Shown: in pieces, positions 1 to 64,000 of the stretch
Position numbering within the stretch: position 1 is the stretch's first letter
Layout of the letters: the number at the start of each line of letters is the position of its first letter
NCBI RefSeq assembly: GCF_003259845.1
Contig: NZ_QLMJ01000024.1
Location: 124,001-188,000 of the forward strand
DNA length: 64,000 nt
Source of the DNA: Actinoplanes lutulentus
GTDB lineage: Bacteria > Actinomycetota > Actinomycetes > Mycobacteriales > Micromonosporaceae
Direction of reading: 5' to 3'
The notes under the pieces: model-generated
Database searches by the model: none
What the model saw: only the letters and a program-made list of their open reading frames with translations
Told to the model about the DNA's origin: nothing
Made by a program: the position numbers and the translations under genes

Positions 1-759
1 CCCCGGATCGTCCGCGTCCAGCGCGCCGGACATCTCCTCCAGGAGGCCGATCAGCCGGTGCAATTCCCGCTGCACGGATCTCCGGTTGCCGCCACACATC
101 GCCGCGGTCAGTTCCGGCCTGGTCGCGGCGACCCTCGTCCCATCCCGGAAAGACCCGGCGCCCAGCGCCCCGGCCAGCGGATCATCCGAGATCTGCGCGG
201 CCAGCACCGACGCGAACAGATGAGGCACGTGACTGATCTTGGAAACCGCCGCGTCGTGCTCGTCCGCGGTCGCCGGCACCACCCGCGCGCCCATCCCGGT
301 GAACAGGCGCGCCAGCGTCAGCCAGTCACCGAGATCGGTCTCGCCCGGCTCCAGGCAGAGCACCCAGGCGCACCCGTCGAACAGATCCTTCTCGGACGCC
401 GCGAACCCTGACGTCTCCTTGCCGGCCATCGGGTGCCCACCCACGAACCGGCCCACCCCATGCGCCCTCACCAGGTCCCTGACGGGACCTTTCACCGAGG
501 TCACATCGGTCACCAGGCCGTCGTACCCCGCCAGCTCAGTGATCAATTGCGGCAGGACCGGCATGGGTACGCCCAAAGCAGTCAACTCCGAGCCCGAGGC
601 AGCCTCGGCCAGCGACTCGGCGACCGGGAAACCCGCCGCACGGGCCGCGTCCCGGGTGGCCGGGTCAGCGTCGAAACCGACCACCTCGTGCCCGGCGGCG
701 TCCAGCGCCCGCAACAGCGACCCGCCGATCAGGCCCAATCCGGCGACGGCGATCCTCAT
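1..759 (-). CDS. tyrA: Prephenate dehydrogenase, truncated by the window edge
   Basis: The gene starts at ATG 757-759 and runs off the left edge, leaving 253 codons without a stop. It should catalyse the NAD(P)-dependent oxidative decarboxylation of prephenate in tyrosine synthesis, in the cytoplasm. The N-terminus reads MRIAVAGLGLIGGSLLRAL, a Rossmann nucleotide-binding loop with GxGxxG spacing, and is followed by TyrA-like stretches such as DVTSVKG, GHPMAGKE and SKISHVPH. The ATG overlaps the TGA of the upstream M23 lipoprotein gene by 4 nt, so the two are probably translationally coupled. The C-terminal part, including any ACT domain, lies outside the window. Confidence 0.9.
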   Translation of the reverse strand, partial: MRIAVAGLGLIGGSLLRALDAAGHEVVGFDADPATRDAARAAGFPVAESLAEAASGSELTALGVPMPVLPQLITELAGYDGLVTDVTSVKGPVRDLVRAHGVGRFVGGHPMAGKETSGFAASEKDLFDGCAWVLCLEPGETDLGDWLTLARLFTGMGARVVPATADEHDAAVSKISHVPHLFASVLAAQISDDPLAGALGAGSFRDGTRVAATRPELTAAMCGGNRRSVQRELHRLIGLLEEMSGALDADDPG

Positions 760-1511
760 GCCTTGCAGTCGTTCTTCTTTTCCCAGCTCTCGACGGTCGA
801 GACGGGGCTCTTCTGGCCGCCCTTGCGCCACGACTTGAGGAACGTCGCCGGCCAGATCACGCCGCGCCGCACCTTCCAGTCGCCGGTTTTCGCGCACGCC
901 GGCGAGATGCCGTAGTGCAGGTGGCAGACGTTGTTGGCGTTACCCGTCTTCCCCGTCTTGCCGAGCAGCTGGCCGGCCTCGACACGGACGCCGGCCTCGA
1001 TGCCGGACTGCACCTTGCTCAAGTGCGAGCCGTAGTAGCGCACGCCGTCGTCGCCGAGGATCGACACCGACAGGCCGCCGTTGTTGGGTCCGTCGGCGCT
1101 GCCCTTCACGTACTTGTCCTTGAGGCTGATCTCCAGAACCACACCGCTGGTGGTGGCGACGAACCGCTCGCCGCAGTCGACGAAGATGTCGGTCGCCGGG
1201 TATTTCGAGTGCGTCGTGTGGAAGTCGACGTTCGACGCGTCCACCGGGAAGGCGTACTTCACTGTCGTCGGCGCCGGCGCGCTGCTGCTTGCGGCGGCCG
1301 GAGGAGATGCGCTGGTCGTGGTCGCCTCGGTCGGCGCCGGTGCGGCCTCGGCGGGCGCGCCCGCGGACGGTGCCGAGCCGAACTGGGGTGTGGCGGACGG
1401 CTGCACGAAGATCGGCGTCGCCGCCGGCGACCCCGCACCGGCGACACTGCCGCAGCCGGCCAGGCAGGCGGCGACGACGGTCAGGCCCGAGAGGGTACGG
1501 AGGAAGCGCAC
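756..1511 (-). CDS. M23-family (LytM-like) peptidase lipoprotein
   Basis: This 251-residue protein has an N-terminal lipoprotein signal (LAGC, lipidated Cys at about 20). A Pro/Ala/Ser/Thr-rich linker follows (about 25-85), then an M23/LytM domain with the zinc-ligand pattern HxxxxxxD (H101, D108) and HLH (197-199). M23 enzymes cut peptidoglycan cross-bridges, so an exported wall hydrolase or its regulator is likely. I chose GTG 1511 because the lipobox then sits at the usual distance. The frame is open to 1646, but that extension is basic, low-complexity and unlike a signal peptide. Its TGA overlaps the tyrA start. The catalytic half is short, so activity rather than a scaffold role is inferred. 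Confidence 0.85.
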   Translation of the reverse strand: MRFLRTLSGLTVVAACLAGCGSVAGAGSPAATPIFVQPSATPQFGSAPSAGAPAEAAPAPTEATTTSASPPAAASSSAPAPTTVKYAFPVDASNVDFHTTHSKYPATDIFVDCGERFVATTSGVVLEISLKDKYVKGSADGPNNGGLSVSILGDDGVRYYGSHLSKVQSGIEAGVRVEAGQLLGKTGKTGNANNVCHLHYGISPACAKTGDWKVRRGVIWPATFLKSWRKGGQKSPVSTVESWEKKNDCKA

Positions 1512-1609
1512 CGAGCCATCCTGACAGAAGGCCACGCCCGCCGCAGACTCCGCGCTGGGCCCGGTAGCTGGATACGCTGAGGGCGACGATGGGTGGAGAG
1601 GGGACCGTG

Positions 1610-1999
1610 ATGGCTGATCGGCAGGGCCTCTGGAGCACGTCCGCACCGCCGCCCGGGTACATGCCGTCGCCGCTGGACCACCGGCAGCTCTCGCCCAGCC
1701 CGGCCCGGCCGGTCTACCGCGAACCGCACCCGGTCAAGGCCGGCCCGGTGCTCAGCGGACTGTCCGCCGCGGCCGTCTGGCTCATCCTCTTCGGCAGCCT
1801 CGGGCGCGGCCTCGCGTCGTACGCGTGGTGGACCATCGCCGCGGCGGTCAGCGCCTGGCTCGTCGCGCTTCTGCTCGCCGTGGTCGGTGACCGCGGCGCG
1901 GCCGTCGGCGTGGCGGTGGCGAGCGGTCTCGGGCTGTCGATCGCGATGACTTTCGTGGGGCTGCGATGGGCCGACACGTACGACTGGCCGCTGTGGTGA
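1610..1999 (+). CDS. Small membrane protein, three predicted TM helices
   Basis: This 129-residue protein has a Pro-rich cytoplasmic-looking N-terminus of about 45 residues and then three hydrophobic segments (roughly 50-68, 70-92 and 96-116) ending in WADTYDWPLW. ATG 1610 follows a purine-rich GGAGAGGGG at 1592-1601; the GTG immediately before it (1607) is an alternative. I recognise no catalytic motif, and the function is unknown. It diverges from the M23 lipoprotein gene across a short intergenic gap. Codon use is typical of the window, supporting a real gene. Confidence 0.7.
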   Translation: MADRQGLWSTSAPPPGYMPSPLDHRQLSPSPARPVYREPHPVKAGPVLSGLSAAAVWLILFGSLGRGLASYAWWTIAAAVSAWLVALLLAVVGDRGAAVGVAVASGLGLSIAMTFVGLRWADTYDWPLW

Positions 2000-2101
2000 A
2001 ACGGCCACCTTTCGTGCACCCTTCGTCGCGCTGAGAAGCGGGTCTGCCGAACTCTCCATCGACCCTTGACGAACGCGGAACCGCCGGTCACTCTCGGCTT
2101 C

Positions 2102-2269
2102 ATGGCCCCCTCGCCAGAAAAGCTCGACCCCGAGCGCTGCCGCCGCCGGCAGGCGCTGCTGGCAGCCCTCGCGCAGGCGAAAACGGTCCGCGAGCCGGAC
2201 CCGACCCAGCGGATGCGTGGCCTGCGGTTGCGTGAGCTGATCGCCGCGCGCCGACGTCCCGCGAACTGA
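2102..2269 (+). CDS. Possible small basic protein
   Basis: This is an open frame of 55 codons from ATG 2102, extendable to an ACG/GTG-type start near 2066. It encodes an Arg-rich polypeptide containing MRGLRLRELIAARRR. Third-position GC bias is compatible with coding, but there is no Shine-Dalgarno sequence and no family is recognised. It lies between the small membrane gene and the tadA operon on the same strand. It could equally be spurious or part of the 5' region of the tadA operon. Confidence 0.35.
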   Translation: MAPSPEKLDPERCRRRQALLAALAQAKTVREPDPTQRMRGLRLRELIAARRRPAN

Positions 2270-2359
2270 CTTCGTCACAGGTCAAGGCGTGGCGCGATGC
2301 GCCCGCCTCGCCACCCGCTACCGTCAGGCGCTGAGGATAAGAGTCGTGTTGGGGGAATC

Positions 2360-2875
2360 GTGTCGATTTTCGCTGCCGCCGTCGGCCGTACTAAGAACGG
2401 GTGGACGGCGTCGGAGCTGGACCTGACGGGCCTGGCCGACATCGACGAGGTGGTGGACGCGCTGCGCGATGCGGAGCCGGACGCCGATCTCGCGGTGTTG
2501 TTCGTCGAGAGCGACGACGAGTACCTCTCGATCCTGCGCCTGGATGAGGGTGACGACCTGCGGATCTTCGGATCCGACTCGGCGTTCGCCGAGGAGTCCA
2601 GGATCGGATCAGTGCTGCTCGGTGAGGTGGAGGCGCCGGCGCTCGGGGTGGACGACCTGAGCGCCAATGACGGCGACGATGACGAGGAGCGCCCGGCGGC
2701 CGATCCGGACGCCGATCCGATCGGCGACGCTGAGCTGCTCGGTGACCTGGGTGTCAACGCGCAGCGGCTGCTGGAGCTGTGTGGCAAGGACGGGATGTTG
2801 CCGTCCGACGTCACCGCGGAGATCTGTCAGAGGATCGGCTGCGGTGACGAGATGGAGGAGCTGCGCGACGCGTGA
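2360..2875 (+). CDS. tRNA adenosine deaminase-associated protein
   Basis: This is a 171-residue acidic protein from GTG 2360. It begins SIFAAAVGRTKNGW and matches the actinobacterial family that accompanies TadA: an N-terminal alpha/beta part with SELDL and AVLFVES, an Asp/Glu-rich linker near 115-130, and a C-terminal helical part with DGMLPSDV. The stop overlaps the tadA GTG by 4 nt, so the two are coupled. No catalytic motif is visible and the biochemical role is not established. The frame is open upstream to 2297, but GTG 2360 gives the natural N-terminus. Confidence 0.85.
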   Translation: MSIFAAAVGRTKNGWTASELDLTGLADIDEVVDALRDAEPDADLAVLFVESDDEYLSILRLDEGDDLRIFGSDSAFAEESRIGSVLLGEVEAPALGVDDLSANDGDDDEERPAADPDADPIGDAELLGDLGVNAQRLLELCGKDGMLPSDVTAEICQRIGCGDEMEELRDA

Positions 2876-3318
2876 ACCGTCGTTCGCAGCACGAGGAGTG
2901 GATGCGGCGCGCGCTCGCCGTCGCATCCGCCTCGCCCGATGACGTGCCGGTCGGCGCGATCCTGCTCGGCCCGGACGGCGCCGAGCTGGCGGCGGCCGGC
3001 AACGAACGCGAGCTCACCGGCGACCCGACGGCACACGCCGAGGTGCTGGTGCTCCGGAAGGCCGCTGCCGCGCTCGGCAGCTGGCGGCTGGACGGCTGCA
3101 CGCTCGTGGTGACGCTGGAGCCGTGCACCATGTGTGCCGGCGCGCTGGTGCTGGCCCGGGTGTCGACGGTGGTCTTCGGCGCCTGGGAGCCCAAGACCGG
3201 AGCGGTCGGCTCCCTCTGGGACGTGGTCCGCGACAGCCGCATCAACCACCGCCCCGAGGTCTACGCAGGCGTGCTGGAAACCGAGTGCGCACAGCTGCTG
3301 CGCGACTTCTTCAGATAA
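2872..3318 (+). CDS. tadA: tRNA-specific adenosine-34 deaminase
   Basis: A 148-residue cytidine-deaminase-fold enzyme that converts wobble adenosine 34 of tRNA-Arg(ACG) to inosine. The zinc/catalytic motif HAEV (H55, E57) and the PCTMC pair (C85, C88) are intact, and the length is normal for the family. It starts at GTG 2872, overlapping the preceding gene by 4 nt. It ends just before an array of tandem palindromic repeats that separates it from convergent deoD. Confidence 0.95.
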   Translation: MNRRSQHEEWMRRALAVASASPDDVPVGAILLGPDGAELAAAGNERELTGDPTAHAEVLVLRKAAAALGSWRLDGCTLVVTLEPCTMCAGALVLARVSTVVFGAWEPKTGAVGSLWDVVRDSRINHRPEVYAGVLETECAQLLRDFFR

Positions 3319-3320
3319 CT

Positions 3321-3398
3321 GAGCCGGCTGGCTCCGCCCTGAGCCGGTTGGCTCCGCCCTGAGCCGGTTGGCTCCGCCCTGATCCGCAGGGCGGAGCC
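3321..3398. terminator. Tandem palindromic repeats forming a bidirectional terminator-like structure
   Basis: Three 20-bp tandem copies (3321-3340, 3341-3360, 3361-3380) of GAGCCGGTTGGCTCCGCCCT are present; copy 1 differs by one base. Each contains its own GAGCC/GGCTC hairpin. They are followed at 3388-3398 by AGGGCGGAGCC, which can pair with the end of any of the three copies. The array lies between the convergent tadA and deoD genes, the position expected of a transcription terminator. No U-tract is obvious. Confidence 0.6.
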
Positions 3399-3405
3399 GG
3401 CAGGA

Positions 3406-4113
3406 TCAGCTGATCGCGGTGTCCAGGCCGATTTTGACCATGTTGCTGAAGCCCTGCTCGCGCTGGGCGGAGTCCATGGCCTCGCCGCGCTTGATGTGAT
3501 CGCTCACGGTCAGGATGGTGAGCGCCTTGGCGCCGTAGCGGGCCGCGATCGTGTAGATGGCGGCGGACTCCATCTCGACAGCGAGCACGCCGTAATCGGC
3601 GAGCGAGTCGTAGAGGTCGGGCCGGTCGGTGTAGAAGGCGTCGGCGGCCAGGATCGGGCCGACCCGGATCGGGACGCCCTGCTCGGCGGCGATGTCGACG
3701 GCGGTGCGCAGCAGACCGAAGTCGGCCACCGGCGCGTAGTCGACCAGGCCGTCGAAGCGGGTCCGGTTCATGTTCGAGTCGGTCGCTGAGCCGATCGCGG
3801 CGATCACGTCACCGAGGTTCAGGTCCATGGCGAGCGCGCCGCAGGAGCCGATCCGGATCACGGACTTCACGCCGTACTCGTTGATCAGCTCGTGGGTGTA
3901 GATCGAGGCCGACGGCATGCCCATGCCGGAGCCCTGTACCGAGACCCGCTGACCCTTCCAGGTGCCCGTGAAGCCGAGCATCCCGCGGACCTGGGTGTAA
4001 CAGACCGCGTCCTCCAGGAACGTCTCGGCGATCCATTTCGCCCGCATCGGGTCGCCGGGCAGAAGCACCCGCTCGGCGATGTCGCCCGGCTTGCCGCCGA
4101 TGTGCACGCTCAT
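3406..4113 (-). CDS. deoD: Purine nucleoside phosphorylase, DeoD type
   Basis: This 235-residue cytosolic enzyme phosphorolyses purine nucleosides in nucleoside salvage. It carries the hexameric PNP signatures [14 protein letters not shown] near the N-terminus, [16 protein letters not shown], the ribose-binding VEMESAAIY and a catalytic-Asp segment VSDH. Length matches bacterial DeoD (about 235-240). I chose ATG 4113, preceded by GGAGAAACC on the minus strand; the frame stays open to 4164 but that extension is not conserved. It converges with tadA. Confidence 0.93.
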
Positions 4114-4228
4114 GAGGTTTCTCCGCTTCGCTTGTCCATGAGTTCGATCTTGCCAGGTCAGCACGTTCCGGCCGGGTTATGGGTGACCCGGCGACGAGCG
4201 CTCCCAGGCGTCCGGTAACGTACGTACC

Positions 4229-4318
4229 GGTGGCGTGTCCGAGCGGCCTAAGGAGCACGCCTCGAAAGCGTGTGAGGGTTAACGCCCTCCGAGGGTTCAA
4301 ATCCCTCCGCCACCGCCA
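4229..4318 (+). tRNA. tRNA-Ser (anticodon CGA)
   Basis: A cloverleaf folds with acceptor GGTGGCG pairing with CGCCACC (4308-4314), discriminator G4315 and an encoded CCA (4316-4318). The anticodon stem CACGC/GCGTG encloses loop CTCGAAA, giving anticodon CGA (codon UCG). The long variable arm (GAGGGTTAACGCCCTC) and T-arm GGGTTCAAATCCC fit a class II serine tRNA. Confidence 0.95.
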
Positions 4319-4325
4319 ACCAGCA

Positions 4326-4357
4326 GAGCCTGGTCCCTTTTGGGGGACCGGGCTCTC
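4326..4357 (+). terminator. Terminator after tRNA-Ser
   Basis: A GC-rich stem-loop, GAGCCTGGTCCC with GGGGACCGGGCTC around a TTTTG loop, starts 8 nt downstream of the tRNA. It is followed by a T-containing stretch. Position and structure fit an intrinsic terminator for the tRNA transcript. Confidence 0.7.
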
Positions 4358-4668
4358 TGTATTTCTAGCCGCTTCGCTGTTACGCTCCGTGGCCTTCGGC
4401 GGGATCCCCCGACCATGTGAGCGGCGACTCATCCGTTCGGTTGTTCCCCATGATCAGTGCCTGTCTGTGTAACAGCGGTGTTTCGCTGCACGTCAAGGCC
4501 GTAATTACGCACCGTAGTGAATCTTGGACGGCCCTGCGATGTAGGGAGTAGCGCAAGTCACGCGGGTCAAATCCACCGGATCAGACAATGTGGTTCCGAC
4601 CGGGCGGCGACCAACATTCGGAGGATCGCCCTACGCAGATCTGTCGATGTGTGTCCTAGATTTGACAC
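4358..4668. other. Intergenic region, no gene recognised
   Basis: About 310 bp between the tRNA-Ser terminator and the next small gene. Base composition is somewhat lower in GC than the flanks. I see no convincing frame, RNA gene or riboswitch. TAGATT at 4657-4662 lies 6 bp before GTG 4669 and could be a -10 element for a leaderless transcript, but no -35 match stands out. Confidence 0.4.
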
Positions 4669-4878
4669 GTGAGAGTTGAGCATCACTGGTGGAATGGCGA
4701 CCTCCGTCTCCAGCGTCGTGACGTCTACATCCGGACCGACGGCGAGATGTGGGAGGTTGAGGCCCAACTGGGCGGCCCTGAGGGCAAGTCCAAGGTGCAG
4801 CAGTGTCCCGGCCGGGCTTCAGCAATGATCCTGGCCGACGCGTGGCGAGGTCCACGCTGGCGGTGGCGCGAACTGTAA
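4669..4878 (+). CDS. Small hypothetical protein
   Basis: A 69-residue protein from GTG 4669 with a Trp/Arg-rich composition (RVEHHWWNGDLRLQRRD, DAWRGPRWRWREL). It has no signal peptide or membrane segment. The alternation of charged and aromatic residues looks like a small beta-rich protein rather than a chance frame, and a hairpin terminator follows directly. No Shine-Dalgarno sequence precedes the GTG, but a -10-like TAGATT sits 6 bp upstream, so leaderless translation is possible. Function unknown. Confidence 0.55.
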   Translation: MRVEHHWWNGDLRLQRRDVYIRTDGEMWEVEAQLGGPEGKSKVQQCPGRASAMILADAWRGPRWRWREL

Positions 4879-4939
4879 GTCGCGCCAGGAGCCTGGGCTG
4901 TGCCGCCATTGCTTGACTGTTTTCGGCCAGCCTTCACGA

Positions 4940-4975
4940 TCGGGTCGGACCCCTTGGGGTCCGGCCCGTTTGTGT
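4940..4975 (+). terminator. Intrinsic terminator
   Basis: The stem CGGGTCGGACCCC pairs with GGGGTCCGGCCCG around a TT loop and is followed by a T-rich tail (TTTGTGTTGTT). It lies about 60 bp after the small 4669-4878 gene and before the STAS gene. Confidence 0.75.
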
Positions 4976-5047
4976 TGTTACCCGTGGGAAGTCAGACGCA
5001 CGTCTTGTCCGATGTGCCCGGAACATGTGGATCTAGCGTTTGTTTTT

Positions 5048-5389
5048 ATGCGCGCCATTGTCATCGAGCACCGATCCGACGTCGTGGTTCTCCAGCTGTG
5101 CGGGGAACTCGACGCCGACTCGGCTGCCCGGCTGTACAAAACGCTCGCGGAGCTGCTGGAACGACCGGTTCCCCGGATCGTCGTGGATCTCAGCGAGCTG
5201 AAGTTCTGCGACTCGGTGGGCCTCAGTGCGTTCATCACCAGCAAGCAGGTGATCGTGTCCAGGGGCGGCTGGCTGAGTTTCGCCGGCGCCGACCAGTTCC
5301 TCACTCAGTTGCTGGAGACGGTGGGCCTGAGCCGGTACTTCGCCATTTTCCCTGAGGTCGAGGACGCGATAGCGGCAGCCCGGATGTGA
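5048..5389 (+). CDS. STAS-domain anti-sigma-factor antagonist
   Basis: A 113-residue single STAS domain with the family core VVVLQLCGELDADSA, IVVDLSELKFCDSVGL and an expected phosphorylatable serine at S56 in the CDSVGL motif. Proteins of this type bind an anti-sigma kinase when unphosphorylated and so free a sigma factor in partner-switching pathways. No cognate anti-sigma or sigma gene lies next to it, so the partner must be elsewhere. I chose ATG 5048 because the STAS fold starts there; the open upstream extension to 4913 crosses the preceding terminator region. Confidence 0.85.
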   Translation: MRAIVIEHRSDVVVLQLCGELDADSAARLYKTLAELLERPVPRIVVDLSELKFCDSVGLSAFITSKQVIVSRGGWLSFAGADQFLTQLLETVGLSRYFAIFPEVEDAIAAARM

Positions 5390-5533
5390 GCGGGGGGCCG
5401 TAACGGGTTCGTCGCCTCCTCTGGGCTGGGAACTCCCGAATGGTGGGATAGTGGATTAGGTCGATGCCTCACGCTGCGATGATCTACGCCTGTTGATGAA
5501 GCCGCTGATCTGCGGGTTAAACGGGGGATCTTC

Positions 5534-8500
5534 GTGAGGCGTTGGGGCGCCGCTCTGCTGAGCGGTCTGATAGTCGCTGTTCTGGCGCCGGGGGCCGCGT
5601 TCGCGGTGACGCCCGAGCCATCCGTGTCCATATCGGCCAGCCCGTCGGAGTCGGCCTCGGCGTCGCCTTCAGCAGCGGAGTCGGCCTCGGTCGAGCCTTC
5701 GTCGTCCGTACCCTCGGCTGTTGGGTCTTCGCCCACGCCTTCGCCTGCCGCGTCCTCGGCAGTGCCCACTGACAAGGTCGCGCCCACCGAGAAGGTCGCG
5801 CCCGCCGAAGAGCTCGCGCCCGCTGAGAAGAGCGCCGCCGGCTGTGGCGGGGAACTCGTCCTGGGGAGCCCGGTCAGCTGTGCGGTGATCTCGGGCCAGG
5901 AGCGGCACACCTACACCGTGCGGACCACGGTCGACGGTGAGCGGCTTCTGACGAACTTCGTCAGCGGCGGCAACGACGCGCAGGCCACGCTGATCCTGTC
6001 GGACGGCGGGACCTGTTACGTCGGCGCCTACTCCGACGGATGTCAGGCGCCGCAGGCCGGTGTACACACGATCGAGGTCTTCCTCAACTACAGCGAGGGT
6101 TCCACGTCGTACGCGCTAGGCGTCGAATCGCAGACCAACCCGTCGAAGTGCGTCACCGTGGACTCGTTCGCGGCGAACGGGCCGAAGCTGTCCGGCAAGC
6201 TGCCGCGCGGCGCGGCCGGAGACTGCTACCGCATCGACGGCAAGGCCGGCATGCGGCTCACGGCCGAGATGACGCAGACCGCCGCCGACGGCAACACCAA
6301 CCTCGCCGACGTCCGGGGCTGGATGCAGAACCCGGCCGGCGAGCGCATCTGCCCGATCCAGTTCGGTGGCGGCGAGTGCACCCTGGAGACGGACGGCGAG
6401 TACCGGGTCTTCCTGGCCGACAATTACGCCGGTGCCACCGACTACACGTTCCGTCTCGTCCGGACCGACGTGGTGACAGGCTGCGACTCACTGCGGGAGG
6501 CCGGGTTCGGCGCGCTCTCCGCCGGTCAGTCGGCGAGCGGGGCGATTCCGACCGGCGAGTACCGCTGTTACGCCGTCGACCTCTCGTCCGGACTCAAGTT
6601 CGTCCAGTTCCGGGACGGCGGGCAGATCCTGTGGGACCTGACCGGGACGAACGGCTCGGTCTGCGGCAAGTACTCGACCGAGTACCGGCCCTGCGAGGTG
6701 GCGGCGGGCGCCTACACGCTGTGGCTGCGCAACCAGGACTGGACGTTCGATCCGGTCGCGTTCAGCGTCTCGATCGCCGACCTGGGCGCCACCGAGGGGT
6801 GCGCCGCGCAGTCCGGCACTCAGTGGAACCAGCCGGCTCAGGTCGTCACACCGGCCTCGCCGGTCGAGTTCTGGTGCCAGCCGTTCACCGCGGCCGCGGG
6901 CGAGCGGGTCCGGGCGTACGTGAGCGGCGGTGGCCTCTCCTGGATCACCGACGCCACCGGCGCACGGATCTGCGACGGCCAGGACTCCAGCCAGGACGGT
7001 TGTCTGCTGCCCGGCTCCGGGCCGTACCGCCTCATCGGTGAGGTGGACGGCGACGACGAGGTCAAGCTGCAGATCCGCAGCCTCTCCGCGCCGGCCGGCT
7101 GCCCGGTGATCACCCCGGGTGCGTACGGGTCGGCTCCGGCCGGCGCGTTCTCCGGTAACCGGTGCCGCGTGCTGAGCGTGCCGGCCGCCGGCCGTCACCT
7201 GGTCCGGGTCGTCGACGGCGAGAGCTACGAGCCGTGGGCGCAGATCTACAACGCCGCGGGCCTGAAGGCCTGCTCGGCCGGTTACCTCTGCAATTTCCCG
7301 GCCGCCGGCGAGTACACACTGGTCATCGGCTCGGGAGTGGAGGAGTCGCAGTACGCGACCGTCTTCACCGCGCCGAACGGGCCGGGATGTCTCCCGGTGA
7401 GCGACCAGGGCCTCGCCGATGCCGCATATCGGGGATCGCTCTCGGTCGCCGGCGAGACCGACTGCCTCGAACTGCGGGACAGCGTGGCCGGCGCCACGAT
7501 CGACGTGCTTCTGCCGACGCGCGCCGCCGACGCCGCTCGCCCCGGGTGGACCTTGATCAACGGAGCCGGCGAGAACCTGTGCGAGACCAACTCGTGCAAG
7601 CTGGCCGGGCCGGCGCCGTACCGGATCCTGCTCTCTTCGAGTGAGGGCGTCGCGGCAGGCGAATACGCGCTGATCGTGCAGCGCACCGACCGGATCACCG
7701 GCTGTGCGGCCCTCCCGCTGGGCGCCATCGGCGACAACAGCGGTGTGACCACGGCGTTCTCGGCCGACCGCTTCGCCACCTGTTACACGATCCCGGCGGG
7801 GCAGCACGCCACCTCGGAGATCTTCAGTCATCTGCCCGTGAACGGCGGGACCGGCACCGCCGTGTTCACCGTTCTGGACGAGACCGGGCGGGTGGTCTGC
7901 GGCAGCGAGTGGGACGTCACCTACCAGCTGATCCACTGTGGGCTCACGACCGGTAAGGCGTACACGGCGGTGCTGGTCGCGCAGCCGGCGAACGTTCAAT
8001 ATCGGGTGAGCCGGCGCGATGCCAGCCCGGCCGGGGCCAAGTGCCAGGCGCCCGCGTCGACAGTGCTCGGCGGCCCCGGTGCGGCGGGCACCCTGACCGG
8101 TGCGGGCGACGTTCGCTGCTACCGGGTCAGCACGTCGGCTTCGGCTGTCTTCTGGCTCGGGTTGCGCAGCACCGACCACACGGCGCGATACCGGATCACC
8201 GACGCGGCGGGGAAAGCGCTGTGCGACGGATTCGTCTATCCCTGCCGGGTGTCCGGGTCGACGAGCTACCAGGTCTTCGTCCGGCCGGTGGCGGGGCGCG
8301 CATCGGTGCCGTACCGGTTCGACGCCTGGAACCTCGGCACCAAGGACAAGCCCGCGGCGCAGTGCGAGAAGGCGTACGGAGCACCGGGTTTCGGAACGCT
8401 CACCGGAACGCTCGGCGATCAGCGGACCGCGATCTGCGTCGCGGTGCCGGTGAAGAACCGCAGCGAGTTCCTGGTCCGGCTGACGAACACGGCCGGCAGG

Positions 8501-9535
8501 GCGGAGATTCCGGAGTCCTACTACTTCCGGCTCGGCGGGCCCGTCGACTGGACCAGCCCGTGCTCCTGGAGCTCCCGGGGCGGCCAGGACTGCGAGGTCA
8601 GCCTCCCCAGTTCGGAGCCCACCGGGATCGCGCTGTTCGTATTGGCGCCGGAGACGCCGGGCGGGACGTTCCCGTTCAAGGCCGACACGACCTGCTACTA
8701 CGAACCGTGCACGATTCCGTACGTGCTCGGCTCTGTCTCGCCGAACAGCGCGCTCAACAGCGGCCCGGTGAACCTGTCGCTGCGCGGCAACGCGTTCTCC
8801 GCCACCGACACGGTGACGCTGACCCGCTCCGGCTCGGCGTCGATCAAGGCGGCCGTACGGAGTTTCGTGAACGGCACCCTCACGGTCACCGCTGACGTGA
8901 CGAACGCGGCGGCCGGGGCGTGGAACGTCACCATCCGGTCGGCGAAGGACGGCCGGCAGGCCACGATCGCCGGGGCGGTCACGGTACGGGCTACCGCGCT
9001 CAAGCTGACCAAGGCGCCGTCGATCAGCGGCACGGTCCGGGTCGGCTCGACCGTCAAGGCGGTTGCCGGGTCGTGGAGTCCGGCGGCTACCGGGTACGCG
9101 TATCAGTGGTCGGCCAATGGTGTGGCGATCAAGGGGGCGGTCGGTTACGCGTACCAAATCCCCGCCGCCCAGCGGGGGAAGCGCCTGACGGTGACCGTCA
9201 CCGCAAAGCGTGCGAACCGGGTGAATTCCCCGGCGGTCTCCGCCGGGGTGACGGTGGGCTGGGGCATCGCGCCGGCGGCGACCATGAAGCCGAAGATCAC
9301 CGGGACGGTCAAGGTCGGTAAGACGGTGAAGGCCGCGGCCGGCGCCTGGTCACCGTCGGCGAGTTCCTATCGGTACGAGTGGCGGCTGAACGGCAAGGTC
9401 ATCAAGGGGGCGACCGCTTCCAAGCTGAAGCTCAAGAAGGCCTGGAAGGGCAAGAAGCTGACCGTCGTGGTGATCGCCAAGCGCGCCGGGCATTACGACG
9501 GCAAGGCCACGTCGAAGGCGCTGAAGATCAAGTAG
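5534..9535 (+). CDS. Giant secreted repeat protein with C-terminal Ig-like modules
   Basis: A 1333-residue exported protein from GTG 5534, with GGGGGA just upstream. Layout: a Sec signal (about 1-24, AAFA/V); a Ser/Ala/Pro/Glu low-complexity stretch with the repeated phrase KVAPxEKVAP (about 25-105); then roughly ten cysteine-paired beta-rich repeats of about 90-110 residues, recurring as Cys...YRCYxV...FR...CxL...GxYxLxV. Near 1060-1150 an IPT/TIG-like unit (SVSPNSALNSGPVNLSLRGN) is followed by two tandem modules of about 85 residues sharing GTVxVGxTVKAxAGxWSP and YxWxxNGxxIKGA, typical of extracellular Ig-like repeats. There is no LPXTG motif and no C-terminal membrane anchor, so it is probably released or wall-associated by binding. 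A surface adhesin or scaffold role is inferred only. Confidence 0.85.
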   Translation: MRRWGAALLSGLIVAVLAPGAAFAVTPEPSVSISASPSESASASPSAAESASVEPSSSVPSAVGSSPTPSPAASSAVPTDKVAPTEKVAPAEELAPAEKSAAGCGGELVLGSPVSCAVISGQERHTYTVRTTVDGERLLTNFVSGGNDAQATLILSDGGTCYVGAYSDGCQAPQAGVHTIEVFLNYSEGSTSYALGVESQTNPSKCVTVDSFAANGPKLSGKLPRGAAGDCYRIDGKAGMRLTAEMTQTAADGNTNLADVRGWMQNPAGERICPIQFGGGECTLETDGEYRVFLADNYAGATDYTFRLVRTDVVTGCDSLREAGFGALSAGQSASGAIPTGEYRCYAVDLSSGLKFVQFRDGGQILWDLTGTNGSVCGKYSTEYRPCEVAAGAYTLWLRNQDWTFDPVAFSVSIADLGATEGCAAQSGTQWNQPAQVVTPASPVEFWCQPFTAAAGERVRAYVSGGGLSWITDATGARICDGQDSSQDGCLLPGSGPYRLIGEVDGDDEVKLQIRSLSAPAGCPVITPGAYGSAPAGAFSGNRCRVLSVPAAGRHLVRVVDGESYEPWAQIYNAAGLKACSAGYLCNFPAAGEYTLVIGSGVEESQYATVFTAPNGPGCLPVSDQGLADAAYRGSLSVAGETDCLELRDSVAGATIDVLLPTRAADAARPGWTLINGAGENLCETNSCKLAGPAPYRILLSSSEGVAAGEYALIVQRTDRITGCAALPLGAIGDNSGVTTAFSADRFATCYTIPAGQHATSEIFSHLPVNGGTGTAVFTVLDETGRVVCGSEWDVTYQLIHCGLTTGKAYTAVLVAQPANVQYRVSRRDASPAGAKCQAPASTVLGGPGAAGTLTGAGDVRCYRVSTSASAVFWLGLRSTDHTARYRITDAAGKALCDGFVYPCRVSGSTSYQVFVRPVAGRASVPYRFDAWNLGTKDKPAAQCEKAYGAPGFGTLTGTLGDQRTAICVAVPVKNRSEFLVRLTNTAGRAEIPESYYFRLGGPVDWTSPCSWSSRGGQDCEVSLPSSEPTGIALFVLAPETPGGTFPFKADTTCYYEPCTIPYVLGSVSPNSALNSGPVNLSLRGNAFSATDTVTLTRSGSASIKAAVRSFVNGTLTVTADVTNAAAGAWNVTIRSAKDGRQATIAGAVTVRATALKLTKAPSISGTVRVGSTVKAVAGSWSPAATGYAYQWSANGVAIKGAVGYAYQIPAAQRGKRLTVTVTAKRANRVNSPAVSAGVTVGWGIAPAATMKPKITGTVKVGKTVKAAAGAWSPSASSYRYEWRLNGKVIKGATASKLKLKKAWKGKKLTVVVIAKRAGHYDGKATSKALKIK

Positions 9536-9541
9536 TCAGAC

Positions 9542-9583
9542 GGCGAGGGCCGGCCCCGATCAGGAGCCGGCCCTCGCCTGCAC
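9542..9583 (+). terminator. Terminator of the giant secreted protein gene
   Basis: A perfect 13-bp stem GGCGAGGGCCGGC (9542-9554) pairs with GCCGGCCCTCGCC (9566-9578) and is followed by TGCACTGTTTT. It starts 6 bp after the stop codon of the 5534-9535 gene. Confidence 0.85.
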
Positions 9584-9661
9584 TGTTTTCAGGACGAACG
9601 ATACGAGACCGGCTGGTGACCTTGCGCAGCGGGTCTGCCCGGAAAAGCCCCGGAAAACCAG

Positions 9662-9690
9662 GAAGGCCGGACCCGATGGGTCCGGCCTTC
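9662..9690 (-). terminator. Terminator of tRNA-Ser(GGA)
   Basis: A perfect 13-bp inverted repeat GAAGGCCGGACCC/GGGTCCGGCCTTC with a 3-nt loop lies just beyond the 3' end of the minus-strand tRNA. Read on the minus strand it is followed by CTGGTTTTCC, fitting intrinsic termination. Confidence 0.7.
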
Positions 9691-9694
9691 GCAC

Positions 9695-9782
9695 TGGCGG
9701 AGGATACGAGATTCGAACTCGTGAGGGGTTTCCCCCAACACGCTTTCCAAGCGTGCGCCCTAGGCCACTAGGCGAATCCTCC
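9695..9782 (-). tRNA. tRNA-Ser (anticodon GGA)
   Basis: On the minus strand the acceptor GGAGGAT pairs with ATCCTCC, with discriminator G and encoded CCA (9695-9697). The anticodon stem CACGC/GCGTG holds loop TTGGAAA, anticodon GGA, decoding UCC/UCU. The long variable arm (GTTGGGGGAAACCCCTC) and T-arm CGAGTTCGAATCTCG complete a class II serine tRNA. Confidence 0.95.
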
Positions 9783-9860
9783 GTGCGCCAGAATACAGAC
9801 GTTTCCCGGCACCCCGAAGGCGGGGGGAGGGGGTCGGCGGCGGCTCGAAGCCGCCAGGTA

Positions 9861-9960
9861 GGCTCCTCGGTAGCCCCTCGTGCGGCGTGTATCCCGTGAA
9901 CCTCCCCAGGGCCGGAAGGCAGCAAGGATAAGCGGGCTCTGACGGGTGCACGAGGGGTCC
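9861..9960 (+). ncRNA. ffs: Signal recognition particle RNA, small bacterial type
   Basis: A single long hairpin of about 95-100 nt, with outer arm GCCCCTCGTGC pairing with GCACGAGGGG. The conserved SRP54-binding apex CCAGGGCCGGAAGGCAGCAAGG contains the GGAA tetraloop and the asymmetric loop. This is the 4.5S-type RNA that binds Ffh for co-translational targeting. It sits directly upstream of dnaX, as in other actinobacteria. The exact ends are estimated from the pairing. Confidence 0.9.
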
Positions 9961-10036
9961 TTCACTTCTGGGGCACCTTGTTTGTTCTTGTCAGACCCTC
10001 GGCGGACAATGGCGCGGTCGTCAGGAGGTGGCAGGA

Positions 10037-13009
10037 GTGGCGCTCGCCCTCTATCGGAAGTACCGTCCTCGGACCTTCGCCGAGGTCATCGGTCAGGAGC
10101 ACGTCACCGAGCCGTTGTCGCAGGCACTGCGGAGCGGCCGGCTCAACCACGCCTACCTCTTCTCCGGCCCGCGCGGTTGTGGCAAGACCTCCAGCGCCCG
10201 GATCCTGGCCCGCTCGCTCAACTGCGAGCAGGGGCCGACCCCTGATCCGTGCGGCGTCTGCATGTCCTGCAAATCGCTCACCAACGACGGCGCCGGCTCG
10301 ATCGACGTCATCGAGATCGACGCGGCCAGCCACGGTGGTGTCGACGACGCTCGCGAGATCCGGGAAAAGGCGTTTTTCGCCCCCGCCGCGAGCCGATACA
10401 AGATCTATGTCATCGACGAGGCGCACATGGTCTCGTCGGCCGGCTTCAACGCGCTGCTCAAGCTCGTCGAGGAGCCGCCCGAGTTCGTGAAGTTCATCTT
10501 CGCGACCACCGAGCCGGAAAAGGTGCTCGGCACCATCCGCTCGCGGACCCACCACTACCCGTTCCGGCTGATCCCGCCCGCGGTGCTGCGTCCCTACCTG
10601 CAGAAACTCTGCGAGACCGAGGGCGTCAAGGTCGACCCGACAGTGCTGCCGCTGGTCGTGCGGGCCGGTGGCGGCAGTGCGCGTGACTCCCTGTCGATTC
10701 TTGACCAGCTGATCGCGGGCGCCGGCCCGGGCGGTGTCGACTACGCGCGAGCGGTCGCACTCCTCGGCGTGACCGATTCTGCCCTGATCGACGAGATGTG
10801 CGAGGCGCTCGCGTCAGCCGACGGCGCCGCGGCCTACGCGACGATCGACCGTGTCGCCGAGGCCGGCCACGACCCGCGCCGCTTCGCGTCCGACCTGCTC
10901 GAACGCCTGCGTGACCTGATCATCCTCCAGCAGGTACCGGACGCCGTCGCCAAAGGTCTGATCGACGGCCCTGCCGACCAGCTGGAAGCGATGGCCGGCC
11001 AGGCGACCAAGCTCGGCCCGGCGACGCTGTCCCGCAGCGCCGACATCGTGCACAACGGCCTGGTCGAGATGCGCGGCACCACCGCGCCCCGCCTCCTCCT
11101 CGAACTCGTCACCGCCCGCATGCTGCTGCCCGGCGCCGACGATTCCTCCAGCGCGCTGCTCCAGCGCCTGGAGCGCTTGGAGCGAGGGTCAACCCCCACT
11201 TCGGTACGCACGGACCACACGCCCCCTGGCGACTCCGGCAGTGACGGCTCACGTCCTGCAATGGCATCGCAGGACCCGGTCGGCGGGGCAGCCCCCGCCG
11301 CTGCGGCCACCGGTCCTGCTGCCGCTGGCGGCGGCGGCGGAAAAGCCGCCGCGATGGCGGCAGCCGCTGCGGCCGCCGCAGCAGCGAAGGGCAAGCCGGT
11401 AAGCGCGGGCCGCACAGCCCCGGTCTCCCCGGCCCCGGCGGCGGCCACTCCGGTGTCCGCGCCTCCAGCCTCAGCTGCTCCGCTCTCGGCTGCTCCGGTC
11501 TCGGCTGCTCCGGTCTCGGCTGCTCCGGTTTCCGCGCCCCCCGTTTCGGCCGCCCCGGCCGTGGCTCCGGTTTCGGCCGTCCCCGTTTCGGCTGCTCCGG
11601 TTTCGGCCGTGCCTGTCTCGGCGCCGGCTGGTGACGCGGCAGCTGACTGGAACGCTGTCGCCGAAGGCAGCCACGACGAAGAGCCGCCGCCGTGGGACGA
11701 GGAGCCGGTCGAACCCGCACCGACCCCGACGCCCGCGCCCGTCCCGGCCGCCGCGCCGCCTGCTGCACCTGTCCAGCCTGTCGACCGACTGGACGAGGTT
11801 CGGGCCGCGTGGCTGGAGCTCGGCCGTTCGCACGACAAGGTCGGCGTGATGCAGAAGAGCGGCATCGACCTGCGCGCTGTCGAGGGCGACACCGTCGTTT
11901 TCGGGGCGCCTACGCCGAAATATGCGGAACGCCTGGTCAGCGGCTATCAGGACGTGATCACCGGAGCGTTCGCACGCGCTCTCGGCGGGCAGTGGCAGAT
12001 CCGCTGCGACGTCGGCGAGGCCGCACCGGCACGCGGCCCGGCCACCGGCACCCAGAACCAGCCCGCCGACCACCGGCCGCCGACCTCAGCTCCGAACCGC
12101 CCGGCATCCGCGACCTCAGCTCCGAACCGTCCGGTGTCCTCGGCATCAGCGCCGGAGCGCAACTCAGGCCGGACCGAGTCCCGGCCGTCCCGTTCCCAGC
12201 GCCCCGCGACAGCGGACGCCGACGACGACTGGCCTGAACCGGCCCGTCCCGCTGATGCGGTTCGCCCGCAGGACGATGCTGCCTCGGACGACGACACCGG
12301 CTGGCCTGAGCCTGCTCGGCCGGGTAGTGCCGGTCCGCGACCGCCGGTTCCGGCCGCCGCGGAACCTGTCGAGGAAGAAGCCTGGCCCGAGACCGCCAAA
12401 CCAGGAGGCGGCACACCCGCTGCCCCCGTCGACGCATCGCCTCCGGAACCCGCGGTCGGTGAGGCCGCGCCCTCGGCGACAAACATCCCGGCGGACAGCG
12501 CACCGGTCGCGCCGACCGACTCCCCAGCACCGACCGCCTCCCCAGCGCCGACCGTGTCCCCAGCACCGGTGAAGGCTCCGCCGGTGGCTCCTCCGCAGGC
12601 TGCTCCTGCGGTGCCGCCGGCCGCCAAGGCCGCCCCGGCCCGGTCGGCGGCCATGGAGGCTGCCCGGGCTGCCGCGCGTGGTGGCAGCGGTGCGATCGCC
12701 GGTGGGGGGCGTGCCGGATCGGCGGCGGCCAAGCCCGGCGCCGGAGCGGCAGCGGCCGGCGGGTCCGCCTGGTCGGACGGGTCGCCCACCGAGGAAGCGC
12801 CGTACGACCCGGAGTACGACGGTCCGCCCCGTGCGGGCGCGGTTTCCGGGGCGGCACCCCGGGGCGGCGCGACGATTGAGGGCTTTGACCCTGGTGATGA
12901 GCCGCTTGACGACGTGCTTGATGAGAAGACGGCGCGGCAGAGCGGCGAGGAGCTGGCGATGCAACTGCTTCGCGATGCCTTCGGGGCCGAGAAGATCGCC
13001 GAAATCTGA
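10037..13009 (+). CDS. dnaX: DNA polymerase III subunit gamma/tau with a very long disordered tail
   Basis: A 990-residue clamp-loader ATPase that opens the beta clamp and couples the replisome. The N-terminal AAA+ module has ALYRKYRPRTF, Walker A GPRGCGKTSS (44-53), the zinc-knuckle cysteines C63, C72, C75 and C78, and Walker B/DEAH near 130 (VIDEAHMV). It runs through domain III to about 370. The rest is Ala/Pro/Ser-rich, with tandem SAAPV-type repeats (about 470-540), a small folded tau-like patch near 590-670 (LDEVRAAWLELGRSHDKVGVM) and a second long disordered stretch to the C-terminus. I chose GTG 10037 because AGGAGG at 10023-10028 is correctly spaced; GTG 10028 overlaps that site. Mycobacterial DnaX is near 580 residues, so the tail is greatly expanded. 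Confidence 0.95.
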   Translation: MALALYRKYRPRTFAEVIGQEHVTEPLSQALRSGRLNHAYLFSGPRGCGKTSSARILARSLNCEQGPTPDPCGVCMSCKSLTNDGAGSIDVIEIDAASHGGVDDAREIREKAFFAPAASRYKIYVIDEAHMVSSAGFNALLKLVEEPPEFVKFIFATTEPEKVLGTIRSRTHHYPFRLIPPAVLRPYLQKLCETEGVKVDPTVLPLVVRAGGGSARDSLSILDQLIAGAGPGGVDYARAVALLGVTDSALIDEMCEALASADGAAAYATIDRVAEAGHDPRRFASDLLERLRDLIILQQVPDAVAKGLIDGPADQLEAMAGQATKLGPATLSRSADIVHNGLVEMRGTTAPRLLLELVTARMLLPGADDSSSALLQRLERLERGSTPTSVRTDHTPPGDSGSDGSRPAMASQDPVGGAAPAAAATGPAAAGGGGGKAAAMAAAAAAAAAAKGKPVSAGRTAPVSPAPAAATPVSAPPASAAPLSAAPVSAAPVSAAPVSAPPVSAAPAVAPVSAVPVSAAPVSAVPVSAPAGDAAADWNAVAEGSHDEEPPPWDEEPVEPAPTPTPAPVPAAAPPAAPVQPVDRLDEVRAAWLELGRSHDKVGVMQKSGIDLRAVEGDTVVFGAPTPKYAERLVSGYQDVITGAFARALGGQWQIRCDVGEAAPARGPATGTQNQPADHRPPTSAPNRPASATSAPNRPVSSASAPERNSGRTESRPSRSQRPATADADDDWPEPARPADAVRPQDDAASDDDTGWPEPARPGSAGPRPPVPAAAEPVEEEAWPETAKPGGGTPAAPVDASPPEPAVGEAAPSATNIPADSAPVAPTDSPAPTASPAPTVSPAPVKAPPVAPPQAAPAVPPAAKAAPARSAAMEAARAAARGGSGAIAGGGRAGSAAAKPGAGAAAAGGSAWSDGSPTEEAPYDPEYDGPPRAGAVSGAAPRGGATIEGFDPGDEPLDDVLDEKTARQSGEELAMQLLRDAFGAEKIAEI

Positions 13010-13165
13010 CGTCGGTGGGTGCGCTCTTTACGCGTACCGAAGATGGGGTGTCCGTTGGCGCGTCGGCGGGCATGAGGTTGGTGGCGGCTACGCTGGCGGC
13101 GGAACTTTCGACCGCTGTGTGCCGTCGATGGTGGTTACGAAATCAATCAGTTGAGGAGCGGTGCC

Positions 13166-13489
13166 ATGCGCCCCGGTGGACAGCCGAACATGCAGCAGAT
13201 CATGAAGCAGGCGCAGAAGATGCAGGCGCAGGTCGCGCAGGCGCAGGCCGAGCTGGCCGAGGCCGAGCTGACCGGGACCGCCGGCGGCGGCCTGGTGACG
13301 GTGACGATCACCGGTCTCGGTGAGTTCAAGGCTGTGAAGATCGACCCGAAGGCGGTGGACGCCGACGACGTCGAGACCCTTGAGGACCTGCTGCTCGCGG
13401 CGATCCACAACGCGGCCGAGTCGCAGCGTGAGCTCGCCGAGAAGAAGATGGGACCGGCCACCGGCGGCTTCTCCCTGCCGGGGTTCTGA
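13166..13489 (+). CDS. YbaB/EbfC nucleoid-associated protein
   Basis: A 107-residue protein beginning [20 protein letters not shown], with the coiled helical arm (about 8-40), the beta core [21 protein letters not shown] and the C-terminal helix [14 protein letters not shown]. YbaB dimers bind DNA non-specifically and are commonly encoded between dnaX and recR, as here. ATG 13166 has GAGGAG at 13153-13158. The recR GTG begins 4 bp after its stop, so the two are co-transcribed. Confidence 0.95.
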
Positions 13490-13493
13490 TCCC

Positions 13494-14087
13494 GTGTACG
13501 AAGGTGCCATTCAGGATTTGATCGATGAGCTGGGCCGGCTTCCGGGCGTCGGCCCGAAATCGGCCCAGCGCATCGCGTTCTACGTCCTCTCCGCGGACCC
13601 GGCCGACGTGAACCGGCTGGCCGGCGCGCTGCGCAAGGTCAAGGAGCTGGTCCGCTTCTGCACGATCTGCTTCAACGTGGCCGAGCAGGAGCAGTGCCGG
13701 GTCTGCCGGGACACCCGCCGCACCAACGAGGTGCTGTGCGTGGTCGAGGAGCCCAAGGACATCGTCGCGATCGAGCGGACCGGCGAGTTCCGCGGGCGGT
13801 ACCACGTGCTCGGCGGGGCGATCAACCCGCTTGAGGGCATCGGCCCGGACAATCTGAAGGTCCGTGAGCTGTTGATCCGGGTCGGCACCGGTGAGGTCAA
13901 GGAGCTGATCCTGGCCACCGATCCGAACACGGAGGGTGAGGCCACGGCGACCTATCTCGGCCTTCTGATCAAGCCGATGGGTATCGCGGTGACCCGTCTC
14001 GCGAGCGGTCTGCCCGTCGGCGGCGACCTTGAGTACGCGGACGAGATCACTCTGGGCCGGGCGTTCGAAGGCCGACGAGCGATTTAA
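13494..14087 (+). CDS. recR: Recombination mediator RecR
   Basis: This 197-residue protein works with RecF/RecO in loading RecA at gaps. Features in order: N-terminal helix-hairpin-helix ([20 protein letters not shown], about 11-30), a C4 zinc finger (CTIC and CRVC, about 57-72), a Toprim domain from [14 protein letters not shown], and a C-terminal Walker-like segment [14 protein letters not shown]. Length is normal. GTG 13494 lies 4 bp after the ybaB stop, completing the conserved dnaX-ybaB-recR order. Confidence 0.96.
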
Positions 14088-14492
14088 TTTTACGTCTCGT
14101 AACGCGAACGTAACGGGCTGCGAGCGTTTGCGCCCGATTCGCCACTTAACCGCCGTCCACAAGGTAATTTCCGATTGGTCGGCGTTCTAGGTCACGGTGA
14201 CATCACGAGGGAGACACGGAAGCATCCGCGTGCGGTCCGTGAACTTGACCCAGAGCACTCACTAGGTGAATGTTCCTCTCGATGGCGGCAACACCCGCCG
14301 TCGAGTGCCTTCGTGGTGTCCGGCCAGATCTCGGTCGGTACGGCGAGGGTCGGCACTCGAGGCATATGCGATAACCGATCGGTTGCCGTTAGCTACGTGG
14401 GCCATCGCCACCGCTCGGGGGATCTTCCGTGTGCCCTGAACTGTGGCTGTGGACTCCCGTCGCCCGGCGACTGGGAGAGGACCGGCGAATAG
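14088..14492. other. Leader/promoter region of the oligopeptide transport operon
   Basis: About 400 bp without a convincing gene between recR and the transporter operon. Just after recR there is a short AT-richer stretch (TTTAATTTTACG), perhaps a weak terminator remnant. TTGACC near 14239 followed by TAGGTGAAT could be promoter-like, but the spacing and -10 are poor. GGAGAGGA near 14476 is a usable ribosome-binding site for the first permease. No riboswitch fold is recognised. Confidence 0.4.
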
Positions 14493-15497
14493 ATGTCGCT
14501 TGGCCCAGAAGCGTCGATCACTGAAGAGACGACGCCGACAGCCGACGCGGCTGAGGTGCGAAGCCCCGGCGAGTCAGCGATCGCGGGTCGATCACTGAAG
14601 CAGATCGCCTGGCGACGCCTGAAGAAGGACAAGGTCGCCATTGGCGGCGCCTGTGTCGTCCTCTTCCTCATCCTCATCGCGATCCTTGCCCCGGTGCTGA
14701 CCAAGCTGTTCGGTCATCCGATCGACGAGTGGCACCCGGATCAGGTCGATCCGACGTTCGCCACCCCGGTCCACCCGTGGGGCGGCATCACCAGCGACTT
14801 CATTTTCGGCGTGGAGCCGACGACCGGCCGGGACATCTTCAGCCGCATCGTCTACGGCGCGCAGACCTCGCTGACTGTCGCATTCCTCTCGGCGTTCCTG
14901 TCGACAATCCTCGGCGTGCTGTTCGGCACCGCGGCCGGCTTCCTCGGCGGCTGGGTCGACTCGATGATCAGCCGGGTGATGGACTTCCTGCTCGCGTTCC
15001 CGCAGCTGCTGTTCTCGATCGCGCTGGTCTCGGTGCTCCCACAGGAGTTCCTCGGGCTGGGTAGCCGCTGGTCGCGTGTGAGTGTGCTGGTCCTGGTGAT
15101 CGGCTTCTTCGGCTGGCCGTACATCGGCCGGATCGTGCGAGGCCAGACGCTCTCCCTGCGTGAGCGGGAGTTCGTCGAGGCGGCTCGCAGCCTTGGCGCC
15201 CGATCGCCGCGCATCCTCTTCCGGGAACTGCTGCCGAACCTGGCGGCGCCGATCCTCGTCTACACGACGCTGATCATCCCGACGAACATCCTCACGGAAG
15301 CCGCACTCAGCTTCCTCGGCGTCGGTATCCCACCGCCCAACCCGTCGTGGGGCGGCATGCTTTCGGACGCCGTCACCTTCTACTCGATCGACCCCATGTT
15401 CATGATCATCCCGGGCGGAATGATCTTCATTACTGTGCTGGCCTTCAACCTCTTCGGTGACGGCCTGCGCGACGCGCTCGATCCCAAAGCCCGCTGA
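14493..15497 (+). CDS. Oligopeptide/dipeptide ABC transporter permease (OppC/DppC type)
   Basis: A 334-residue inner-membrane permease with the OppC N-terminal extension (SLKQIAWRRLKKDKVAIGGA), a first TM helix, a periplasmic-side region with TTGRDIFSRIVYGAQTSL, and a BPD-type core of five TM segments. The EAA loop that contacts the ATPase is EFVEAARSLGARSPRILFRELLPN (about 227-250). It is the first gene of the operon permease-SBP-permease-ATPase-ATPase. Substrate specificity between di- and oligopeptides cannot be told from sequence. Confidence 0.9.
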   Translation: MSLGPEASITEETTPTADAAEVRSPGESAIAGRSLKQIAWRRLKKDKVAIGGACVVLFLILIAILAPVLTKLFGHPIDEWHPDQVDPTFATPVHPWGGITSDFIFGVEPTTGRDIFSRIVYGAQTSLTVAFLSAFLSTILGVLFGTAAGFLGGWVDSMISRVMDFLLAFPQLLFSIALVSVLPQEFLGLGSRWSRVSVLVLVIGFFGWPYIGRIVRGQTLSLREREFVEAARSLGARSPRILFRELLPNLAAPILVYTTLIIPTNILTEAALSFLGVGIPPPNPSWGGMLSDAVTFYSIDPMFMIIPGGMIFITVLAFNLFGDGLRDALDPKAR

Positions 15498-15572
15498 TAC
15501 AGGGGTCAACGCAGAACATCGCATGTTTGAGCGGACCGTTCGGCTCCGCTGTTCGAGGAGGTAGGAGAACAG

Positions 15573-17357
15573 GTGTCTCGAAAGACAAGGGCGATAGCGG
15601 CAGCAGGTGTCGCTGTTGTGCTGGGGCTGACCACCGCTGCGTGCGGTGGTTCGGACAGTGACGACAACGACAGCACCAGCACCTCTGGTGGCAAGGCCGC
15701 ATACAACGCCGCGATCACGGACGTCGTCAACCCGTCGACGACCAAGGGCGGCACGCTGAACCTGTGGAGCTCGCAGGATGCGGACTCGTGGGACCCGGCG
15801 CGTGGCTACTACGCGTTCGTCTGGAACCTCAACCGCCTCTACACCCGCAAGCTGGTCGAGTACTCGGCCGTCCCGGGCAAGGCGGGTCTGGAGCTCCAGG
15901 CCGACCTCGCCGAGGCGCTGCCGACGATCAGCGACGACAAGCTCACCTACACCTTCAAGCTGCGCAGCGGCGTGAAGTGGGACGACGGTGCGGCGATCAC
16001 GTCGAAGGACGTCAAGTACGGCATCGAGCGGGTCTGGGCCGCGGACGCCATCTCCGGCGGTCCGGTCTACCTGCCGGCGCTGCTCGACCAGGGCCAGAAC
16101 TACCCGGGCCCGTACAAGGACACCGACGCTGAGAAGCTCGGTCTGAAGTCGGTCACCACCCCGGACGACTCCACGATCGTCTTCAAGCTGGCGAAGCCGT
16201 CCTCGGACTTCATCTACCTGCTGGCGATGCCGGGCTCCGGCCCGGTGCCGCAGAAGCGGGACACCGGCGCGCAGTACGGCTCGGCGCCGGCCGCGTCCGG
16301 CCCGTACATGTTCAAGGAAGGCAGCATCCAGCCCGGTAAGGGTGTCTCGTTCGTCCGTAACCCCAACTGGGACCAGGCGACCGACCCGATCCGCAAGGCG
16401 CTGCCGGACGCGATCAACCTGACGATCACCACCAACGCCGATGACCTCGACAGCCGGCTCCTCGCCGGTACCGCGGACCTCGACGTCGGCCAGACCGGTG
16501 TGCAGGCGGCGGCTCGTACCAAGCTGCTGACCGACCCGAACCTGAAGGCGAACGCCGACACCCCCACCACCGGCTTCCTCCGGTACGCGGGCCTCGCGAC
16601 CTCGGTCGCCCCGCTGGACAACATCGAGTGTCGTAAGGCCATCATCTACGCGGCCGACCCGACCACTCTGCAGTCCGCTCGTGGTGGCCCGATCGCGGGT
16701 GGCGACATCGGCACCAGCATGCTGCCGCCGAACATCGCCGGCTCGGACGCCAAGTACGACCCGTTCAACCGGCTCCAGGGCAAGTCCCAGGTCGACGAGG
16801 CCAAGAAGGCTCTGACCGCCTGTGGCAAGCCGACCGGCTTCGACGTCACCATCGCGGTTCGTAACAACCGTGAGGCCGAGGTCAAGACCTCCGAGGCCCT
16901 GCAGGCCGCTCTGAAGGTCGTCGGCATCAACGCCAAGATCGAGCAGTACGACGGTGCCCAGCAGGCTTCCATCACCGGTTCGCCGGACAACGTGAAGCGC
17001 AAGGGCTACGGCATCATCATCGGCGGTTGGGGTGCTGACTACCCGACCGGCGCCGGTTACATGCAGCCGCTGTCCGACAGCCGCTTCATCCCGGAGAACG
17101 GCAACTACAACCTGGCTGAGATCAAGGACCCGGCGATCGACAAGCTGTACGACGACGCGCAGCTTGAGACCGACACCGCCAAGGCCGCTGAGCTCTACAG
17201 CCAGATCAACCACAAGATCATGGAGGGCGCTTACTACCTGCCGTTCGTGGTCGACAAGGCGCTCAACTACCGCAACCCGCGGCTGACGAACGTCTACATC
17301 CACGACGCGTTCGGCATGGTCGACTTCCAGGCCGTCGGCGTCAGCGACGGCAAGTAA
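15573..17357 (+). CDS. Solute-binding lipoprotein, family 5 (peptide-binding)
   Basis: This 594-residue exported lipoprotein has signal peptide and lipobox TTAAC (Cys about 24), an acidic Ser/Asp linker, then an SBP family 5 fold (GGTLNLWSSQDADSWDPARG, LTYTFKLRSGVKWDDGAAITSKDVKYGIERVW, C-terminal KLYDDAQLETDTAKAAELYSQINHKIMEGAYYLPF). It captures peptides for the transporter. GTG 15573 has a strong GGAGG upstream. It is followed by a stable hairpin before the next permease, an arrangement that often lets the binding protein be made in excess. Confidence 0.92.
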   Translation: MSRKTRAIAAAGVAVVLGLTTAACGGSDSDDNDSTSTSGGKAAYNAAITDVVNPSTTKGGTLNLWSSQDADSWDPARGYYAFVWNLNRLYTRKLVEYSAVPGKAGLELQADLAEALPTISDDKLTYTFKLRSGVKWDDGAAITSKDVKYGIERVWAADAISGGPVYLPALLDQGQNYPGPYKDTDAEKLGLKSVTTPDDSTIVFKLAKPSSDFIYLLAMPGSGPVPQKRDTGAQYGSAPAASGPYMFKEGSIQPGKGVSFVRNPNWDQATDPIRKALPDAINLTITTNADDLDSRLLAGTADLDVGQTGVQAAARTKLLTDPNLKANADTPTTGFLRYAGLATSVAPLDNIECRKAIIYAADPTTLQSARGGPIAGGDIGTSMLPPNIAGSDAKYDPFNRLQGKSQVDEAKKALTACGKPTGFDVTIAVRNNREAEVKTSEALQAALKVVGINAKIEQYDGAQQASITGSPDNVKRKGYGIIIGGWGADYPTGAGYMQPLSDSRFIPENGNYNLAEIKDPAIDKLYDDAQLETDTAKAAELYSQINHKIMEGAYYLPFVVDKALNYRNPRLTNVYIHDAFGMVDFQAVGVSDGK

Positions 17358-17420
17358 GTCAGTCGGCAACGCCCTTAGTGGCAACGGGTAATTCGAAGGG
17401 TTGGTGAAGGCCGCCCGCGG

Positions 17421-17457
17421 CGGGCGGGCACCGGTTCGCAAGACCGGTGCCCGCCCG
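17421..17457 (+). terminator. Stable intra-operon hairpin after the binding-protein gene
   Basis: A perfect 15-bp stem CGGGCGGGCACCGGT (17421-17435) pairs with 17443-17457 around a 7-nt loop, followed by TCCTTCGG rather than a clean U-tract. It lies between the solute-binding gene and the next permease. It probably attenuates readthrough or protects the 3' end of the upstream message. Confidence 0.7.
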
Positions 17458-17474
17458 TCCTTCGGCCGAACGAC

Positions 17475-18476
17475 GTGCTGGCTTACATCATCCGGCGGTT
17501 GATCAATGCCGTCATCACGCTGCTCGTGGTCACGCTCGTGACCTTCGGGATCTTCTTCGGCGTCCCGAAGATCACCGGTAGCGACCCCGCACTGCTTTAC
17601 ATCGGTAAGACGGCAGACGCGGCGTCGATCGAGGGCATCCGCACGAAGATGGGTCTCGCCGATCCGATCCTGGTGCAGTACGGCAAGTTCCTGAAGGGCC
17701 TGGTCGTCGGCCGGGATTACTCCAGCGGACCTGACGTCATTCACTGCCCGGCCCCGTGCCTCGGTTACTCGTTCAAGACCGACCGGCTGGTCACGCCGAC
17801 GCTGCTCGCCGACATCCCGGTGACGTTGTCGCTGGCGATCGGCGCGGCGATCCTGTGGTTGATCATCGGTATCTCGGCCGGCGTCATCTCGGCGCTCCGA
17901 AGAGGAACGTTGATCGACCGGGCGGTGATGACGGGAGCCCTGGCCGGCGTCTCGCTGCCCATCTACTTCACCGGCCTGCTGGCGTCCGCGATCTTCATCT
18001 ACTGGCTGGAGTGGTTACCACAGGGCCAGTACGTGCCGTTCACCGAGAATCCCGGCGAATGGTTCGTGCAGATGTTGCTGCCGTGGATCACGCTGGCATT
18101 CCTCTTCGCGGCGACCTACGCTCGTCTGACCAGGGCGAACATGTTGGAAACCCTGGGTGAGGACTACATCCGTACAGCTCGGGCCAAGGGCCTGCGGGAG
18201 CGGACCGTCATCGGCAAGCACGGTCTGCGCTCCGGCCTCACCCCGATCGTCACCGTCTTCGGTCTCGACCTGGGCGCGCTGCTCGGCGGCGCGGTGCTCA
18301 CCGAGAGCGTCTTCAACCTGCGCGGCCTCGGTTACCAGGCGCTGGACGCGATCCGCGCCAACGACCTGCCGGTGATCCTCGGCGTCACGCTGATCGCCGC
18401 GTTCTTCATCGTCTTCGCCAACCTGCTCGTGGACCTCGTCTACGGCGTCATCGACCCGCGCGTGCGGCTGAGCTGA
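17475..18476 (+). CDS. Oligopeptide/dipeptide ABC transporter permease (OppB/DppB type)
   Basis: A 333-residue permease starting GTG 17475, with the canonical OppB N-terminus MLAYIIRRLINAVITLLVVTLVTF. Five or six TM segments follow, then the EAA loop YIRTARAKGLRERTVIGKHGLRSGLTPIVTVFG, of which the first part contacts the ATPase. It pairs with the OppC-type permease to form the channel. It lies 11 bp before the first ATPase gene and follows the intra-operon hairpin. Confidence 0.92.
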   Translation: MLAYIIRRLINAVITLLVVTLVTFGIFFGVPKITGSDPALLYIGKTADAASIEGIRTKMGLADPILVQYGKFLKGLVVGRDYSSGPDVIHCPAPCLGYSFKTDRLVTPTLLADIPVTLSLAIGAAILWLIIGISAGVISALRRGTLIDRAVMTGALAGVSLPIYFTGLLASAIFIYWLEWLPQGQYVPFTENPGEWFVQMLLPWITLAFLFAATYARLTRANMLETLGEDYIRTARAKGLRERTVIGKHGLRSGLTPIVTVFGLDLGALLGGAVLTESVFNLRGLGYQALDAIRANDLPVILGVTLIAAFFIVFANLLVDLVYGVIDPRVRLS

Positions 18477-18487
18477 GGGAGAGAAAG

Positions 18488-19528
18488 ATGTCCGTCAACT
18501 CGGCTACCGACCGCCCGTTCCTCGAGGTCAAGGACCTCACGGTTCGCTTCGAGACGGACGACGGCATCGTGCAGGCCGTCTCCGGGTCGAACTTCTCGCT
18601 GCGGGCCGGCCAGACGCTCGGCATCGTGGGCGAGTCCGGCTCCGGCAAGAGCGTCACCTCGCTCGCGCTGCTGGGCCTGCACCGGACCCGCAGCAACGCG
18701 AAGGTCAGCGGGGAGATCTGGCTCGACGAGAAGGAACTGGTCACCGCCACCGACGAAGAGGTTCGTAAGCTTCGCGGCGGCAAGATGGCGATGATCTTCC
18801 AGGACCCGCTGAGCGCGATGCACCCGTACTTCACTGTCGGGTCGCAGATCGTTGAGGCGTACCGGGTGCACCACCCCAGTGCGAACAAGAAGGTCGCGCG
18901 TGAGCGGGCCATCGACATGCTCGCCCGGGTCGGCATCCCGCAGCCGGAGCGGCGCTTCCACGATTACGCGCACCAGTTCTCCGGCGGTATGCGCCAGCGC
19001 GCGATGATCGCGATGGCGCTGGTCAACGACCCGAAACTGCTGATCGCCGACGAGCCGACCACAGCGCTCGACGTGACAGTGCAGGCGCAGATCCTGGACC
19101 TGATCCGCGATCTGCAGGAAGAGTTCGGCTCCGCGGTCATCATGATCACGCACGACCTCGGCGTGGTGGCCGAGCTCGCCGACGAGGTCCTGGTGATGTA
19201 CGGCGGCAAGGTCATCGAGCGTGGCCCGACGATCGACCTGTTCCAGCGTCCGCAACACCCGTACACATGGGGTCTGCTCGGATCGATGCCGCGCCTCGAC
19301 CGTGAGGTGCGCGACCGGCTCAACCCGGTCAAGGGATCGCCGCCCAGCCTGATCAACCTGCCGGACGGATGTGCTTTCCACCCGCGCTGCCCCTATGCGG
19401 GTCGCAACGGTGACCGGTCCTTCAAGGAGGTGCCGGTGCTGATCGGCGGGGCCCACTCGGTCGCCTGCCATCTGCCGCCCGACCTGCGAAACAAGATCTT
19501 CCAGGAAGAAGTGGCTCCGAACCTCTGA
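18488..19528 (+). CDS. Peptide ABC transporter ATP-binding protein (OppD/DppD type)
   Basis: A 346-residue ATPase with Walker A GESGSGKS (about 53-60), Q-loop [11 protein letters not shown], signature SGGMRQR, Walker [13 protein letters not shown] and switch His in ITHDLGV. The oligopeptide-family C-terminal extension includes a Cys pair in [20 protein letters not shown] precedes ATG 18488. It energises import together with the following OppF-type subunit. Confidence 0.94.
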
Positions 19529-19546
19529 GCGGGGAGTAAAAGAACG

Positions 19547-20584
19547 ATGAGCGAGAACCTGCTCGAGGCGACCGGGGTGCAGAAGCACTTCCCGATCACG
19601 AAGGGTCTGTTCCGGCGTCAGGTCGGTTCGGTGCGCGCTGTCGACGGCATCGACCTCGATGTACGGTCCGGCGAGACGCTGGGTCTGGTCGGTGAGTCCG
19701 GTTGCGGCAAGTCGACGCTGGGCCGGCTCTTCACCCGGATCCTGGAGCCGACCGCGGGCAAGATCGTCTTCGAGGGTCAGGACATCACCCACAAGTCGGT
19801 CACCCAGATGCGGCCCCTCCGCCGCGACGTCCAGATGATCTTCCAGGACCCGTACTCGTCGCTTAACCCGCGGCATACGGTCGGATCGATCATCGCGGCG
19901 CCGCTGCAGATCCAGAACATCCCCACCCCGCAGGGCCTCAAGAAGGCCGTGCAGGAACTGCTGGAACTCGTCGGGCTCAACCCGGAGCACTACAACCGGT
20001 ACCCGCACGAGTTCTCCGGCGGTCAGCGCCAGCGCATCGGCATCGCCCGGGCGCTCGCGCTCAGGCCGAAACTGATCATCGCGGACGAGCCGGTGTCGGC
20101 ACTCGACGTGTCGATTCAGGCCCAGGTCGTGAACCTGCTCGAAGACCTGCAGAACGAGTTCGACCTCACCTACGTCTTCATTGCGCACGACCTCTCGGTG
20201 GTCAGGCACATCTCCGATCGGGTCGCCGTGATGTACCTCGGCAAGGTGGTGGAGATCGCCGATCGCGACGACCTCTACAAGAACCCGCGTCACCCGTACA
20301 CGGTCGCCCTGATGTCGGCGGTCCCGGTGCCGGACCCGGTCCGGCGTGATCGCGCGCAGCGCGAGCGCGTGCTTCTCACCGGCGACGTGCCGAGCCCGAT
20401 CAACCCGCCGTCCGGCTGCCGGTTCCGCACCCGCTGCTGGAAGGCGCAGGACATCTGCGCGACCGAGGAACCGCCGCTGGTCACCCGCCTGGAGGACCCG
20501 CAGTCGCACCTCACCGCGTGCCACTTCCCGGTGGTCTCGGACGAGGTCGTGGCCGGTCGCCGCCCGCAGCCGGCGTCCGCCTGA
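19547..20584 (+). CDS. Peptide ABC transporter ATP-binding protein (OppF/DppF type)
   Basis: A 345-residue ATPase with Walker [11 protein letters not shown]-loop [19 protein letters not shown] (diagnostic of OppF), signature [14 protein letters not shown], Walker [13 protein letters not shown] and C-terminal [15 protein letters not shown]. It is the last gene of the transporter operon and converges with the GH20 gene. ATG 19547 follows GGGGAG. Confidence 0.94.
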
Positions 20585-20612
20585 TCACTTTCCGCCGCTC
20601 GCCGCGGATCGC

Positions 20613-22148
20613 CTAACTCCAGGGGATCTGCGGCGAGCTGTAGAAATGCACTCCCTGCCGGGTCCAGCGCGGGCCATAGGCCCCCAGCCTGGCTTTGAAC
20701 GAATTCCAATCATGGGTGGACCGAGGCGACCAGCCGAGCTCGGCGATGGCCACGAGCCGCGGAAAAGCCAGAAACTCGATCTCCGCGAGATCGGTCAAGG
20801 TCTCCGACCACAGCGGCGCCTCAACCCCGAAGACCAATTCCTTGGGTACGCGTGACAGAAGCTGATCCGGGTCCCAGGAGTACGAGTCGCGTACCTCGGT
20901 CGTCCCCGCCCAGTGCAGTCCGCCCGGGGTGAGCAGGTCGTACTGCATGTCCAGATAGGCCCGGTCGGCCGGGGACATGATGACCCGGCCGGTGGTCTCC
21001 AGCGGTGGTGCCTGGTGGTTCCAGTACTGGACGATGGCGTTCGGTTGTTTCGCGGCCGCGATCTCCTGCCAGCCGATCGCCGTCTTTCCGTATTTGCCGA
21101 CCATCGGCAGGACCCGTTCCTGAAACGTCAGGTAATCGGCGTGCGGCGTCGAATGCGCCTCGTCCCCGCCGATGTGCAGAAACGGTCCGGGCGTCATCGC
21201 GGCAAGCTCCCGGATCACATCCTCGGCGAACCGGTAGGTGATCTCCTTGCCGGCGCAGAGCGAGCTGTAACCGACCCGGATGTCGATCCTCGGCCTCGGT
21301 GCCACTGCGTCGCAGGTCAGCTCGGGGTATGCCACCTGGGCCGCGTTCACGTGCCCGGGCATGTCGATCTCCGGGACGATGGTGACGTACCGCTGCGCGG
21401 CGAATTCCACTATCTCGCGATATTCCGCTTTCGTGAGAAAGCCGCCGCCGGTCCCTCGAACCCCGGTGCCCGGCGCGCCGCCGATGCTGGTGAGCCGCGG
21501 CCAGCTGTCGATCTGGATCCGCCAGCCCTGGTCGTCGGAGAGGTGCAGGTGCAGAAAGTTGATTTTGAACCGGCTGATCTGGTCGATGTACCGCTTGACC
21601 TCGTCCGGTGTGTGAAAGTGCCGGGCCAGGTCGAGCATGGCGCCCCGATAGGCGAAGCGCGGCCGATCGTTGATCCGGCCACCGGGGATCGTCCAGGGTC
21701 CCTTTTGGATCTTCCGGCTCTCGATCTCGGCCGGGACCAGCTGGCGCAGGGTCTGCACACCGTTGAAGAGTCCGGCAGGGGTGCCGGCTGTCAGCTCGAC
21801 CCGGTCCCGGTCGACGCCGAGCCGGTATGCCTCGCCGTCCAACCGGCCGTCGAGACTGATTTTGATCGCGTTGTTCGTGGCGTCCTCGACCACCGGTAAC
21901 GGGAAGCCGGTGGCCGGACGCCAGGCGGCGGCGAGCTGCTCGGCTATCGCGACGGCCGGTCCGCCGGCGGTGATCACCGTGTCCGGGGTGAGGTCGAAAC
22001 CCTCCCGTCCGGGAATCGCTTCGGCGGGAGCGGGCAGAACGCTGCTGATCGAGAGCGGCAGCGGCGCCGGGCCGGGGCCGGCCGAAGCCGTGGTGACTGC
22101 CAGCGGAAGGGCCAGAAACGCGGCGACGGCCAGGTGGGTGACACGCAC
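20613..22148 (-). CDS. Secreted beta-N-acetylhexosaminidase, GH20
   Basis: An exported glycosidase of about 511 residues, removing terminal GlcNAc/GalNAc from chitin-type or peptidoglycan-derived oligosaccharides. Features: Sec signal (LAVAAFLALPLAVTTASA), a GH20b alpha/beta domain (about 30-140), then a TIM barrel with the family phrases MLDLARHFHTPDEVKRYID, FLHLHLSDDQGWRI, VPEIDMPGHVNAA and the catalytic Asp-Glu pair in HIGGDEAH. Substrate-binding Trp residues are present (GWQEI, VQYWNHQ, SYSWDP). GTG 22148 is preferred; the frame extends to a TTG at 22175. It lies 42 bp downstream of the last RTX gene. Confidence 0.92.
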   Translation of the reverse strand: MRVTHLAVAAFLALPLAVTTASAGPGPAPLPLSISSVLPAPAEAIPGREGFDLTPDTVITAGGPAVAIAEQLAAAWRPATGFPLPVVEDATNNAIKISLDGRLDGEAYRLGVDRDRVELTAGTPAGLFNGVQTLRQLVPAEIESRKIQKGPWTIPGGRINDRPRFAYRGAMLDLARHFHTPDEVKRYIDQISRFKINFLHLHLSDDQGWRIQIDSWPRLTSIGGAPGTGVRGTGGGFLTKAEYREIVEFAAQRYVTIVPEIDMPGHVNAAQVAYPELTCDAVAPRPRIDIRVGYSSLCAGKEITYRFAEDVIRELAAMTPGPFLHIGGDEAHSTPHADYLTFQERVLPMVGKYGKTAIGWQEIAAAKQPNAIVQYWNHQAPPLETTGRVIMSPADRAYLDMQYDLLTPGGLHWAGTTEVRDSYSWDPDQLLSRVPKELVFGVEAPLWSETLTDLAEIEFLAFPRLVAIAELGWSPRSTHDWNSFKARLGAYGPRWTRQGVHFYSSPQIPWS

Positions 22149-22190
22149 CCGCCTGACCGTACCGAGGTGGATCAATGGTTGTCGGGTGGG

Positions 22191-23507
22191 TCAGTCGACG
22201 CGGGGGACGCTGGAGCCGCCCTCGTAGATCCGATCGTCGCCCGAGCCGCCATCCAGCAGCCCGCTTCCGTAGAGCACGTCGTTGCCCAGCGAGCCGTAGA
22301 TCTCGTCCGGGCCGGCACCGCCGCGGAGGACGTTCTCCCAGGAGTTCCCGGTGATGTGATCGGACCCGTGGCCACCCGTGAGGTCCTCGATGTCCTCGGA
22401 GATCGTGTCCTTCTCGTAGGAGGTCCAGCTGTAACCGGTGCTCGGCTCGAAGGCGAGGAAGTAGAAGTTCGACTCCCCGTCGTTGCCGGTCCTGCCATCG
22501 TTGCTGATGGTCAGGTTCGCGGTCCGCTGTTCGTAGGTCACCAGGTCGCGGCCGGCGCCACCGGTGAAGACGTCCGAGTCGGTGCCGATGCGCACGTTCT
22601 GGTCGAACGTGTCGTCGCCGTCGCCGCCGTACTCCTTGTCGTCGCCGCGGTCGCCGACGAGCTTGTCGTTGCCGGCGTCGCCGTACAGCCTGTCGTTGCC
22701 GGCACCGCCGTCCACGTGGTCGTTTCCGGCACCCGCGGACAGCTGGTCGTCGCCGTCGTTGCCGTAGAGGCGATCGTTGCCGGTGCCGCCCCAGAGCTTG
22801 TCGGCCCCGCTTCCGGCGACGATCCGGTCGTTGCCCACGCCGCCGTCCAGCGAGTCGTTGCCGGAGCCGCCGGCCAGCGTGTCGTTGCCGCTGCTGCCGG
22901 CGACCCGGTCATTGCCCGGCCCGCCGTCGAGGCTGTCGTTGCCGGTGCCCCCGTAGATCCGGTCGGTGCCGGTCTGCGCGCCGATGCGGTCGTTGCCGAT
23001 GCCGCCGTCGACGAGGTCGTCGCCGGAGCCGCCGTCGAGGCTGTCGTGGCCGCCGCTGCCGTAGATCCGGTCGTTGCCGGAGTCGCCGACCAGCTTGTCG
23101 TTGCCGCTGCCGCCGGTGATCGTGTCGTTGCCCGGACCTGCCGAGGCGATGACCCTGATGCCGGACTTGTTGGTCAGGGTGTCGTTGCCGTCGTAGAGGA
23201 TGGCGGTGATCTCGGCCGGGTTCTTCGCGGTGGTGCAGCGGACTCGGGTCTTGTCGCCCTTGACCTGCTTGCAGCCCTTGCCGGCCTTGATCGTGACGCG
23301 GTCGTTGATGGTGACAGTCCGGCCGGAGCGGGTGATCGTGATGGTGTTGGTCCGCTCGGCCGCCGCTTTGAAGACGATCTTCGTACCGGAGACCGAGGCG
23401 ACGCCGGTGCTCGCGGCGAGGGCGGCCGTGGGTGCGGCGGCCGCACTCACGGCGATTGTGGTGAGGAGGGCGACGCCGGCACGCACCGGCCATGAGGTGT
23501 GCGGCAT
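22191..23507 (-). CDS. Secreted RTX-type calcium-binding repeat protein, paralogue 4
   Basis: A 438-residue exported protein with signal peptide (about 1-31, AALA/A). It has a conserved N-terminal module (about 32-115: STGVASVSGT, TITITRSGRTVTI, KAGKGCKQVKGDKT with two Cys) and more than twenty GGxGxDxUx nonapeptide repeats such as GGSGNDKLVGDSGNDRIYG. Such repeats bind Ca2+ in parallel beta rolls outside the cell. A repeat-poor insert near 345-385 separates a final short repeat block. Unlike its three neighbours it lacks the C-terminal C-x10-C cap. Its ATG overlaps the previous gene's TGA by 1 nt (TGATG). Confidence 0.9.
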   Translation of the reverse strand: MPHTSWPVRAGVALLTTIAVSAAAAPTAALAASTGVASVSGTKIVFKAAAERTNTITITRSGRTVTINDRVTIKAGKGCKQVKGDKTRVRCTTAKNPAEITAILYDGNDTLTNKSGIRVIASAGPGNDTITGGSGNDKLVGDSGNDRIYGSGGHDSLDGGSGDDLVDGGIGNDRIGAQTGTDRIYGGTGNDSLDGGPGNDRVAGSSGNDTLAGGSGNDSLDGGVGNDRIVAGSGADKLWGGTGNDRLYGNDGDDQLSAGAGNDHVDGGAGNDRLYGDAGNDKLVGDRGDDKEYGGDGDDTFDQNVRIGTDSDVFTGGAGRDLVTYEQRTANLTISNDGRTGNDGESNFYFLAFEPSTGYSWTSYEKDTISEDIEDLTGGHGSDHITGNSWENVLRGGAGPDEIYGSLGNDVLYGSGLLDGGSGDDRIYEGGSSVPRVD

Positions 23508-25243
23508 CAGAGTTTTCCCACCTGGCCGCAGCCGGTCGCAGTGTCGTTGCTGTGCACGTGGCAGACTCCGGCGTTGCTCAGGACGTCCGGATCGCCGTCG
23601 TCGGTCTCCCCGTCGCTGCCCCAGAGGAAGACGTCGGGGCCGTCGCCGCCGTCGATCTCATCAGCGCCGTCGCCGCCGCGGACGATCACGCCGTTCCAGC
23701 CGTCGCAGCACCCTGGGCTCACGAAGTCCACCCGGAGGTAGTCGTCGCCGGCCTTGCCGGAGAGGTAATCGCCCCAGTAGTCGCCGACCATGGAGATCAG
23801 AACGTCGGCGTACGGCGACCCGATGATGCTGCCGACGCGAGATACCTCATCACCCTCGCCCTTCTGGCCGTCCTGGCCGTAGGCGTTGTGCGGATCGACG
23901 GTGACCGGGCCGTCGGCGAACTCGTAGGAGACGGTGTTTCCACCGATCATGACGTCGGCGCCGACCGGGCGCGGTGTGCTGGACGGGGTGTCGTAGTCGC
24001 CGAAGTAGAGGTCGCCCTTTTCCAGCCGGTCGTTTCCGGCGCCACCCACCAGGTCGTCCCTGCCGTGGTCGTCGGCCCACGGGTTGCCCGCGTTGATGCC
24101 GGTGCCGCCGCCGTTGAGGTAGTCGTCGCCGGCCCCGCCGTTGAGGTAGTCACTGCTGAGCATGCCGTACAGGAAGTCGTTGTCCGGGCCGCCGAGGATC
24201 CGGTCCGATCCGTCTCCGCCGACCAGGACCTCGATGTCGGTGGAGATGGTGTCGTGCTCGGCCTGATAGGTCTTGCCGGCCTCGTAGGCCATCGTGCCGT
24301 CGTCGCCGGCCACACCGTTGTTGCTGATCGTCACCCCGGTCTCGCGCTTCGCGTAGGTGACCTCGTCCTTGCCGGTGCCGCCGGCGAACAGATCGGCGTC
24401 CACCTTCGTGGTGGTGGCCTGGACGAACCTGTCGTTGCCGGCCCCGCCGTACTCCTTGTCGTTGCCGTCGTCGCCACGCAGCTCGTCGTCGCCGTCGCTG
24501 CCGTAGAGCTTGTCGTCGCCGGTGCCGCCGAGGACGCGGTCGTTGCCGGCGCCGCCGTCGAGGGAGTCGTTTCCGGCCTCGCCGTTGATGACGTCGTGGC
24601 CGACTTCGCCGACCACCCGGTCGTTGCCCGCTCCGCCGTACAGGGTGTCGTTGCCGGTGCCGCCGTAGACGTAGTCGTTGCCGGCGCCTCCGGTCAGGCG
24701 GTCGCTTCCGGCGCTGCCGTAGACCTTGTCGGTGCCCGCTCCGCCGTCGATCTGGTCGTTGCCGGTGCTGCCGTCCAGGCTGTCGTTGCCGGCGCCACCC
24801 CAGATGCGGTCGTTGCCACTGTCGCCGACAAGGCGGTCGTAGCCGGGGCCTCCGTAGAGCTTGTCGTCGCCGGTTCCGGCGTACCCAAAGAAGTTGATTT
24901 TGGTTCGGTTGGAGAGGGCGTCGTTCTTGTCGCCCAGGTGGGCGGTGATCTGGGTGGGCGCCTTCTTGGTGGTGCACTTGACCTTGGTCTTGTCGCCCTT
25001 GACCGGCTTGCAGCCCTTGCCCGCCTTGAGCGGGACGCTGTCGTTGATCGTGATGGTGCGGCCGGACTGGCTGAAGTTGATCGAGTTGGCCTTGCCCGGC
25101 GCGGCCTTGAAGACGATCTTCGAGGTGCCGGAGACCGAGGCGACTCCGGCCGGCGCGGCGGACGCGGGTGCGGCGACCGCGCCGACCGCGACCGTGGTGA
25201 TCAGGCTGACGCCGATGCGCGCCAGCCAGGGTGAATGTGACAC
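23507..25243 (-). CDS. Secreted RTX-type calcium-binding repeat protein, paralogue 3
   Basis: A 578-residue exported protein from GTG 25243, with GGGGGA at good spacing on the minus strand. Layout: Sec signal (ending APASA/A), the shared N-terminal module with KAGKGCKPVKGDKTKVKC, a first RTX block (about 115-275), a repeat-poor spacer containing FVQATTTKVDAD and AYEAGKTYQAEHDTIS, then further repeats. The end VCHVHSNDTATGCGQVGKL carries a C-x10-C cap. There is no type I secretion context and no LPXTG motif, so export is by Sec. The frame is open to 25342 but GTG 25243 gives the signal peptide. It is the longest of the four. Confidence 0.9.
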   Translation of the reverse strand: MSHSPWLARIGVSLITTVAVGAVAAPASAAPAGVASVSGTSKIVFKAAPGKANSINFSQSGRTITINDSVPLKAGKGCKPVKGDKTKVKCTTKKAPTQITAHLGDKNDALSNRTKINFFGYAGTGDDKLYGGPGYDRLVGDSGNDRIWGGAGNDSLDGSTGNDQIDGGAGTDKVYGSAGSDRLTGGAGNDYVYGGTGNDTLYGGAGNDRVVGEVGHDVINGEAGNDSLDGGAGNDRVLGGTGDDKLYGSDGDDELRGDDGNDKEYGGAGNDRFVQATTTKVDADLFAGGTGKDEVTYAKRETGVTISNNGVAGDDGTMAYEAGKTYQAEHDTISTDIEVLVGGDGSDRILGGPDNDFLYGMLSSDYLNGGAGDDYLNGGGTGINAGNPWADDHGRDDLVGGAGNDRLEKGDLYFGDYDTPSSTPRPVGADVMIGGNTVSYEFADGPVTVDPHNAYGQDGQKGEGDEVSRVGSIIGSPYADVLISMVGDYWGDYLSGKAGDDYLRVDFVSPGCCDGWNGVIVRGGDGADEIDGGDGPDVFLWGSDGETDDGDPDVLSNAGVCHVHSNDTATGCGQVGKL

Positions 25244-25284
25244 GAATGTCCCCCGTGGACGGTTGTGGATGGGATCAGAGCTGT

Positions 25285-26463
25285 TCAGAGCTGGTTGACC
25301 TGCTGGCAGCCGGTGGCTGTGTCGGTCGGGTGGACGTAACACATCCGGCCGTTTGTCAGGGTGTCCGGGTCGCCGTCGTCGTACGAGCCGGAGCCGAACA
25401 GGAGGTTGCCGTTGGAGAGGCGGTCCGCGCCGTCGTCGCCGTAGAGGTCGACCTCGCCGTCGCCGCTGAGGACGTCGTCGCCCGCGCCGCCGTGGATGTA
25501 CCCGGTGTGGTGGGTCGCGGTGGCGTGCAGGACGTCGGCGTACGGCGAACCGAAGATCTGGCTGATCGGGCCGACGATCATGTCACCCTCGCCCGGCTCG
25601 CCGTGCGTACCGCCGCCCTGACCCGGCTCGCCGTGCGGGCCGTCGACTCCGACCCGGACCGGGCCGTTCGCGTACGTATAGAAGAACGTGTTGCGGGCGT
25701 CCTCCTCGCCGGTCTCGCCGATCATCAGGTCGGCGCCGACCGGACGCTTCCGCTTCGAGGCGGTGTCGTAATCGCCGTAGTAGCTGTTGTCGCCCGCGCC
25801 ACCCGTGAGCCGGTCGATGCCGGCGCCACCGACGAGTTTGTCGTTATTCGACCCGGTCAGGCTCGGGCCGGCCCAGGTGCCCTCGCCGAGGACGACGTCG
25901 TTGCCGGCACCGCCGTTGACGTAGTCGGCACCCGGGCCGCCGTAGGTCATGTCGTCGCCGTCGCCACCGATGATCCGGTCGTTCCCGGCGACGCCGTCCA
26001 GGCTGTCGTCGCCCCCGGCACCCCAGATCCGGTCGTTGCCGTCATCGCCGACGATGCGGTCGGAGGAGGGGCCTCCGGTCAGCTTGTCGGCGCCGGTTCC
26101 TCCGTACAAGAAGCTCTTGATTTTGGTCTTGTTGATCGCTGTGTCGTTGCGGTCGTAGAGGAAGAGTTTGACCGCTGAGGGGGTCTTCTTGGTGGTGCAG
26201 CGGACCTTGGTCTTGTCGCGTTTGACCTTCTTGCAGCCCTTGCCGGCCTTGACCGTGACGCGGTCGTCGATGGTGACGGTCCGGCCGGAGCGAGTGATCG
26301 TGACGGCGTTGGTCTTCTTGCTGCCGGCCTTGAAGGTGACGACAGAGCCTGCGACCGAGGCGACGCCGGTGCTCGCGGCGAACGCCGGTGTGCCGGTCGC
26401 GCCGATGGTGACGATGGTGAGCAGGCCGACGCCGATGCGCGCCGGCCACTGCGAATGAGACAT
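25285..26463 (-). CDS. Secreted RTX-type calcium-binding repeat protein, paralogue 2
   Basis: A 392-residue exported protein, ATG 26463 with GGAGGAA upstream. It has a signal peptide (TPAFA/A), the shared N-terminal module (VTITRSGRTVTIDDRVTVKA, GCKKVKRDKTKVRC) and fewer, more degenerate RTX repeats (GGPSSDRIVGDDGNDRIWG). The spacer holds Gly/Glu-rich repeats (GPHGEPGQGGGTHGEPGEG), and a C-terminal cap MCYVHPTDTATGCQQVNQL closely matches paralogue 3. It is separated by 41 bp from paralogue 3 and 17 bp from paralogue 1, consistent with one operon. Confidence 0.9.
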   Translation of the reverse strand: MSHSQWPARIGVGLLTIVTIGATGTPAFAASTGVASVAGSVVTFKAGSKKTNAVTITRSGRTVTIDDRVTVKAGKGCKKVKRDKTKVRCTTKKTPSAVKLFLYDRNDTAINKTKIKSFLYGGTGADKLTGGPSSDRIVGDDGNDRIWGAGGDDSLDGVAGNDRIIGGDGDDMTYGGPGADYVNGGAGNDVVLGEGTWAGPSLTGSNNDKLVGGAGIDRLTGGAGDNSYYGDYDTASKRKRPVGADLMIGETGEEDARNTFFYTYANGPVRVGVDGPHGEPGQGGGTHGEPGEGDMIVGPISQIFGSPYADVLHATATHHTGYIHGGAGDDVLSGDGEVDLYGDDGADRLSNGNLLFGSGSYDDGDPDTLTNGRMCYVHPTDTATGCQQVNQL

Positions 26464-26480
26464 GGCTGTTCCTCCGTGGG

Positions 26481-27938
26481 TCAGCGGGTGAAGCGTTCGC
26501 AGTCGAGGGTCCGGTCCGGGTCGGTCGCCAGGCAGAGGTCGCCGAGCTGGGTGGCCCCGGCGCCGCCGTCGAGGAGGTCGGGTTTCTCGGCGCCGATGTC
26601 CTGGCCGCCGACCAGTTCGTCGTCGCCGGCCTCGCCGTGGATCAGGTCAGCGCCGTCACCGCCGTACAGGGTGTCGGTACCGCCGCCGCCTCGGATGACG
26701 TCGTCACCGAAGCCGCCGATGATGTAGTTGGCGGCGCTGTTGCCGGTCAGCACGTCGGACTGCGGTGATCCGTTGAGGTGTTCGACGTCGGAGCCGACCG
26801 TGTCGTGCTCGCCCTCCTGACCGTCGTCGCCGGTGACGCCGTCGAGGTCGACGACGACCGGCCTGGCGTGGCCGTTGTAGTCCACCCGGTCGGCGCCGGA
26901 ACCACCGCGGATCATGTCGGTTCCGATCGGGACACTGGTTTCGAGGTCCGGGTCGTCGCCGGAGAGATAGTCGTCGCCCGCGCCGCCGTCGAGCAGGTCG
27001 TCGCCGGACCAGCCGGTCAGCTGATCGTTGCCGGCGCCGCCCTGGAGCCGGTCGTCGCCCGCGCTGCCGTTGACCTGGTCGGCGCCGTTTCCGCCGTTCA
27101 GCAGGTCGTTGCCGAGGCCGCCGGTGATCCGGTCGTTGCCGTCGTTGCCGTACAGCGCGCTCGCCGTGTCGCCGGCCCGCAGGAAGTCGGGGCCGCGGCC
27201 GCCGATCAGAACCTCGACGTCGGTGTGCACGGTGTCGTTCTCGCGGCTCTGCCCGTCGTCCGCCGTGGTGCTGTCGGCGCTGATCCAGACCGTCGCGGTC
27301 CGGGTGGCGTAGCTGACCGTGTCCCGGCCCGGGCCGCCCCGCATCACGTCGCTGTCCACCCGCCCGGACCGGACCTGGGCGAACGTGTCGTTGCCGGTGC
27401 TGCCGTACTCCTTGTCGTTGCCCGCGCCGCCGGTGATCCGGTCGTTGCCGGCGCCGCCGTCGAGGCTGTCGTTGCCGGCGCCGCCCCAGATCTGGTCGTT
27501 GCCGGAATCGCCGACGAGACGGTCAGCTGCGGAGCCGCCGGTCAGCTTGTCGTCGCCGGTTCCCGCGTACCCGAAGGTCTTGATCGAGGTTTTGTTCTTG
27601 AGACTGTCGTTGCGGTCGTAGAGGAAGACCTTGATCCGGGTCGGCGCCGTCGCGGTGGTGCAGCGGACCCGGGTCCTGTCACCCTTGACCTTCTTGCAGC
27701 CTTTGCCGGCCTTGACCGTGACGCGGTCGTCGATGGTGACCGTGCGGCCGGAGCGGGTGATCGTGACGGCGTTGGTCTTCTGCTGGCCGGCTTTGTAGGT
27801 GACGGTCGTGCCGGAGACCGAGGCGACGCCGGTGCTCGCGGCGAGCGCGGGCGTTCCGGCGGCACCGACGGCCATGGTGGCGACGAGTGTTACACCGGCG
27901 CGCGTCAGCCAGTGCCTACGAGAACCTGAAATCCACAC
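26481..27938 (-). CDS. Secreted RTX-type calcium-binding repeat protein, paralogue 1
   Basis: A 485-residue exported protein from GTG 27938 with no strong Shine-Dalgarno. Signal peptide ends TPALA/A. The shared N-terminal module (GTTVTYKAGQQKTNAVTITR, GCKKVKGDRTRVRC) is followed by two RTX blocks separated by a non-repeat insert. The last segment LCLATDPDRTLDCERFTR keeps the C-x10-C spacing of the cap in paralogues 2 and 3, with different residues between. First of the four in transcription order; 45 bp downstream of the small 27984-28268 gene. Confidence 0.9.
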   Translation of the reverse strand: MWISGSRRHWLTRAGVTLVATMAVGAAGTPALAASTGVASVSGTTVTYKAGQQKTNAVTITRSGRTVTIDDRVTVKAGKGCKKVKGDRTRVRCTTATAPTRIKVFLYDRNDSLKNKTSIKTFGYAGTGDDKLTGGSAADRLVGDSGNDQIWGGAGNDSLDGGAGNDRITGGAGNDKEYGSTGNDTFAQVRSGRVDSDVMRGGPGRDTVSYATRTATVWISADSTTADDGQSRENDTVHTDVEVLIGGRGPDFLRAGDTASALYGNDGNDRITGGLGNDLLNGGNGADQVNGSAGDDRLQGGAGNDQLTGWSGDDLLDGGAGDDYLSGDDPDLETSVPIGTDMIRGGSGADRVDYNGHARPVVVDLDGVTGDDGQEGEHDTVGSDVEHLNGSPQSDVLTGNSAANYIIGGFGDDVIRGGGGTDTLYGGDGADLIHGEAGDDELVGGQDIGAEKPDLLDGGAGATQLGDLCLATDPDRTLDCERFTR

Positions 27939-27983
27939 ATGAGGTTCGATGCCGTTTCCGGCCTCGGGGTTTTGTGACCTGCG

Positions 27984-28268
27984 TCACCCTTCAGGTCTGT
28001 TGAGGAGCCCGACCGCGATCGTGTGGACGGTGTCCAGGCCGGACGGGTCGGCGAGCGGGGCTTTTCCGCCGGTCACCGCGTACCACTCCTCGGCTTCCTT
28101 GTACTGCACGCGCAGCACCACGTCGCCGCCCACGAGTTCGGTACGCAGGGTCAGGTCACCGGTCACGACGCCGACCTCGTCGGTCATCACGCCACCCGGA
28201 CCGGGAACGATGTCGGTGGTCTTGCTCGGTTCCGGGCTTGGTTCCGTTTTTTCTTCCGGTGCGGTCAT
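27984..28268 (-). CDS. Small acidic hypothetical protein
   Basis: A 94-residue protein, MTAPEEKTEPSPEPSK at the start, then a compact beta-rich region (LTLRTELVGGDVVLRVQYKEAEEWYAVTGG). No signal peptide or membrane segment, so cytosolic. Its ATG shares one base with the TGA of the HNH lipoprotein gene (TGATG), so the two are translationally coupled. No family recognised. The coupling suggests it may protect against, or help produce, the nuclease; that is inference only. Confidence 0.75.
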   Translation of the reverse strand: MTAPEEKTEPSPEPSKTTDIVPGPGGVMTDEVGVVTGDLTLRTELVGGDVVLRVQYKEAEEWYAVTGGKAPLADPSGLDTVHTIAVGLLNRPEG

Positions 28269-28954
28269 CAGCAGGTCCTCAGCATGTCGTCGAGCGCCGA
28301 CTTCTCCTTGTCGGTGACGCTCAGCTCCCAGTAGCTCTTGACTGTGATCCAGTCCACAGCGTATTCGCACCAGACGCTTTCCGCCGGAGGCTTCCAGGTG
28401 GACGGATCCTGGTCACCCTTTGACCGGTTGGAGCTCGCCGAAACCGCGAACAGCTGGGGACGGTCGAGGTCGTTGGCGAATTCGCCACGCTTGTCGTTGT
28501 CCCACTTCGCGGCGCCGGAACGCCACGCGGCCGCGAGCGGCACCATGTGGTCGATGTCCACCTTGGTCGGCGAGTCGATGACCTGGTCGTCGTAGATGCT
28601 GTTCCAGGTCCCGGCGACCACGTTGCAGCCGGAGAGCTTGACGTTCTTGCCGTCGCGCTCGAGGACCGTGTCGCGGACATCGCAGTTCGAACCGGTGTCG
28701 CGCCAGTGCGGGAACTTCTCCCGGGAGTAGCCCTTCATGGTGCCGGCCGTGGCGACGGTCAGGGCGTCCAGCTGGGTCTGGGCCTCTTTGGCGTTCTTCG
28801 CGCCGGAGCCGGAGCCGGAGCCCGAGCCATTGCCGGACGACGAATCCTGACCCGGGTCGCCGGCGTCGACGACCTCACAGCCGGTCAGGGCGAGGGAAGC
28901 GGTGAGAGATGCGGTGAGCAGGAGCAGGAGCGCGCGGGGGGCTTTTCGTGGCAC
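28268..28954 (-). CDS. HNH-type nuclease lipoprotein (DUF1524/GmrSD C-terminal-like)
   Basis: A 228-residue lipoprotein from GTG 28954, lipobox LTGC (Cys 26), then a Gly/Ser linker (SSGNGSGSGSGSG). The domain has YSREKFPHWRD, CDVRDTVLERDG, VDIDHMVPLAAAW and LFAVSASSNRSKGDQDPSTW. The DHMVPL and N..S.GD segments are the metal-binding His-Asn core of secreted HNH nucleases in this family. Extracellular nonspecific DNA hydrolysis is the expected activity. Three Cys could form disulfides outside the cell. First gene of the minus-strand secreted cluster. Confidence 0.87.
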   Translation of the reverse strand: MPRKAPRALLLLLTASLTASLALTGCEVVDAGDPGQDSSSGNGSGSGSGSGAKNAKEAQTQLDALTVATAGTMKGYSREKFPHWRDTGSNCDVRDTVLERDGKNVKLSGCNVVAGTWNSIYDDQVIDSPTKVDIDHMVPLAAAWRSGAAKWDNDKRGEFANDLDRPQLFAVSASSNRSKGDQDPSTWKPPAESVWCEYAVDWITVKSYWELSVTDKEKSALDDMLRTC

Positions 28955-29013
28955 GACGCCAGCCTAAGCGTGATCCCCGCGTGCCGCCCCTCGGCGGCAC
29001 GCGGGGATGAATC

Positions 29014-30826
<1,813 letters not shown>

Positions 30827-30926
30827 CAGCGAAGGAGAAGGTTCACCTGCCACATGTCGTCACCGACGTTACGTGATCAGTTTCGAGGTGGCTAATAGAA
30901 CGACCGGATCGTGGGAAACCCGACCG

Positions 30927-31679
30927 TCAGCCCGGTGCGACCACCGAGGACGGGACGACCACCGGTGGCGGCGCATCCATCCCCAGTGGCGTCCCGGTCA
31001 CCACCGGGCCGGGCAGCTGCACAGCCGCCGGCGCGGCCACCTGCTTGACCAGCTTCAACACCCCGAAGTTGACCCGGGCCGCAGTGAGCAGGCCGTCCGC
31101 CGAGTAGCAGTAGATGCCCACGTCGACCGGTGCGTCCAGGCCGGCGGCGACCGAGTCGACGGAGTAACAGGTGCCCTCCGCGCCGTCGAGCGGCTGGACC
31201 GCGGAGACCGCGAGCGCCTCGTGCCGGTCGGTGAAGGCGGGCAGCCACTGCCGGAACAGGCGCTGCACCTTCGGGTCGTACTTGCGGGGCACCTTCTCAC
31301 CGTGGTCGGCGACCAGGACACAGGTGGAGCTCACCCCGAGCGAGCACTGGTGCACCCCGGCGGCCGTACGCACGATCGCGACGTCGGCGGTCCCGCCCAG
31401 CGCGCCGCGCGGGATGTCGACCCGCCAGCTGCCGTCGTTCGCCACCATGGCGATCACGTCGCGGGGCTGGCTGTCGCCGGTGTCCCAGGTGTAGAGCGCA
31501 GCGAATCGGCGGTCCAGGGCCAGCGCGGCCAGACCGGCGAGGGCGCTGCCGGCGTCCGCCGCGGGCCCGGCCGCCGACGGTGGCGCCGCCGAACTGGACG
31601 CCGGCTCGGGTGTCTCGCCGCCGGAGCAGGCGGTCAGACTCAGCGCCAGCAGCGTGACGGTAAACGCGAAAAGCCGCAT
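30927..31679 (-). CDS. Hypothetical lipoprotein
   Basis: A 250-residue protein with signal peptide and lipobox LTAC (Cys 18), an Ala/Ser/Pro linker, and a globular domain with four Cys (HQCSLGVSSTC, TCYSV, YCYS) that could pair outside the cell. Its secondary-structure pattern (LYTWDTGDSQPRDVIAMVANDGSWRVDIP) resembles small outer-surface lipoproteins that bind partners. It ends in a Pro/Val-rich tail. I recognise no family. It lies upstream of, and on the same strand as, the leuA leader. Confidence 0.8.
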   Translation of the reverse strand: MRLFAFTVTLLALSLTACSGGETPEPASSSAAPPSAAGPAADAGSALAGLAALALDRRFAALYTWDTGDSQPRDVIAMVANDGSWRVDIPRGALGGTADVAIVRTAAGVHQCSLGVSSTCVLVADHGEKVPRKYDPKVQRLFRQWLPAFTDRHEALAVSAVQPLDGAEGTCYSVDSVAAGLDAPVDVGIYCYSADGLLTAARVNFGVLKLVKQVAAPAAVQLPGPVVTGTPLGMDAPPPVVVPSSVVAPG

Positions 31680-31827
31680 CGGGACATTCTGGCCGGGCCG
31701 TGCGACACGCCCCTCCAGCGCCCCCGGCGTGTCGCGGCACGGTGGCCGGAATCTGGGATCGCCTGTCGAGCGGTCGTGCCAGCGCGGCTAGGGTGGTCAG
31801 GACCGCCCTGGAAGGAATGGTTTTGCC

Positions 31828-33093
31828 GTGGCTCTAGTGGTGCAGAAGTACGGTGGTTCGTCGGTGGCGACGGCCGAGCGCATCAAACGCGTGGCCGAGC
31901 GCATCGTGGCCGCCCGCAAGGCCGGCGACGACGTCGTTGTCGTCGTCTCCGCGATGGGTGACACCACCGATGAGCTGATGGACCTGGCAAACCAGGTCAG
32001 CCCCCTGCCCCCGGGCCGCGAGCTGGACATGTTGCTCACCTCCGGCGAGCGGATCTCGATGGCGCTGCTCGCCATGGCGATCCACAACCTGGGGTACGAA
32101 GCTCGGTCGTACACCGGCTCGCAAGCCGGCGTGCTGACCACCTCGGCGCACGGCAAGGCGCGCATCATCGATGTCACGCCGGGCCGCCTGCGGACCGCGC
32201 TGGACGAGGGTGCGATCGCCATCGTCGCCGGTTTCCAGGGTGTCTCGCAGGACACCAAGGACATCACCACGCTGGGCCGGGGCGGCTCGGACACCACTGC
32301 CGTCGCGCTCGCCGCCGCGCTGCACGCCGACGTCTGTGAGATCTACACCGACGTGGACGGCGTCTTCACCGCGGACCCGCGAATCGTGCCGAACGCCAAG
32401 CACATCAAGCAGATCACGTACGAAGAGATGCTCGAGCTGGCGGCCGGCGGTGCAAAGGTGCTGATGTTGCGATGCGTGGAATACGCGCGCCGATTCAAGG
32501 TGCCGATCCACGTACGCTCTTCGTACTCGAATAAAGAAGGCACGCTCGTCACCGGATCGATGGAGGACCCTGACGTGGAGCAAGCATTGATCACCGGGGT
32601 CGCGCACGAGCGCAGCGATGCCAAGATCACGATCGTCGGCGTCCCGGACGAGCCGGGCTCGGCGGGTCGCATCTTCGAGACGGTCGCCCAGGCCGAGATC
32701 AACATCGACATGATCGTGCAGAACGTGTCCACCGAGGGCACCGGCCGCACCGACATCTCGTTCACCCTGCCGAAAGCCGACGGGTCGAACGCGATGTCCG
32801 CCCTGGACAAGATCAAGGACCAGATCAAGTTCAAGAGCCTGCTCTTCGACGACCACGTGGGCAAGGTGTCGCTGATCGGCGCCGGCATGCGCTCGCACCC
32901 GGGTGTCGCAGCGGCCTTCTTCGCCTGCATCGGCGCCGCCGGGGTGAACATCGAGATGATCTCCACGTCGGAGATCCGGGTCTCGGTCGTCTGCCGTGAC
33001 ACCGACCTCGACACCGCCGTGCGCGCTGTGCACGACCAGTTCGAGCTCGGTGGTAACGAGGAGGCAGTCGTCTACGCGGGCACCGGCCGGTAA
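31828..33093 (+). CDS. lysC: Aspartate kinase
   Basis: A 421-residue aspartokinase starting GTG 31828, catalysing the first step from aspartate to lysine, threonine, methionine and diaminopimelate. N-terminal kinase motif VQKYGGSSV, nucleotide/substrate segments VVAGFQGVS and [18 protein letters not shown], then two ACT domains ([20 protein letters not shown] from about 270; [20 protein letters not shown] from about 345) for Lys/Thr feedback. An internal ATG at 32560 (codon 245) could start a beta subunit equal to the ACT half, as in Corynebacterium lysC; its ribosome-binding site is weak. asd follows after 8 bp. Confidence 0.96.
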
Positions 33094-33101
33094 CCCGGCT
33101 G

Positions 33102-34166
33102 ATGGCGAAGCCCACGCTCGCCGTCGTCGGAGCCACCGGCTCCGTCGGTTCCGTCATGCTCGAGCTGCTCTCGTCCCGGCGCGACGTCTGGGGCGAGATC
33201 CGGCTGATCGCGTCGGCCCGCTCCAGCGGCAAGGTCCTGACCTGCCGCGGAGTGGAGCTGACCGTCCAGGAACTGACCGCCGAGGCCTTCGACGGCGTCG
33301 ACGTGGCGATGTTCGACGTGCCCGACCCGGTGTCGGAGCAGTGGGCGCCGATCGCGAACGCGCGCGGCGTCATCGTCGTCGACAACTCGGCCGCGTTCCG
33401 GATGGAACCGGACGTGCCGATCGTGGTGCCCGAGGTGAACCGCGAGGTGCTCCGGTACCGGCCACGAGGCATCGTGTCGAGCGCCAACTGCACCACCGCC
33501 GCGATGATCATGGCGGTGGCTCCGCTGCACTACGAGTTCGGGCTGCGTGAGCTGGTCCTGGCGTCGTACCAGTCGGCCTCCGGTGCCGGTCAGGTCGGCG
33601 TCGACACCCTGCACGACCAGCTCACCAAGGTGGCCGGCGACCGGCTTCTCGGTTCCCGCCCGGGCAACGTGCGCCAGGCGGTCGGCGACGACCTCGGCCC
33701 GTTCCCGGCCCCGCTCGCGCTCAACGTGGTGCCCTGGTCCGGGCAGCTGGAGGCGCTCGGCTGGTCCTCGGAAGAGCTCAAGCTCCGTAACGAGTCCCGC
33801 AAGATCCTCGGGATTCCGGCGCTCAAGGTCTCGGCCACTTGTGTACGCGTACCCGTCGTCACCGGACACTCGATCGCGGTGCACGCCGTCTTCGCCGCCG
33901 AGGTGACCGCTGACGGGGCTCGTCAGGTGCTGCGCAACGCACCCGGTGTGATCGTGGTGGACGACCCGGAGTCGGGCGAGTTCCCGATGCCGATCGACGC
34001 GGTCGGCACCGATCCGTCCTGGGTGGGCCGCATCCGCCGGGCGATGGACGACCCGCGGGCCCTCTCGTTCTTCGTCACCGGCGACAACATGCGCAAGGGC
34101 GCGGGGCTGAACACGGTCCAGATCGCCGAACTGCTGGCCGCTGAGCTGACCAAAGCCCGCTCCTAG
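33102..34166 (+). CDS. asd: Aspartate-semialdehyde dehydrogenase
   Basis: A 354-residue NADPH enzyme reducing aspartyl phosphate. Motifs: nucleotide loop GATGSVGS (10-17), VVDNSAAFRM, the catalytic cysteine C130 in SSANCTTAAM, ASYQSASGAG, and the acceptor His region VVTGHSIAVHAVF. Length matches actinobacterial Asd. It lies 8 bp after lysC in the conserved lysC-asd operon, and is followed by a long palindrome at the junction with convergent pyrE. Confidence 0.96.
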   Translation: MAKPTLAVVGATGSVGSVMLELLSSRRDVWGEIRLIASARSSGKVLTCRGVELTVQELTAEAFDGVDVAMFDVPDPVSEQWAPIANARGVIVVDNSAAFRMEPDVPIVVPEVNREVLRYRPRGIVSSANCTTAAMIMAVAPLHYEFGLRELVLASYQSASGAGQVGVDTLHDQLTKVAGDRLLGSRPGNVRQAVGDDLGPFPAPLALNVVPWSGQLEALGWSSEELKLRNESRKILGIPALKVSATCVRVPVVTGHSIAVHAVFAAEVTADGARQVLRNAPGVIVVDDPESGEFPMPIDAVGTDPSWVGRIRRAMDDPRALSFFVTGDNMRKGAGLNTVQIAELLAAELTKARS

Positions 34167-34168
34167 CC

Positions 34169-34216
34169 GATCTTGTGAAGTTCCGCGCGAACGGTGCCGG
34201 GGAACTTCACAAGATC
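34169..34216. terminator. Long palindrome between convergent asd and pyrE
   Basis: An inverted repeat with CGATCTTGTGAAGTTCC at the left and GGAACTTCACAAGATCG at the right, 17 bp perfect, enclosing about 14 nt. It lacks a U-tract on either side but sits exactly between convergent genes. The core GATCTTGTGA recurs in a second palindrome at 49726-49769. Confidence 0.65.
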
Positions 34217-34232
34217 GAGCAAGAAGGGGGTG

Positions 34233-34757
34233 TCAGGCGACGGCGTCCAGGTCGGCTCGGGTCAGCAGAGCGCGGAGGGTGATGCCCTCGGCGGCCAGGG
34301 CCTGTGAGCCGCCCTCCTGACGGTCGATCACGCAGACGGCGTGGTCCACGTGTGCGCCGAGGCGCCGCAGGTCGTTCGTGGAGAGCACAACCTGCCCGCC
34401 CGAGGTCACCACGTCCTCGACGATCAGGACACGCCGGCCGGCCACTTCGGCGCCCTCGGCGAGCCGGGCGGTGCCGTACTTCTTGGCTTCCTTGCGGACG
34501 AACGCGGTGGGCAGCTTGGCGTGCCGAGCGAGAGCGGTGACGACCGCGATGCCGCCCATCTCCAGGCCGGCGAGGACCTCGGTGCCTTCCGGGATCAGCA
34601 CGGCCAGCTGTTCGGCCAGCTTGTCGAGGAGTTCCGGATCGGCCTCGAACTGGTACTTGTCGAAGTATTCGGTGGCGGTGCGGCCGGAGCGCAGGGTGAA
34701 TTCGCCGGTCAGCCGGCTCACGCTGCGAACCTGCCGGGCAAGGTCGGAGTCAGTCAC
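34233..34757 (-). CDS. pyrE: Orotate phosphoribosyltransferase
   Basis: A 174-residue enzyme of de novo pyrimidine synthesis that adds PRPP-derived ribose phosphate to orotate. It has the PyrE substrate segment FVRKEAKKYGTARLAEG and the PRPP-binding loop VLIVEDVVTSGGQV (about 112-125). GTG 34757 is the start; the Shine-Dalgarno is weak. Single gene, convergent with asd. Confidence 0.95.
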   Translation of the reverse strand: MTDSDLARQVRSVSRLTGEFTLRSGRTATEYFDKYQFEADPELLDKLAEQLAVLIPEGTEVLAGLEMGGIAVVTALARHAKLPTAFVRKEAKKYGTARLAEGAEVAGRRVLIVEDVVTSGGQVVLSTNDLRRLGAHVDHAVCVIDRQEGGSQALAAEGITLRALLTRADLDAVA

Positions 34758-34895
34758 AAGGACTCAGCTTGTCACATGCCGTTTGACGAGTTCTCGTCAC
34801 CCGTACAGGTACTTGATCCATGCTTTACCGCAAAATATGTCCTTTTGGGGTACTTTTCGCCTAATTAGTGGCTTATGCCCCGGAAGGATAGTTCT

Positions 34896-35171
34896 GTGAC
34901 ACCCTTCGCGATGCTCTTCCTGCTCGCTCTCGCCGGCTCCTCGTGCTTCGCCCTGGGTCGTGCCCTCGGCCGCGGCGAACGCTACGAGCGCGGTTACCGA
35001 GAGGGCTTCCGCGACGGTGAGACCGGCTCCCTGGCCCGTGCCACCCGGCTCATGCAGCTCGGCGACCGCCCGTCGGTCGCGCCCGCCGTGGAGCAGATGA
35101 TCGGCCCGTACGCGGTGCCCCAGCAGGCGGCGCCCCGCACCATGCCGGCCCGCCCGCAGCTCGCGCTCTAG
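34896..35171 (+). CDS. Small membrane-anchored hypothetical protein
   Basis: A 91-residue protein with one N-terminal hydrophobic segment ([19 protein letters not shown]) followed by a charged stretch with the near-repeat [19 protein letters not shown], then a Pro/Ala tail. GTG 34896 is preferred because GGAAGGA at 34882-34888 is ideally spaced; ATG 34875 in frame lies upstream of that site. The Cys in the hydrophobic segment is not a good lipobox. Function unknown. Confidence 0.7.
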
Positions 35172-35225
35172 AACGCAGGCCGCGCACGCCCACAAGGCAG
35201 ATGCGCGGCCCAGGACCAAAAGCTG

Positions 35226-35267
35226 TAGGCCCGGCTCGCCGAATAAATCCGGTGTGCCGGGCCTACC
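35226..35267 (-). terminator. Terminator of tRNA-Pro
   Basis: The inverted repeat GTAGGCCCGGC/GCCGGGCCTAC (11 bp) with a roughly 20-nt loop lies 11 nt beyond the tRNA 3' end. On the minus strand it is followed by AGCTTTTGG. This fits termination of the tRNA transcript. Confidence 0.7.
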
Positions 35268-35277
35268 TGCAACTACG

Positions 35278-35354
<77 letters not shown>

Positions 35355-35427
35355 AGCTGCGAGATAAATACTAGCTGACCCTCCCGCGGCCACGGAAATC
35401 GGGACCCCCCACCGATGAAACCCCAGG

Positions 35428-36324
35428 TCAGCGTGGGATCAGAGTGAGCAGTGAGGCCTCCGGCCGGCAGGCGAACCGCATCGGGGCGGTCGGGTGGGTG
35501 CCGAGGCCGGCCGAGACGTGCAGCCAGGAATCCGAGCCGGGCCAGCGGTGCAGGCCCTTCGCCATCGACTGGGGCAGGTCGCAGTTCGTGGCGAGCGCTC
35601 CGTAGAACGGCACGCAGACCTGGCCGCCGTGCGTGTGCCCGGCCAGGAGCAGGCTGAACCCGTCCGCTGCCATCGCGTTCAGAACCCGGGACGCGGGCGT
35701 GTGCGTGACACCGAGATGCAGGTCGGCGCCGCTGCTGATCGAGCCGGCCACCGAGGCGTAATCGTCACGCTCGACGTGCGGGTCGTCGACGCCGGCCAGC
35801 TCGATCGAACGGCCGCCGGCTTTCAGAACGGTCCGGGCGTTGTTCAGATCGGCCCAGCCCGCGTCCACGAGGGCGGCCCGCAGGTCGTCGGTGGGCAGGT
35901 CGACACCCTGCACGTACTCCCGCTCGCCGGGCAGGACGTAACGCAGCGGGTTCTTGAAGACCGGGCCCCGGTAATCGTTGGAGCCGAAGACGAACGCGCC
36001 CGGCCGGTCGAGGAACGGTTCCAGAGCGCGGAGCACCCCGGGGACCGCGTACGGAGACGACAGGTTGTCGCCGGTGGTGATCACCAAGTCCGGGTCGGTG
36101 CCGATCAGCGCGGCCACCCAGTCCTGCTTACGGCGCTGCTCCGGCATCATGTGCAGGTCCGACAGGTGCAGGATGCGCAGCGGTTCCGCATCCGGTTCGA
36201 GCACCGGTACGTCGAAGCGGCGCAGCGTGAAGAGGTTGCGCTCGATGAGGGAGGCATAGGCGAACGTCGCGCCGCCGACAGCGGTCAGCGCGGCGGCGGC
36301 GGTGATAAAGGAGCGCTTACGCAT
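35428..36324 (-). CDS. Membrane-anchored metallophosphoesterase
   Basis: A 298-residue calcineurin-like phosphoesterase with an N-terminal membrane or signal segment (about 5-28). Metal-binding motifs in order: LHLSDLHMMP (DxH), VITTGDNLSS (GDN), FGSNDYRG (replacing the usual GNH/D), and LLAGHTHGGQV (GHTHGGQ). Such proteins act on phosphodiesters or lipid-linked phosphates at the membrane. ATG 36324 is used; the frame is open far upstream to 36804 but that part overlaps the yqeY gene in antisense. Divergent from the YqeY gene 24 bp away. Confidence 0.9.
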   Translation of the reverse strand: MRKRSFITAAAALTAVGGATFAYASLIERNLFTLRRFDVPVLEPDAEPLRILHLSDLHMMPEQRRKQDWVAALIGTDPDLVITTGDNLSSPYAVPGVLRALEPFLDRPGAFVFGSNDYRGPVFKNPLRYVLPGEREYVQGVDLPTDDLRAALVDAGWADLNNARTVLKAGGRSIELAGVDDPHVERDDYASVAGSISSGADLHLGVTHTPASRVLNAMAADGFSLLLAGHTHGGQVCVPFYGALATNCDLPQSMAKGLHRWPGSDSWLHVSAGLGTHPTAPMRFACRPEASLLTLIPR

Positions 36325-36348
36325 GACGGCAAGGGTAGTTTCTCCGCC

Positions 36349-36801
36349 ATGGGAACGCTGAAAGACCGCCTGAACGATGACCTGCACACGGCAATGAAGG
36401 CCCGGGACGACCTGACCACGTCCACGCTGCGGATGGCGCTGTCCGCTGTGCGTACCGCCGAGGTGGCCGGTGACGCTGCTCGCGCGCTCTCCGACGACGA
36501 GGTTCTGGCCGTGCTCACCAAGGAGGCGAAGAAGCGCCGCGAGGCGGCTACCGCGTTCTCCGGTGCGGGCCGAGCCGAGCAGGCCGCCAAGGAGGTCGCC
36601 GAGGGCGAGGTCCTGGACCGGTACCTGCCGAAGCAGCTCACCGACGCGGAGATCGCCGAGATCGTGACGCAGGCGCTCGCCGCGGCCGGCATCACCGGCA
36701 AGGCGCAGATGGGCCCGGCCATGAAGGCTGCTCAGAGCGCCGTGGCGGGACGCGCGGAGGGCGGGCGGGTTGCTGCAGAGGTGCGGCGCCAGCTGGTCTG
36801 A
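36349..36801 (+). CDS. GatB/YqeY-domain protein
   Basis: A 150-residue protein matching the YqeY family: LKDRLNDDLHTAMKARDDLTTSTLRMALSAV at the start, then KEAKKRREAATAF, and the C-terminal GatB-like helical part (DAEIAEIVTQALAAAG). The family resembles the tRNA-binding tail of amidotransferase subunit GatB, but its role is unsettled. ATG 36349. A strong bidirectional terminator follows. Confidence 0.92.
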   Translation: MGTLKDRLNDDLHTAMKARDDLTTSTLRMALSAVRTAEVAGDAARALSDDEVLAVLTKEAKKRREAATAFSGAGRAEQAAKEVAEGEVLDRYLPKQLTDAEIAEIVTQALAAAGITGKAQMGPAMKAAQSAVAGRAEGGRVAAEVRRQLV

Positions 36802-36815
36802 CACAGGCCAAATGA

Positions 36816-36852
36816 AACGGGCGGGAGATCAACGATCTCCCGCCCGTTTTTT
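36816..36852. terminator. Bidirectional intrinsic terminator
   Basis: A perfect stem AACGGGCGGGAGATC/GATCTCCCGCCCGTT with a 3-nt loop and T6 on the plus side lies between convergent yqeY and the PBP gene. On the minus strand it follows the PBP stop. Confidence 0.88.
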
Positions 36853-36859
36853 CTCCCGG

Positions 36860-39289
36860 CTAGTTGCCGGGGCCGTTGTTGTTACCGGGGCCTTCCGGTG
36901 CTCCGCTTTCCGCGGGATCCGGCTTGTCGTTCTTGCCGTTGCTGATCTCCAGGACCACGACGCCGCCCTTGATGGTCCGGCCGGACGGGTTGGTGCCCGC
37001 CACAGTGCCGGCCGGGCACTTCGAGTCGACTGTCGAACCGGTCGAGACCGAGAAGCCCTGTCCCTCAAGCCGGTCGCGAGCGGCGCCGACCGAGTCACAG
37101 GTCACGTCGGCGATCGACCTCTGGTCGCCGTACGCGATCTTGGTGCTGGCCGGTTTCTTGAACTGGACCTTCGGCTTGCCCTTCATGTAGTTCGCGACCG
37201 TGTACTGAACGGCCGGGTTGATGATCGGGTGCGACATGTGGTCCTTGTGGTCCGGGTAGTCCGGGTTGACCATGTAGCCCGCCACCACGATCGACGTGGT
37301 GCCGACGATCAGCGACGCGGTCTTGTCGGCGTCGGTGGTGCCGGACTTGCCGAACACCGGGTGGCCGACGATGCCCTTGGTCGGGCCGGCGGTCGCGCCG
37401 TTGCAGGCACCCATCTGGGCCGAGTCGCCGACCGGGCAGCGAGCCGCGTCGAGAGCGGCGCGTGCCACGTCCTTCGTGGTGGCCCGGATGCAGTGCGGCT
37501 TGCCGACGTCGATCTTCTCGTTGTCCTTCGTGGTGATCTGCTCGACCGGGGTCGGCTCGCAGTACATGCCATCACCGGCGAGCGTGGCGTACGCGTTAGC
37601 CATGTCCAGCGGGGTGGAGTCGGTCACGCCGAGGGAGAAGGCGCCCCATTGCTCGACGCCGCCCTCCTTGGTGGTCTTCTCGGCGTCCCGCGGCTCGCGG
37701 AACTGAACGCCGAAGCGCTTGGCGACGGCCACCACCTTGTCGGTGCCGACCCGTTCCTGGAGCGGGATGAAGTACGTGTTGATCGACTTCGCGAAGGCGG
37801 ACCACATCGTGTAGACACCGGCGCCGCCACCACCCGAGTTCTTCGGACAGTAGAAGTGCGTGCCCGCGCAGGCCGCTGGTGAGCCACGATCGATGACATA
37901 GCCCGACTTGTACTGTTTCTCCGCCTTGATCGTCGTGCCCAGCGGGAGTCCCGCTTCAAGGCCCGCGATGATCGGGAAGATCTTGAACACCGAGCCGGCC
38001 TGGTAGCCGGTGATGTCGCCACCACCGGTCAGCAGCGGGTTCGTCGTGTTTGGGTAGGTACCGCGGATTTTCTTGGCGGCCTTTTTCGGGTCCGACGAGA
38101 TCTTGTTCTGCGGGTCGTCCGGGTTGTCGAGCTTGTACTTCCGGTTCGTCGCGAGGAGCCGCACCTTGCCGGTGCCGGGCTGGATGCCGGCCAGCAGCAG
38201 AGCGTTCTTGCTGTTGTCCGACTGCCGCTCGACGATCTGCTTGCGAGCGCCGGCCTGGCCCTTCAGGTCCAGCGTGGTGACCACTCGGTAGCCACCGCTC
38301 TTGAGGCGGCGCTCCCGGTCGTACTCGGTGGCGCCGAAGGCCTCCTGGCCCAGCCACCAGCGGTAGAAGTAGTCACAGAAGAAGCCCCAGTTGTTTTTCG
38401 CCACCCAGGCGCAACCATTGCCGACAGACTTGACCTTGTCCGGAACCTTGGACTTCTTGGCCTCGTCCGCGTCCGCCTGCGTGATCATGCCGAGCGCGAC
38501 CATGCCGGGGATGATGTAGTTGTCGCGGCGCTCGGTGATCTGCTGGTGGCCCGACGGGGTGGTCGGGTTGAAGCTGCTCGGCGCTTTCACCATGCCGGCG
38601 AGCATGGCCGCCTCGGCGACCGACAGGTCCTTCGGCTTCTTGTTGAAGTAGACCTGGCTCGCGGCGAAGACGCCGTACGCCTGGTTGCCGAAGGGCGCGA
38701 TGTTCAGGTACCGCTCGATGATCTGGTCTTTGCTGAGCTGCTTCTCGACCTGGAGCGCGTACTTCATTTCGGTGATCTTGCGCTTCGGGCTGTCCTTCGT
38801 CGCGTCGATCACCTCCTGCGGGTTGGTCGCCGAGTAGGCCAGCGACATCCGCACGTACTGCATGGTGAGGGTCGAGGCGCCCTGCTGGGCACCGCCTTGG
38901 CTGTTGCCCACGAAGGCACGGGCGACGCCCTTGACGTCGACGCCGTTGTGCTCGTAGAACTTCCGGTCCTCGGCGGCCAGGATCGCGTTCTGCATGTTCT
39001 TCGAGATGTCCTTCAGCGGAACGTCGCTGCGGAACTCGTCGTAGAACTGCGAGATCTGGGTGCGTCCGTCGGAGGCATAGATCCGAGTGATCTGCGGTGA
39101 ACTGAAGTCCTTGAGCTCACTGGGCAGGTTCGCGAACGTCTGACCACCCGCTTTCGCGGCGAGTCCGGTCATCGCGGCGGCGGGGAAAGCGGCGGCGGCC
39201 ACAACGACCCCGGCCAACAGCCCGCATATCAAAAGCGAGGTCGCGTTGGTGAAGATGTTGTGATCGCGTCTGCGAAGCCAGGAGGTCAC
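36860..39289 (-). CDS. Bifunctional penicillin-binding protein with PASTA domain (PonA2-like)
   Basis: A class A PBP of about 809 residues that polymerises and cross-links peptidoglycan at the membrane surface. Order: cytoplasmic basic tail, one TM helix (about 15-40), glycosyltransferase GT51 with catalytic Glu in AAEDRKFYEHNGVD and QGASTLTMQYVR, then the transpeptidase with SVFK (active Ser), SIN and KSGT motifs, and one C-terminal PASTA repeat (DVTCDSVGAARDRLEGQGF). It ends in a Pro/Asn/Gly tail. Start is uncertain: GTG 39289 or TTG 39310, neither with a clear ribosome-binding site. Divergent from the whiB gene, as in the mycobacterial ponA2-whiB4 pair. Confidence 0.93.
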   Translation of the reverse strand: MTSWLRRRDHNIFTNATSLLICGLLAGVVVAAAAFPAAAMTGLAAKAGGQTFANLPSELKDFSSPQITRIYASDGRTQISQFYDEFRSDVPLKDISKNMQNAILAAEDRKFYEHNGVDVKGVARAFVGNSQGGAQQGASTLTMQYVRMSLAYSATNPQEVIDATKDSPKRKITEMKYALQVEKQLSKDQIIERYLNIAPFGNQAYGVFAASQVYFNKKPKDLSVAEAAMLAGMVKAPSSFNPTTPSGHQQITERRDNYIIPGMVALGMITQADADEAKKSKVPDKVKSVGNGCAWVAKNNWGFFCDYFYRWWLGQEAFGATEYDRERRLKSGGYRVVTTLDLKGQAGARKQIVERQSDNSKNALLLAGIQPGTGKVRLLATNRKYKLDNPDDPQNKISSDPKKAAKKIRGTYPNTTNPLLTGGGDITGYQAGSVFKIFPIIAGLEAGLPLGTTIKAEKQYKSGYVIDRGSPAACAGTHFYCPKNSGGGGAGVYTMWSAFAKSINTYFIPLQERVGTDKVVAVAKRFGVQFREPRDAEKTTKEGGVEQWGAFSLGVTDSTPLDMANAYATLAGDGMYCEPTPVEQITTKDNEKIDVGKPHCIRATTKDVARAALDAARCPVGDSAQMGACNGATAGPTKGIVGHPVFGKSGTTDADKTASLIVGTTSIVVAGYMVNPDYPDHKDHMSHPIINPAVQYTVANYMKGKPKVQFKKPASTKIAYGDQRSIADVTCDSVGAARDRLEGQGFSVSTGSTVDSKCPAGTVAGTNPSGRTIKGGVVVLEISNGKNDKPDPAESGAPEGPGNNNGPGN

Positions 39290-39310
39290 CCGAGCAGGGT
39301 ACGCGAACAA

Positions 39311-39599
39311 CGCACGCGACCGCCCAGCGAGAAGGCCCCTCTCGCCCGATATGAGTGTGACCCGTCACCCCACCTGGCGGAGTGTTTTTCGGCTTATGCA
39401 CCAAAGATGCCCCCGTTCGGCCCCCTCGACCTGGCCGCTATGCCCGGAACTACCGAGCTATACGTATTTGAGGGACAACGTTGCGTAATCGACCAACTAC
39501 GGAGCATGATGGTCCGGCGAGACATCGCAGAGGGCGTCCGCGTGGCATGGGGGACATGGGCCGCGGGCGTCGGGGGGAAACAAGGGGGGACGTTTACCG
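39311..39599. other. Divergent promoter region between the PBP and WhiB genes
   Basis: About 290 bp between divergently transcribed genes with no convincing frame. The stretch 39455-39500 is AT-richer (GAGCTATACGTATTTGAGGG, then GTTGCGTAATCG), a likely place for promoter elements, but I cannot assign -35/-10 boxes confidently. A WhiB-type regulator could act here on its own and the PBP promoter; this is inference. Confidence 0.4.
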
Positions 39600-39899
39600 A
39601 TGGGGATGATCAGCGACTGGCCCAGCATGGCGGCGTGTCAGAGTGGCGACCCTGACGCGTTGTTCGTGCAGGGTGCCGAGCAGAACGTGGCGAAAAGGAT
39701 CTGCCGCAGCTGCCCGGTCCGCTACGAGTGCCTCGCCGACGCCCTGGACAACCGCATCGAGTTCGGCGTCTGGGGAGGCATGACGGAACGCGAGCGGCGG
39801 GCGCTCCTGCGCCGCCACCCGCACGTGGCGAGCTGGCGGAAGACTTTCGAGGCAGCACTCAAGGAGAAGGGCGCCGACAAGGTGCTCGTCTCCAGCTGA
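39600..39899 (+). CDS. WhiB-family Fe-S transcription factor (WhiB4/WblA-like)
   Basis: A 99-residue iron-sulfur regulator with the four cluster cysteines C13, C35, C38 and C44 (ACQ...RICRSCPVRYECL), the GVWGG turn (57-61) and a basic tail TERERRALLRRHPHVASW. The phrases DALFVQGAEQ and LDNRIEFGVWGGMTERERRALL resemble mycobacterial WhiB4 and Streptomyces WblA rather than WhiB1 or WhiB2. Such proteins sense O2/NO through the cluster and bind DNA or sigma factor. ATG 39600 follows a G-rich stretch. Context (PBP on one side, two ArsA ATPases on the other) matches the WhiB4 locus. Confidence 0.93.
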   Translation: MGMISDWPSMAACQSGDPDALFVQGAEQNVAKRICRSCPVRYECLADALDNRIEFGVWGGMTERERRALLRRHPHVASWRKTFEAALKEKGADKVLVSS

Positions 39900-39934
39900 T
39901 CCCGCGAGCGTTGCTCGGGTGATCAAGCAGCCGG

Positions 39935-41071
39935 TCACGCGAGCAGCGTTCCGATCGTTCGCAGCCCGTCGACGTCATGAACGTCGGCGGGCTGTGCCGC
40001 GACCACGGTCGTCGGCACGTGCGGGAACGCGTCGATGAACGTCGCGGCGACCCGTACCTCCCGCTCGGTCTGCCGCAGCAGACCCGCGTGGATGCGCAGC
40101 ACGTCCGCGGTGATGGACTGGTCACCGGCGGCTTCCAGTTCCGCCGCCGCGGCCTCGCTCTGCTCGGCCGTCAGGCCGGCCGGCTCGGCCTGGTGCATCC
40201 GGTTGAGGACCAGCCCGCCCAGCGGCATCCGTTCCGCCACCAGCCGCTCCGCGAAGTACGCAGCCTCCCGGACCGCATCGCGTTCCGGCGCCGCGACCAG
40301 CAGGAACGCCGTCTGCGGGTCCTGCAGGACCCGGTAGGTCTGGTCGGCACGGGCCCGGAACCCGCCGAACATCGAGTCCAGCGCCGCGACGAAACCGGAG
40401 AGATCGGTCAGCAGCTGCGCACCGAGAATCTTCTGTACGGCCCGGGAGAACAGTCCGAACGACGCGGTGACCAGGCTGAACATGCTCTTGCCGCCGGCCC
40501 GCGCCGGGGCGAGCAGCATCCGCAGCATGCGGCCGTCGAGGAACCGGGACAGGCGGGCCGGCGCGTCCAGGAAGTCGAGCGCGGACCGCGACGGCGGGGT
40601 GTCCACCACGATCAGGTCCCACTCGTCGGCGGCGCGCAGCTGGCCCAGTTTCTCCATCGCCATGTATTCCTGCGTGCCGGCGAAGGTCGAGCTCATGGCC
40701 TGGTAGAACGGGTTCGCGAAGATCTCGGCGGCACGATCCGGCTTGGTGTGCTGTTCCACCACCTCGTCGAAGGTGCGCTTCATGTCGAGCATCATGGCGT
40801 GCAGCTCGCCGCCGGCCGCGGTGTCGATGCCTTTCACCTGCCGGGGAGTGTTGTCCAGCTCGGTGAGGCCCATCGACTGCGCCAACCGGCGAGCCGGGTC
40901 GATGGTGAGCACCACCGTGCGGCGGCCGTGCACCTCTGCGGCGCGCAGGCCGAGAGCGGCGGCGGTGGTGGTCTTGCCGACGCCACCCGCACCGCAGCAC
41001 ACCACGATGCGGATCGCCGGATCGGAGAGAAGGCCGTCGACGTCTAGCCGTGCAGCGGTCAAGTCAGCCAC
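39935..41071 (-). CDS. ArsA/Get3-like ATPase, second gene of the pair
   Basis: A 378-residue P-loop ATPase with deviant Walker A CGAGGVGKTTTAA (26-38), switch I DPARRLAQSMG and Walker B VVDTPPSRSALDFL. There are no arsenic-binding Cys clusters, so arsenite transport is unlikely. It matches the actinobacterial ATPase pair next to whiB4 (Rv3679/Rv3680 in M. tuberculosis, linked there to glycerol and wall-related phenotypes). It lies 39 bp downstream of its partner gene, probably a heterodimer. Confidence 0.9.
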   Translation of the reverse strand: MADLTAARLDVDGLLSDPAIRIVVCCGAGGVGKTTTAAALGLRAAEVHGRRTVVLTIDPARRLAQSMGLTELDNTPRQVKGIDTAAGGELHAMMLDMKRTFDEVVEQHTKPDRAAEIFANPFYQAMSSTFAGTQEYMAMEKLGQLRAADEWDLIVVDTPPSRSALDFLDAPARLSRFLDGRMLRMLLAPARAGGKSMFSLVTASFGLFSRAVQKILGAQLLTDLSGFVAALDSMFGGFRARADQTYRVLQDPQTAFLLVAAPERDAVREAAYFAERLVAERMPLGGLVLNRMHQAEPAGLTAEQSEAAAAELEAAGDQSITADVLRIHAGLLRQTEREVRVAATFIDAFPHVPTTVVAAQPADVHDVDGLRTIGTLLA

Positions 41072-41110
41072 CGTTCAAGCGTAGTGCGTCTTGATCGGAC
41101 GAACCCCTGT

Positions 41111-42061
41111 TCAAGCTCTCAGGAGCCGTCCGGCGAGATCTTGCAGACCGCTCATGTTCACCCCGTCGGGCAGCAGCGGCAGCTCCACCATCGGGCGGTT
41201 CAGCTCGGCCAGTTCGATGCGCAGCGACTCCTCCAGCTCGCGCCGCGTCAGGTGGGCCTGAGCCTGGACGGTGAGTTGACTCACCGCCGCCGCCGAGGCC
41301 GGCAGGCCGGCCGCGGTCAGGCCTCGTTTGACCTCCGCCTTGGTCACCTTGCCGCCGGTCAGCAGCGCCGGTCGGGCGCCGTTCACGATGATCCGGCCGA
41401 CCGGGATGTTCAGCGCCGTGAGGTCGGTGATCGCGTCCAGGCTCTCCTGCACCGGCATCTCCTCAAGGAGTGTCACCACGTGCACCGCGGTCATCGGTGA
41501 GCGCAGCAGCGACGCGACACCGTCGCTCTGCGTCTTGATCGGCCCCATCTTGGCGAGCCGGGCGGTTTCCGCAGTGACGTTCAGGAACCGGCCGACCCGG
41601 CCGGTCGGCGGCGCGTCCAGGATCACCGCGTCGTAGACCCGGCGGCCGTTCTCGGACCGGGTGGTGGCCTCTTTCACCTTGCCGGTGAGCAGCACGTCGC
41701 GCAGGCCGGGGGCGATCGTGGTGGCGAAGTCGATGGCACCGACCTTGCGCAGGGCACGACCGGCCGCGCCGAGCTTGTAGAACATGTCCAGGTATTCGAG
41801 GAGGGCCTCCTCGGGGTCGACCGCCAGCGCGCGGACCTCGCCGCCGCCGGTCGTGGTGGCGATCCGCTTCTCCGCGTAAGGCAGCGGGTCCAGGCCGAAC
41901 AGCTGCGCGATGCCCTGCCGGCCCTCCACCTCGACGAGCAGGGTGCGCCGGCCGCCGGCGGCCAGGCCGAGAGCCAGGGCGGCGGCCACACTGGTTTTCC
42001 CGGTGCCACCCTTGCCGGTTACCACGTGCAGTCGCTCCGGCCAGTTGCGGTGTTCGCCCAT
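41111..42061 (-). CDS. ArsA/Get3-like ATPase, first gene of the pair
   Basis: A 316-residue P-loop ATPase with Walker A VTGKGGTGKTSVAA (14-27), switch segment VEVEGRQGIAQLFG and Walker B VILDAPPTGRVGRFL. Shorter than its neighbour and lacking the helical insert region. The KGGTGKT signature lysine is intact in both. Together they form a probable heterodimeric Get3-like complex of unknown client. Confidence 0.9.
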   Translation of the reverse strand: MGEHRNWPERLHVVTGKGGTGKTSVAAALALGLAAGGRRTLLVEVEGRQGIAQLFGLDPLPYAEKRIATTTGGGEVRALAVDPEEALLEYLDMFYKLGAAGRALRKVGAIDFATTIAPGLRDVLLTGKVKEATTRSENGRRVYDAVILDAPPTGRVGRFLNVTAETARLAKMGPIKTQSDGVASLLRSPMTAVHVVTLLEEMPVQESLDAITDLTALNIPVGRIIVNGARPALLTGGKVTKAEVKRGLTAAGLPASAAAVSQLTVQAQAHLTRRELEESLRIELAELNRPMVELPLLPDGVNMSGLQDLAGRLLRA

Positions 42062-42076
42062 GTTCTAAAGGTACGA

Positions 42077-42802
42077 CTAACCGGAGACTTCGCAGACCAG
42101 CCAGCCGGCCTTGCGGACGACGGTGAACTCCAGATCCTGCGCGGCCGTCCGCTCGTCCTCGGTTGACAGCACGACCCGGACCGCGACCTGGGCCTCCTCG
42201 TCGCTGGTGGTGGAGACGGCCGGATCGTCCCACCGGAAGACGGCGCCGGCGTAGTTCTCGGCGTACGCGCCGATCTGGTCCACCCGCTCGGCGAGTTTCT
42301 GGTCGTCGCGGGATTTGCGGCAGACCAGGTTCTCGGCGACCGTCGCGTCCTGCTGCGTGTAGACCGCGGTCAGGAACTTGTTCACCGCGGTCGCCGGGTC
42401 CGGTGAGCCGGGATTGTCGGCGTCCCGGAACAGGAAGTACGCCGAGACCGCCCCGCCGCCGCAGAGCACCAGCGTCGCCGCGAAGGCCAGGGACAGGAAG
42501 ACGGCCGAGCGCCGGCCCGACGAACGCCCGGCCGACTGACCCGCAGCCCAGATCGGTTCCGGCTGCGCGGGGGACTCGAGGAAGGAGAGGCGTTCCGGCG
42601 GCGAGTGCTGCCACTCACCCGGCTTCTCATGCTGAGCGTGCCAGGAATCTTGCGCGAGCGTGTGCGGGATCACCTCGGTAGCGTCCGACGACGGCACGTA
42701 GATCGGGTGCTCAGCGGTCGCGTCGAGCTCGGCCCGATGCGCCCCCACCGGCGGTGGCGGCCCACCGGCGACCGGCAGCCCGCTGTCGGCGTTCTGGGTC
42801 AT
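42077..42802 (-). CDS. Single-pass membrane protein with extracytoplasmic domain
   Basis: A 241-residue protein with a disordered N-terminal cytoplasmic half (about 1-97, Pro/His/Glu-rich), a TM helix at about 99-123, and an NTF2-like external domain ([33 protein letters not shown] ... [10 protein letters not shown]) with two Cys that may pair. Such domains occur in actinobacterial membrane proteins of unknown role. ATG 42802 has GAAGGGTG upstream; the frame runs to 42988 but that part would overlap the promoter of the next gene. Confidence 0.78.
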
Positions 42803-42923
42803 GGTCACCCTTCGTGAATGCAATATCGCTCTGCGTGCGTCGTGCCAGTACAGGCTAGCCACTCGGGGTGATCCCCGGGCCCTAAGCTGTGCCGGTATCC
42901 GACTTATAGGGAGAGGCCAAGTC

Positions 42924-43079
42924 ATGCAGAAGTGGGAGTACGTGACCGTGCCCCTGCTGGTACACGCGACCAAGCAGATCCTCGACAACTGGGGAGAGGA
43001 CGGCTGGGAGCTCGTCCAGGTAGTGCCCGGTCCTAACCCCGAACAGTTGGTGGCCTACCTGAAGCGGCCGAAGGCATGA
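42924..43079 (+). CDS. DUF4177-family small protein
   Basis: A 51-residue protein [18 protein letters not shown]..., with [11 protein letters not shown], a close match in pattern to the small protein encoded beside the ArsA pair in mycobacteria (Rv3678A). ATG 42924 is preceded by AGGGAGAGG. It is too short for most gene finders. Function unknown; the tight conservation of this tiny gene in the locus suggests it is functional. Confidence 0.85.
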
Positions 43080-43164
43080 TCGACTGCACCGAGCGGCACT
43101 CGGCCGCACCGAGCAACGGCGTTGCAGGCGAGGGCCAGGAGAGCATGCATAAGGGGGCTCGAGC

Positions 43165-43656
43165 GTGACCGCCCCGGCTCCGATTGCGGGTGAGGGCGCC
43201 GTCGACGCGTACGCCAAGCTCGCCGAACTGGGACTGACCCTGCCGACCGTGGTACCGCCGCTGGCGTCCTACGTCCCGGCCGTGCAGTCCGGCAACTATG
43301 TCTACGTCTCCGGCCAGCTTCCGCTGGTCGAGGGCAAACTGCCGTACGCCGGCAAGGTCGGCGCCGAGGTCAGCCCGGAGCAGGCCGCCGAGCTGGCCAA
43401 GATCTGCGGTCTCAACGCGCTTGCCGCGATCGAGTCGCTGGTCGGCCTCGGCCGGATCGTGAAGATCGTCAAGCTGACCGGTTTCGTGGCGTCCGCGCCG
43501 GGCTTCACCGGTCAGCCGCTCGTGATCAACGGCGCCTCCAACCTCTTCGGCGAGGTTTTCGGCGAGCAGGGCCGGCACGCGCGCAGTGCCGTCGGAGTGT
43601 CCGAACTGCCGCTGAACGCGCCCGTCGAGGTGGAAGTCATCGCCGAAGTAGCGTGA
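43165..43656 (+). CDS. RidA/YjgF-family protein
   Basis: A 163-residue protein with the RidA fold: AYAKLAELGLTLP, VQSGNYVYVSGQLP, GLNALAAIESLVG, and the C-terminal RSAVGVSELPLNAPVEVEVIAEV with the substrate-binding Arg retained. RidA proteins hydrolyse reactive enamines and imines. It is larger than classic RidA (about 130), as in the mycobacterial homologue at the same locus. GTG 43165. Confidence 0.9.
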   Translation: MTAPAPIAGEGAVDAYAKLAELGLTLPTVVPPLASYVPAVQSGNYVYVSGQLPLVEGKLPYAGKVGAEVSPEQAAELAKICGLNALAAIESLVGLGRIVKIVKLTGFVASAPGFTGQPLVINGASNLFGEVFGEQGRHARSAVGVSELPLNAPVEVEVIAEVA

Positions 43657-43691
43657 TCTTGCGGTGATTCGGCCCCTTTTGGTGACCGAAG

Positions 43692-44591
43692 GTGACGGGA
43701 ACGGACATCGTGTCTCGGCTACCGCCCCTCGTCCGACGTACGATTCGGGTCATGGGGGGTGCTGAGCCCGAGTCGGCGCAGGTCGACCGGCTACCGGGTT
43801 GGGTGACGCTGTTGCGAGCGCCCAACCCGGGACCGATGACGCTGGACGGCACCAACACCTGGATTCTGCGCGCGCCAGGCTCGGATTACGCGACCGTGAT
43901 CGACCCCGGGCCCTTGGACGAGGGGCACCTGCGGCGGATCGCCGAGCACGGCCCGTTCCAATTCATTCTCATCACGCACGGTCATCACGATCATGTGGAA
44001 GGCGCCGAGCGGCTCTCCGAGATCCTCGGCGGCACCGCAGTGCTCGCCGCCGACCCGGCGCACTGCGTGAACGGTGAGCCGTTGGACCCGAGTGAGCACC
44101 TCGGTGGGAACGGTCTTGAAATAACGGTCCTGGACACTCCGGGGCACACGAGTGATTCAGTGTGCTTTCTCGTCGAGTGCGGGGACGATCGCGTGGTCTT
44201 CACCGGTGACACGATCCTGGGCCGCGGGACCACGGTGGTGGCCCGGCCCGACGGCGACCTGGGTTCCTATCTGTCGAGTCTCGAGCTGCTTCGGGCGTAC
44301 CCAAATGTTTTGATGCTGCCCGGCCACGGACCGGCCCGCAGCGATACCGCTGAGCGTGCCCACTTCTATCTTGATCATCGGCGTGAGCGGCTGGCGCAGG
44401 TGGCGGCCGCGATGGCGGCCGGCGCCGAGACGCCGGCCGCGGTGGTCGACGTGGTCTACCCGGACATCGACCCAGCTGTCCGCTTTGCGGCGGAATGGTC
44501 AGCGGCTGCACAGATCGAACACCTGTTGCGGGAATCCGGCACGGGTTTGCGGGAATCCGGCACCGGTACTGACCGGTTGGATCGGCTGTGA
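43692..44591 (+). CDS. Metallo-beta-lactamase-fold hydrolase
   Basis: A 299-residue MBL-fold protein with the zinc motif THGHHDHVEGA (about 95-105), the downstream ligands TPGHTSDS and FTGDTILGRG, and LMLPGHGP. It resembles the LACTB2 group of hydrolases. The C-terminus has a 7-residue duplication (LRESGTG twice), from a 21-bp DNA repeat at about 44526-44567. It starts at GTG 43692; a second in-frame ATG is at 43752. It overlaps the next gene's start by 4 nt, so the two are coupled. Confidence 0.88.
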   Translation: MTGTDIVSRLPPLVRRTIRVMGGAEPESAQVDRLPGWVTLLRAPNPGPMTLDGTNTWILRAPGSDYATVIDPGPLDEGHLRRIAEHGPFQFILITHGHHDHVEGAERLSEILGGTAVLAADPAHCVNGEPLDPSEHLGGNGLEITVLDTPGHTSDSVCFLVECGDDRVVFTGDTILGRGTTVVARPDGDLGSYLSSLELLRAYPNVLMLPGHGPARSDTAERAHFYLDHRRERLAQVAAAMAAGAETPAAVVDVVYPDIDPAVRFAAEWSAAAQIEHLLRESGTGLRESGTGTDRLDRL

Positions 44592-47500
44592 CCTGCCCCG
44601 TCTGCGGAACCGTCGCCGTGCCCGGCGCCCGCTTCTGCCACCACTGCGGTGCGGCCCTGCCTGATGTCGCGCTGCCCGATGCGGCCTCGCTGCCGGCCGC
44701 CGAGCGCCGCATCGTGACCGTGCTCTTCGGCGACCTCTCCGACTTCACCTCCTGGTCGGAAGACCTCGACCCGGAACGGGTCGGCGCGGTCACCGACCGG
44801 GTGCTGGCCGCACTCGCCGGCGCGGTGAAAACCTTCGGCGGGCACGTGGACAAGCTGACCGGCGACGGGATCATGGCGGTCTTCGGCGCGCCGGTGGCGC
44901 ACGAGGACGACGCCGAGCGTGCCGTCCGGGCAGCCCTGAGCATGCAGCGCGCGGTCCGCCGGGTGCTCGACGACGAGCGTGGCGGTGGCGCCCCGCTCGG
45001 CCTGCGCGTCGGCCTGAACACCGGCGAGGTGGTCGCGGGCATGCAGGCCCGCATCGAATACACGGTCATCGGCGACACGGTGAACACGGCGGCCCGGCTG
45101 GCCGACGCCGCCGCGGTCGGCGCGGTCTACGCCGGCGAGCGGACCAGCGGCGGCACCCGGCACGTGGCGTCCTGGCGGCAGCTGCGCCCGCTGCGGCTCA
45201 AGGGCAAGCGCGAGCCGGTTCCGGCCTATGAGCTGCTCGGCCTGCACGACGCTCCCGGCACCCGGTCGGGTCTCGGCGACGAGGCGCCGTTCGTGGGCCG
45301 CGAGACCGAGCTGGGCCGGGTCTCCGGCCGGCTCGCCGAGGCGATCGACTCCAGCACCTCGCGGATCATCGTGATGACCGCCGAGGCCGGCATCGGCAAG
45401 TCCCGGTTCGCCGGCGAGGTGAAACGGCTCGCTGCCGGATACGACGTGGGCAGCGGTGCGTACTCCGGGCACGGGGCCCGGGTGCTGCGGGTGCGCTGCC
45501 GCGCGTTCGGCGAGCGCCGCCGGTTCGCACCCCTGGCCGACCTGGTCCGCAAGGCCGCCGGCCTGCCCAAGGACGTCACCGCCACGGTCGGCCGCACGGT
45601 CGTCGAGGAACGCCTGCGCAAACTGGCGAACCGGCTCGGCGCCCAGTTCGACACCGACCGTCTGCTGGTCCTGCTGGGTTACGGCGAGGCGCCGGCCAAC
45701 CCGGGCGGCCCGATCGCGCCCGCCGACTGGCCGCCCAGCGCGAAACGGGTCGACGCCGAGGCCATCTCGATCGCGGTGGCCGGCGTGCTCAACGCGCTCG
45801 CCGCCGAAGCCCCGCTCATGGTCATCGTCGACGACCTGCACGACGCCACCGCCACCACTGTCGACGCGCTCGGCGGCACGCTGTCCCAGCTCGAAGGCCC
45901 GGTCGTGGTGTTGCTGCTCGGCCGTCCCGAGCTGGTGCGCACCGCCGGCGTGATGACCCGGATCGCCGACGCCGAGGTGCACACCCTGCCGCCGCTGCGG
46001 GGCGCCGACGCGTCCCGGCTGCTCACGTCGTACCTCAACGGCGGCAAACTGCCGCAGGCCGACAACGATCGGCTGCTCGCCACCGCGCAGGGCAACCCGT
46101 TCTATCTGGCCGAGATGGTCACCCTGCTGATGGAACGGGGTGCGCTCACCCCGGCCGTCGGCGCCAACGCGGCCGGCCGCTGGCAGCTCGCCGCCGGCTC
46201 GCTGGACAGCAAACTGCTGTCCCGCGACCTCGCGGCCGTGCTCGCGGCCCGCATCGACGCGCTCTCGGCGGAGCCACGGGCGGTCCTGCGGGACGCCTCG
46301 GTGGCCGGCGCGACAGTGCCGAGCGGGGTTCTGGAGGCCTTGCAGGAACGCCGTGCGGCCGAGTCCCGGCCCGGCGCGGTCTCCACGGTCGAGCTGGAAC
46401 GCACCATCGACGAGCTGCTCCAGCGCCGCATGCTGCACCGGTCGCGCGGCGGTTACCGGTTCACCACCCCGTTGATGCGCGAGGCGGCGTACGCCGGGAT
46501 CGGTAAGGCCGACCTGGCCGAGCGACACGCGTACCTGGCGACCTGGGCGGCGCCGGAAGAGGTACGCCGGCCCGGCCACGACGGCGCGGTCCGGCTGAAC
46601 CTGACCGGAAACGATCGGGACGCGTTCATCGCGAGCCACGCCGAGTGCGCCGTCGAGCTGGCCGACGCCGTGCGACTGCGCCCGGACGCGGTGGCCCGTG
46701 AGGTGGCGCCGCTCGGTGTCGCCGCGCTCGGCCGGATGGCCCGCCGCTCGCTGGCCAACATCGAACCGGCCGCCGCTCTGGAGTACTCCGAACGCGCCAC
46801 CACCCTCTCCCGGGACGACGGCCTGCCCCTGGCCGATCAGCTCGTGCACGCCCGGGCGCTGCTGCGCCTGGGCCGGGCCGAGGAAGCCCTGACCGCCGGC
46901 GTGAGCATCACCGAGGCCTCGGCCGAGGAGCCGCTCTGCCGGGCCGAGGGCATGATCCTGGTTGGCCGCGCGCACGAGGCCCTCGGCGACACCGGCAAAG
47001 CCGTGGCGGCCTGGCAGGAAGCGCTCGAAGTGGCGACCGAGGCACAGCTGCTGCCGGAGCGGGCCAACGCGATGCGCCGCCTCGGCATGGCCGACTTCCT
47101 GGCCGGCAAGCTGAGCCAGGCGAGCAGCCGGTTCGCGGCGGCGTACCAGGTCACGCTCGCGGCCGGTGATCGGCACGGGCAGGCCTGGGCTCTGCAGAAC
47201 CTCGCCTGGGTGACCACCACCCGAGGTGACTTCGCCGGCACCGACGCGGTTCTGGGCCGGGCCGCACGGCTCTTCGCCGAGCTGGGTGACCAGGTCGGGC
47301 GGGCCTGGCTGCGCGGCACCACGGCGTTCGCCCGGCTGCTTGCCGGCCGGCTCCAGGAAGCGCGCCGGCTGGCCCGGATCTTCCTGCCGTTCGGCGACCG
47401 GGTCGGTGAGGGCTGGGCGGTCGGCACGCTGCGCGTCGTCGAGGCGTACGCGGCGGCCGAGCTCGGCGACCTGGGCGCGGCCGACGGGCAGGCCAGGCGG

Positions 47501-48226
47501 GCATACCGGGAATTCAACGAGGTCTCCGACGACTGGGGACGCGGTCTTGCCCTGGTGGTCCGGGGTGCGATCGCGCGCGGACTCGGCGAGCTGGACCACG
47601 CCAGTGATCTGCTCACCGACGCACTCGGTTACGCCGATCGCACCGGGCATCCGCTGCTGCTCGGGATGGCCGGGACGCTGCACGGGTTCGTCGCGCTCCA
47701 GCGGGGTGACCTGGCGACCGCCGAGGCCGACGCGCAGCGGGTCATGATCGCGGTCGAGCCGCACAATCCGCTCGCCCCGGCGCAGGTGGGTCCACGGGTT
47801 CTGCTCGCCGAGGCGCGTACCCGGGCTGGGGATGCGCGTACCGCGATCGGGCTTCTCGCACCGATCGCGAGTGACACGTCGACGCCGTCGCTGCTGTTCT
47901 CGCGGCGGCACGCGCTTGCGGCGTACGCGTCAGCCCTGCTCGCTGAGGGCCGGGTGGAGTCCGCGATGACCTGGATCGAACGGGCACGCGAGGTTCCGGC
48001 CGAGGACGTCCGCAGCAGTGTGCTGGCCGCGATGGTCCGCGCCCGGGTTCTGGCGGCGGCCGAACGCTTCGACGAGGCCCGTGCCTCAGCCGACGAAGCG
48101 GTGCGTCTGGCGTACTCAACTGAGCAGGTCAGCGAGCGTTCCGCGGCCGAGGAACTGCGTGACACGATGGCCCTCGCGGGTATCGAACCGGAAACTGTCG
48201 CCTACGCGTCTGACGTGCCGGGATGA
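44588..48226 (+). CDS. Zinc-ribbon, class III nucleotidyl cyclase, AAA ATPase and TPR signalling protein
   Basis: A 1212-residue multidomain protein. N-terminal zinc ribbon (C3, C6, C17, C20). Class III cyclase domain about 40-215 with metal Asp D49 and D93, purine-selecting Lys K89, Thr159 where typical adenylyl cyclases have Asp, and transition-state N166 and R170. A STAND-type AAA ATPase follows with Walker A AGIGKSRF (267-274) and Walker B near 405 (PLMVIVDDLHD). The C-terminal half is TPR-like helical repeats. No TM helix is visible, so it is cytosolic. GTG 44588 overlaps the MBL stop by 4 nt. A cAMP product is likely but not certain because of Thr159. Confidence 0.9.
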   Translation: MTCPVCGTVAVPGARFCHHCGAALPDVALPDAASLPAAERRIVTVLFGDLSDFTSWSEDLDPERVGAVTDRVLAALAGAVKTFGGHVDKLTGDGIMAVFGAPVAHEDDAERAVRAALSMQRAVRRVLDDERGGGAPLGLRVGLNTGEVVAGMQARIEYTVIGDTVNTAARLADAAAVGAVYAGERTSGGTRHVASWRQLRPLRLKGKREPVPAYELLGLHDAPGTRSGLGDEAPFVGRETELGRVSGRLAEAIDSSTSRIIVMTAEAGIGKSRFAGEVKRLAAGYDVGSGAYSGHGARVLRVRCRAFGERRRFAPLADLVRKAAGLPKDVTATVGRTVVEERLRKLANRLGAQFDTDRLLVLLGYGEAPANPGGPIAPADWPPSAKRVDAEAISIAVAGVLNALAAEAPLMVIVDDLHDATATTVDALGGTLSQLEGPVVVLLLGRPELVRTAGVMTRIADAEVHTLPPLRGADASRLLTSYLNGGKLPQADNDRLLATAQGNPFYLAEMVTLLMERGALTPAVGANAAGRWQLAAGSLDSKLLSRDLAAVLAARIDALSAEPRAVLRDASVAGATVPSGVLEALQERRAAESRPGAVSTVELERTIDELLQRRMLHRSRGGYRFTTPLMREAAYAGIGKADLAERHAYLATWAAPEEVRRPGHDGAVRLNLTGNDRDAFIASHAECAVELADAVRLRPDAVAREVAPLGVAALGRMARRSLANIEPAAALEYSERATTLSRDDGLPLADQLVHARALLRLGRAEEALTAGVSITEASAEEPLCRAEGMILVGRAHEALGDTGKAVAAWQEALEVATEAQLLPERANAMRRLGMADFLAGKLSQASSRFAAAYQVTLAAGDRHGQAWALQNLAWVTTTRGDFAGTDAVLGRAARLFAELGDQVGRAWLRGTTAFARLLAGRLQEARRLARIFLPFGDRVGEGWAVGTLRVVEAYAAAELGDLGAADGQARRAYREFNEVSDDWGRGLALVVRGAIARGLGELDHASDLLTDALGYADRTGHPLLLGMAGTLHGFVALQRGDLATAEADAQRVMIAVEPHNPLAPAQVGPRVLLAEARTRAGDARTAIGLLAPIASDTSTPSLLFSRRHALAAYASALLAEGRVESAMTWIERAREVPAEDVRSSVLAAMVRARVLAAAERFDEARASADEAVRLAYSTEQVSERSAAEELRDTMALAGIEPETVAYASDVPG

Positions 48227-48257
48227 TCTCCCCGCGGCCTGGCGTATTTTCTATTCC

Positions 48258-49244
48258 GTGACGGAGACTCCGCCTGGTGCCCTGCCCGTACCATACGTTC
48301 CGGGCATGTCCGGATTGTCGGTCATGGCGCGCGGGGGTTATGCAACTGTTTACCGAGCCACCCAGGACTCGGTCGGTCGCGAAGTAGCGATCAAAATGGA
48401 GAACCGCACCCTCGACAACGCCCGCGACCAGGCTCGTTTCCTGCGCGAGGCCCGAGCCGCCGGCCGCATGTCGTCCCACCCGCACGTCGTCGACCTGTTC
48501 GACGTCGGCGTCACGGTCGACCAGCACCCTTACCTGATCATGGAACTCTGCGACGGGTCCTACCTCGACCGCATGCGCGTTTCCCCGCTGACCCCCGCCG
48601 AGGCTCGCGACGTCGGCATCAAGATCGCCGACGCGCTGGTCCACTCACACGCCAACGGTGTCCTGCACCGCGACGTGAAACCGGCCAACATCCTGTACTC
48701 CCAGTTCAACGCGGCCGTCCTGGCCGACTTCGGCCTCGCCGTCCTGGGCGAGATGCGCGATTCGTCGGTCACGCTGGAGGTGCTGACGCCGGCATATGCG
48801 CCCCCGGAGATGTTCCGCCACGAGAGCCCGTCCGGTGCGGCCGACGTTTATGCGCTCTGCGCGACGCTCTACGCGGTGATGAACGGCCGCCCACCCCGCT
48901 GGGCAACCGACCGCAGTCCGAGTCTGATCACCCTGATGGACCTGTTCACCCAGCCCTTGCCGGACATTCCGGGCGTACCGCGCGCGTTGACCGAGGTCCT
49001 GCGTTACGGCATGGCGAACGAGCCCGCCGCACGCCCGACCACCGAACAACTCCGCGACCTGCTGAACAACCTGCAACTCGACCCGAACACCCCGGGCCCA
49101 CCCCCAGCGGTCTACCGCTCCACCCAGAACTTCGTCCCGCCGCGCCCCCGCCCGATCGTCCCGAGCACCCCAACCCGCGAGGACGACACCCCGACCGTGC
49201 ACCAGCGCGGCCGCAAAGGTTTCTTCAGCCGGTGGTTCAACTAA
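48258..49244 (+). CDS. Soluble Ser/Thr protein kinase (STPK)
   Basis: A 328-residue kinase. Gly-rich loop MARGGYATVY (23-32), ATP Lys K46 (VAIKME), HRD-motif H137-R138-D139 with DVKPANIL, DFG at 157-159, and APPE near the end of the activation segment. After the kinase domain (to about 270) there is a Pro-rich tail ending RGRKGFFSRWFN. It lacks the usual TM helix and PASTA sensor, so is probably soluble. I chose GTG 48258 because the fold begins soon after. It follows the cyclase gene by 31 bp. The stop TAA lies at the outer edge of the inverted-repeat island. Confidence 0.9.
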   Translation: MTETPPGALPVPYVPGMSGLSVMARGGYATVYRATQDSVGREVAIKMENRTLDNARDQARFLREARAAGRMSSHPHVVDLFDVGVTVDQHPYLIMELCDGSYLDRMRVSPLTPAEARDVGIKIADALVHSHANGVLHRDVKPANILYSQFNAAVLADFGLAVLGEMRDSSVTLEVLTPAYAPPEMFRHESPSGAADVYALCATLYAVMNGRPPRWATDRSPSLITLMDLFTQPLPDIPGVPRALTEVLRYGMANEPAARPTTEQLRDLLNNLQLDPNTPGPPPAVYRSTQNFVPPRPRPIVPSTPTREDDTPTVHQRGRKGFFSRWFN

Positions 49245-49360
49245 AACCTTCTTTGGTACGCGTCTCGGGGCTGGCCAAACGCAGGCGATGAGCACCGGGC
49301 CTACCCCGCGACGCCCGGTGCCTGGGTCACGGCCGCAGCGCGCCTCTCGCGCCACTGCAT
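49242..49360 (+). repeat. Left arm of a long inverted repeat
   Basis: A 119-bp arm starting exactly at the kinase stop codon (TAAAACCTTCTTTGGTACGC) and ending ACTGCAT. It matches the reverse complement of 50178-50294 with about 106 of 119 identities and two 1-nt gaps by hand alignment, including a 21-bp perfect block (GGCCGCAGCGCG through CTCGCG). A sub-hairpin GCACCGGGC/GCCCGGTGC lies inside. On the minus strand it reads LMQWRERRAAAV. Confidence 0.9.
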
Positions 49361-49728
49361 CAGCCAATCACGCCAGCCCTCATCACTCACCGCCGCCGCC
49401 GAGTCACCCTCAGTGCCTACCGGGGGTTTCGTGGTTCCCGCTTGGTGGGTGGTCACGCTCGGCCTGCCCGGGGTGCGTGCGGTGCGTTTTGGCGGGCGCG
49501 CTTGGTGGGTGGTTGCGCTCGGCATGCCATGGGTGAGCGGGTGCGCGTGCTGCGTGAGTCGGTTGTGGTGGGTGGGTGCCTGGGCAGCAAGAGTCGGCCG
49601 AGGTGGGCGGGCCGGTTGCGGGCTCGGGGCTATCGCGGGCGGTGAGCGTGCCGGCGGGCGGGTGGTTGCGCCCGCTGCTGGGGAAATGTCCTGTTCGGAG
49701 GTCGGGGGAACGGTTCGGCGGCGCCGAT

Positions 49729-49769
49729 CTTGTGAGTTTTTGGCTGGCATGGCGGCGCAAACTCACAAG
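49729..49769. repeat. 11-bp palindrome related to the asd/pyrE palindrome
   Basis: CTTGTGAGTTT (49729-49739) and its perfect complement AAACTCACAAG (49759-49769), loop 19 nt. The preceding GAT makes GATCTTGTGA, also present at 34170-34179. Confidence 0.7.
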
Positions 49770-49830
49770 TTTCGGGGGCGGGCGCGAGTGACGTCTGGTT
49801 TGTCGGATCGCCGGTCTGGTCGGGGCGCGC

Positions 49831-49950
49831 GAGCCGTAGCTCAGACCTGTTATGGGGCGGCGATGACATGTCTGAGCTACGGCTCGGGCCGCCCGGCCGT
49901 CGTTCAGTCACGTTATGAGTGTGCGATGGCGTGTGTGAGCTACGGCTCGG
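49831..49950. repeat. 16-bp palindrome with a duplicated half
   Basis: GAGCCGTAGCTCAGAC (49831-49846) pairs perfectly with 49870-49885 around a 23-nt loop. The loop plus 3' arm is repeated imperfectly at 49913-49950 (TTATG...GCGATG...GAGCTACGGCTCGG), offset by 64 bp. Confidence 0.75.
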
Positions 49951-50177
49951 CTTGCTCGGCGTCGCGCATTGCGCCGCAGGGTGCCCACGGCCACGTGTGC
50001 TCCGGCGCACCGTGTGCCCTCGGCTACGTGCCCTGGCTACGTGTGCCCGGGCGCACCGTGTGCCCTGGCTACGTGGGATCCAGGCACACCGTGTGCCTTC
50101 GGCCTGCTGAACGTCCGTGGCGGCGGTGCGCCCTCGGTGACCGGATTTGGACAGGGGGTGGGGTGGTGGAGTGGGCA

Positions 50178-50294
50178 ATGCAGTTGCGCGAGAGGCGCGC
50201 TGCGGCCGTGCGCACGCACGGGCGTCGCGGTGTAGGCCCGGTGCTCATCTGATGCGTTTGGCCAGCCCCGAAACGCGTACCGAAGGAGGTTTTA
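50178..50294 (-). repeat. Right arm of the long inverted repeat
   Basis: A 117-bp arm, inverted relative to 49242-49360 and 89% identical by eye. It begins exactly at the TAA stop of the carboxylase gene. On the plus strand it reads AMQLRERRAAAV, matching the translated left arm. Two bases shorter than the left arm, near the sub-hairpin. Confidence 0.9.
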
Positions 50295-52298
50295 TTCTGG
50301 GTCCAGGACCGCTAGTAGTTCGCCCATGTCTACTTCGGAGCCCGGGTGGACCGGCAGGGAAGAGACCACGCCCGCTGAGGGTGCGTGTACCGGGTGTTCG
50401 AGCTTCATCGCCTCCAGCGTGAGCAGCAATTCGCCTGCTCGGACGCGCTGGCCGGGGACCACCAGGATGCGGCGGACGGCGCCGGGCAGGGGGGCGATCA
50501 GGGAGCTCTCGGTGGCTTCCGGGGCGGGTAGCGGGAAGCGGGAGATCTCGCGGAGGGTGACCGAGCCCTCGGGACTGTCCACATATGACACGTCGTTCAC
50601 GCGGTGTACCAGGACGGCCAGGCGGATGCCCTGCACGTTGAGCACCACACGGTCCGCGGAGGCCTGGACGATCACGATGGGTGGGTGTTCGTCGGCTACC
50701 GGGGCTTGACCGAGACCGGCCAGGTCGAGCTCCTCCGGGTCCACCGCTCGGACCCACCAGCCGGCCAGCGCGCCGTGGCGGTTCATGCGGTAACCGACCT
50801 CTACCGGACCGGTCGGGCCGTCGTAGACCGCGGTCTGTGAGCCGGAGGGTACGTTGCGCCAGCCTGAGGGCAGTGAGTTCAGCACCGGGGCGGATGCTCG
50901 GCGGGCTGCCGCACCGGCCAGGGCGGCGGCCAGGCAGGACAGGCGGACCGCGTCTACCGATGAAAGCAGGGGCGCGAAGACCTCGGGGTGCCGGTCCAGG
51001 AAACCGGTGTCCAGGTCGCCGGCGCGGAACGAGTGGTGGCGCAGGGCGCGGACCAGCAGGTCGCGGTTCGACACGACGCCGTGGATCTGGGCTCGGGCCA
51101 GCGCGGACGCCAGCATCCGGGCGGCTTCCTGGCGGCTCGGGGCCCAGGCGATCAGTTTCGCCAGCATCGGGTCGTGGTGCATGCCGATCACCGAGCCGTC
51201 CGCGACGCCGGCGTCCAGGCGCAGGCCGGGCTGGGCGAGCGGGCGGAACGTGCCGGCGATGTCCGGCACGGCGAACCGGTGCAGGGTGCCGGCGGCGGGC
51301 AGCCAGGCGTACGCCGGATCCTCGGCACAGATGCGCACCTCGATGGCGTGCCCGCGGATCGGCGGCGGTCCGGGCATCGGCAGGCTGCCGCCCTCGGCCA
51401 CCAGCAGCTGCAGGCGGACCAGGTCGTAACCGGAGACGCACTCGGTGACCGCGTGGTCGGCCTGCAGCGTCGGGGTGAGTTCGAGGAACCAGAACTTGCC
51501 GTCCTCGTCGAGCAGGAACTCGACGGCGCCGGCACCCACATAACCGAGGGCGCGGACCACCACGATCGCGGCCCGGCACAGGTCTTCGCGCAGGGCGGCG
51601 TCGACCGCCGGTGACGGGGTCTCCTCGATGATCTTCTGGTATCGGCGCTGTACCGAGCATTCGCGCTCGCCGAACGGGACCACCGAGCCCTGCGCGTCGG
51701 CGAGGATCGGGACTTCAATGTGGCGGACGTTGGTGACGTACGGCTCGCAGTAGACGTCGCCGCCGACCTCGCGACGGGTGGAGGCGACCGCCTCGGCGAG
51801 CGTGGAGGCGTCGCGGACCACGCGCATCCCGATGCCACCGGAGCCGGTGGCCGGCTTGATCAGCACGGGGAAGCCGGGCACCGAATCCGGGTCGGTGAAG
51901 GTCGGCAGCACCGGAACCCGGGCCTCGGCGACCATCTGCTTCATGTCCGGCTTCACGCTCAGGGCACGCAGCGTCGCCGGGGTCGGACCGACCCAGATCA
52001 TCCCGGCGTCGACGACGGCGGCCGCGAAGTCCGGGTCCTCGGCGAGCATGCCGACGCCCGGGTGCACGGCGTTCGCCCCGGACCGCTGCGCGGCCGCGAG
52101 AAGCGCTTCGGTACGGAGATAAGTACTGGCCGGAGTACTACCCGGCAGGTGGACCGCATAGTCGGCCTCGTCGACGTGTGGCGCCGAGGAGTCGACGTCG
52201 GAGTAGACGGCGACCGTCTCGATGCCGACCAGCCGGCAGGTGGCGAACACCCGGCGGGCGACCTCTCCTCGGTCGGCCACCAGAAGTCGTCGAATCAC
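50292..52298 (-). CDS. Degenerate acyl-CoA-carboxylase-like alpha subunit (biotin carboxylase + BCCP)
   Basis: A 668-residue protein with a biotin-carboxylase ATP-grasp domain (1-450), a linker, and a C-terminal biotin-carrier domain with the biotinylation site EAMKLEH (Lys about 632). K116, K148, the loop ATGSGGIGM and ERECSVQRRYQKIIEE are kept. The catalytic strand normally reading EMNxRxQVEH is here E273-L-T-P-T-L-Q-A-D-H: the metal-binding Asn is Thr275, the conserved Arg is Thr277 and the catalytic Glu is Asp281. RINAEDP is RICAEDP. ATP-dependent biotin carboxylation may therefore be lost or altered. GTG 52298; 11 bp after the partner gene. Confidence 0.85.
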   Translation of the reverse strand: MIRRLLVADRGEVARRVFATCRLVGIETVAVYSDVDSSAPHVDEADYAVHLPGSTPASTYLRTEALLAAAQRSGANAVHPGVGMLAEDPDFAAAVVDAGMIWVGPTPATLRALSVKPDMKQMVAEARVPVLPTFTDPDSVPGFPVLIKPATGSGGIGMRVVRDASTLAEAVASTRREVGGDVYCEPYVTNVRHIEVPILADAQGSVVPFGERECSVQRRYQKIIEETPSPAVDAALREDLCRAAIVVVRALGYVGAGAVEFLLDEDGKFWFLELTPTLQADHAVTECVSGYDLVRLQLLVAEGGSLPMPGPPPIRGHAIEVRICAEDPAYAWLPAAGTLHRFAVPDIAGTFRPLAQPGLRLDAGVADGSVIGMHHDPMLAKLIAWAPSRQEAARMLASALARAQIHGVVSNRDLLVRALRHHSFRAGDLDTGFLDRHPEVFAPLLSSVDAVRLSCLAAALAGAAARRASAPVLNSLPSGWRNVPSGSQTAVYDGPTGPVEVGYRMNRHGALAGWWVRAVDPEELDLAGLGQAPVADEHPPIVIVQASADRVVLNVQGIRLAVLVHRVNDVSYVDSPEGSVTLREISRFPLPAPEATESSLIAPLPGAVRRILVVPGQRVRAGELLLTLEAMKLEHPVHAPSAGVVSSLPVHPGSEVDMGELLAVLDPE

Positions 52299-52309
52299 TG
52301 CACTACCTT

Positions 52310-53695
52310 TCAAGGTCGGAAAACGCCGACGTGTCCGGCACCCTCGACGGTGGCGCTGTGCACCGCGGAGAGGCAGAGGCCGAGGACCGTACGCGTATCG
52401 CGGGGGTCGATGACGCCGTCGTCGGCGCAGGTGCGCTCTTTCGCGGGCCAGCTGAACGTGAATCGGGGCTCGCCGACCCGGTCCGGCGAGTGTTCGGTGA
52501 CCGGCCCGGCGGTGAGCACCAGGTGCGGCACTGTCGACCGGGAAGCGGCATGCACCAGCGGGGCGTCGTGCCGTGTGTCGGGTGTCTCCGTCTCGTCGCC
52601 GGCGGGTGCGCCGGTGTGCCGGAGGAAGAGCAACGGTGTGGCGGTCGCGTTCGCCAGGTGCAGGAAGTGCACGGCCTTCTGCGCCTCGGCGGCCGAGCAC
52701 GGTGTCGCCGGGGTGGCGACCACGCCGACCGGGTACCCGTGCAGTTCGCCCCAGCCGGTCAGCAGGGTGACCGCCTGGCCGGGCTTGAACTCGTCGAAGT
52801 CGCTGTCGTCGAGGATCCGGGCCAGCACCTCGCGCGGCTCGAACTTGGCCGGATCGCTGGCGGCCAGCGTGAGTAGATCGTCCGGGTCGTGCCGGGGCGG
52901 CAGCGGCTGCCGGGTACGCGGAGCCGGCCCCTGCTTGCGCCAATTGAGCCGCCGCACACACTGCCGGGCCAGCCGCAGGCCGTCCCGTTCATCCTCGGCG
53001 AGCTGGTCAGCGGGTCCGGCCGGTCCGGCCGGCACCACGGGGGTGGCGCGTACCTCGACGCCGTTGGCCGCGCCGCGTACCGGCTGCGGGTGGATCGTCA
53101 GGACCTTGGCGTGCCCGCGGACCATGATCGTGTAGTCGGAGAGCGCCGGCAGGTACGCGGCGTCACCGGTGGTCAGCCCGAAGGTCACGCAGATGGTCGG
53201 CACCCGGTCCGGGGTGAGCCGGCTCAACTCGCGGGCGATACCGCCGTCCGGGTTGCCTGTGCCGGCTGACTCGACCAGGTTGACCAGCGGAAGCCGGTTC
53301 ACCGAGGCGATACGCGCGGCCCGGCGGATCTTCGCGGCGGTGTACGGGTTGACCGCACCACCGTCCACCGTCGGGTCGTTCGCGATGACGACGCACTCGA
53401 TGCCCTCGATCACGCCGACGCCGGTGACGACGCTGGCGCCGACCGGGTACTCCGAACCCCACGCTGCCGACGGGGCCAGCTCAAGGAACGGGCTGTCCTG
53501 GTCGAGCAGCATCTCGATGCGCTCCCGGGGGAGCAATTTCCCCCGGGCGTGGTGCCGGGTCACCCACTTCTCGCCGCCGCCTGCACGCGCCTCGTCGAGC
53601 GCGTCCTCGATGTCGGCGAGGAGTTGCAACGTGGTGCTGCGACCCTCCAGGAAGGCGGGGTCACGCGGGTTCAGCGTGGTGTCGAGCACGGTCAT
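52310..53695 (-). CDS. Degenerate carboxyltransferase beta subunit
   Basis: A 461-residue crotonase-fold carboxyltransferase, clearly related to methylcrotonyl/acyl-CoA carboxylase beta chains (KWVTRHHARGKLLPRERIEMLLD at the start, AVTLLTGWGELHGYPVGVVA later). It is shorter than the usual 510-540. The N-domain oxyanion motif normally CTAGGAYVPAMSD reads TTGDAAYLPALSD. In the C-domain, where related enzymes carry a Gly-rich GSxGAGNY-type oxyanion loop, the sequence is LTAGPVTEHSPDRVGE. Both half-sites therefore look impaired. It is the first gene of a two-gene operon with the alpha subunit. A non-catalytic or re-purposed role is inferred. Confidence 0.82.
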   Translation of the reverse strand: MTVLDTTLNPRDPAFLEGRSTTLQLLADIEDALDEARAGGGEKWVTRHHARGKLLPRERIEMLLDQDSPFLELAPSAAWGSEYPVGASVVTGVGVIEGIECVVIANDPTVDGGAVNPYTAAKIRRAARIASVNRLPLVNLVESAGTGNPDGGIARELSRLTPDRVPTICVTFGLTTGDAAYLPALSDYTIMVRGHAKVLTIHPQPVRGAANGVEVRATPVVPAGPAGPADQLAEDERDGLRLARQCVRRLNWRKQGPAPRTRQPLPPRHDPDDLLTLAASDPAKFEPREVLARILDDSDFDEFKPGQAVTLLTGWGELHGYPVGVVATPATPCSAAEAQKAVHFLHLANATATPLLFLRHTGAPAGDETETPDTRHDAPLVHAASRSTVPHLVLTAGPVTEHSPDRVGEPRFTFSWPAKERTCADDGVIDPRDTRTVLGLCLSAVHSATVEGAGHVGVFRP

Positions 53696-53866
53696 GCAGA
53701 CACCCCGATGCCCGCTCCGCCCCTACCTGCGTTCAAAGCCGCGCCCTTCCCTGTCACGCCGGTGCCTCTCGGCCACCTCCGTAACGAGTGGCCCGGCGGG
53801 TGCGACACGGTGACAGGTGCACGGCGAAGGGGCTGCCCGCCAGGACAGCCCCGATCGGGAGGCGGG

Positions 53867-54544
53867 TCAGACGCGGGCGCGCCGCGCGAGCCGCTCCGGG
53901 TCCAGGATGATCACGGACTTGCCGTCGAGCCGCAGCCAGGCGCGGGACGCGAAGTCGGCGAGAGCCTTGTTGACCGTTTCCCGGGACGCGCCGACCAGCT
54001 GGGCCAGCTCTTCCTGGGTGAGGTCGTGTGTCACCCGCAGGACGCCGCCGTCCCGGGTGCCGAACCGGCCGGCCATCTGGAGCAGGTTCTTGGCCACCCG
54101 CCCGGGGACGTCCGTGAAGATCAGGTCGGCGAGCGCGTCGTTGGTCCGGCGCAGGCGACGAGCCAGCACACGGAGCAACTGCTCGGCGATCTCGGGCCGG
54201 TTGTTCAGCCAGGGCCGCAACGACGACTTCTTCAGCCGGGCCAGACGACTGTCCGTCACCGCGGTGGCAGTCGCCGTCCGCGGACCGGGGTCGAAGAGGG
54301 AAAGCTCGCCGAGCATGTCCGACGGACCCATGATCGACACCAGGTTCTGCCGGCCGTCCGCGGCCCGCCGTCCTAGCTTGATCTTCCCGGACAGAACGAT
54401 ATACAGGCTGTCGCCGGCCTCGCCCTCGTTGAAGACCACGTCGCCCTTACGGACTTCGATCGTGTCCATCTCCTTGGCGAGCGCCTCTGCGGCTTCCGGG
54501 TCAACGCCCTGGAAGATCCCGCTGCGAGCCAGTACCTCATCCAT
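53867..54544 (-). CDS. crp: cAMP receptor protein family regulator (Crp/GlxR)
   Basis: A 225-residue CRP/FNR regulator. The cyclic-nucleotide domain keeps the phosphate-binding cassette [14 protein letters not shown] with E80, R89 and T90, typical of true cAMP binders in actinobacteria. The HTH is [20 protein letters not shown] (about 170-190). ATG 54544 has GGAGGTG upstream; the frame extends to 54568. It is the global cAMP-responsive regulator in related genera, and is divergent from capA across 205 bp. Confidence 0.95.
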
Positions 54545-54749
54545 CGCCGCACCTCCGAAAACGCGCAACGTCTGCGCTCGATCAGTCTAGGCGCACGCGG
54601 GCGGGAAACGGGCGGCCACCCCTTGATCCAGATACTGGACGGTAACCAGATTTGCCATTACCGCCTGTGACAATCAGCGGTCCGGGCATATCAGGACAGG
54701 CCATTCGTCGGTCGATCCCGCTTGCGACCTGACGGTATCGTCCCGGTCG

Positions 54750-55931
54750 ATGAATTCGCACCCCCGGTCCCATCGTCAGGCACGTTTCGGACACCCTGTC
54801 CTAACTGTCACGATTGTCCTAGCCGTCATCGCGGGCCTCGCTTTCGGCGGCGTCGCATTGGCAAAGCGTGACAATTCGCCCGCCGCGTCGTGGCAGGCTC
54901 CTGAGTCCGCTTCTCCCGCGGCTGCCGCAACGGGCAAGCCCGTCGAAGAATCCGCCTCGGTCGAGTCGATCAGCCTCTCCGCCACCGGCGACATCATCAT
55001 GGGTAGCGCGCCGAACAAGTTGCCGGCCAACGACGGCGACGGCTTCTTCGACTCGGTGAAGAAGGGCCTCGCCTCCGACCTGGTGATGGGCAACCTGGAA
55101 CAGCCTCTGACCGGCGACACCGGCACATCCAAGTGCGGTTCGCCGGCGCGGGCCAACTGCTTCGCCTTCCGCTCACCGCCGAAATACGCCAACCACCTGG
55201 TGGAAGCCGGATTCCAGCTGCTGAACACGGCGAACAACCACTCCAAGGACTACGGCACGGCCGGTTACCAGAACACGGTCGAGGCTCTGGAGGGCGCCGG
55301 GCTCGAGCACACCGGGGCGCAGGACCAGATCACCGTCGTGGAGATCAAGGGCGTCAAGGTCGCGGTCATCGGTTTTTCTCCGTACGCGGGAGCCAACAAC
55401 CTGAACGACCTCGACGCCGCTTCGACGATCGTGGAGAAGGCCAAGTCCGAGGCCGACCTGGTCGTGGTTCAGGTGCACATGGGCGCCGAGGGCTCCGACA
55501 AGCAGCACGTGAAACCGGGTAACGAGCTCTTCTTCGGCGAGAACCGTGGCGACCCGATCAAGTTCAGCCACGCCGTGATCGACGCGGGAGCTGACCTGGT
55601 CGTCGGGCACGGCCCGCACGTTCTGCGGGGCATGGAGTTCTACAAGGGCAAGCTGATCGCGTACAGCCTCGGCAACTTCGCCGGTGGCGGCAAGACGCTC
55701 TCCAGCAACGGGGTGCTGAAGTACGCGGGGATCCTGCACGTCTCGCTCACCAAGGAGGGCGAGTACGCCGGCGGCAAGTTCCTGTCGACCTACATGAACA
55801 CCACCGGGGTGCCGACCCGGGACGCCAAGAACGAACGCGGCCGGGAGCTCGTGAACGATCTCTCCGCCTCCGACTTCGACGACACCGCGGTGTCGATCGG
55901 TGACGACGGGACGATCAAGCCCTCGGCGTGA
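54750..55931 (+). CDS. CapA-family membrane-anchored metallophosphatase-like protein
   Basis: A 393-residue protein with an N-terminal TM/signal anchor (about 17-38), a Ser/Ala/Pro linker, then the CapA (poly-gamma-glutamate synthesis) domain: [56 protein letters not shown] and AYSLGNF. The fold is metallophosphoesterase-like. There is no capB/capC nearby, so capsule synthesis is unlikely and a wall-related function is inferred. Starts at ATG 54750; overlaps the upstream in-frame extension of nth. Confidence 0.88.
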
Positions 55932-55966
55932 ACGACGATGTCGCACGCTCGGCGTACTCTTTACCG

Positions 55967-56767
55967 GTGACTGCACCCGTCTCCGCATCGCGCTACGCGG
56001 GTGAGACCTTGCTCGGGCGCAAGCGCCGGGCCCGCAAGATGGCCCGGGTGCTCGCCGAGACCCACCCCGACGCGCACTGTGAGCTGGACTTCACCACCCC
56101 GCTCGAGCTGGCCGTCGCGACGATCCTCTCGGCGCAGACCACCGACGTGCGGGTCAACCAGGTGACCCCGGCGCTCTTCAAGCTCTACCGGTCGGCCGCT
56201 GATTACGCGGGCGCCGACCGGGCCGCGATGGAGACGCTGCTGCGGCCGACCGGCTTCTTCCGGGCGAAAACCGACTCGCTGATCAAGCTCGGTCAGATGC
56301 TTGTCGAGAAATACGACGGCGAGCTGCCCCGCAAGCTCGATCAGCTGGTCGCGCTGCCCGGCATCGGCCGCAAGACGGCCAACGTGATCCTCGGCAACGC
56401 GTTCGGGGTGCCCGGCATCACTGTCGACACCCACTTCCGCCGGCTGACCAACCGTTTCGGCTGGGTCGCCGAGGACGATCCGGTGAAAATCGAGTTCCTG
56501 GTCGCCGAGCTCATCGAGAAACGCGACTGGACCATGCTGTCGCACCGGGTGATCTTCCACGGCCGGCGGGTCTGCCACGCGCGCAAGCCGGCCTGCGGAG
56601 CCTGCACGCTGGCGAGCGTCTGCCCGTCGTACGGGACGGGTCCGACCGAGGCCGCCGCCGCTGCGAAACTGCTGAAGGGTCCCCGGGCTCGCGATCTCGC
56701 GGAAGCCGCCGGCGTCGACCCCGACCTGGTTCCGGCCGCCGCGGTCCTGGCCCCGGAGGAACCGTGA
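55967..56767 (+). CDS. nth: Endonuclease III (DNA glycosylase/AP lyase)
   Basis: A 266-residue base-excision repair enzyme for oxidised pyrimidines. HhH motif [18 protein letters not shown] contains the catalytic Lys; the catalytic Asp is in [10 protein letters not shown]; the 4Fe-4S ligands are [17 protein letters not shown] (C-x6-C-x2-C-x5-C). GTG 55967 is chosen because TACTCT at 55955-55960 sits 6 bp upstream, the spacing expected for leaderless initiation. GTG 55928, overlapping the capA stop by 4 nt, is an alternative. Stop overlaps the next start by 4 nt. Confidence 0.93.
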
Positions 56768-57318
56768 TCCGGTTCGCACGGGCGCTGCCTGCAGTCGTGG
56801 CGCTGGGTCTCCTCTCCGCCTGTACGGCGGCTGTGGAGACGAGTGAGCCGGAGACCCCCTCGCCGTTCGCGGCCTGCGACTTCGCAGTCTCCAGTGGCGA
56901 GACCGAGTTACCCGATCTATCGCTTCCGTGCTTTACCGGCGGGCAGGAGGTCGCGGTGAGCGGCCTGCGCGGCCCCGCGGTGATCAACGTGTGGGCTTCC
57001 TGGTGCGGGCCGTGCCGCGAGGAACTGCCGATCATGCAGGGCCTGGCCGACCGGACCGAGGGAGAGCTCACCGTGCTCGGCGTCGCCAGCCGCGACCCGC
57101 GTGAGGCGTCCGCCTCTTTCGCGACCGACAAGGACGTGAGCTTGCCGACCCTCTACGACCCGGACCAGAAATTCGCCATCGCGGTGAAGGCCGCCGCATT
57201 GCCGGCCACGGTCTTCGTCGACGCCGGCGGCGCGATCTACGTCCACCGCGACACCCTGGACGTCGACGAGCTGATCAAGCTGGTCGGGGAGCACACCGGC
57301 GTGACGGTGACCCGATGA
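56764..57318 (+). CDS. TlpA/ResA-like thioredoxin-fold lipoprotein
   Basis: A 184-residue exported lipoprotein: lipobox LSAC (Cys 20), then a thioredoxin domain with the active site WCGPC (C81, C84), [16 protein letters not shown], and the cis-Pro region ALPATVFVD. TlpA-like proteins reduce disulfides outside the membrane, for instance for cytochrome c maturation. Start GTG 56764 overlaps nth by 4 nt, and its stop overlaps the Nudix gene by 4 nt: a tight operon. Confidence 0.92.
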
Positions 57319-58043
57319 GCCAGGGGCAGGTGCTGGGCCGGCCGGACGATCTGCCGTCCTGGTTCGAGCCGCTGCTGACCCGGGTCGCCACCTGCCGGAC
57401 CGAGGACTTCACCCCGCTGCGCCGGCCGACCGGAGTCGCCGGCCGCGCCAGCGCTGTTCTGGTGCTGCTCGGCGAGAGCGAGCCGGACGCCGGCACACCG
57501 GGCGGCCCCGATCTGCTGGTGCTGCAACGCGCCGCGACCATGCGCAACCACGCCGGGCAGCCGGCTTTCCCGGGTGGCGCCACCGACCCGGAAGACCTCG
57601 ACGCGCCGGACACCGCGCTGCGCGAGGCCTCCGAGGAGGTCGGCCTCGACCGCCGCAGCGCCGAGGTGCTGGCCCTGCTGCCGGACCTGTGGATTCCGGT
57701 CAGCAGCTTCGTCGTGACGCCGGTTCTGGCCTGGTGGCGGGCGCCGCACATGGTGCATCCGCTGCAGGCCACCGAGGTCGCACATGTCGCACGTCTGCCG
57801 ATCAGTGAACTCGCGGACCCGGCGAACCGTATCCGGGTGCGTCATCCGAGCGGCTGGATCGGACCTGCCTTCCAGGTCCGGGGGCTGCTCGTCTGGGGAT
57901 TCACGGCAGGGGTGATCTCGTCGTTGCTCGACATGGCCGGGTGGTCACAGCCTTGGGCACAGGATCGTGTGGTCGAGTTACCCGACGCCTCGGCGCCCGT
58001 TCCGGCGGCTCGCGGTGGTGCTCCCGACGAGGTGGTGCCGTGA
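57315..58043 (+). CDS. Nudix hydrolase (CoA pyrophosphatase-like)
   Basis: A 242-residue Nudix protein. The Nudix box is GGATDPEDLDAPDTALREASEEVGL in sense (G..., REASEEVGL carrying the metal-binding Glu residues), and the preceding LQRAATMRNHAGQPAFPGG fits the CoA-diphosphatase subgroup. ATG 57315 overlaps the TlpA-like gene by 4 nt. The substrate is inferred, not shown. Same gene order as in M. tuberculosis Rv3672c. Confidence 0.88.
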   Translation: MSQGQVLGRPDDLPSWFEPLLTRVATCRTEDFTPLRRPTGVAGRASAVLVLLGESEPDAGTPGGPDLLVLQRAATMRNHAGQPAFPGGATDPEDLDAPDTALREASEEVGLDRRSAEVLALLPDLWIPVSSFVVTPVLAWWRAPHMVHPLQATEVAHVARLPISELADPANRIRVRHPSGWIGPAFQVRGLLVWGFTAGVISSLLDMAGWSQPWAQDRVVELPDASAPVPAARGGAPDEVVP

Positions 58044-58071
58044 CGTGGCCTCCTCCTTCTACGCTGAGTGA

Positions 58072-59250
58072 GTGCCCGTGGTCGATGTGATTCTGGTCGT
58101 GCTGATGCTGCTGTTCGCGGTCAGCGGTTATCGGCAGGGCTTCGTCATCGGCGCGTTCTCTCTGGGCGGCTTCTTCAGCGGTGTGCTGATCGGGCTCCAA
58201 CTCGGACCGTTGATCGCGAGACAGTTCGCCGACGGGACGGTGCGGCTGGTCGTGGCGCTGGCCGTCATCCTCACCTTCGCGGTCCTCGGTCAGACCCTGG
58301 CCGGTTGGCTCGGCACCAACCTGCGGCGGGGCATCTTCAGCAAGCCGTTGCAGCACATCGACGACGCGGGCGGCGCTGTCGTGTCGGTCGTGGCGCTGCT
58401 GCTCGCCGCGTGGCTGGTGGCCGTTCCGCTCGGGTCGACACCCTTCCCGGCGATCAACCGGGAATTCCGCAGCAGCGCGATCCTGGGCGGCATCAACGGC
58501 CTCATGCCGGAGCAGGCGCAGGCTCTCTCGTCGGCGCTGCGCGACACCCTGGACACCAGCGGCTTCCCGGACGTCTTCGGCGGGCTCGCGCGTACTCAGG
58601 CGAAAGAGGTCGCCGAGCCGGACCCGAAACTGAAGAACTCCAAGATCGTGCAGTCGTCGAAGAAGTCGGTGCTCAAGGTGCTGGGCGCCGCGCCGAGCTG
58701 TTCCCGGCGGATCGAGGGCACCGGGTTCGTCTACGACGACGAGCGGGTGATGACCAACGCGCACGTGGTGGCCGGCACCAAGGAGGTCGTGGTGGAGACC
58801 TCACGCGGCCAGCTGGAGGGCACCGTCGTGGTCTACGACCCGAAACGCGACCTCGCCGTGCTGCACGTGCCGGGCCTGGAAGCGCCGGTGATGAAATTCG
58901 TCAGCAAGGAGGCCGCCAGCGGGGCCAGCGCGATCGTGCTGGGTTATCCGCAGGACGGGCCGTACAACGCGCAGTCCGCCCGGGTCCGGGACGTCAGCCG
59001 GATCACCGGCCCGGACATCTACGACTCGGGTGACGTGACCCGCGAGATCTACACGATCAAGTCGCTGGTCCGCAGCGGTAACTCGGGTGGTCCGCTGATC
59101 GACCCGAACGGCGGAGTCCTCGGCGTCATCTTCGCGGCCGCGGCCGATGACAAGAACGTCGGTTTCGCCCTCACCGCGGACGAGGCAGCCGGGGTCGCGG
59201 AGGCGGGCAAGACCCGCACCAAGGGCGTGCAGACCGGCGAATGCGCCTGA
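58072..59250 (+). CDS. marP: MarP-like membrane serine protease
   Basis: A 392-residue membrane protease: N-terminal CvpA-type domain with four TM helices (about 5-125), then an extracytoplasmic trypsin-like domain with the triad H231 (MTNAHVVAG), D260 (KRDLAVL) and S338 (RSGNSGGPL). The spacing matches mycobacterial MarP closely. MarP is required for acid resistance and cleaves the wall hydrolase RipA. Starts at GTG 58072, 28 bp after the Nudix stop. Last gene of the nth-tlpA-nudix-marP run. Confidence 0.93.
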   Translation: MPVVDVILVVLMLLFAVSGYRQGFVIGAFSLGGFFSGVLIGLQLGPLIARQFADGTVRLVVALAVILTFAVLGQTLAGWLGTNLRRGIFSKPLQHIDDAGGAVVSVVALLLAAWLVAVPLGSTPFPAINREFRSSAILGGINGLMPEQAQALSSALRDTLDTSGFPDVFGGLARTQAKEVAEPDPKLKNSKIVQSSKKSVLKVLGAAPSCSRRIEGTGFVYDDERVMTNAHVVAGTKEVVVETSRGQLEGTVVVYDPKRDLAVLHVPGLEAPVMKFVSKEAASGASAIVLGYPQDGPYNAQSARVRDVSRITGPDIYDSGDVTREIYTIKSLVRSGNSGGPLIDPNGGVLGVIFAAAADDKNVGFALTADEAAGVAEAGKTRTKGVQTGECA

Positions 59251-59268
59251 TCCAAGACCGGGCTCTGA

Positions 59269-60537
59269 TCAGCCCGCGCTGCCGGCAAACCGGCGGACGG
59301 TGAACGCCGCGACCAGCGCGGAGATCAGGAAGAGCACGATCGCGATCCACCGGGTCCGGCCGCTGCCGTCGTCGACCGGCTGAGCCGGCGCGGCCCAGCC
59401 ACCCGAATTGGTGGTGGGGGCCTGGGTGACGACCCACGGCGGGTTGCTCTCCTCCGGCGCGGACTGGGCCTGGCCGGGGACGGGCGCGCTGCCGAACCGG
59501 GCGACCCCGGGCGGCGGCGTGGTGTCGAGCGGGTTGTCCGTCACGAACGAGACGTCGGCGGTGAGCGCGGCGGTCGGGTTGACCAGGCCGTACCCGAACT
59601 GGCCGTCGCGGCCGGGCTCGCCGCGGTCATCCGCGGTCTTTATCAACCGGTTGATCACCTCGCCGGCCGGCATGTCCGGCCAGCGGGAACGGATCAGGGC
59701 GGCGACACCGGACACCATCGGCGCGGCGAAGCTGGTGCCCTGCACCCGCCAGTAGTCGTCCGGCCCGCGGGCGCCGACCAGCTGGGTGGACGGTGCGGTC
59801 AGCACGGTCTCCTTGCCGGTTATCGCACCCGACCACAGGGTCGTGCCGTCGCGCTCCATGCCGGCGACCGCGACCACGCCGGGCTCGCGAGCCGGGTACC
59901 ACACCCCGCTGTTGTCCGAAGTGGAGGACGCGCTGGCGTTGCCGGTGCAGGCGATCACCACGACGTCCTTGGCGAACGCGTAATCCAGTGCGGCGGCCAG
60001 GGTGGCGCTGGAGCCGCTGCCGCCGAGCGACAGATTCAGCACCTTGGCGCCGTGGTCGACCGCCCAGCGCACGCCCTTTGCCACGATCAGCGCGTCGTCG
60101 TACCGGTTTTCCTCGTCGAGGACGCGGATCGGGAGGATCTTGGCTTTCGGCGCGATGCCGACCACGCCGTTGTCGTCGTCGTTGCGGCCGGCGATGAACG
60201 CCGCGACAGTGGTGCCGTGACCGACCGGGTCGGTGACGGTCTCCGCTTTCGTGTCGACCAGGTCGAGGCCGGGCAGCACCTGACCCACGAGGTCGGGGTG
60301 GCTCCCGTCGACGCCGGAGTCGATCACCGCGACCGTCACGCCGGTGCCGTCCGCGTACGCCCAGGCGTCGGCCAGGTCGAGTGCCTCCAGCTGCCACTGA
60401 TCGGCACGAACCGTGTCATCGGTGGTGATCACCGGCTCGGTGAGCGGCGGCGAGGCGGAGGCCGCGGCGGCCGGGGCGGCGAGCGACATCAGACCTGCCA
60501 GTGCGGCGGCTCCCACCCTGCGCGACAGACTCAGCAA
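59269..60537 (-). CDS. mycP: Type VII secretion mycosin (subtilisin-like protease)
   Basis: A 422-residue S8 protease anchored by a C-terminal TM helix (about 395-415, preceded by a Pro-rich linker). Signal peptide at the N-terminus; catalytic triad D73 (VIDSGVD), H107 (GHGTTVA), S269 (GTSFAAP), oxyanion Asn N200. Mycosins are structural and proteolytic components of ESX systems. The final TM, followed by FTVRRFAGSAG, is typical. Divergent or convergent partners: converges with marP, and shares orientation with the eccC gene upstream. Confidence 0.93.
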   Translation of the reverse strand: MLSLSRRVGAAALAGLMSLAAPAAAASASPPLTEPVITTDDTVRADQWQLEALDLADAWAYADGTGVTVAVIDSGVDGSHPDLVGQVLPGLDLVDTKAETVTDPVGHGTTVAAFIAGRNDDDNGVVGIAPKAKILPIRVLDEENRYDDALIVAKGVRWAVDHGAKVLNLSLGGSGSSATLAAALDYAFAKDVVVIACTGNASASSTSDNSGVWYPAREPGVVAVAGMERDGTTLWSGAITGKETVLTAPSTQLVGARGPDDYWRVQGTSFAAPMVSGVAALIRSRWPDMPAGEVINRLIKTADDRGEPGRDGQFGYGLVNPTAALTADVSFVTDNPLDTTPPPGVARFGSAPVPGQAQSAPEESNPPWVVTQAPTTNSGGWAAPAQPVDDGSGRTRWIAIVLFLISALVAAFTVRRFAGSAG

Positions 60538-60624
60538 CGAACACCGCCTTCGCTACGGTCGGGTGGTCAGTCGATGGAGGGAGATTACTCCCAACGGGCG
60601 GCGTGTTGCTCCGGTCCGGGACGC

Positions 60625-63600
60625 CTAATCGCACTCGGAGTCTGTTGATTTTGCCGAATCCCGAAACGGTGGCAGGTGCGCCAGCTGGATCAGTCGCGTT
60701 CCCTCACGACGGGTCACCAGGTGACCACGCCCCGGTGGCATCGGTCGTGCTGGGACAGTGCCGAGCAACACACCCTCCTCCGGTGAGCCGGACATCACCA
60801 GGCCCGGCGCGGAGAGCTCCCGTAACCGCTGGATCACCGGCTCGTACAGCGCCCGGCCCGCGCCACCGGCCCGCCTGGTGAGCACCAGATGCAGTCCGAC
60901 GTCGCGAGCCTGTGGCAGGTGCTCCAGCAGCGGCGTGAGCGGGTTGACCGGTCCGGCCGCCACCAGGTCGTAATCGTCGACCAGCACGAACAGCTCCGGG
61001 CCGGTCCACCAGGAACGGTTCCGCAGCTGGGCCGCCGTGACGTCCGGTCCGGGCAGCCGGCGTTCCATGTACCCGGCCACCGAACGCATCAGCTCCGCGG
61101 TCTGCTGCGCCTGGACGCCGTACCCGATCCGGTGTTCCGTGACGGGCAGATCCATCAGGCTGCGCCGGTAGTCGACCAGGATGATCCGGGCCTGCTCCGG
61201 CGTGAACAGCGTGGTCACCGACGTGGCGAGCGCGCGGAGCAGCGACGATTTGCCGCACTCCGCGTCGCCGAGGACCAGCAGATGCGGATCGGCCGCGAAA
61301 TCGATCGCCACCGGCAGAAGATCGGACTCGGCGATGCCGATCGGCACGCGCAGGCTCCCTGCCGGGTCGCTCTCCGGTCTTTGGTACGCCACAACGGCCG
61401 GCAACAACCGCACCGGAGGAGCCACCGGCCCACGCCAGGCCCCGGCCACCGCTTTGACCAAGGCAGCCGTGTCGCCGAGCGTGGACACCTCCGGCCGGAC
61501 CGTGAGCAGATGCAGTCCCCGGTCCCGATCGGCCGGATGCTCGGTGACACCACGGCCCGGCCGGCCCTCCGGAACGGCGAGGGCGGCCCGCCGGTGCACC
61601 GCCGAGTCAGCCGGATCGCCGAGCCGCAGCTCCACCCGGGAACCGAAGAGATCGCGGATCGGCGGCCGGAAGTCGGTCCATCGCGACGTGGCGGCGACCA
61701 GATGGATTCCGTACGCGAGACCGCGAGTGGCCAGGTCGGTGAGCACCGGCTCCAGCTCCTCGAAGTCCGAGCGCAGCGTGGCCCACCCGTCGACGACCAG
61801 GAAGACGTGCGACCAGAACGGGGCGGCCTGCCGTTCCCGCTCGGCGAGCAGGGACGTCATCTCTCCGGCGGTTCGGCGTACCCCCTCGGGTTCGAGACGG
61901 CCGAAGACGCCGCCGACGTGCGGCAGGTCGCGCAGGCCGGCGAGTGTTCCGCCGCCGAAGTCGAGGCAGTAGACGCGTACCTCGTCGGGGGTGTGTGTGA
62001 GGGCGAGGCCGCAGGCGAGCGCGCGCAGTACCGACGATTTTCCGCTGCGGGTGCCGCCGGCGACCGCGACGTGCCCGGCCGAGCCGGCGAGCTGGAGCCA
62101 GAGCGTGTCCCGAACCTGTTCCCGGGGCTTGTCGACGAGCGCGATCGGCACCTGGAGCGCGCCGTGCAGCGCCGGGTTCGCCACGGTGAGGCCGCGGTGC
62201 GGATCGGGTACAACCGAGCCGAGCAGATCGTCCAATGTGGCGGAAGCGTCCAGCGGCGGCAGCCACACCCGGTGCGCCGGCGGACCCTTCCCGGCGAGGC
62301 GGCCGACCAGCACGTCAGCCAGGGCGCGGTCGGCGCTGTCCTCGGCCGGAGCCTCGGTCAGCGGGATGTGTTCGCTGGTCCAGGGCAGGATTCGCGGCGT
62401 GGAGGCGTCCGGTGCGCGGTGCCGGCGGGACGGCCCGGAGGCGTATGCGCTCCGGAACCGCGCCGGCGCCTCGGTGCCGGACTTCAGAAATCCGTGCCCG
62501 GGCGAGCGGGGCAGTTCGTACGCGTCCGCGACACCCAGCACCGCCCGCGACTCCAGCGCCGAGAACGTCCGCAGCCCGATCCGGTACGACAGATGGGTGT
62601 CCAGCCCGCGCAGCCGCCCGTCCTCAATCCGCTGACTGGACAGCAGCAGGTGCACGCCGAGCGACCGGCCCAGCCGTCCTATCTGGAGGAACAGGTCGAG
62701 GAACTCCGGTTTGCGCTGCAGCAGCTCGGAGAACTCGTCGCAGATCACCAGCAGTGACGGCAGCGGTGGCAGGACCGCTCCGGCGGCACGGGCCCGGTCG
62801 TACTCGCGTAGCCCGGCGAAGTTGCCGGACCGCCGCAGCAGCTCCTGTCGCCGCAGCAGTTCGCCGTCGAGCGCGTCGGCCATCCGGTCGACCAGCGGCA
62901 GGGCGTCGGCGAGGTTCGTGATCAGGGCGGCGGTGTGCGGCAGCCGGTCCATCGAGGCGAACGTGGCGCCGCCCTTGAAGTCGATCAGCACGAAGTTGAG
63001 GGTTTCCGGGGAATGGGTGGCGGCCAGGGCCAGCACGAGCGTGCGCAGGAGTTCTGATTTGCCGGAGCCGGTCGCGCCGACGAGCAGGCCGTGCGGGCCC
63101 ATGCCGTCCTGCGCTGACTCCTTCAGGTCCAGCTCGACCGGGCGGCCGGTGGGGTCGACGCCGATCGGGACGCGGAGTCGTCCACGGTTCGGTCGCGAGA
63201 TCCAGCCGCGGGTTGCGGGGTGGGTTTCCGGATCGGTGATGCCGAGCAGTTCGGCGAGGCCGGGATCTGCGGTCTGTCCTGTTTGCCCGGTTGGGTCGGC
63301 GTCGGTGTCGAGCTCCAGCGGGGTCAGTCGCCGGGCTATCGCCTCGGCTTGGGCGGCGTCGAGCTGGTCCGCCCGGCCGACTTCGGCAAAATGATCCAGA
63401 GTGGACGTCCTAAGTGTTCTGTTTGGGGAGATTGCCACCACCAGTGTTGATTCATCCTCAAGCCGGGGCGGTGTGGTGTCCAGGTCCAGCACTGTTGCCC
63501 CGTCGAGACTTGGGTTCAGTGGGTGGGTCGAGCCGTCCTGGACGATGACCAGGTGCGGGCCCGGTCGCAGGCCGTCCAGCACCTCCGGGTCGCCGATCAG

Positions 63601-64000
63601 CCGTATCGGGCCGAGTGCGTCGGACCGTTCCGGATGACCGTTGTGCGGCAGCCATTTCACCCACTCCCACGCCTCGCGAGCGCCCGGACCCGCGCAGATC
63701 GCGATGATCAGATCGTCCGGCGGGTGGAAGACCGCGAGCTGCGTCAACACGGCCCGGACCAGCGCCCGGGCAGCCTCCCGGTCGCCCTCGGAGCGAATCA
63801 GGATCCGTGCGAAACCGCGCACCGACATCGCGACCGGAAGGTCCGGAACCACCGAGTACGCCTCCAGGAACCGCCGCAGCGCGCCCGCGGTCATCGGCTC
63901 CAGCTCGTCCGGCGGGCGGGTCTCCGGCGGCACCAGCGGCGTGGCGAGCGTCTGCGGGCCCAGCCCGATCCGGACCACGCCGAAATCGGAATCCTCCGGG
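60625..64000 (-). CDS. eccC: Type VII secretion FtsK/SpoIIIE ATPase EccC, 5' end outside the window
   Basis: More than 1120 residues of an EccC coupling ATPase, with the frame open to the right edge (the codons beyond GTG 63978 read PEDSDFG, as expected upstream). Three P-loop domains: Walker A GATGSGKSELLR (first), GGTRSGKSSVLR (second), GDAECGKSSLLR (third), and Walker B-like VICDEFSELL, LVVDGWA, VLVDDYD. EccC recognises WXG100 substrates and drives export. Only the membrane-proximal N-terminal region is missing. It lies 87 bp upstream of mycP, on the same strand. Confidence 0.94.
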   Translation of the reverse strand, partial: PEDSDFGVVRIGLGPQTLATPLVPPETRPPDELEPMTAGALRRFLEAYSVVPDLPVAMSVRGFARILIRSEGDREAARALVRAVLTQLAVFHPPDDLIIAICAGPGAREAWEWVKWLPHNGHPERSDALGPIRLIGDPEVLDGLRPGPHLVIVQDGSTHPLNPSLDGATVLDLDTTPPRLEDESTLVVAISPNRTLRTSTLDHFAEVGRADQLDAAQAEAIARRLTPLELDTDADPTGQTGQTADPGLAELLGITDPETHPATRGWISRPNRGRLRVPIGVDPTGRPVELDLKESAQDGMGPHGLLVGATGSGKSELLRTLVLALAATHSPETLNFVLIDFKGGATFASMDRLPHTAALITNLADALPLVDRMADALDGELLRRQELLRRSGNFAGLREYDRARAAGAVLPPLPSLLVICDEFSELLQRKPEFLDLFLQIGRLGRSLGVHLLLSSQRIEDGRLRGLDTHLSYRIGLRTFSALESRAVLGVADAYELPRSPGHGFLKSGTEAPARFRSAYASGPSRRHRAPDASTPRILPWTSEHIPLTEAPAEDSADRALADVLVGRLAGKGPPAHRVWLPPLDASATLDDLLGSVVPDPHRGLTVANPALHGALQVPIALVDKPREQVRDTLWLQLAGSAGHVAVAGGTRSGKSSVLRALACGLALTHTPDEVRVYCLDFGGGTLAGLRDLPHVGGVFGRLEPEGVRRTAGEMTSLLAERERQAAPFWSHVFLVVDGWATLRSDFEELEPVLTDLATRGLAYGIHLVAATSRWTDFRPPIRDLFGSRVELRLGDPADSAVHRRAALAVPEGRPGRGVTEHPADRDRGLHLLTVRPEVSTLGDTAALVKAVAGAWRGPVAPPVRLLPAVVAYQRPESDPAGSLRVPIGIAESDLLPVAIDFAADPHLLVLGDAECGKSSLLRALATSVTTLFTPEQARIILVDYRRSLMDLPVTEHRIGYGVQAQQTAELMRSVAGYMERRLPGPDVTAAQLRNRSWWTGPELFVLVDDYDLVAAGPVNPLTPLLEHLPQARDVGLHLVLTRRAGGAGRALYEPVIQRLRELSAPGLVMSGSPEEGVLLGTVPARPMPPGRGHLVTRREGTRLIQLAHLPPFRDSAKSTDSECD

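Follow-up and report, generated by a model that had tools for sequence, protein, structure and literature searches.

The window examined, meaning the whole stretch of 64,000 nt that was analysed, comes from an Actinoplanes with a draft genome of 9,887,594 bases in 51 contigs. A Ser/Thr protein kinase gene (48396–49244, plus strand; Pfam Pkinase, E = 7.5e-33) and a gene for a biotin carboxylase with a biotinyl domain (50292–52280, minus strand; Pfam Biotin_carb_N, Biotin_carb_C and Biotin_lipoyl) converge on a space of 1047 bp. The closest named relatives of the carboxylase are those of Actinoplanes sp. DH11 (93%) and A. aureus (90%). No gene was placed in the intergenic space by a codon-usage gene caller, and three long ORFs within it gave no Pfam match; the caller was our own script, trained on 36 ORFs, and the gene-end counts given below are thus estimates.

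The space is bracketed by two inverted arms, and the borders of the resulting island coincide with the gene ends. The left arm (49242–49360, plus strand) has the kinase TAA at 49242–49244 as its first codon, and the right arm (50178–50294, minus strand) has the carboxylase TAA at 50292–50294, as described in an earlier note on this DNA. The arms are real: 107 of 119 alignment columns are identical, and the local score of the pair is 174–175, whereas 1000 dinucleotide shuffles never exceeded 35. The identity of 90% agrees with the 89% noted earlier, but by eye the alignment contains an uninterrupted identical stretch of up to 25 bp, slightly more than the 21 bp given there. Alignments of copies place a conserved core, GGTACGCGT, at 49255–49263 (plus strand) in the left arm and at 50273–50281 (minus strand) in the right arm, and GTACG is invariant across 21 aligned copies of the element represented by the two arms.

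A coding or structured-RNA origin had been suggested for the arms, as both encode the peptide MQxRERRAAAV. The peptide is present in both, but it is not a conserved translation: the full form occurs in only these two of 21 copies in the genome, stops are found in many frames of the copies, and the peptide is a product of conserved nucleotides. A coding origin of the arm was rejected on these grounds, and a protein-coding island was likewise rejected on the gene calls, the Pfam results and the unconserved peptide. The predicted folding of a single arm does not surpass that of shuffles (four arms gave z values of −0.83 to +0.20), no covariation was seen in the arm alignment (no pair changed on both sides), and an Rfam search returned two matches, both far under the gathering score; a structured-RNA arm was ruled out accordingly. 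A scan of the island for classical terminators and promoters found none, with 0 intrinsic terminators (GC-rich hairpin plus T run) against 0.9 expected in shuffles.

The interior is repeat-rich and holds no recognisable gene, in agreement with the earlier note. From left to right it carries two tandem 60-bp units that are 73% alike (49413–49532, repeat family D2); near the island centre, an imperfect copy of a dispersed palindrome of about 45 nt, GATCTTGTGAGTTT...AAACTCACAAG (49726–49772; folding z −4.6 on the plus and −4.0 on the minus strand); a dispersed repeat of about 120 bp made of two 63-bp units (49829–49949), which contains a 55-nt palindrome, GAGCCGTAGCTCA...TGAGCTACGGCTC (49831–49885; z −6.9 on the plus and −4.9 on the minus strand); and three short repeats of the form GGCGCACCGTGTGCC (50004–50103, repeat family D4). 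Strong hairpins at 49722–49780 and 49815–49962 fold far better than shuffles yet fail the terminator scan.

Parts of this filling are dispersed in the host genome. The 120-bp repeat has at least about 40 related places (40 of 393 candidates were scored), the 54–55-nt palindrome has 27 perfect-ended copies including that of the window (one copy is 41 nt), and the 45-nt palindrome has 41 perfect-ended copies, the imperfect one of the island not being among them. Fifteen of the 41 short and 25 of the 27 long palindromes were classed by location, two long ones being cut by contig ends, several short ones sharing a gap, and one of each kind having only one neighbouring gene placed. None of the 15 short or 25 long palindromes lies inside a called gene, and convergent gaps hold 10 of the 15 and 12 of the 25; in the sample, convergent gaps make up 73 of 404 gaps overall and 10 of 37 gaps longer than 400 bp. 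By eye, the inner stem of the 54–55-nt palindrome varies while pairing is kept in many copies. The palindrome ATCTTGTGA...TCACAAGAT (window 34170–34215; 41 places) has a length of 45 nt in all but one of its 41 copies, and in all 15 copies examined its positions 17 and 29 are mismatched, always as G/G or C/C.

The arm itself is a member of a genus-specific extragenic repeat, which is named here the Actinoplanes gene-end element. It is about 110 bp long and consists, in fixed order, of a pyrimidine-rich head, the GGTACGCG core, CCGCGAC and GGCCGCnGCGCGCC blocks. Degenerate copies sharing these blocks were found when the host genome was searched with one arm, and a profile search gave at least 22 near-full-length copies at E<1e-5, nine of them seeds of the model; this number is a lower bound, the first profile having been built from ten copies (nine from this genome, one from A. 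aureus) and 150 of 26319 first-look candidates having been scored. With a second profile, built from 21 copies of this genome and run on 80 genomes with 43 candidates scored per genome, the element was matched at E<=0.001 in 29 of the 48 genomes sampled from the genus, and in none of 32 others. It is called unnamed here on the outcome of a literature search, mainly of openly readable full texts, in which no title described such a repeat; the word Actinoplanes is absent from the main text of PMC12306157 and PMC3733652.

A 15-mer of the arm, CTTCTTnGGTACGCG (for example at window 49248, plus strand), occurs at 161 genome sites with at most one mismatch, against 4 for its reversed control, and is far commoner than the full arm as found. 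Thirty sites are perfect: 9 follow a stop codon, 6 precede a start on the opposite strand, where AAGAAGG resembles a ribosome-binding site, one does both, and 16 do neither. The short core alone was considered as a 3′-end signal and rejected as too simple, these 16 of 30 sites fitting neither gene context.

Copies of the full element are placed by gene ends. In the host genome 18 of 22 heads lie at the end of a gene on the same strand and 5 of 22 tails at the end of a gene on the opposite strand; in five other genomes the figures are 28 of 40 and 9 of 40. For the remaining heads (4 of 22 and 12 of 40) our gene caller found no gene end. The view of the earlier note that each stop codon is followed by one arm of an apparently non-coding 3′-end repeat with copies elsewhere is therefore upheld. 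The element is not a universal gene-end motif, a candidate ruled out on two counts from 464 kb (the window and 20 arbitrary stretches): the core was absent from the list of top k-mers at 425 gene ends, and strong arms occurred in only 1 of 19 convergent gaps of 120–2500 bp, that of the window.

Most copies stand alone as single arms, and some others form facing pairs around a junction. A sample of 22 convergent gaps of 300–2500 bp in the host genome was drawn from the window, from 20 stretches at arbitrary positions and from 20 others picked for holding a copy of the repeat; arms at both ends were seen only at the window junction (score 175) and at a second island (score 142), and the remaining 20 gaps gave end-versus-end scores of 14–31. 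The second island, flanked by what we take from their sequences to be ctaA and an ATP-grasp-like gene, resembles that of the window in having about 1 kb between facing arms, and by eye its middle also holds degenerate copies of the longer palindrome. Here the right-hand gene runs 34 bases into the arm and stops inside it. An arm can thus contain a stop codon, as at ctaA, but the earlier idea that arms supply stop codons is not supported at the carboxylase: its orthologues end at the same stop position with or without arms following, so the arms are not the source of the stop there.

Facing copies are found in other genomes as well, where an inverted partner lies downstream of 7 of the 40 copies. 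A gene end was found on both sides of three of these seven pairs, on one side of one and on neither side of three. Three pairs in genome G015 are compact, spanning 219–245 bp with their arms no more than about 35 bp apart, and are in effect long imperfect palindromes. A further facing pair was seen in genome G060 (L298/L415); it measures 482 bp from outer end to outer end, its arms agree at 107 of about 124 bases, and neither flank has a gene end according to the gene caller.

These data bear on the possibility, raised in the earlier note, that the whole island is a foldback or MITE-like element, its arms being the terminal inverted repeats of a non-autonomous transposon inserted between the two genes. 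Inverted ends that flank a non-coding middle, arm copies elsewhere in the genome and the 117-bp arm-free junction of the close relative DH11 would all be expected of such an insertion. However, most copies are single arms oriented by a gene (18 of 22 heads), the three island ORFs gave no Pfam match, and a search of the host genome with the whole island found no second full-length copy among the 40 of 393 candidates scored. The ctaA island has arms and degenerate palindromes in common with that of the window and nothing more, and inverted ends of species-specific sequence occur at the same junction in about half of the species tested (below). No second copy with common ends and a common interior having been found, the element is not classed as a MITE, and insertion of arms and interior as a single unit is unlikely.

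The carboxylase gene was found in 60 of 60 genomes, with loci given for 30. Of these 30 junctions, 3 had no kinase gene within reach and 8 more had a gap of less than 100 bp, and these were left out of the arm comparison. The kinase and carboxylase genes overlap by 24 bp in many Paractinoplanes and are separated by gaps of 10 to 3170 bp in species nearer to that of the window. Inverted ends scoring above the best of 50 shuffles were present in 10 of the 19 junctions whose gap is 100 bp or longer, that of the window included, or 9 of 18 other species; two of the ten positives are narrow (32 vs 29 and 39 vs 32), and 9 of the 19 are negative. In all ten positives GTACG lies near the start of both arms, a regularity that is partly built in, the GTACG nearest to the alignment start having been chosen by the script; the rest of the arm is species-specific. 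The arms of the window are therefore not shared by all relatives, nor are they without copies elsewhere, these being the two findings by which the earlier note would have recognised an old local duplication.

Junctions without arms occur among the relatives, and no target-site duplication was assigned at the island, whose borders are gene ends. The two relatives with the closest carboxylases (94% and 93%) have no paired arms at this junction, one of them having a single core-like head, and given their lack of the pair, that of the window may be recent rather than inherited. At the ctaA junction, for which the comparison covers 23 of the 30 junctions, arms were present in two of those 23, that of the host and that of genome G069.

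The absence of the pair in these two relatives would also suit an old local inverted duplication, in which the arm was copied once across this junction and has decayed since. The same is true of the closeness of the two arms, which score 175 against each other and at most 68 against any other compared junction end of the host genome (at most 53 for the ctaA arms); when the whole genome was searched by BLAST with one arm, the partner gave 154 bits and the next copy 53.6. A facing arrangement is, however, also found at ctaA, at the same junction of other species and at other loci of other genomes, and one old event cannot yield species-specific arms that match each other within several species. 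An old duplication is thus very unlikely to be the explanation, although the pair of the window may have arisen by a recent local event inside the repeat family.

The matching of arms within species was quantified by scoring every carboxylase-side arm against every kinase-side arm. The mean score was 60.8 within species and 21.8 between species, a difference never reached in 20000 permutations. For 9 of the 19 rows and 8 of the 19 columns the best match was the own partner, so that about half of the species show strong within-species matching and the others little or none. Among the exceptions, the carboxylase-side arm of genome G010 scores at least as high against the kinase-side arm of G076 as against its own partner, and the best match of the carboxylase-side arm of A. 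aureus is the carboxylase-side arm of G069.

A clear order of likeness emerged when the host and G069 were compared at both junctions. Partner arms score 129–177, and arms at the other junction of the same genome score 37–48 in the host and 86–96 in G069. When the junction is the same and the genome differs, arms score 23–34 (carboxylase) and 20–24 (ctaA), no higher than arms differing in both junction and genome (18–29). The genome level was also evident in 61 copies from six genomes, for which the nearest non-partner copy came from the same genome in 54 cases, whereas 5000 label shuffles reached at most 29; this comparison leaves out the two pairs of the host, and a few of the copies lie only some kilobases apart. 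For four of the other genomes the copies had been selected by a model of host-genome copies, which should weaken, and not create, genome-specific clustering; the two copies from G060 were selected with an arm of that genome. In the part of G060 that was searched, a distant copy is 88% identical to the carboxylase-side arm, against 86% for the partner. With partners most alike, then copies of the same genome, and the orthologous foreign arm least, the order indicates what seems to be concerted turnover and not a single foldback insertion. The pattern is that of a repeat which would keep spreading within each genome, its facing copies being additionally matched in several cases, not in all.

Complementarity maintained in several species despite sequence turnover might instead reflect selection for long-range pairing, the arms being kept complementary for folding of the strand or transcript into a giant hairpin or cruciform and not by conversion; the compact pairs, as long imperfect palindromes, are in line with this. 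Intrinsic termination requires a hairpin at the polymerase exit channel, which two arms separated by about 800 bp cannot provide, and this separation speaks against such a role for the island. Partnerless single arms are commoner than pairs, and selection on pairing does not explain the genome-by-genome likeness of non-partner copies, leaving this alternative improbable.

Concerted turnover of a repeat is the basis of the explanation preferred here. The family, the orientation of its heads, the pairing, the hierarchy of likeness and the differing junction lengths are all evident at the level of the DNA. The island is probably an opened-up facing pair of the genus-specific gene-end repeat, an account that includes the following turnover and module reading. 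Copies would spread inside each genome by some copying route, and facing arms would be kept alike by gene conversion or by template switching across the palindrome. The founding form would be a compact facing pair at a convergent junction, and its middle would have expanded to about 800 bp as tandem repeats and further extragenic palindromes accumulated, additions that may be tolerated between convergent gene ends. The paired form may act in both directions as a gene-end module, terminating or protecting the transcripts of the two convergent genes; such a role fits the placement of the element and is the least sure part of the account.

The nearest known counterparts are the REP and BIME sequences (GTAG- and CGTC-tagged palindromes), which are extragenic, dispersed, often near the 3′ ends of convergent genes and often dimers, as described in PMC3733652. 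The Actinoplanes element is likewise extragenic and dispersed, with 18 of 22 heads in the host and 28 of 40 elsewhere at the 3′ end of a gene, and the 45-nt and 54–55-nt palindromes of the filling are alike in form. An origin as a REP or BIME moved by a REP-associated Y1 transposase (RAYT) would account for the placement and for the facing pairs, both described for REPs in that text (PMC3733652). In contrast to a palindrome of 20–40 bp, however, the arm is about 110 bp long and has no conserved hairpin, its pairs bracket up to about 1 kb, and a search of the 51-contig draft for Y1_Tnp (PF01797) gave 0 matches while 5 of 14 control genomes were positive. A RAYT-driven REP was rejected on the absent PF01797 match in the host genome, and since neither a short-hairpin unit nor a RAYT was found when each was tested, the element is not classed as a REP; this origin is extremely unlikely. 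The long terminal-inverted-repeat families around RAYT genes, described in PMC3733652, are similar in being moderately abundant inverted-repeat families, but differ in that the host genome has no Y1 transposase match and in that single copies of the element are oriented by gene ends.

The MITE and foldback elements, with which the island shares inverted ends around a non-coding middle, differ in the points given above: the commoner single arms, the orientation by gene ends and the lack of a second copy with the same interior. In Neisseria and Haemophilus, pairs of uptake sequences are used as terminators, a short dispersed motif sometimes standing as an inverted pair after stop codons. The gene-end element is also dispersed and sometimes forms an inverted pair after stops, but the arm is longer and much rarer, the two arms can be distant, and the sequence varies by species.

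The findings might point further, to a self-homogenising system of gene-end DNA in Actinoplanes, with copying directed preferentially to 3′ ends without a known REP transposase, matched facing copies, a replaceable two-way end module and species dialects at the same junctions; this broader proposal is tentative, and on balance we would not expect all of it to hold. The element itself provides a case of concerted evolution at two levels, the pair and the genome, in bacterial non-coding DNA. The spread, homogenisation and transcript-end role of extragenic repeats become testable in a culturable, industrially used genus, and if the module does end transcription, it would bear on how convergent genes are terminated in GC-rich actinobacteria without classical terminators.

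A single junction followed across many species provides a natural series that extends from overlapping genes to a 1-kb island. Other kinds of sequence were observed by eye at two of its members. The 117-bp junction of Actinoplanes sp. DH11 (L084, 7975–8091) is without arms and contains about four tandem 29-bp units, which run into the end of the kinase gene. In A. flavus the junction (L093, between 7974 and 8788) holds a frame resembling a small lipoprotein gene.
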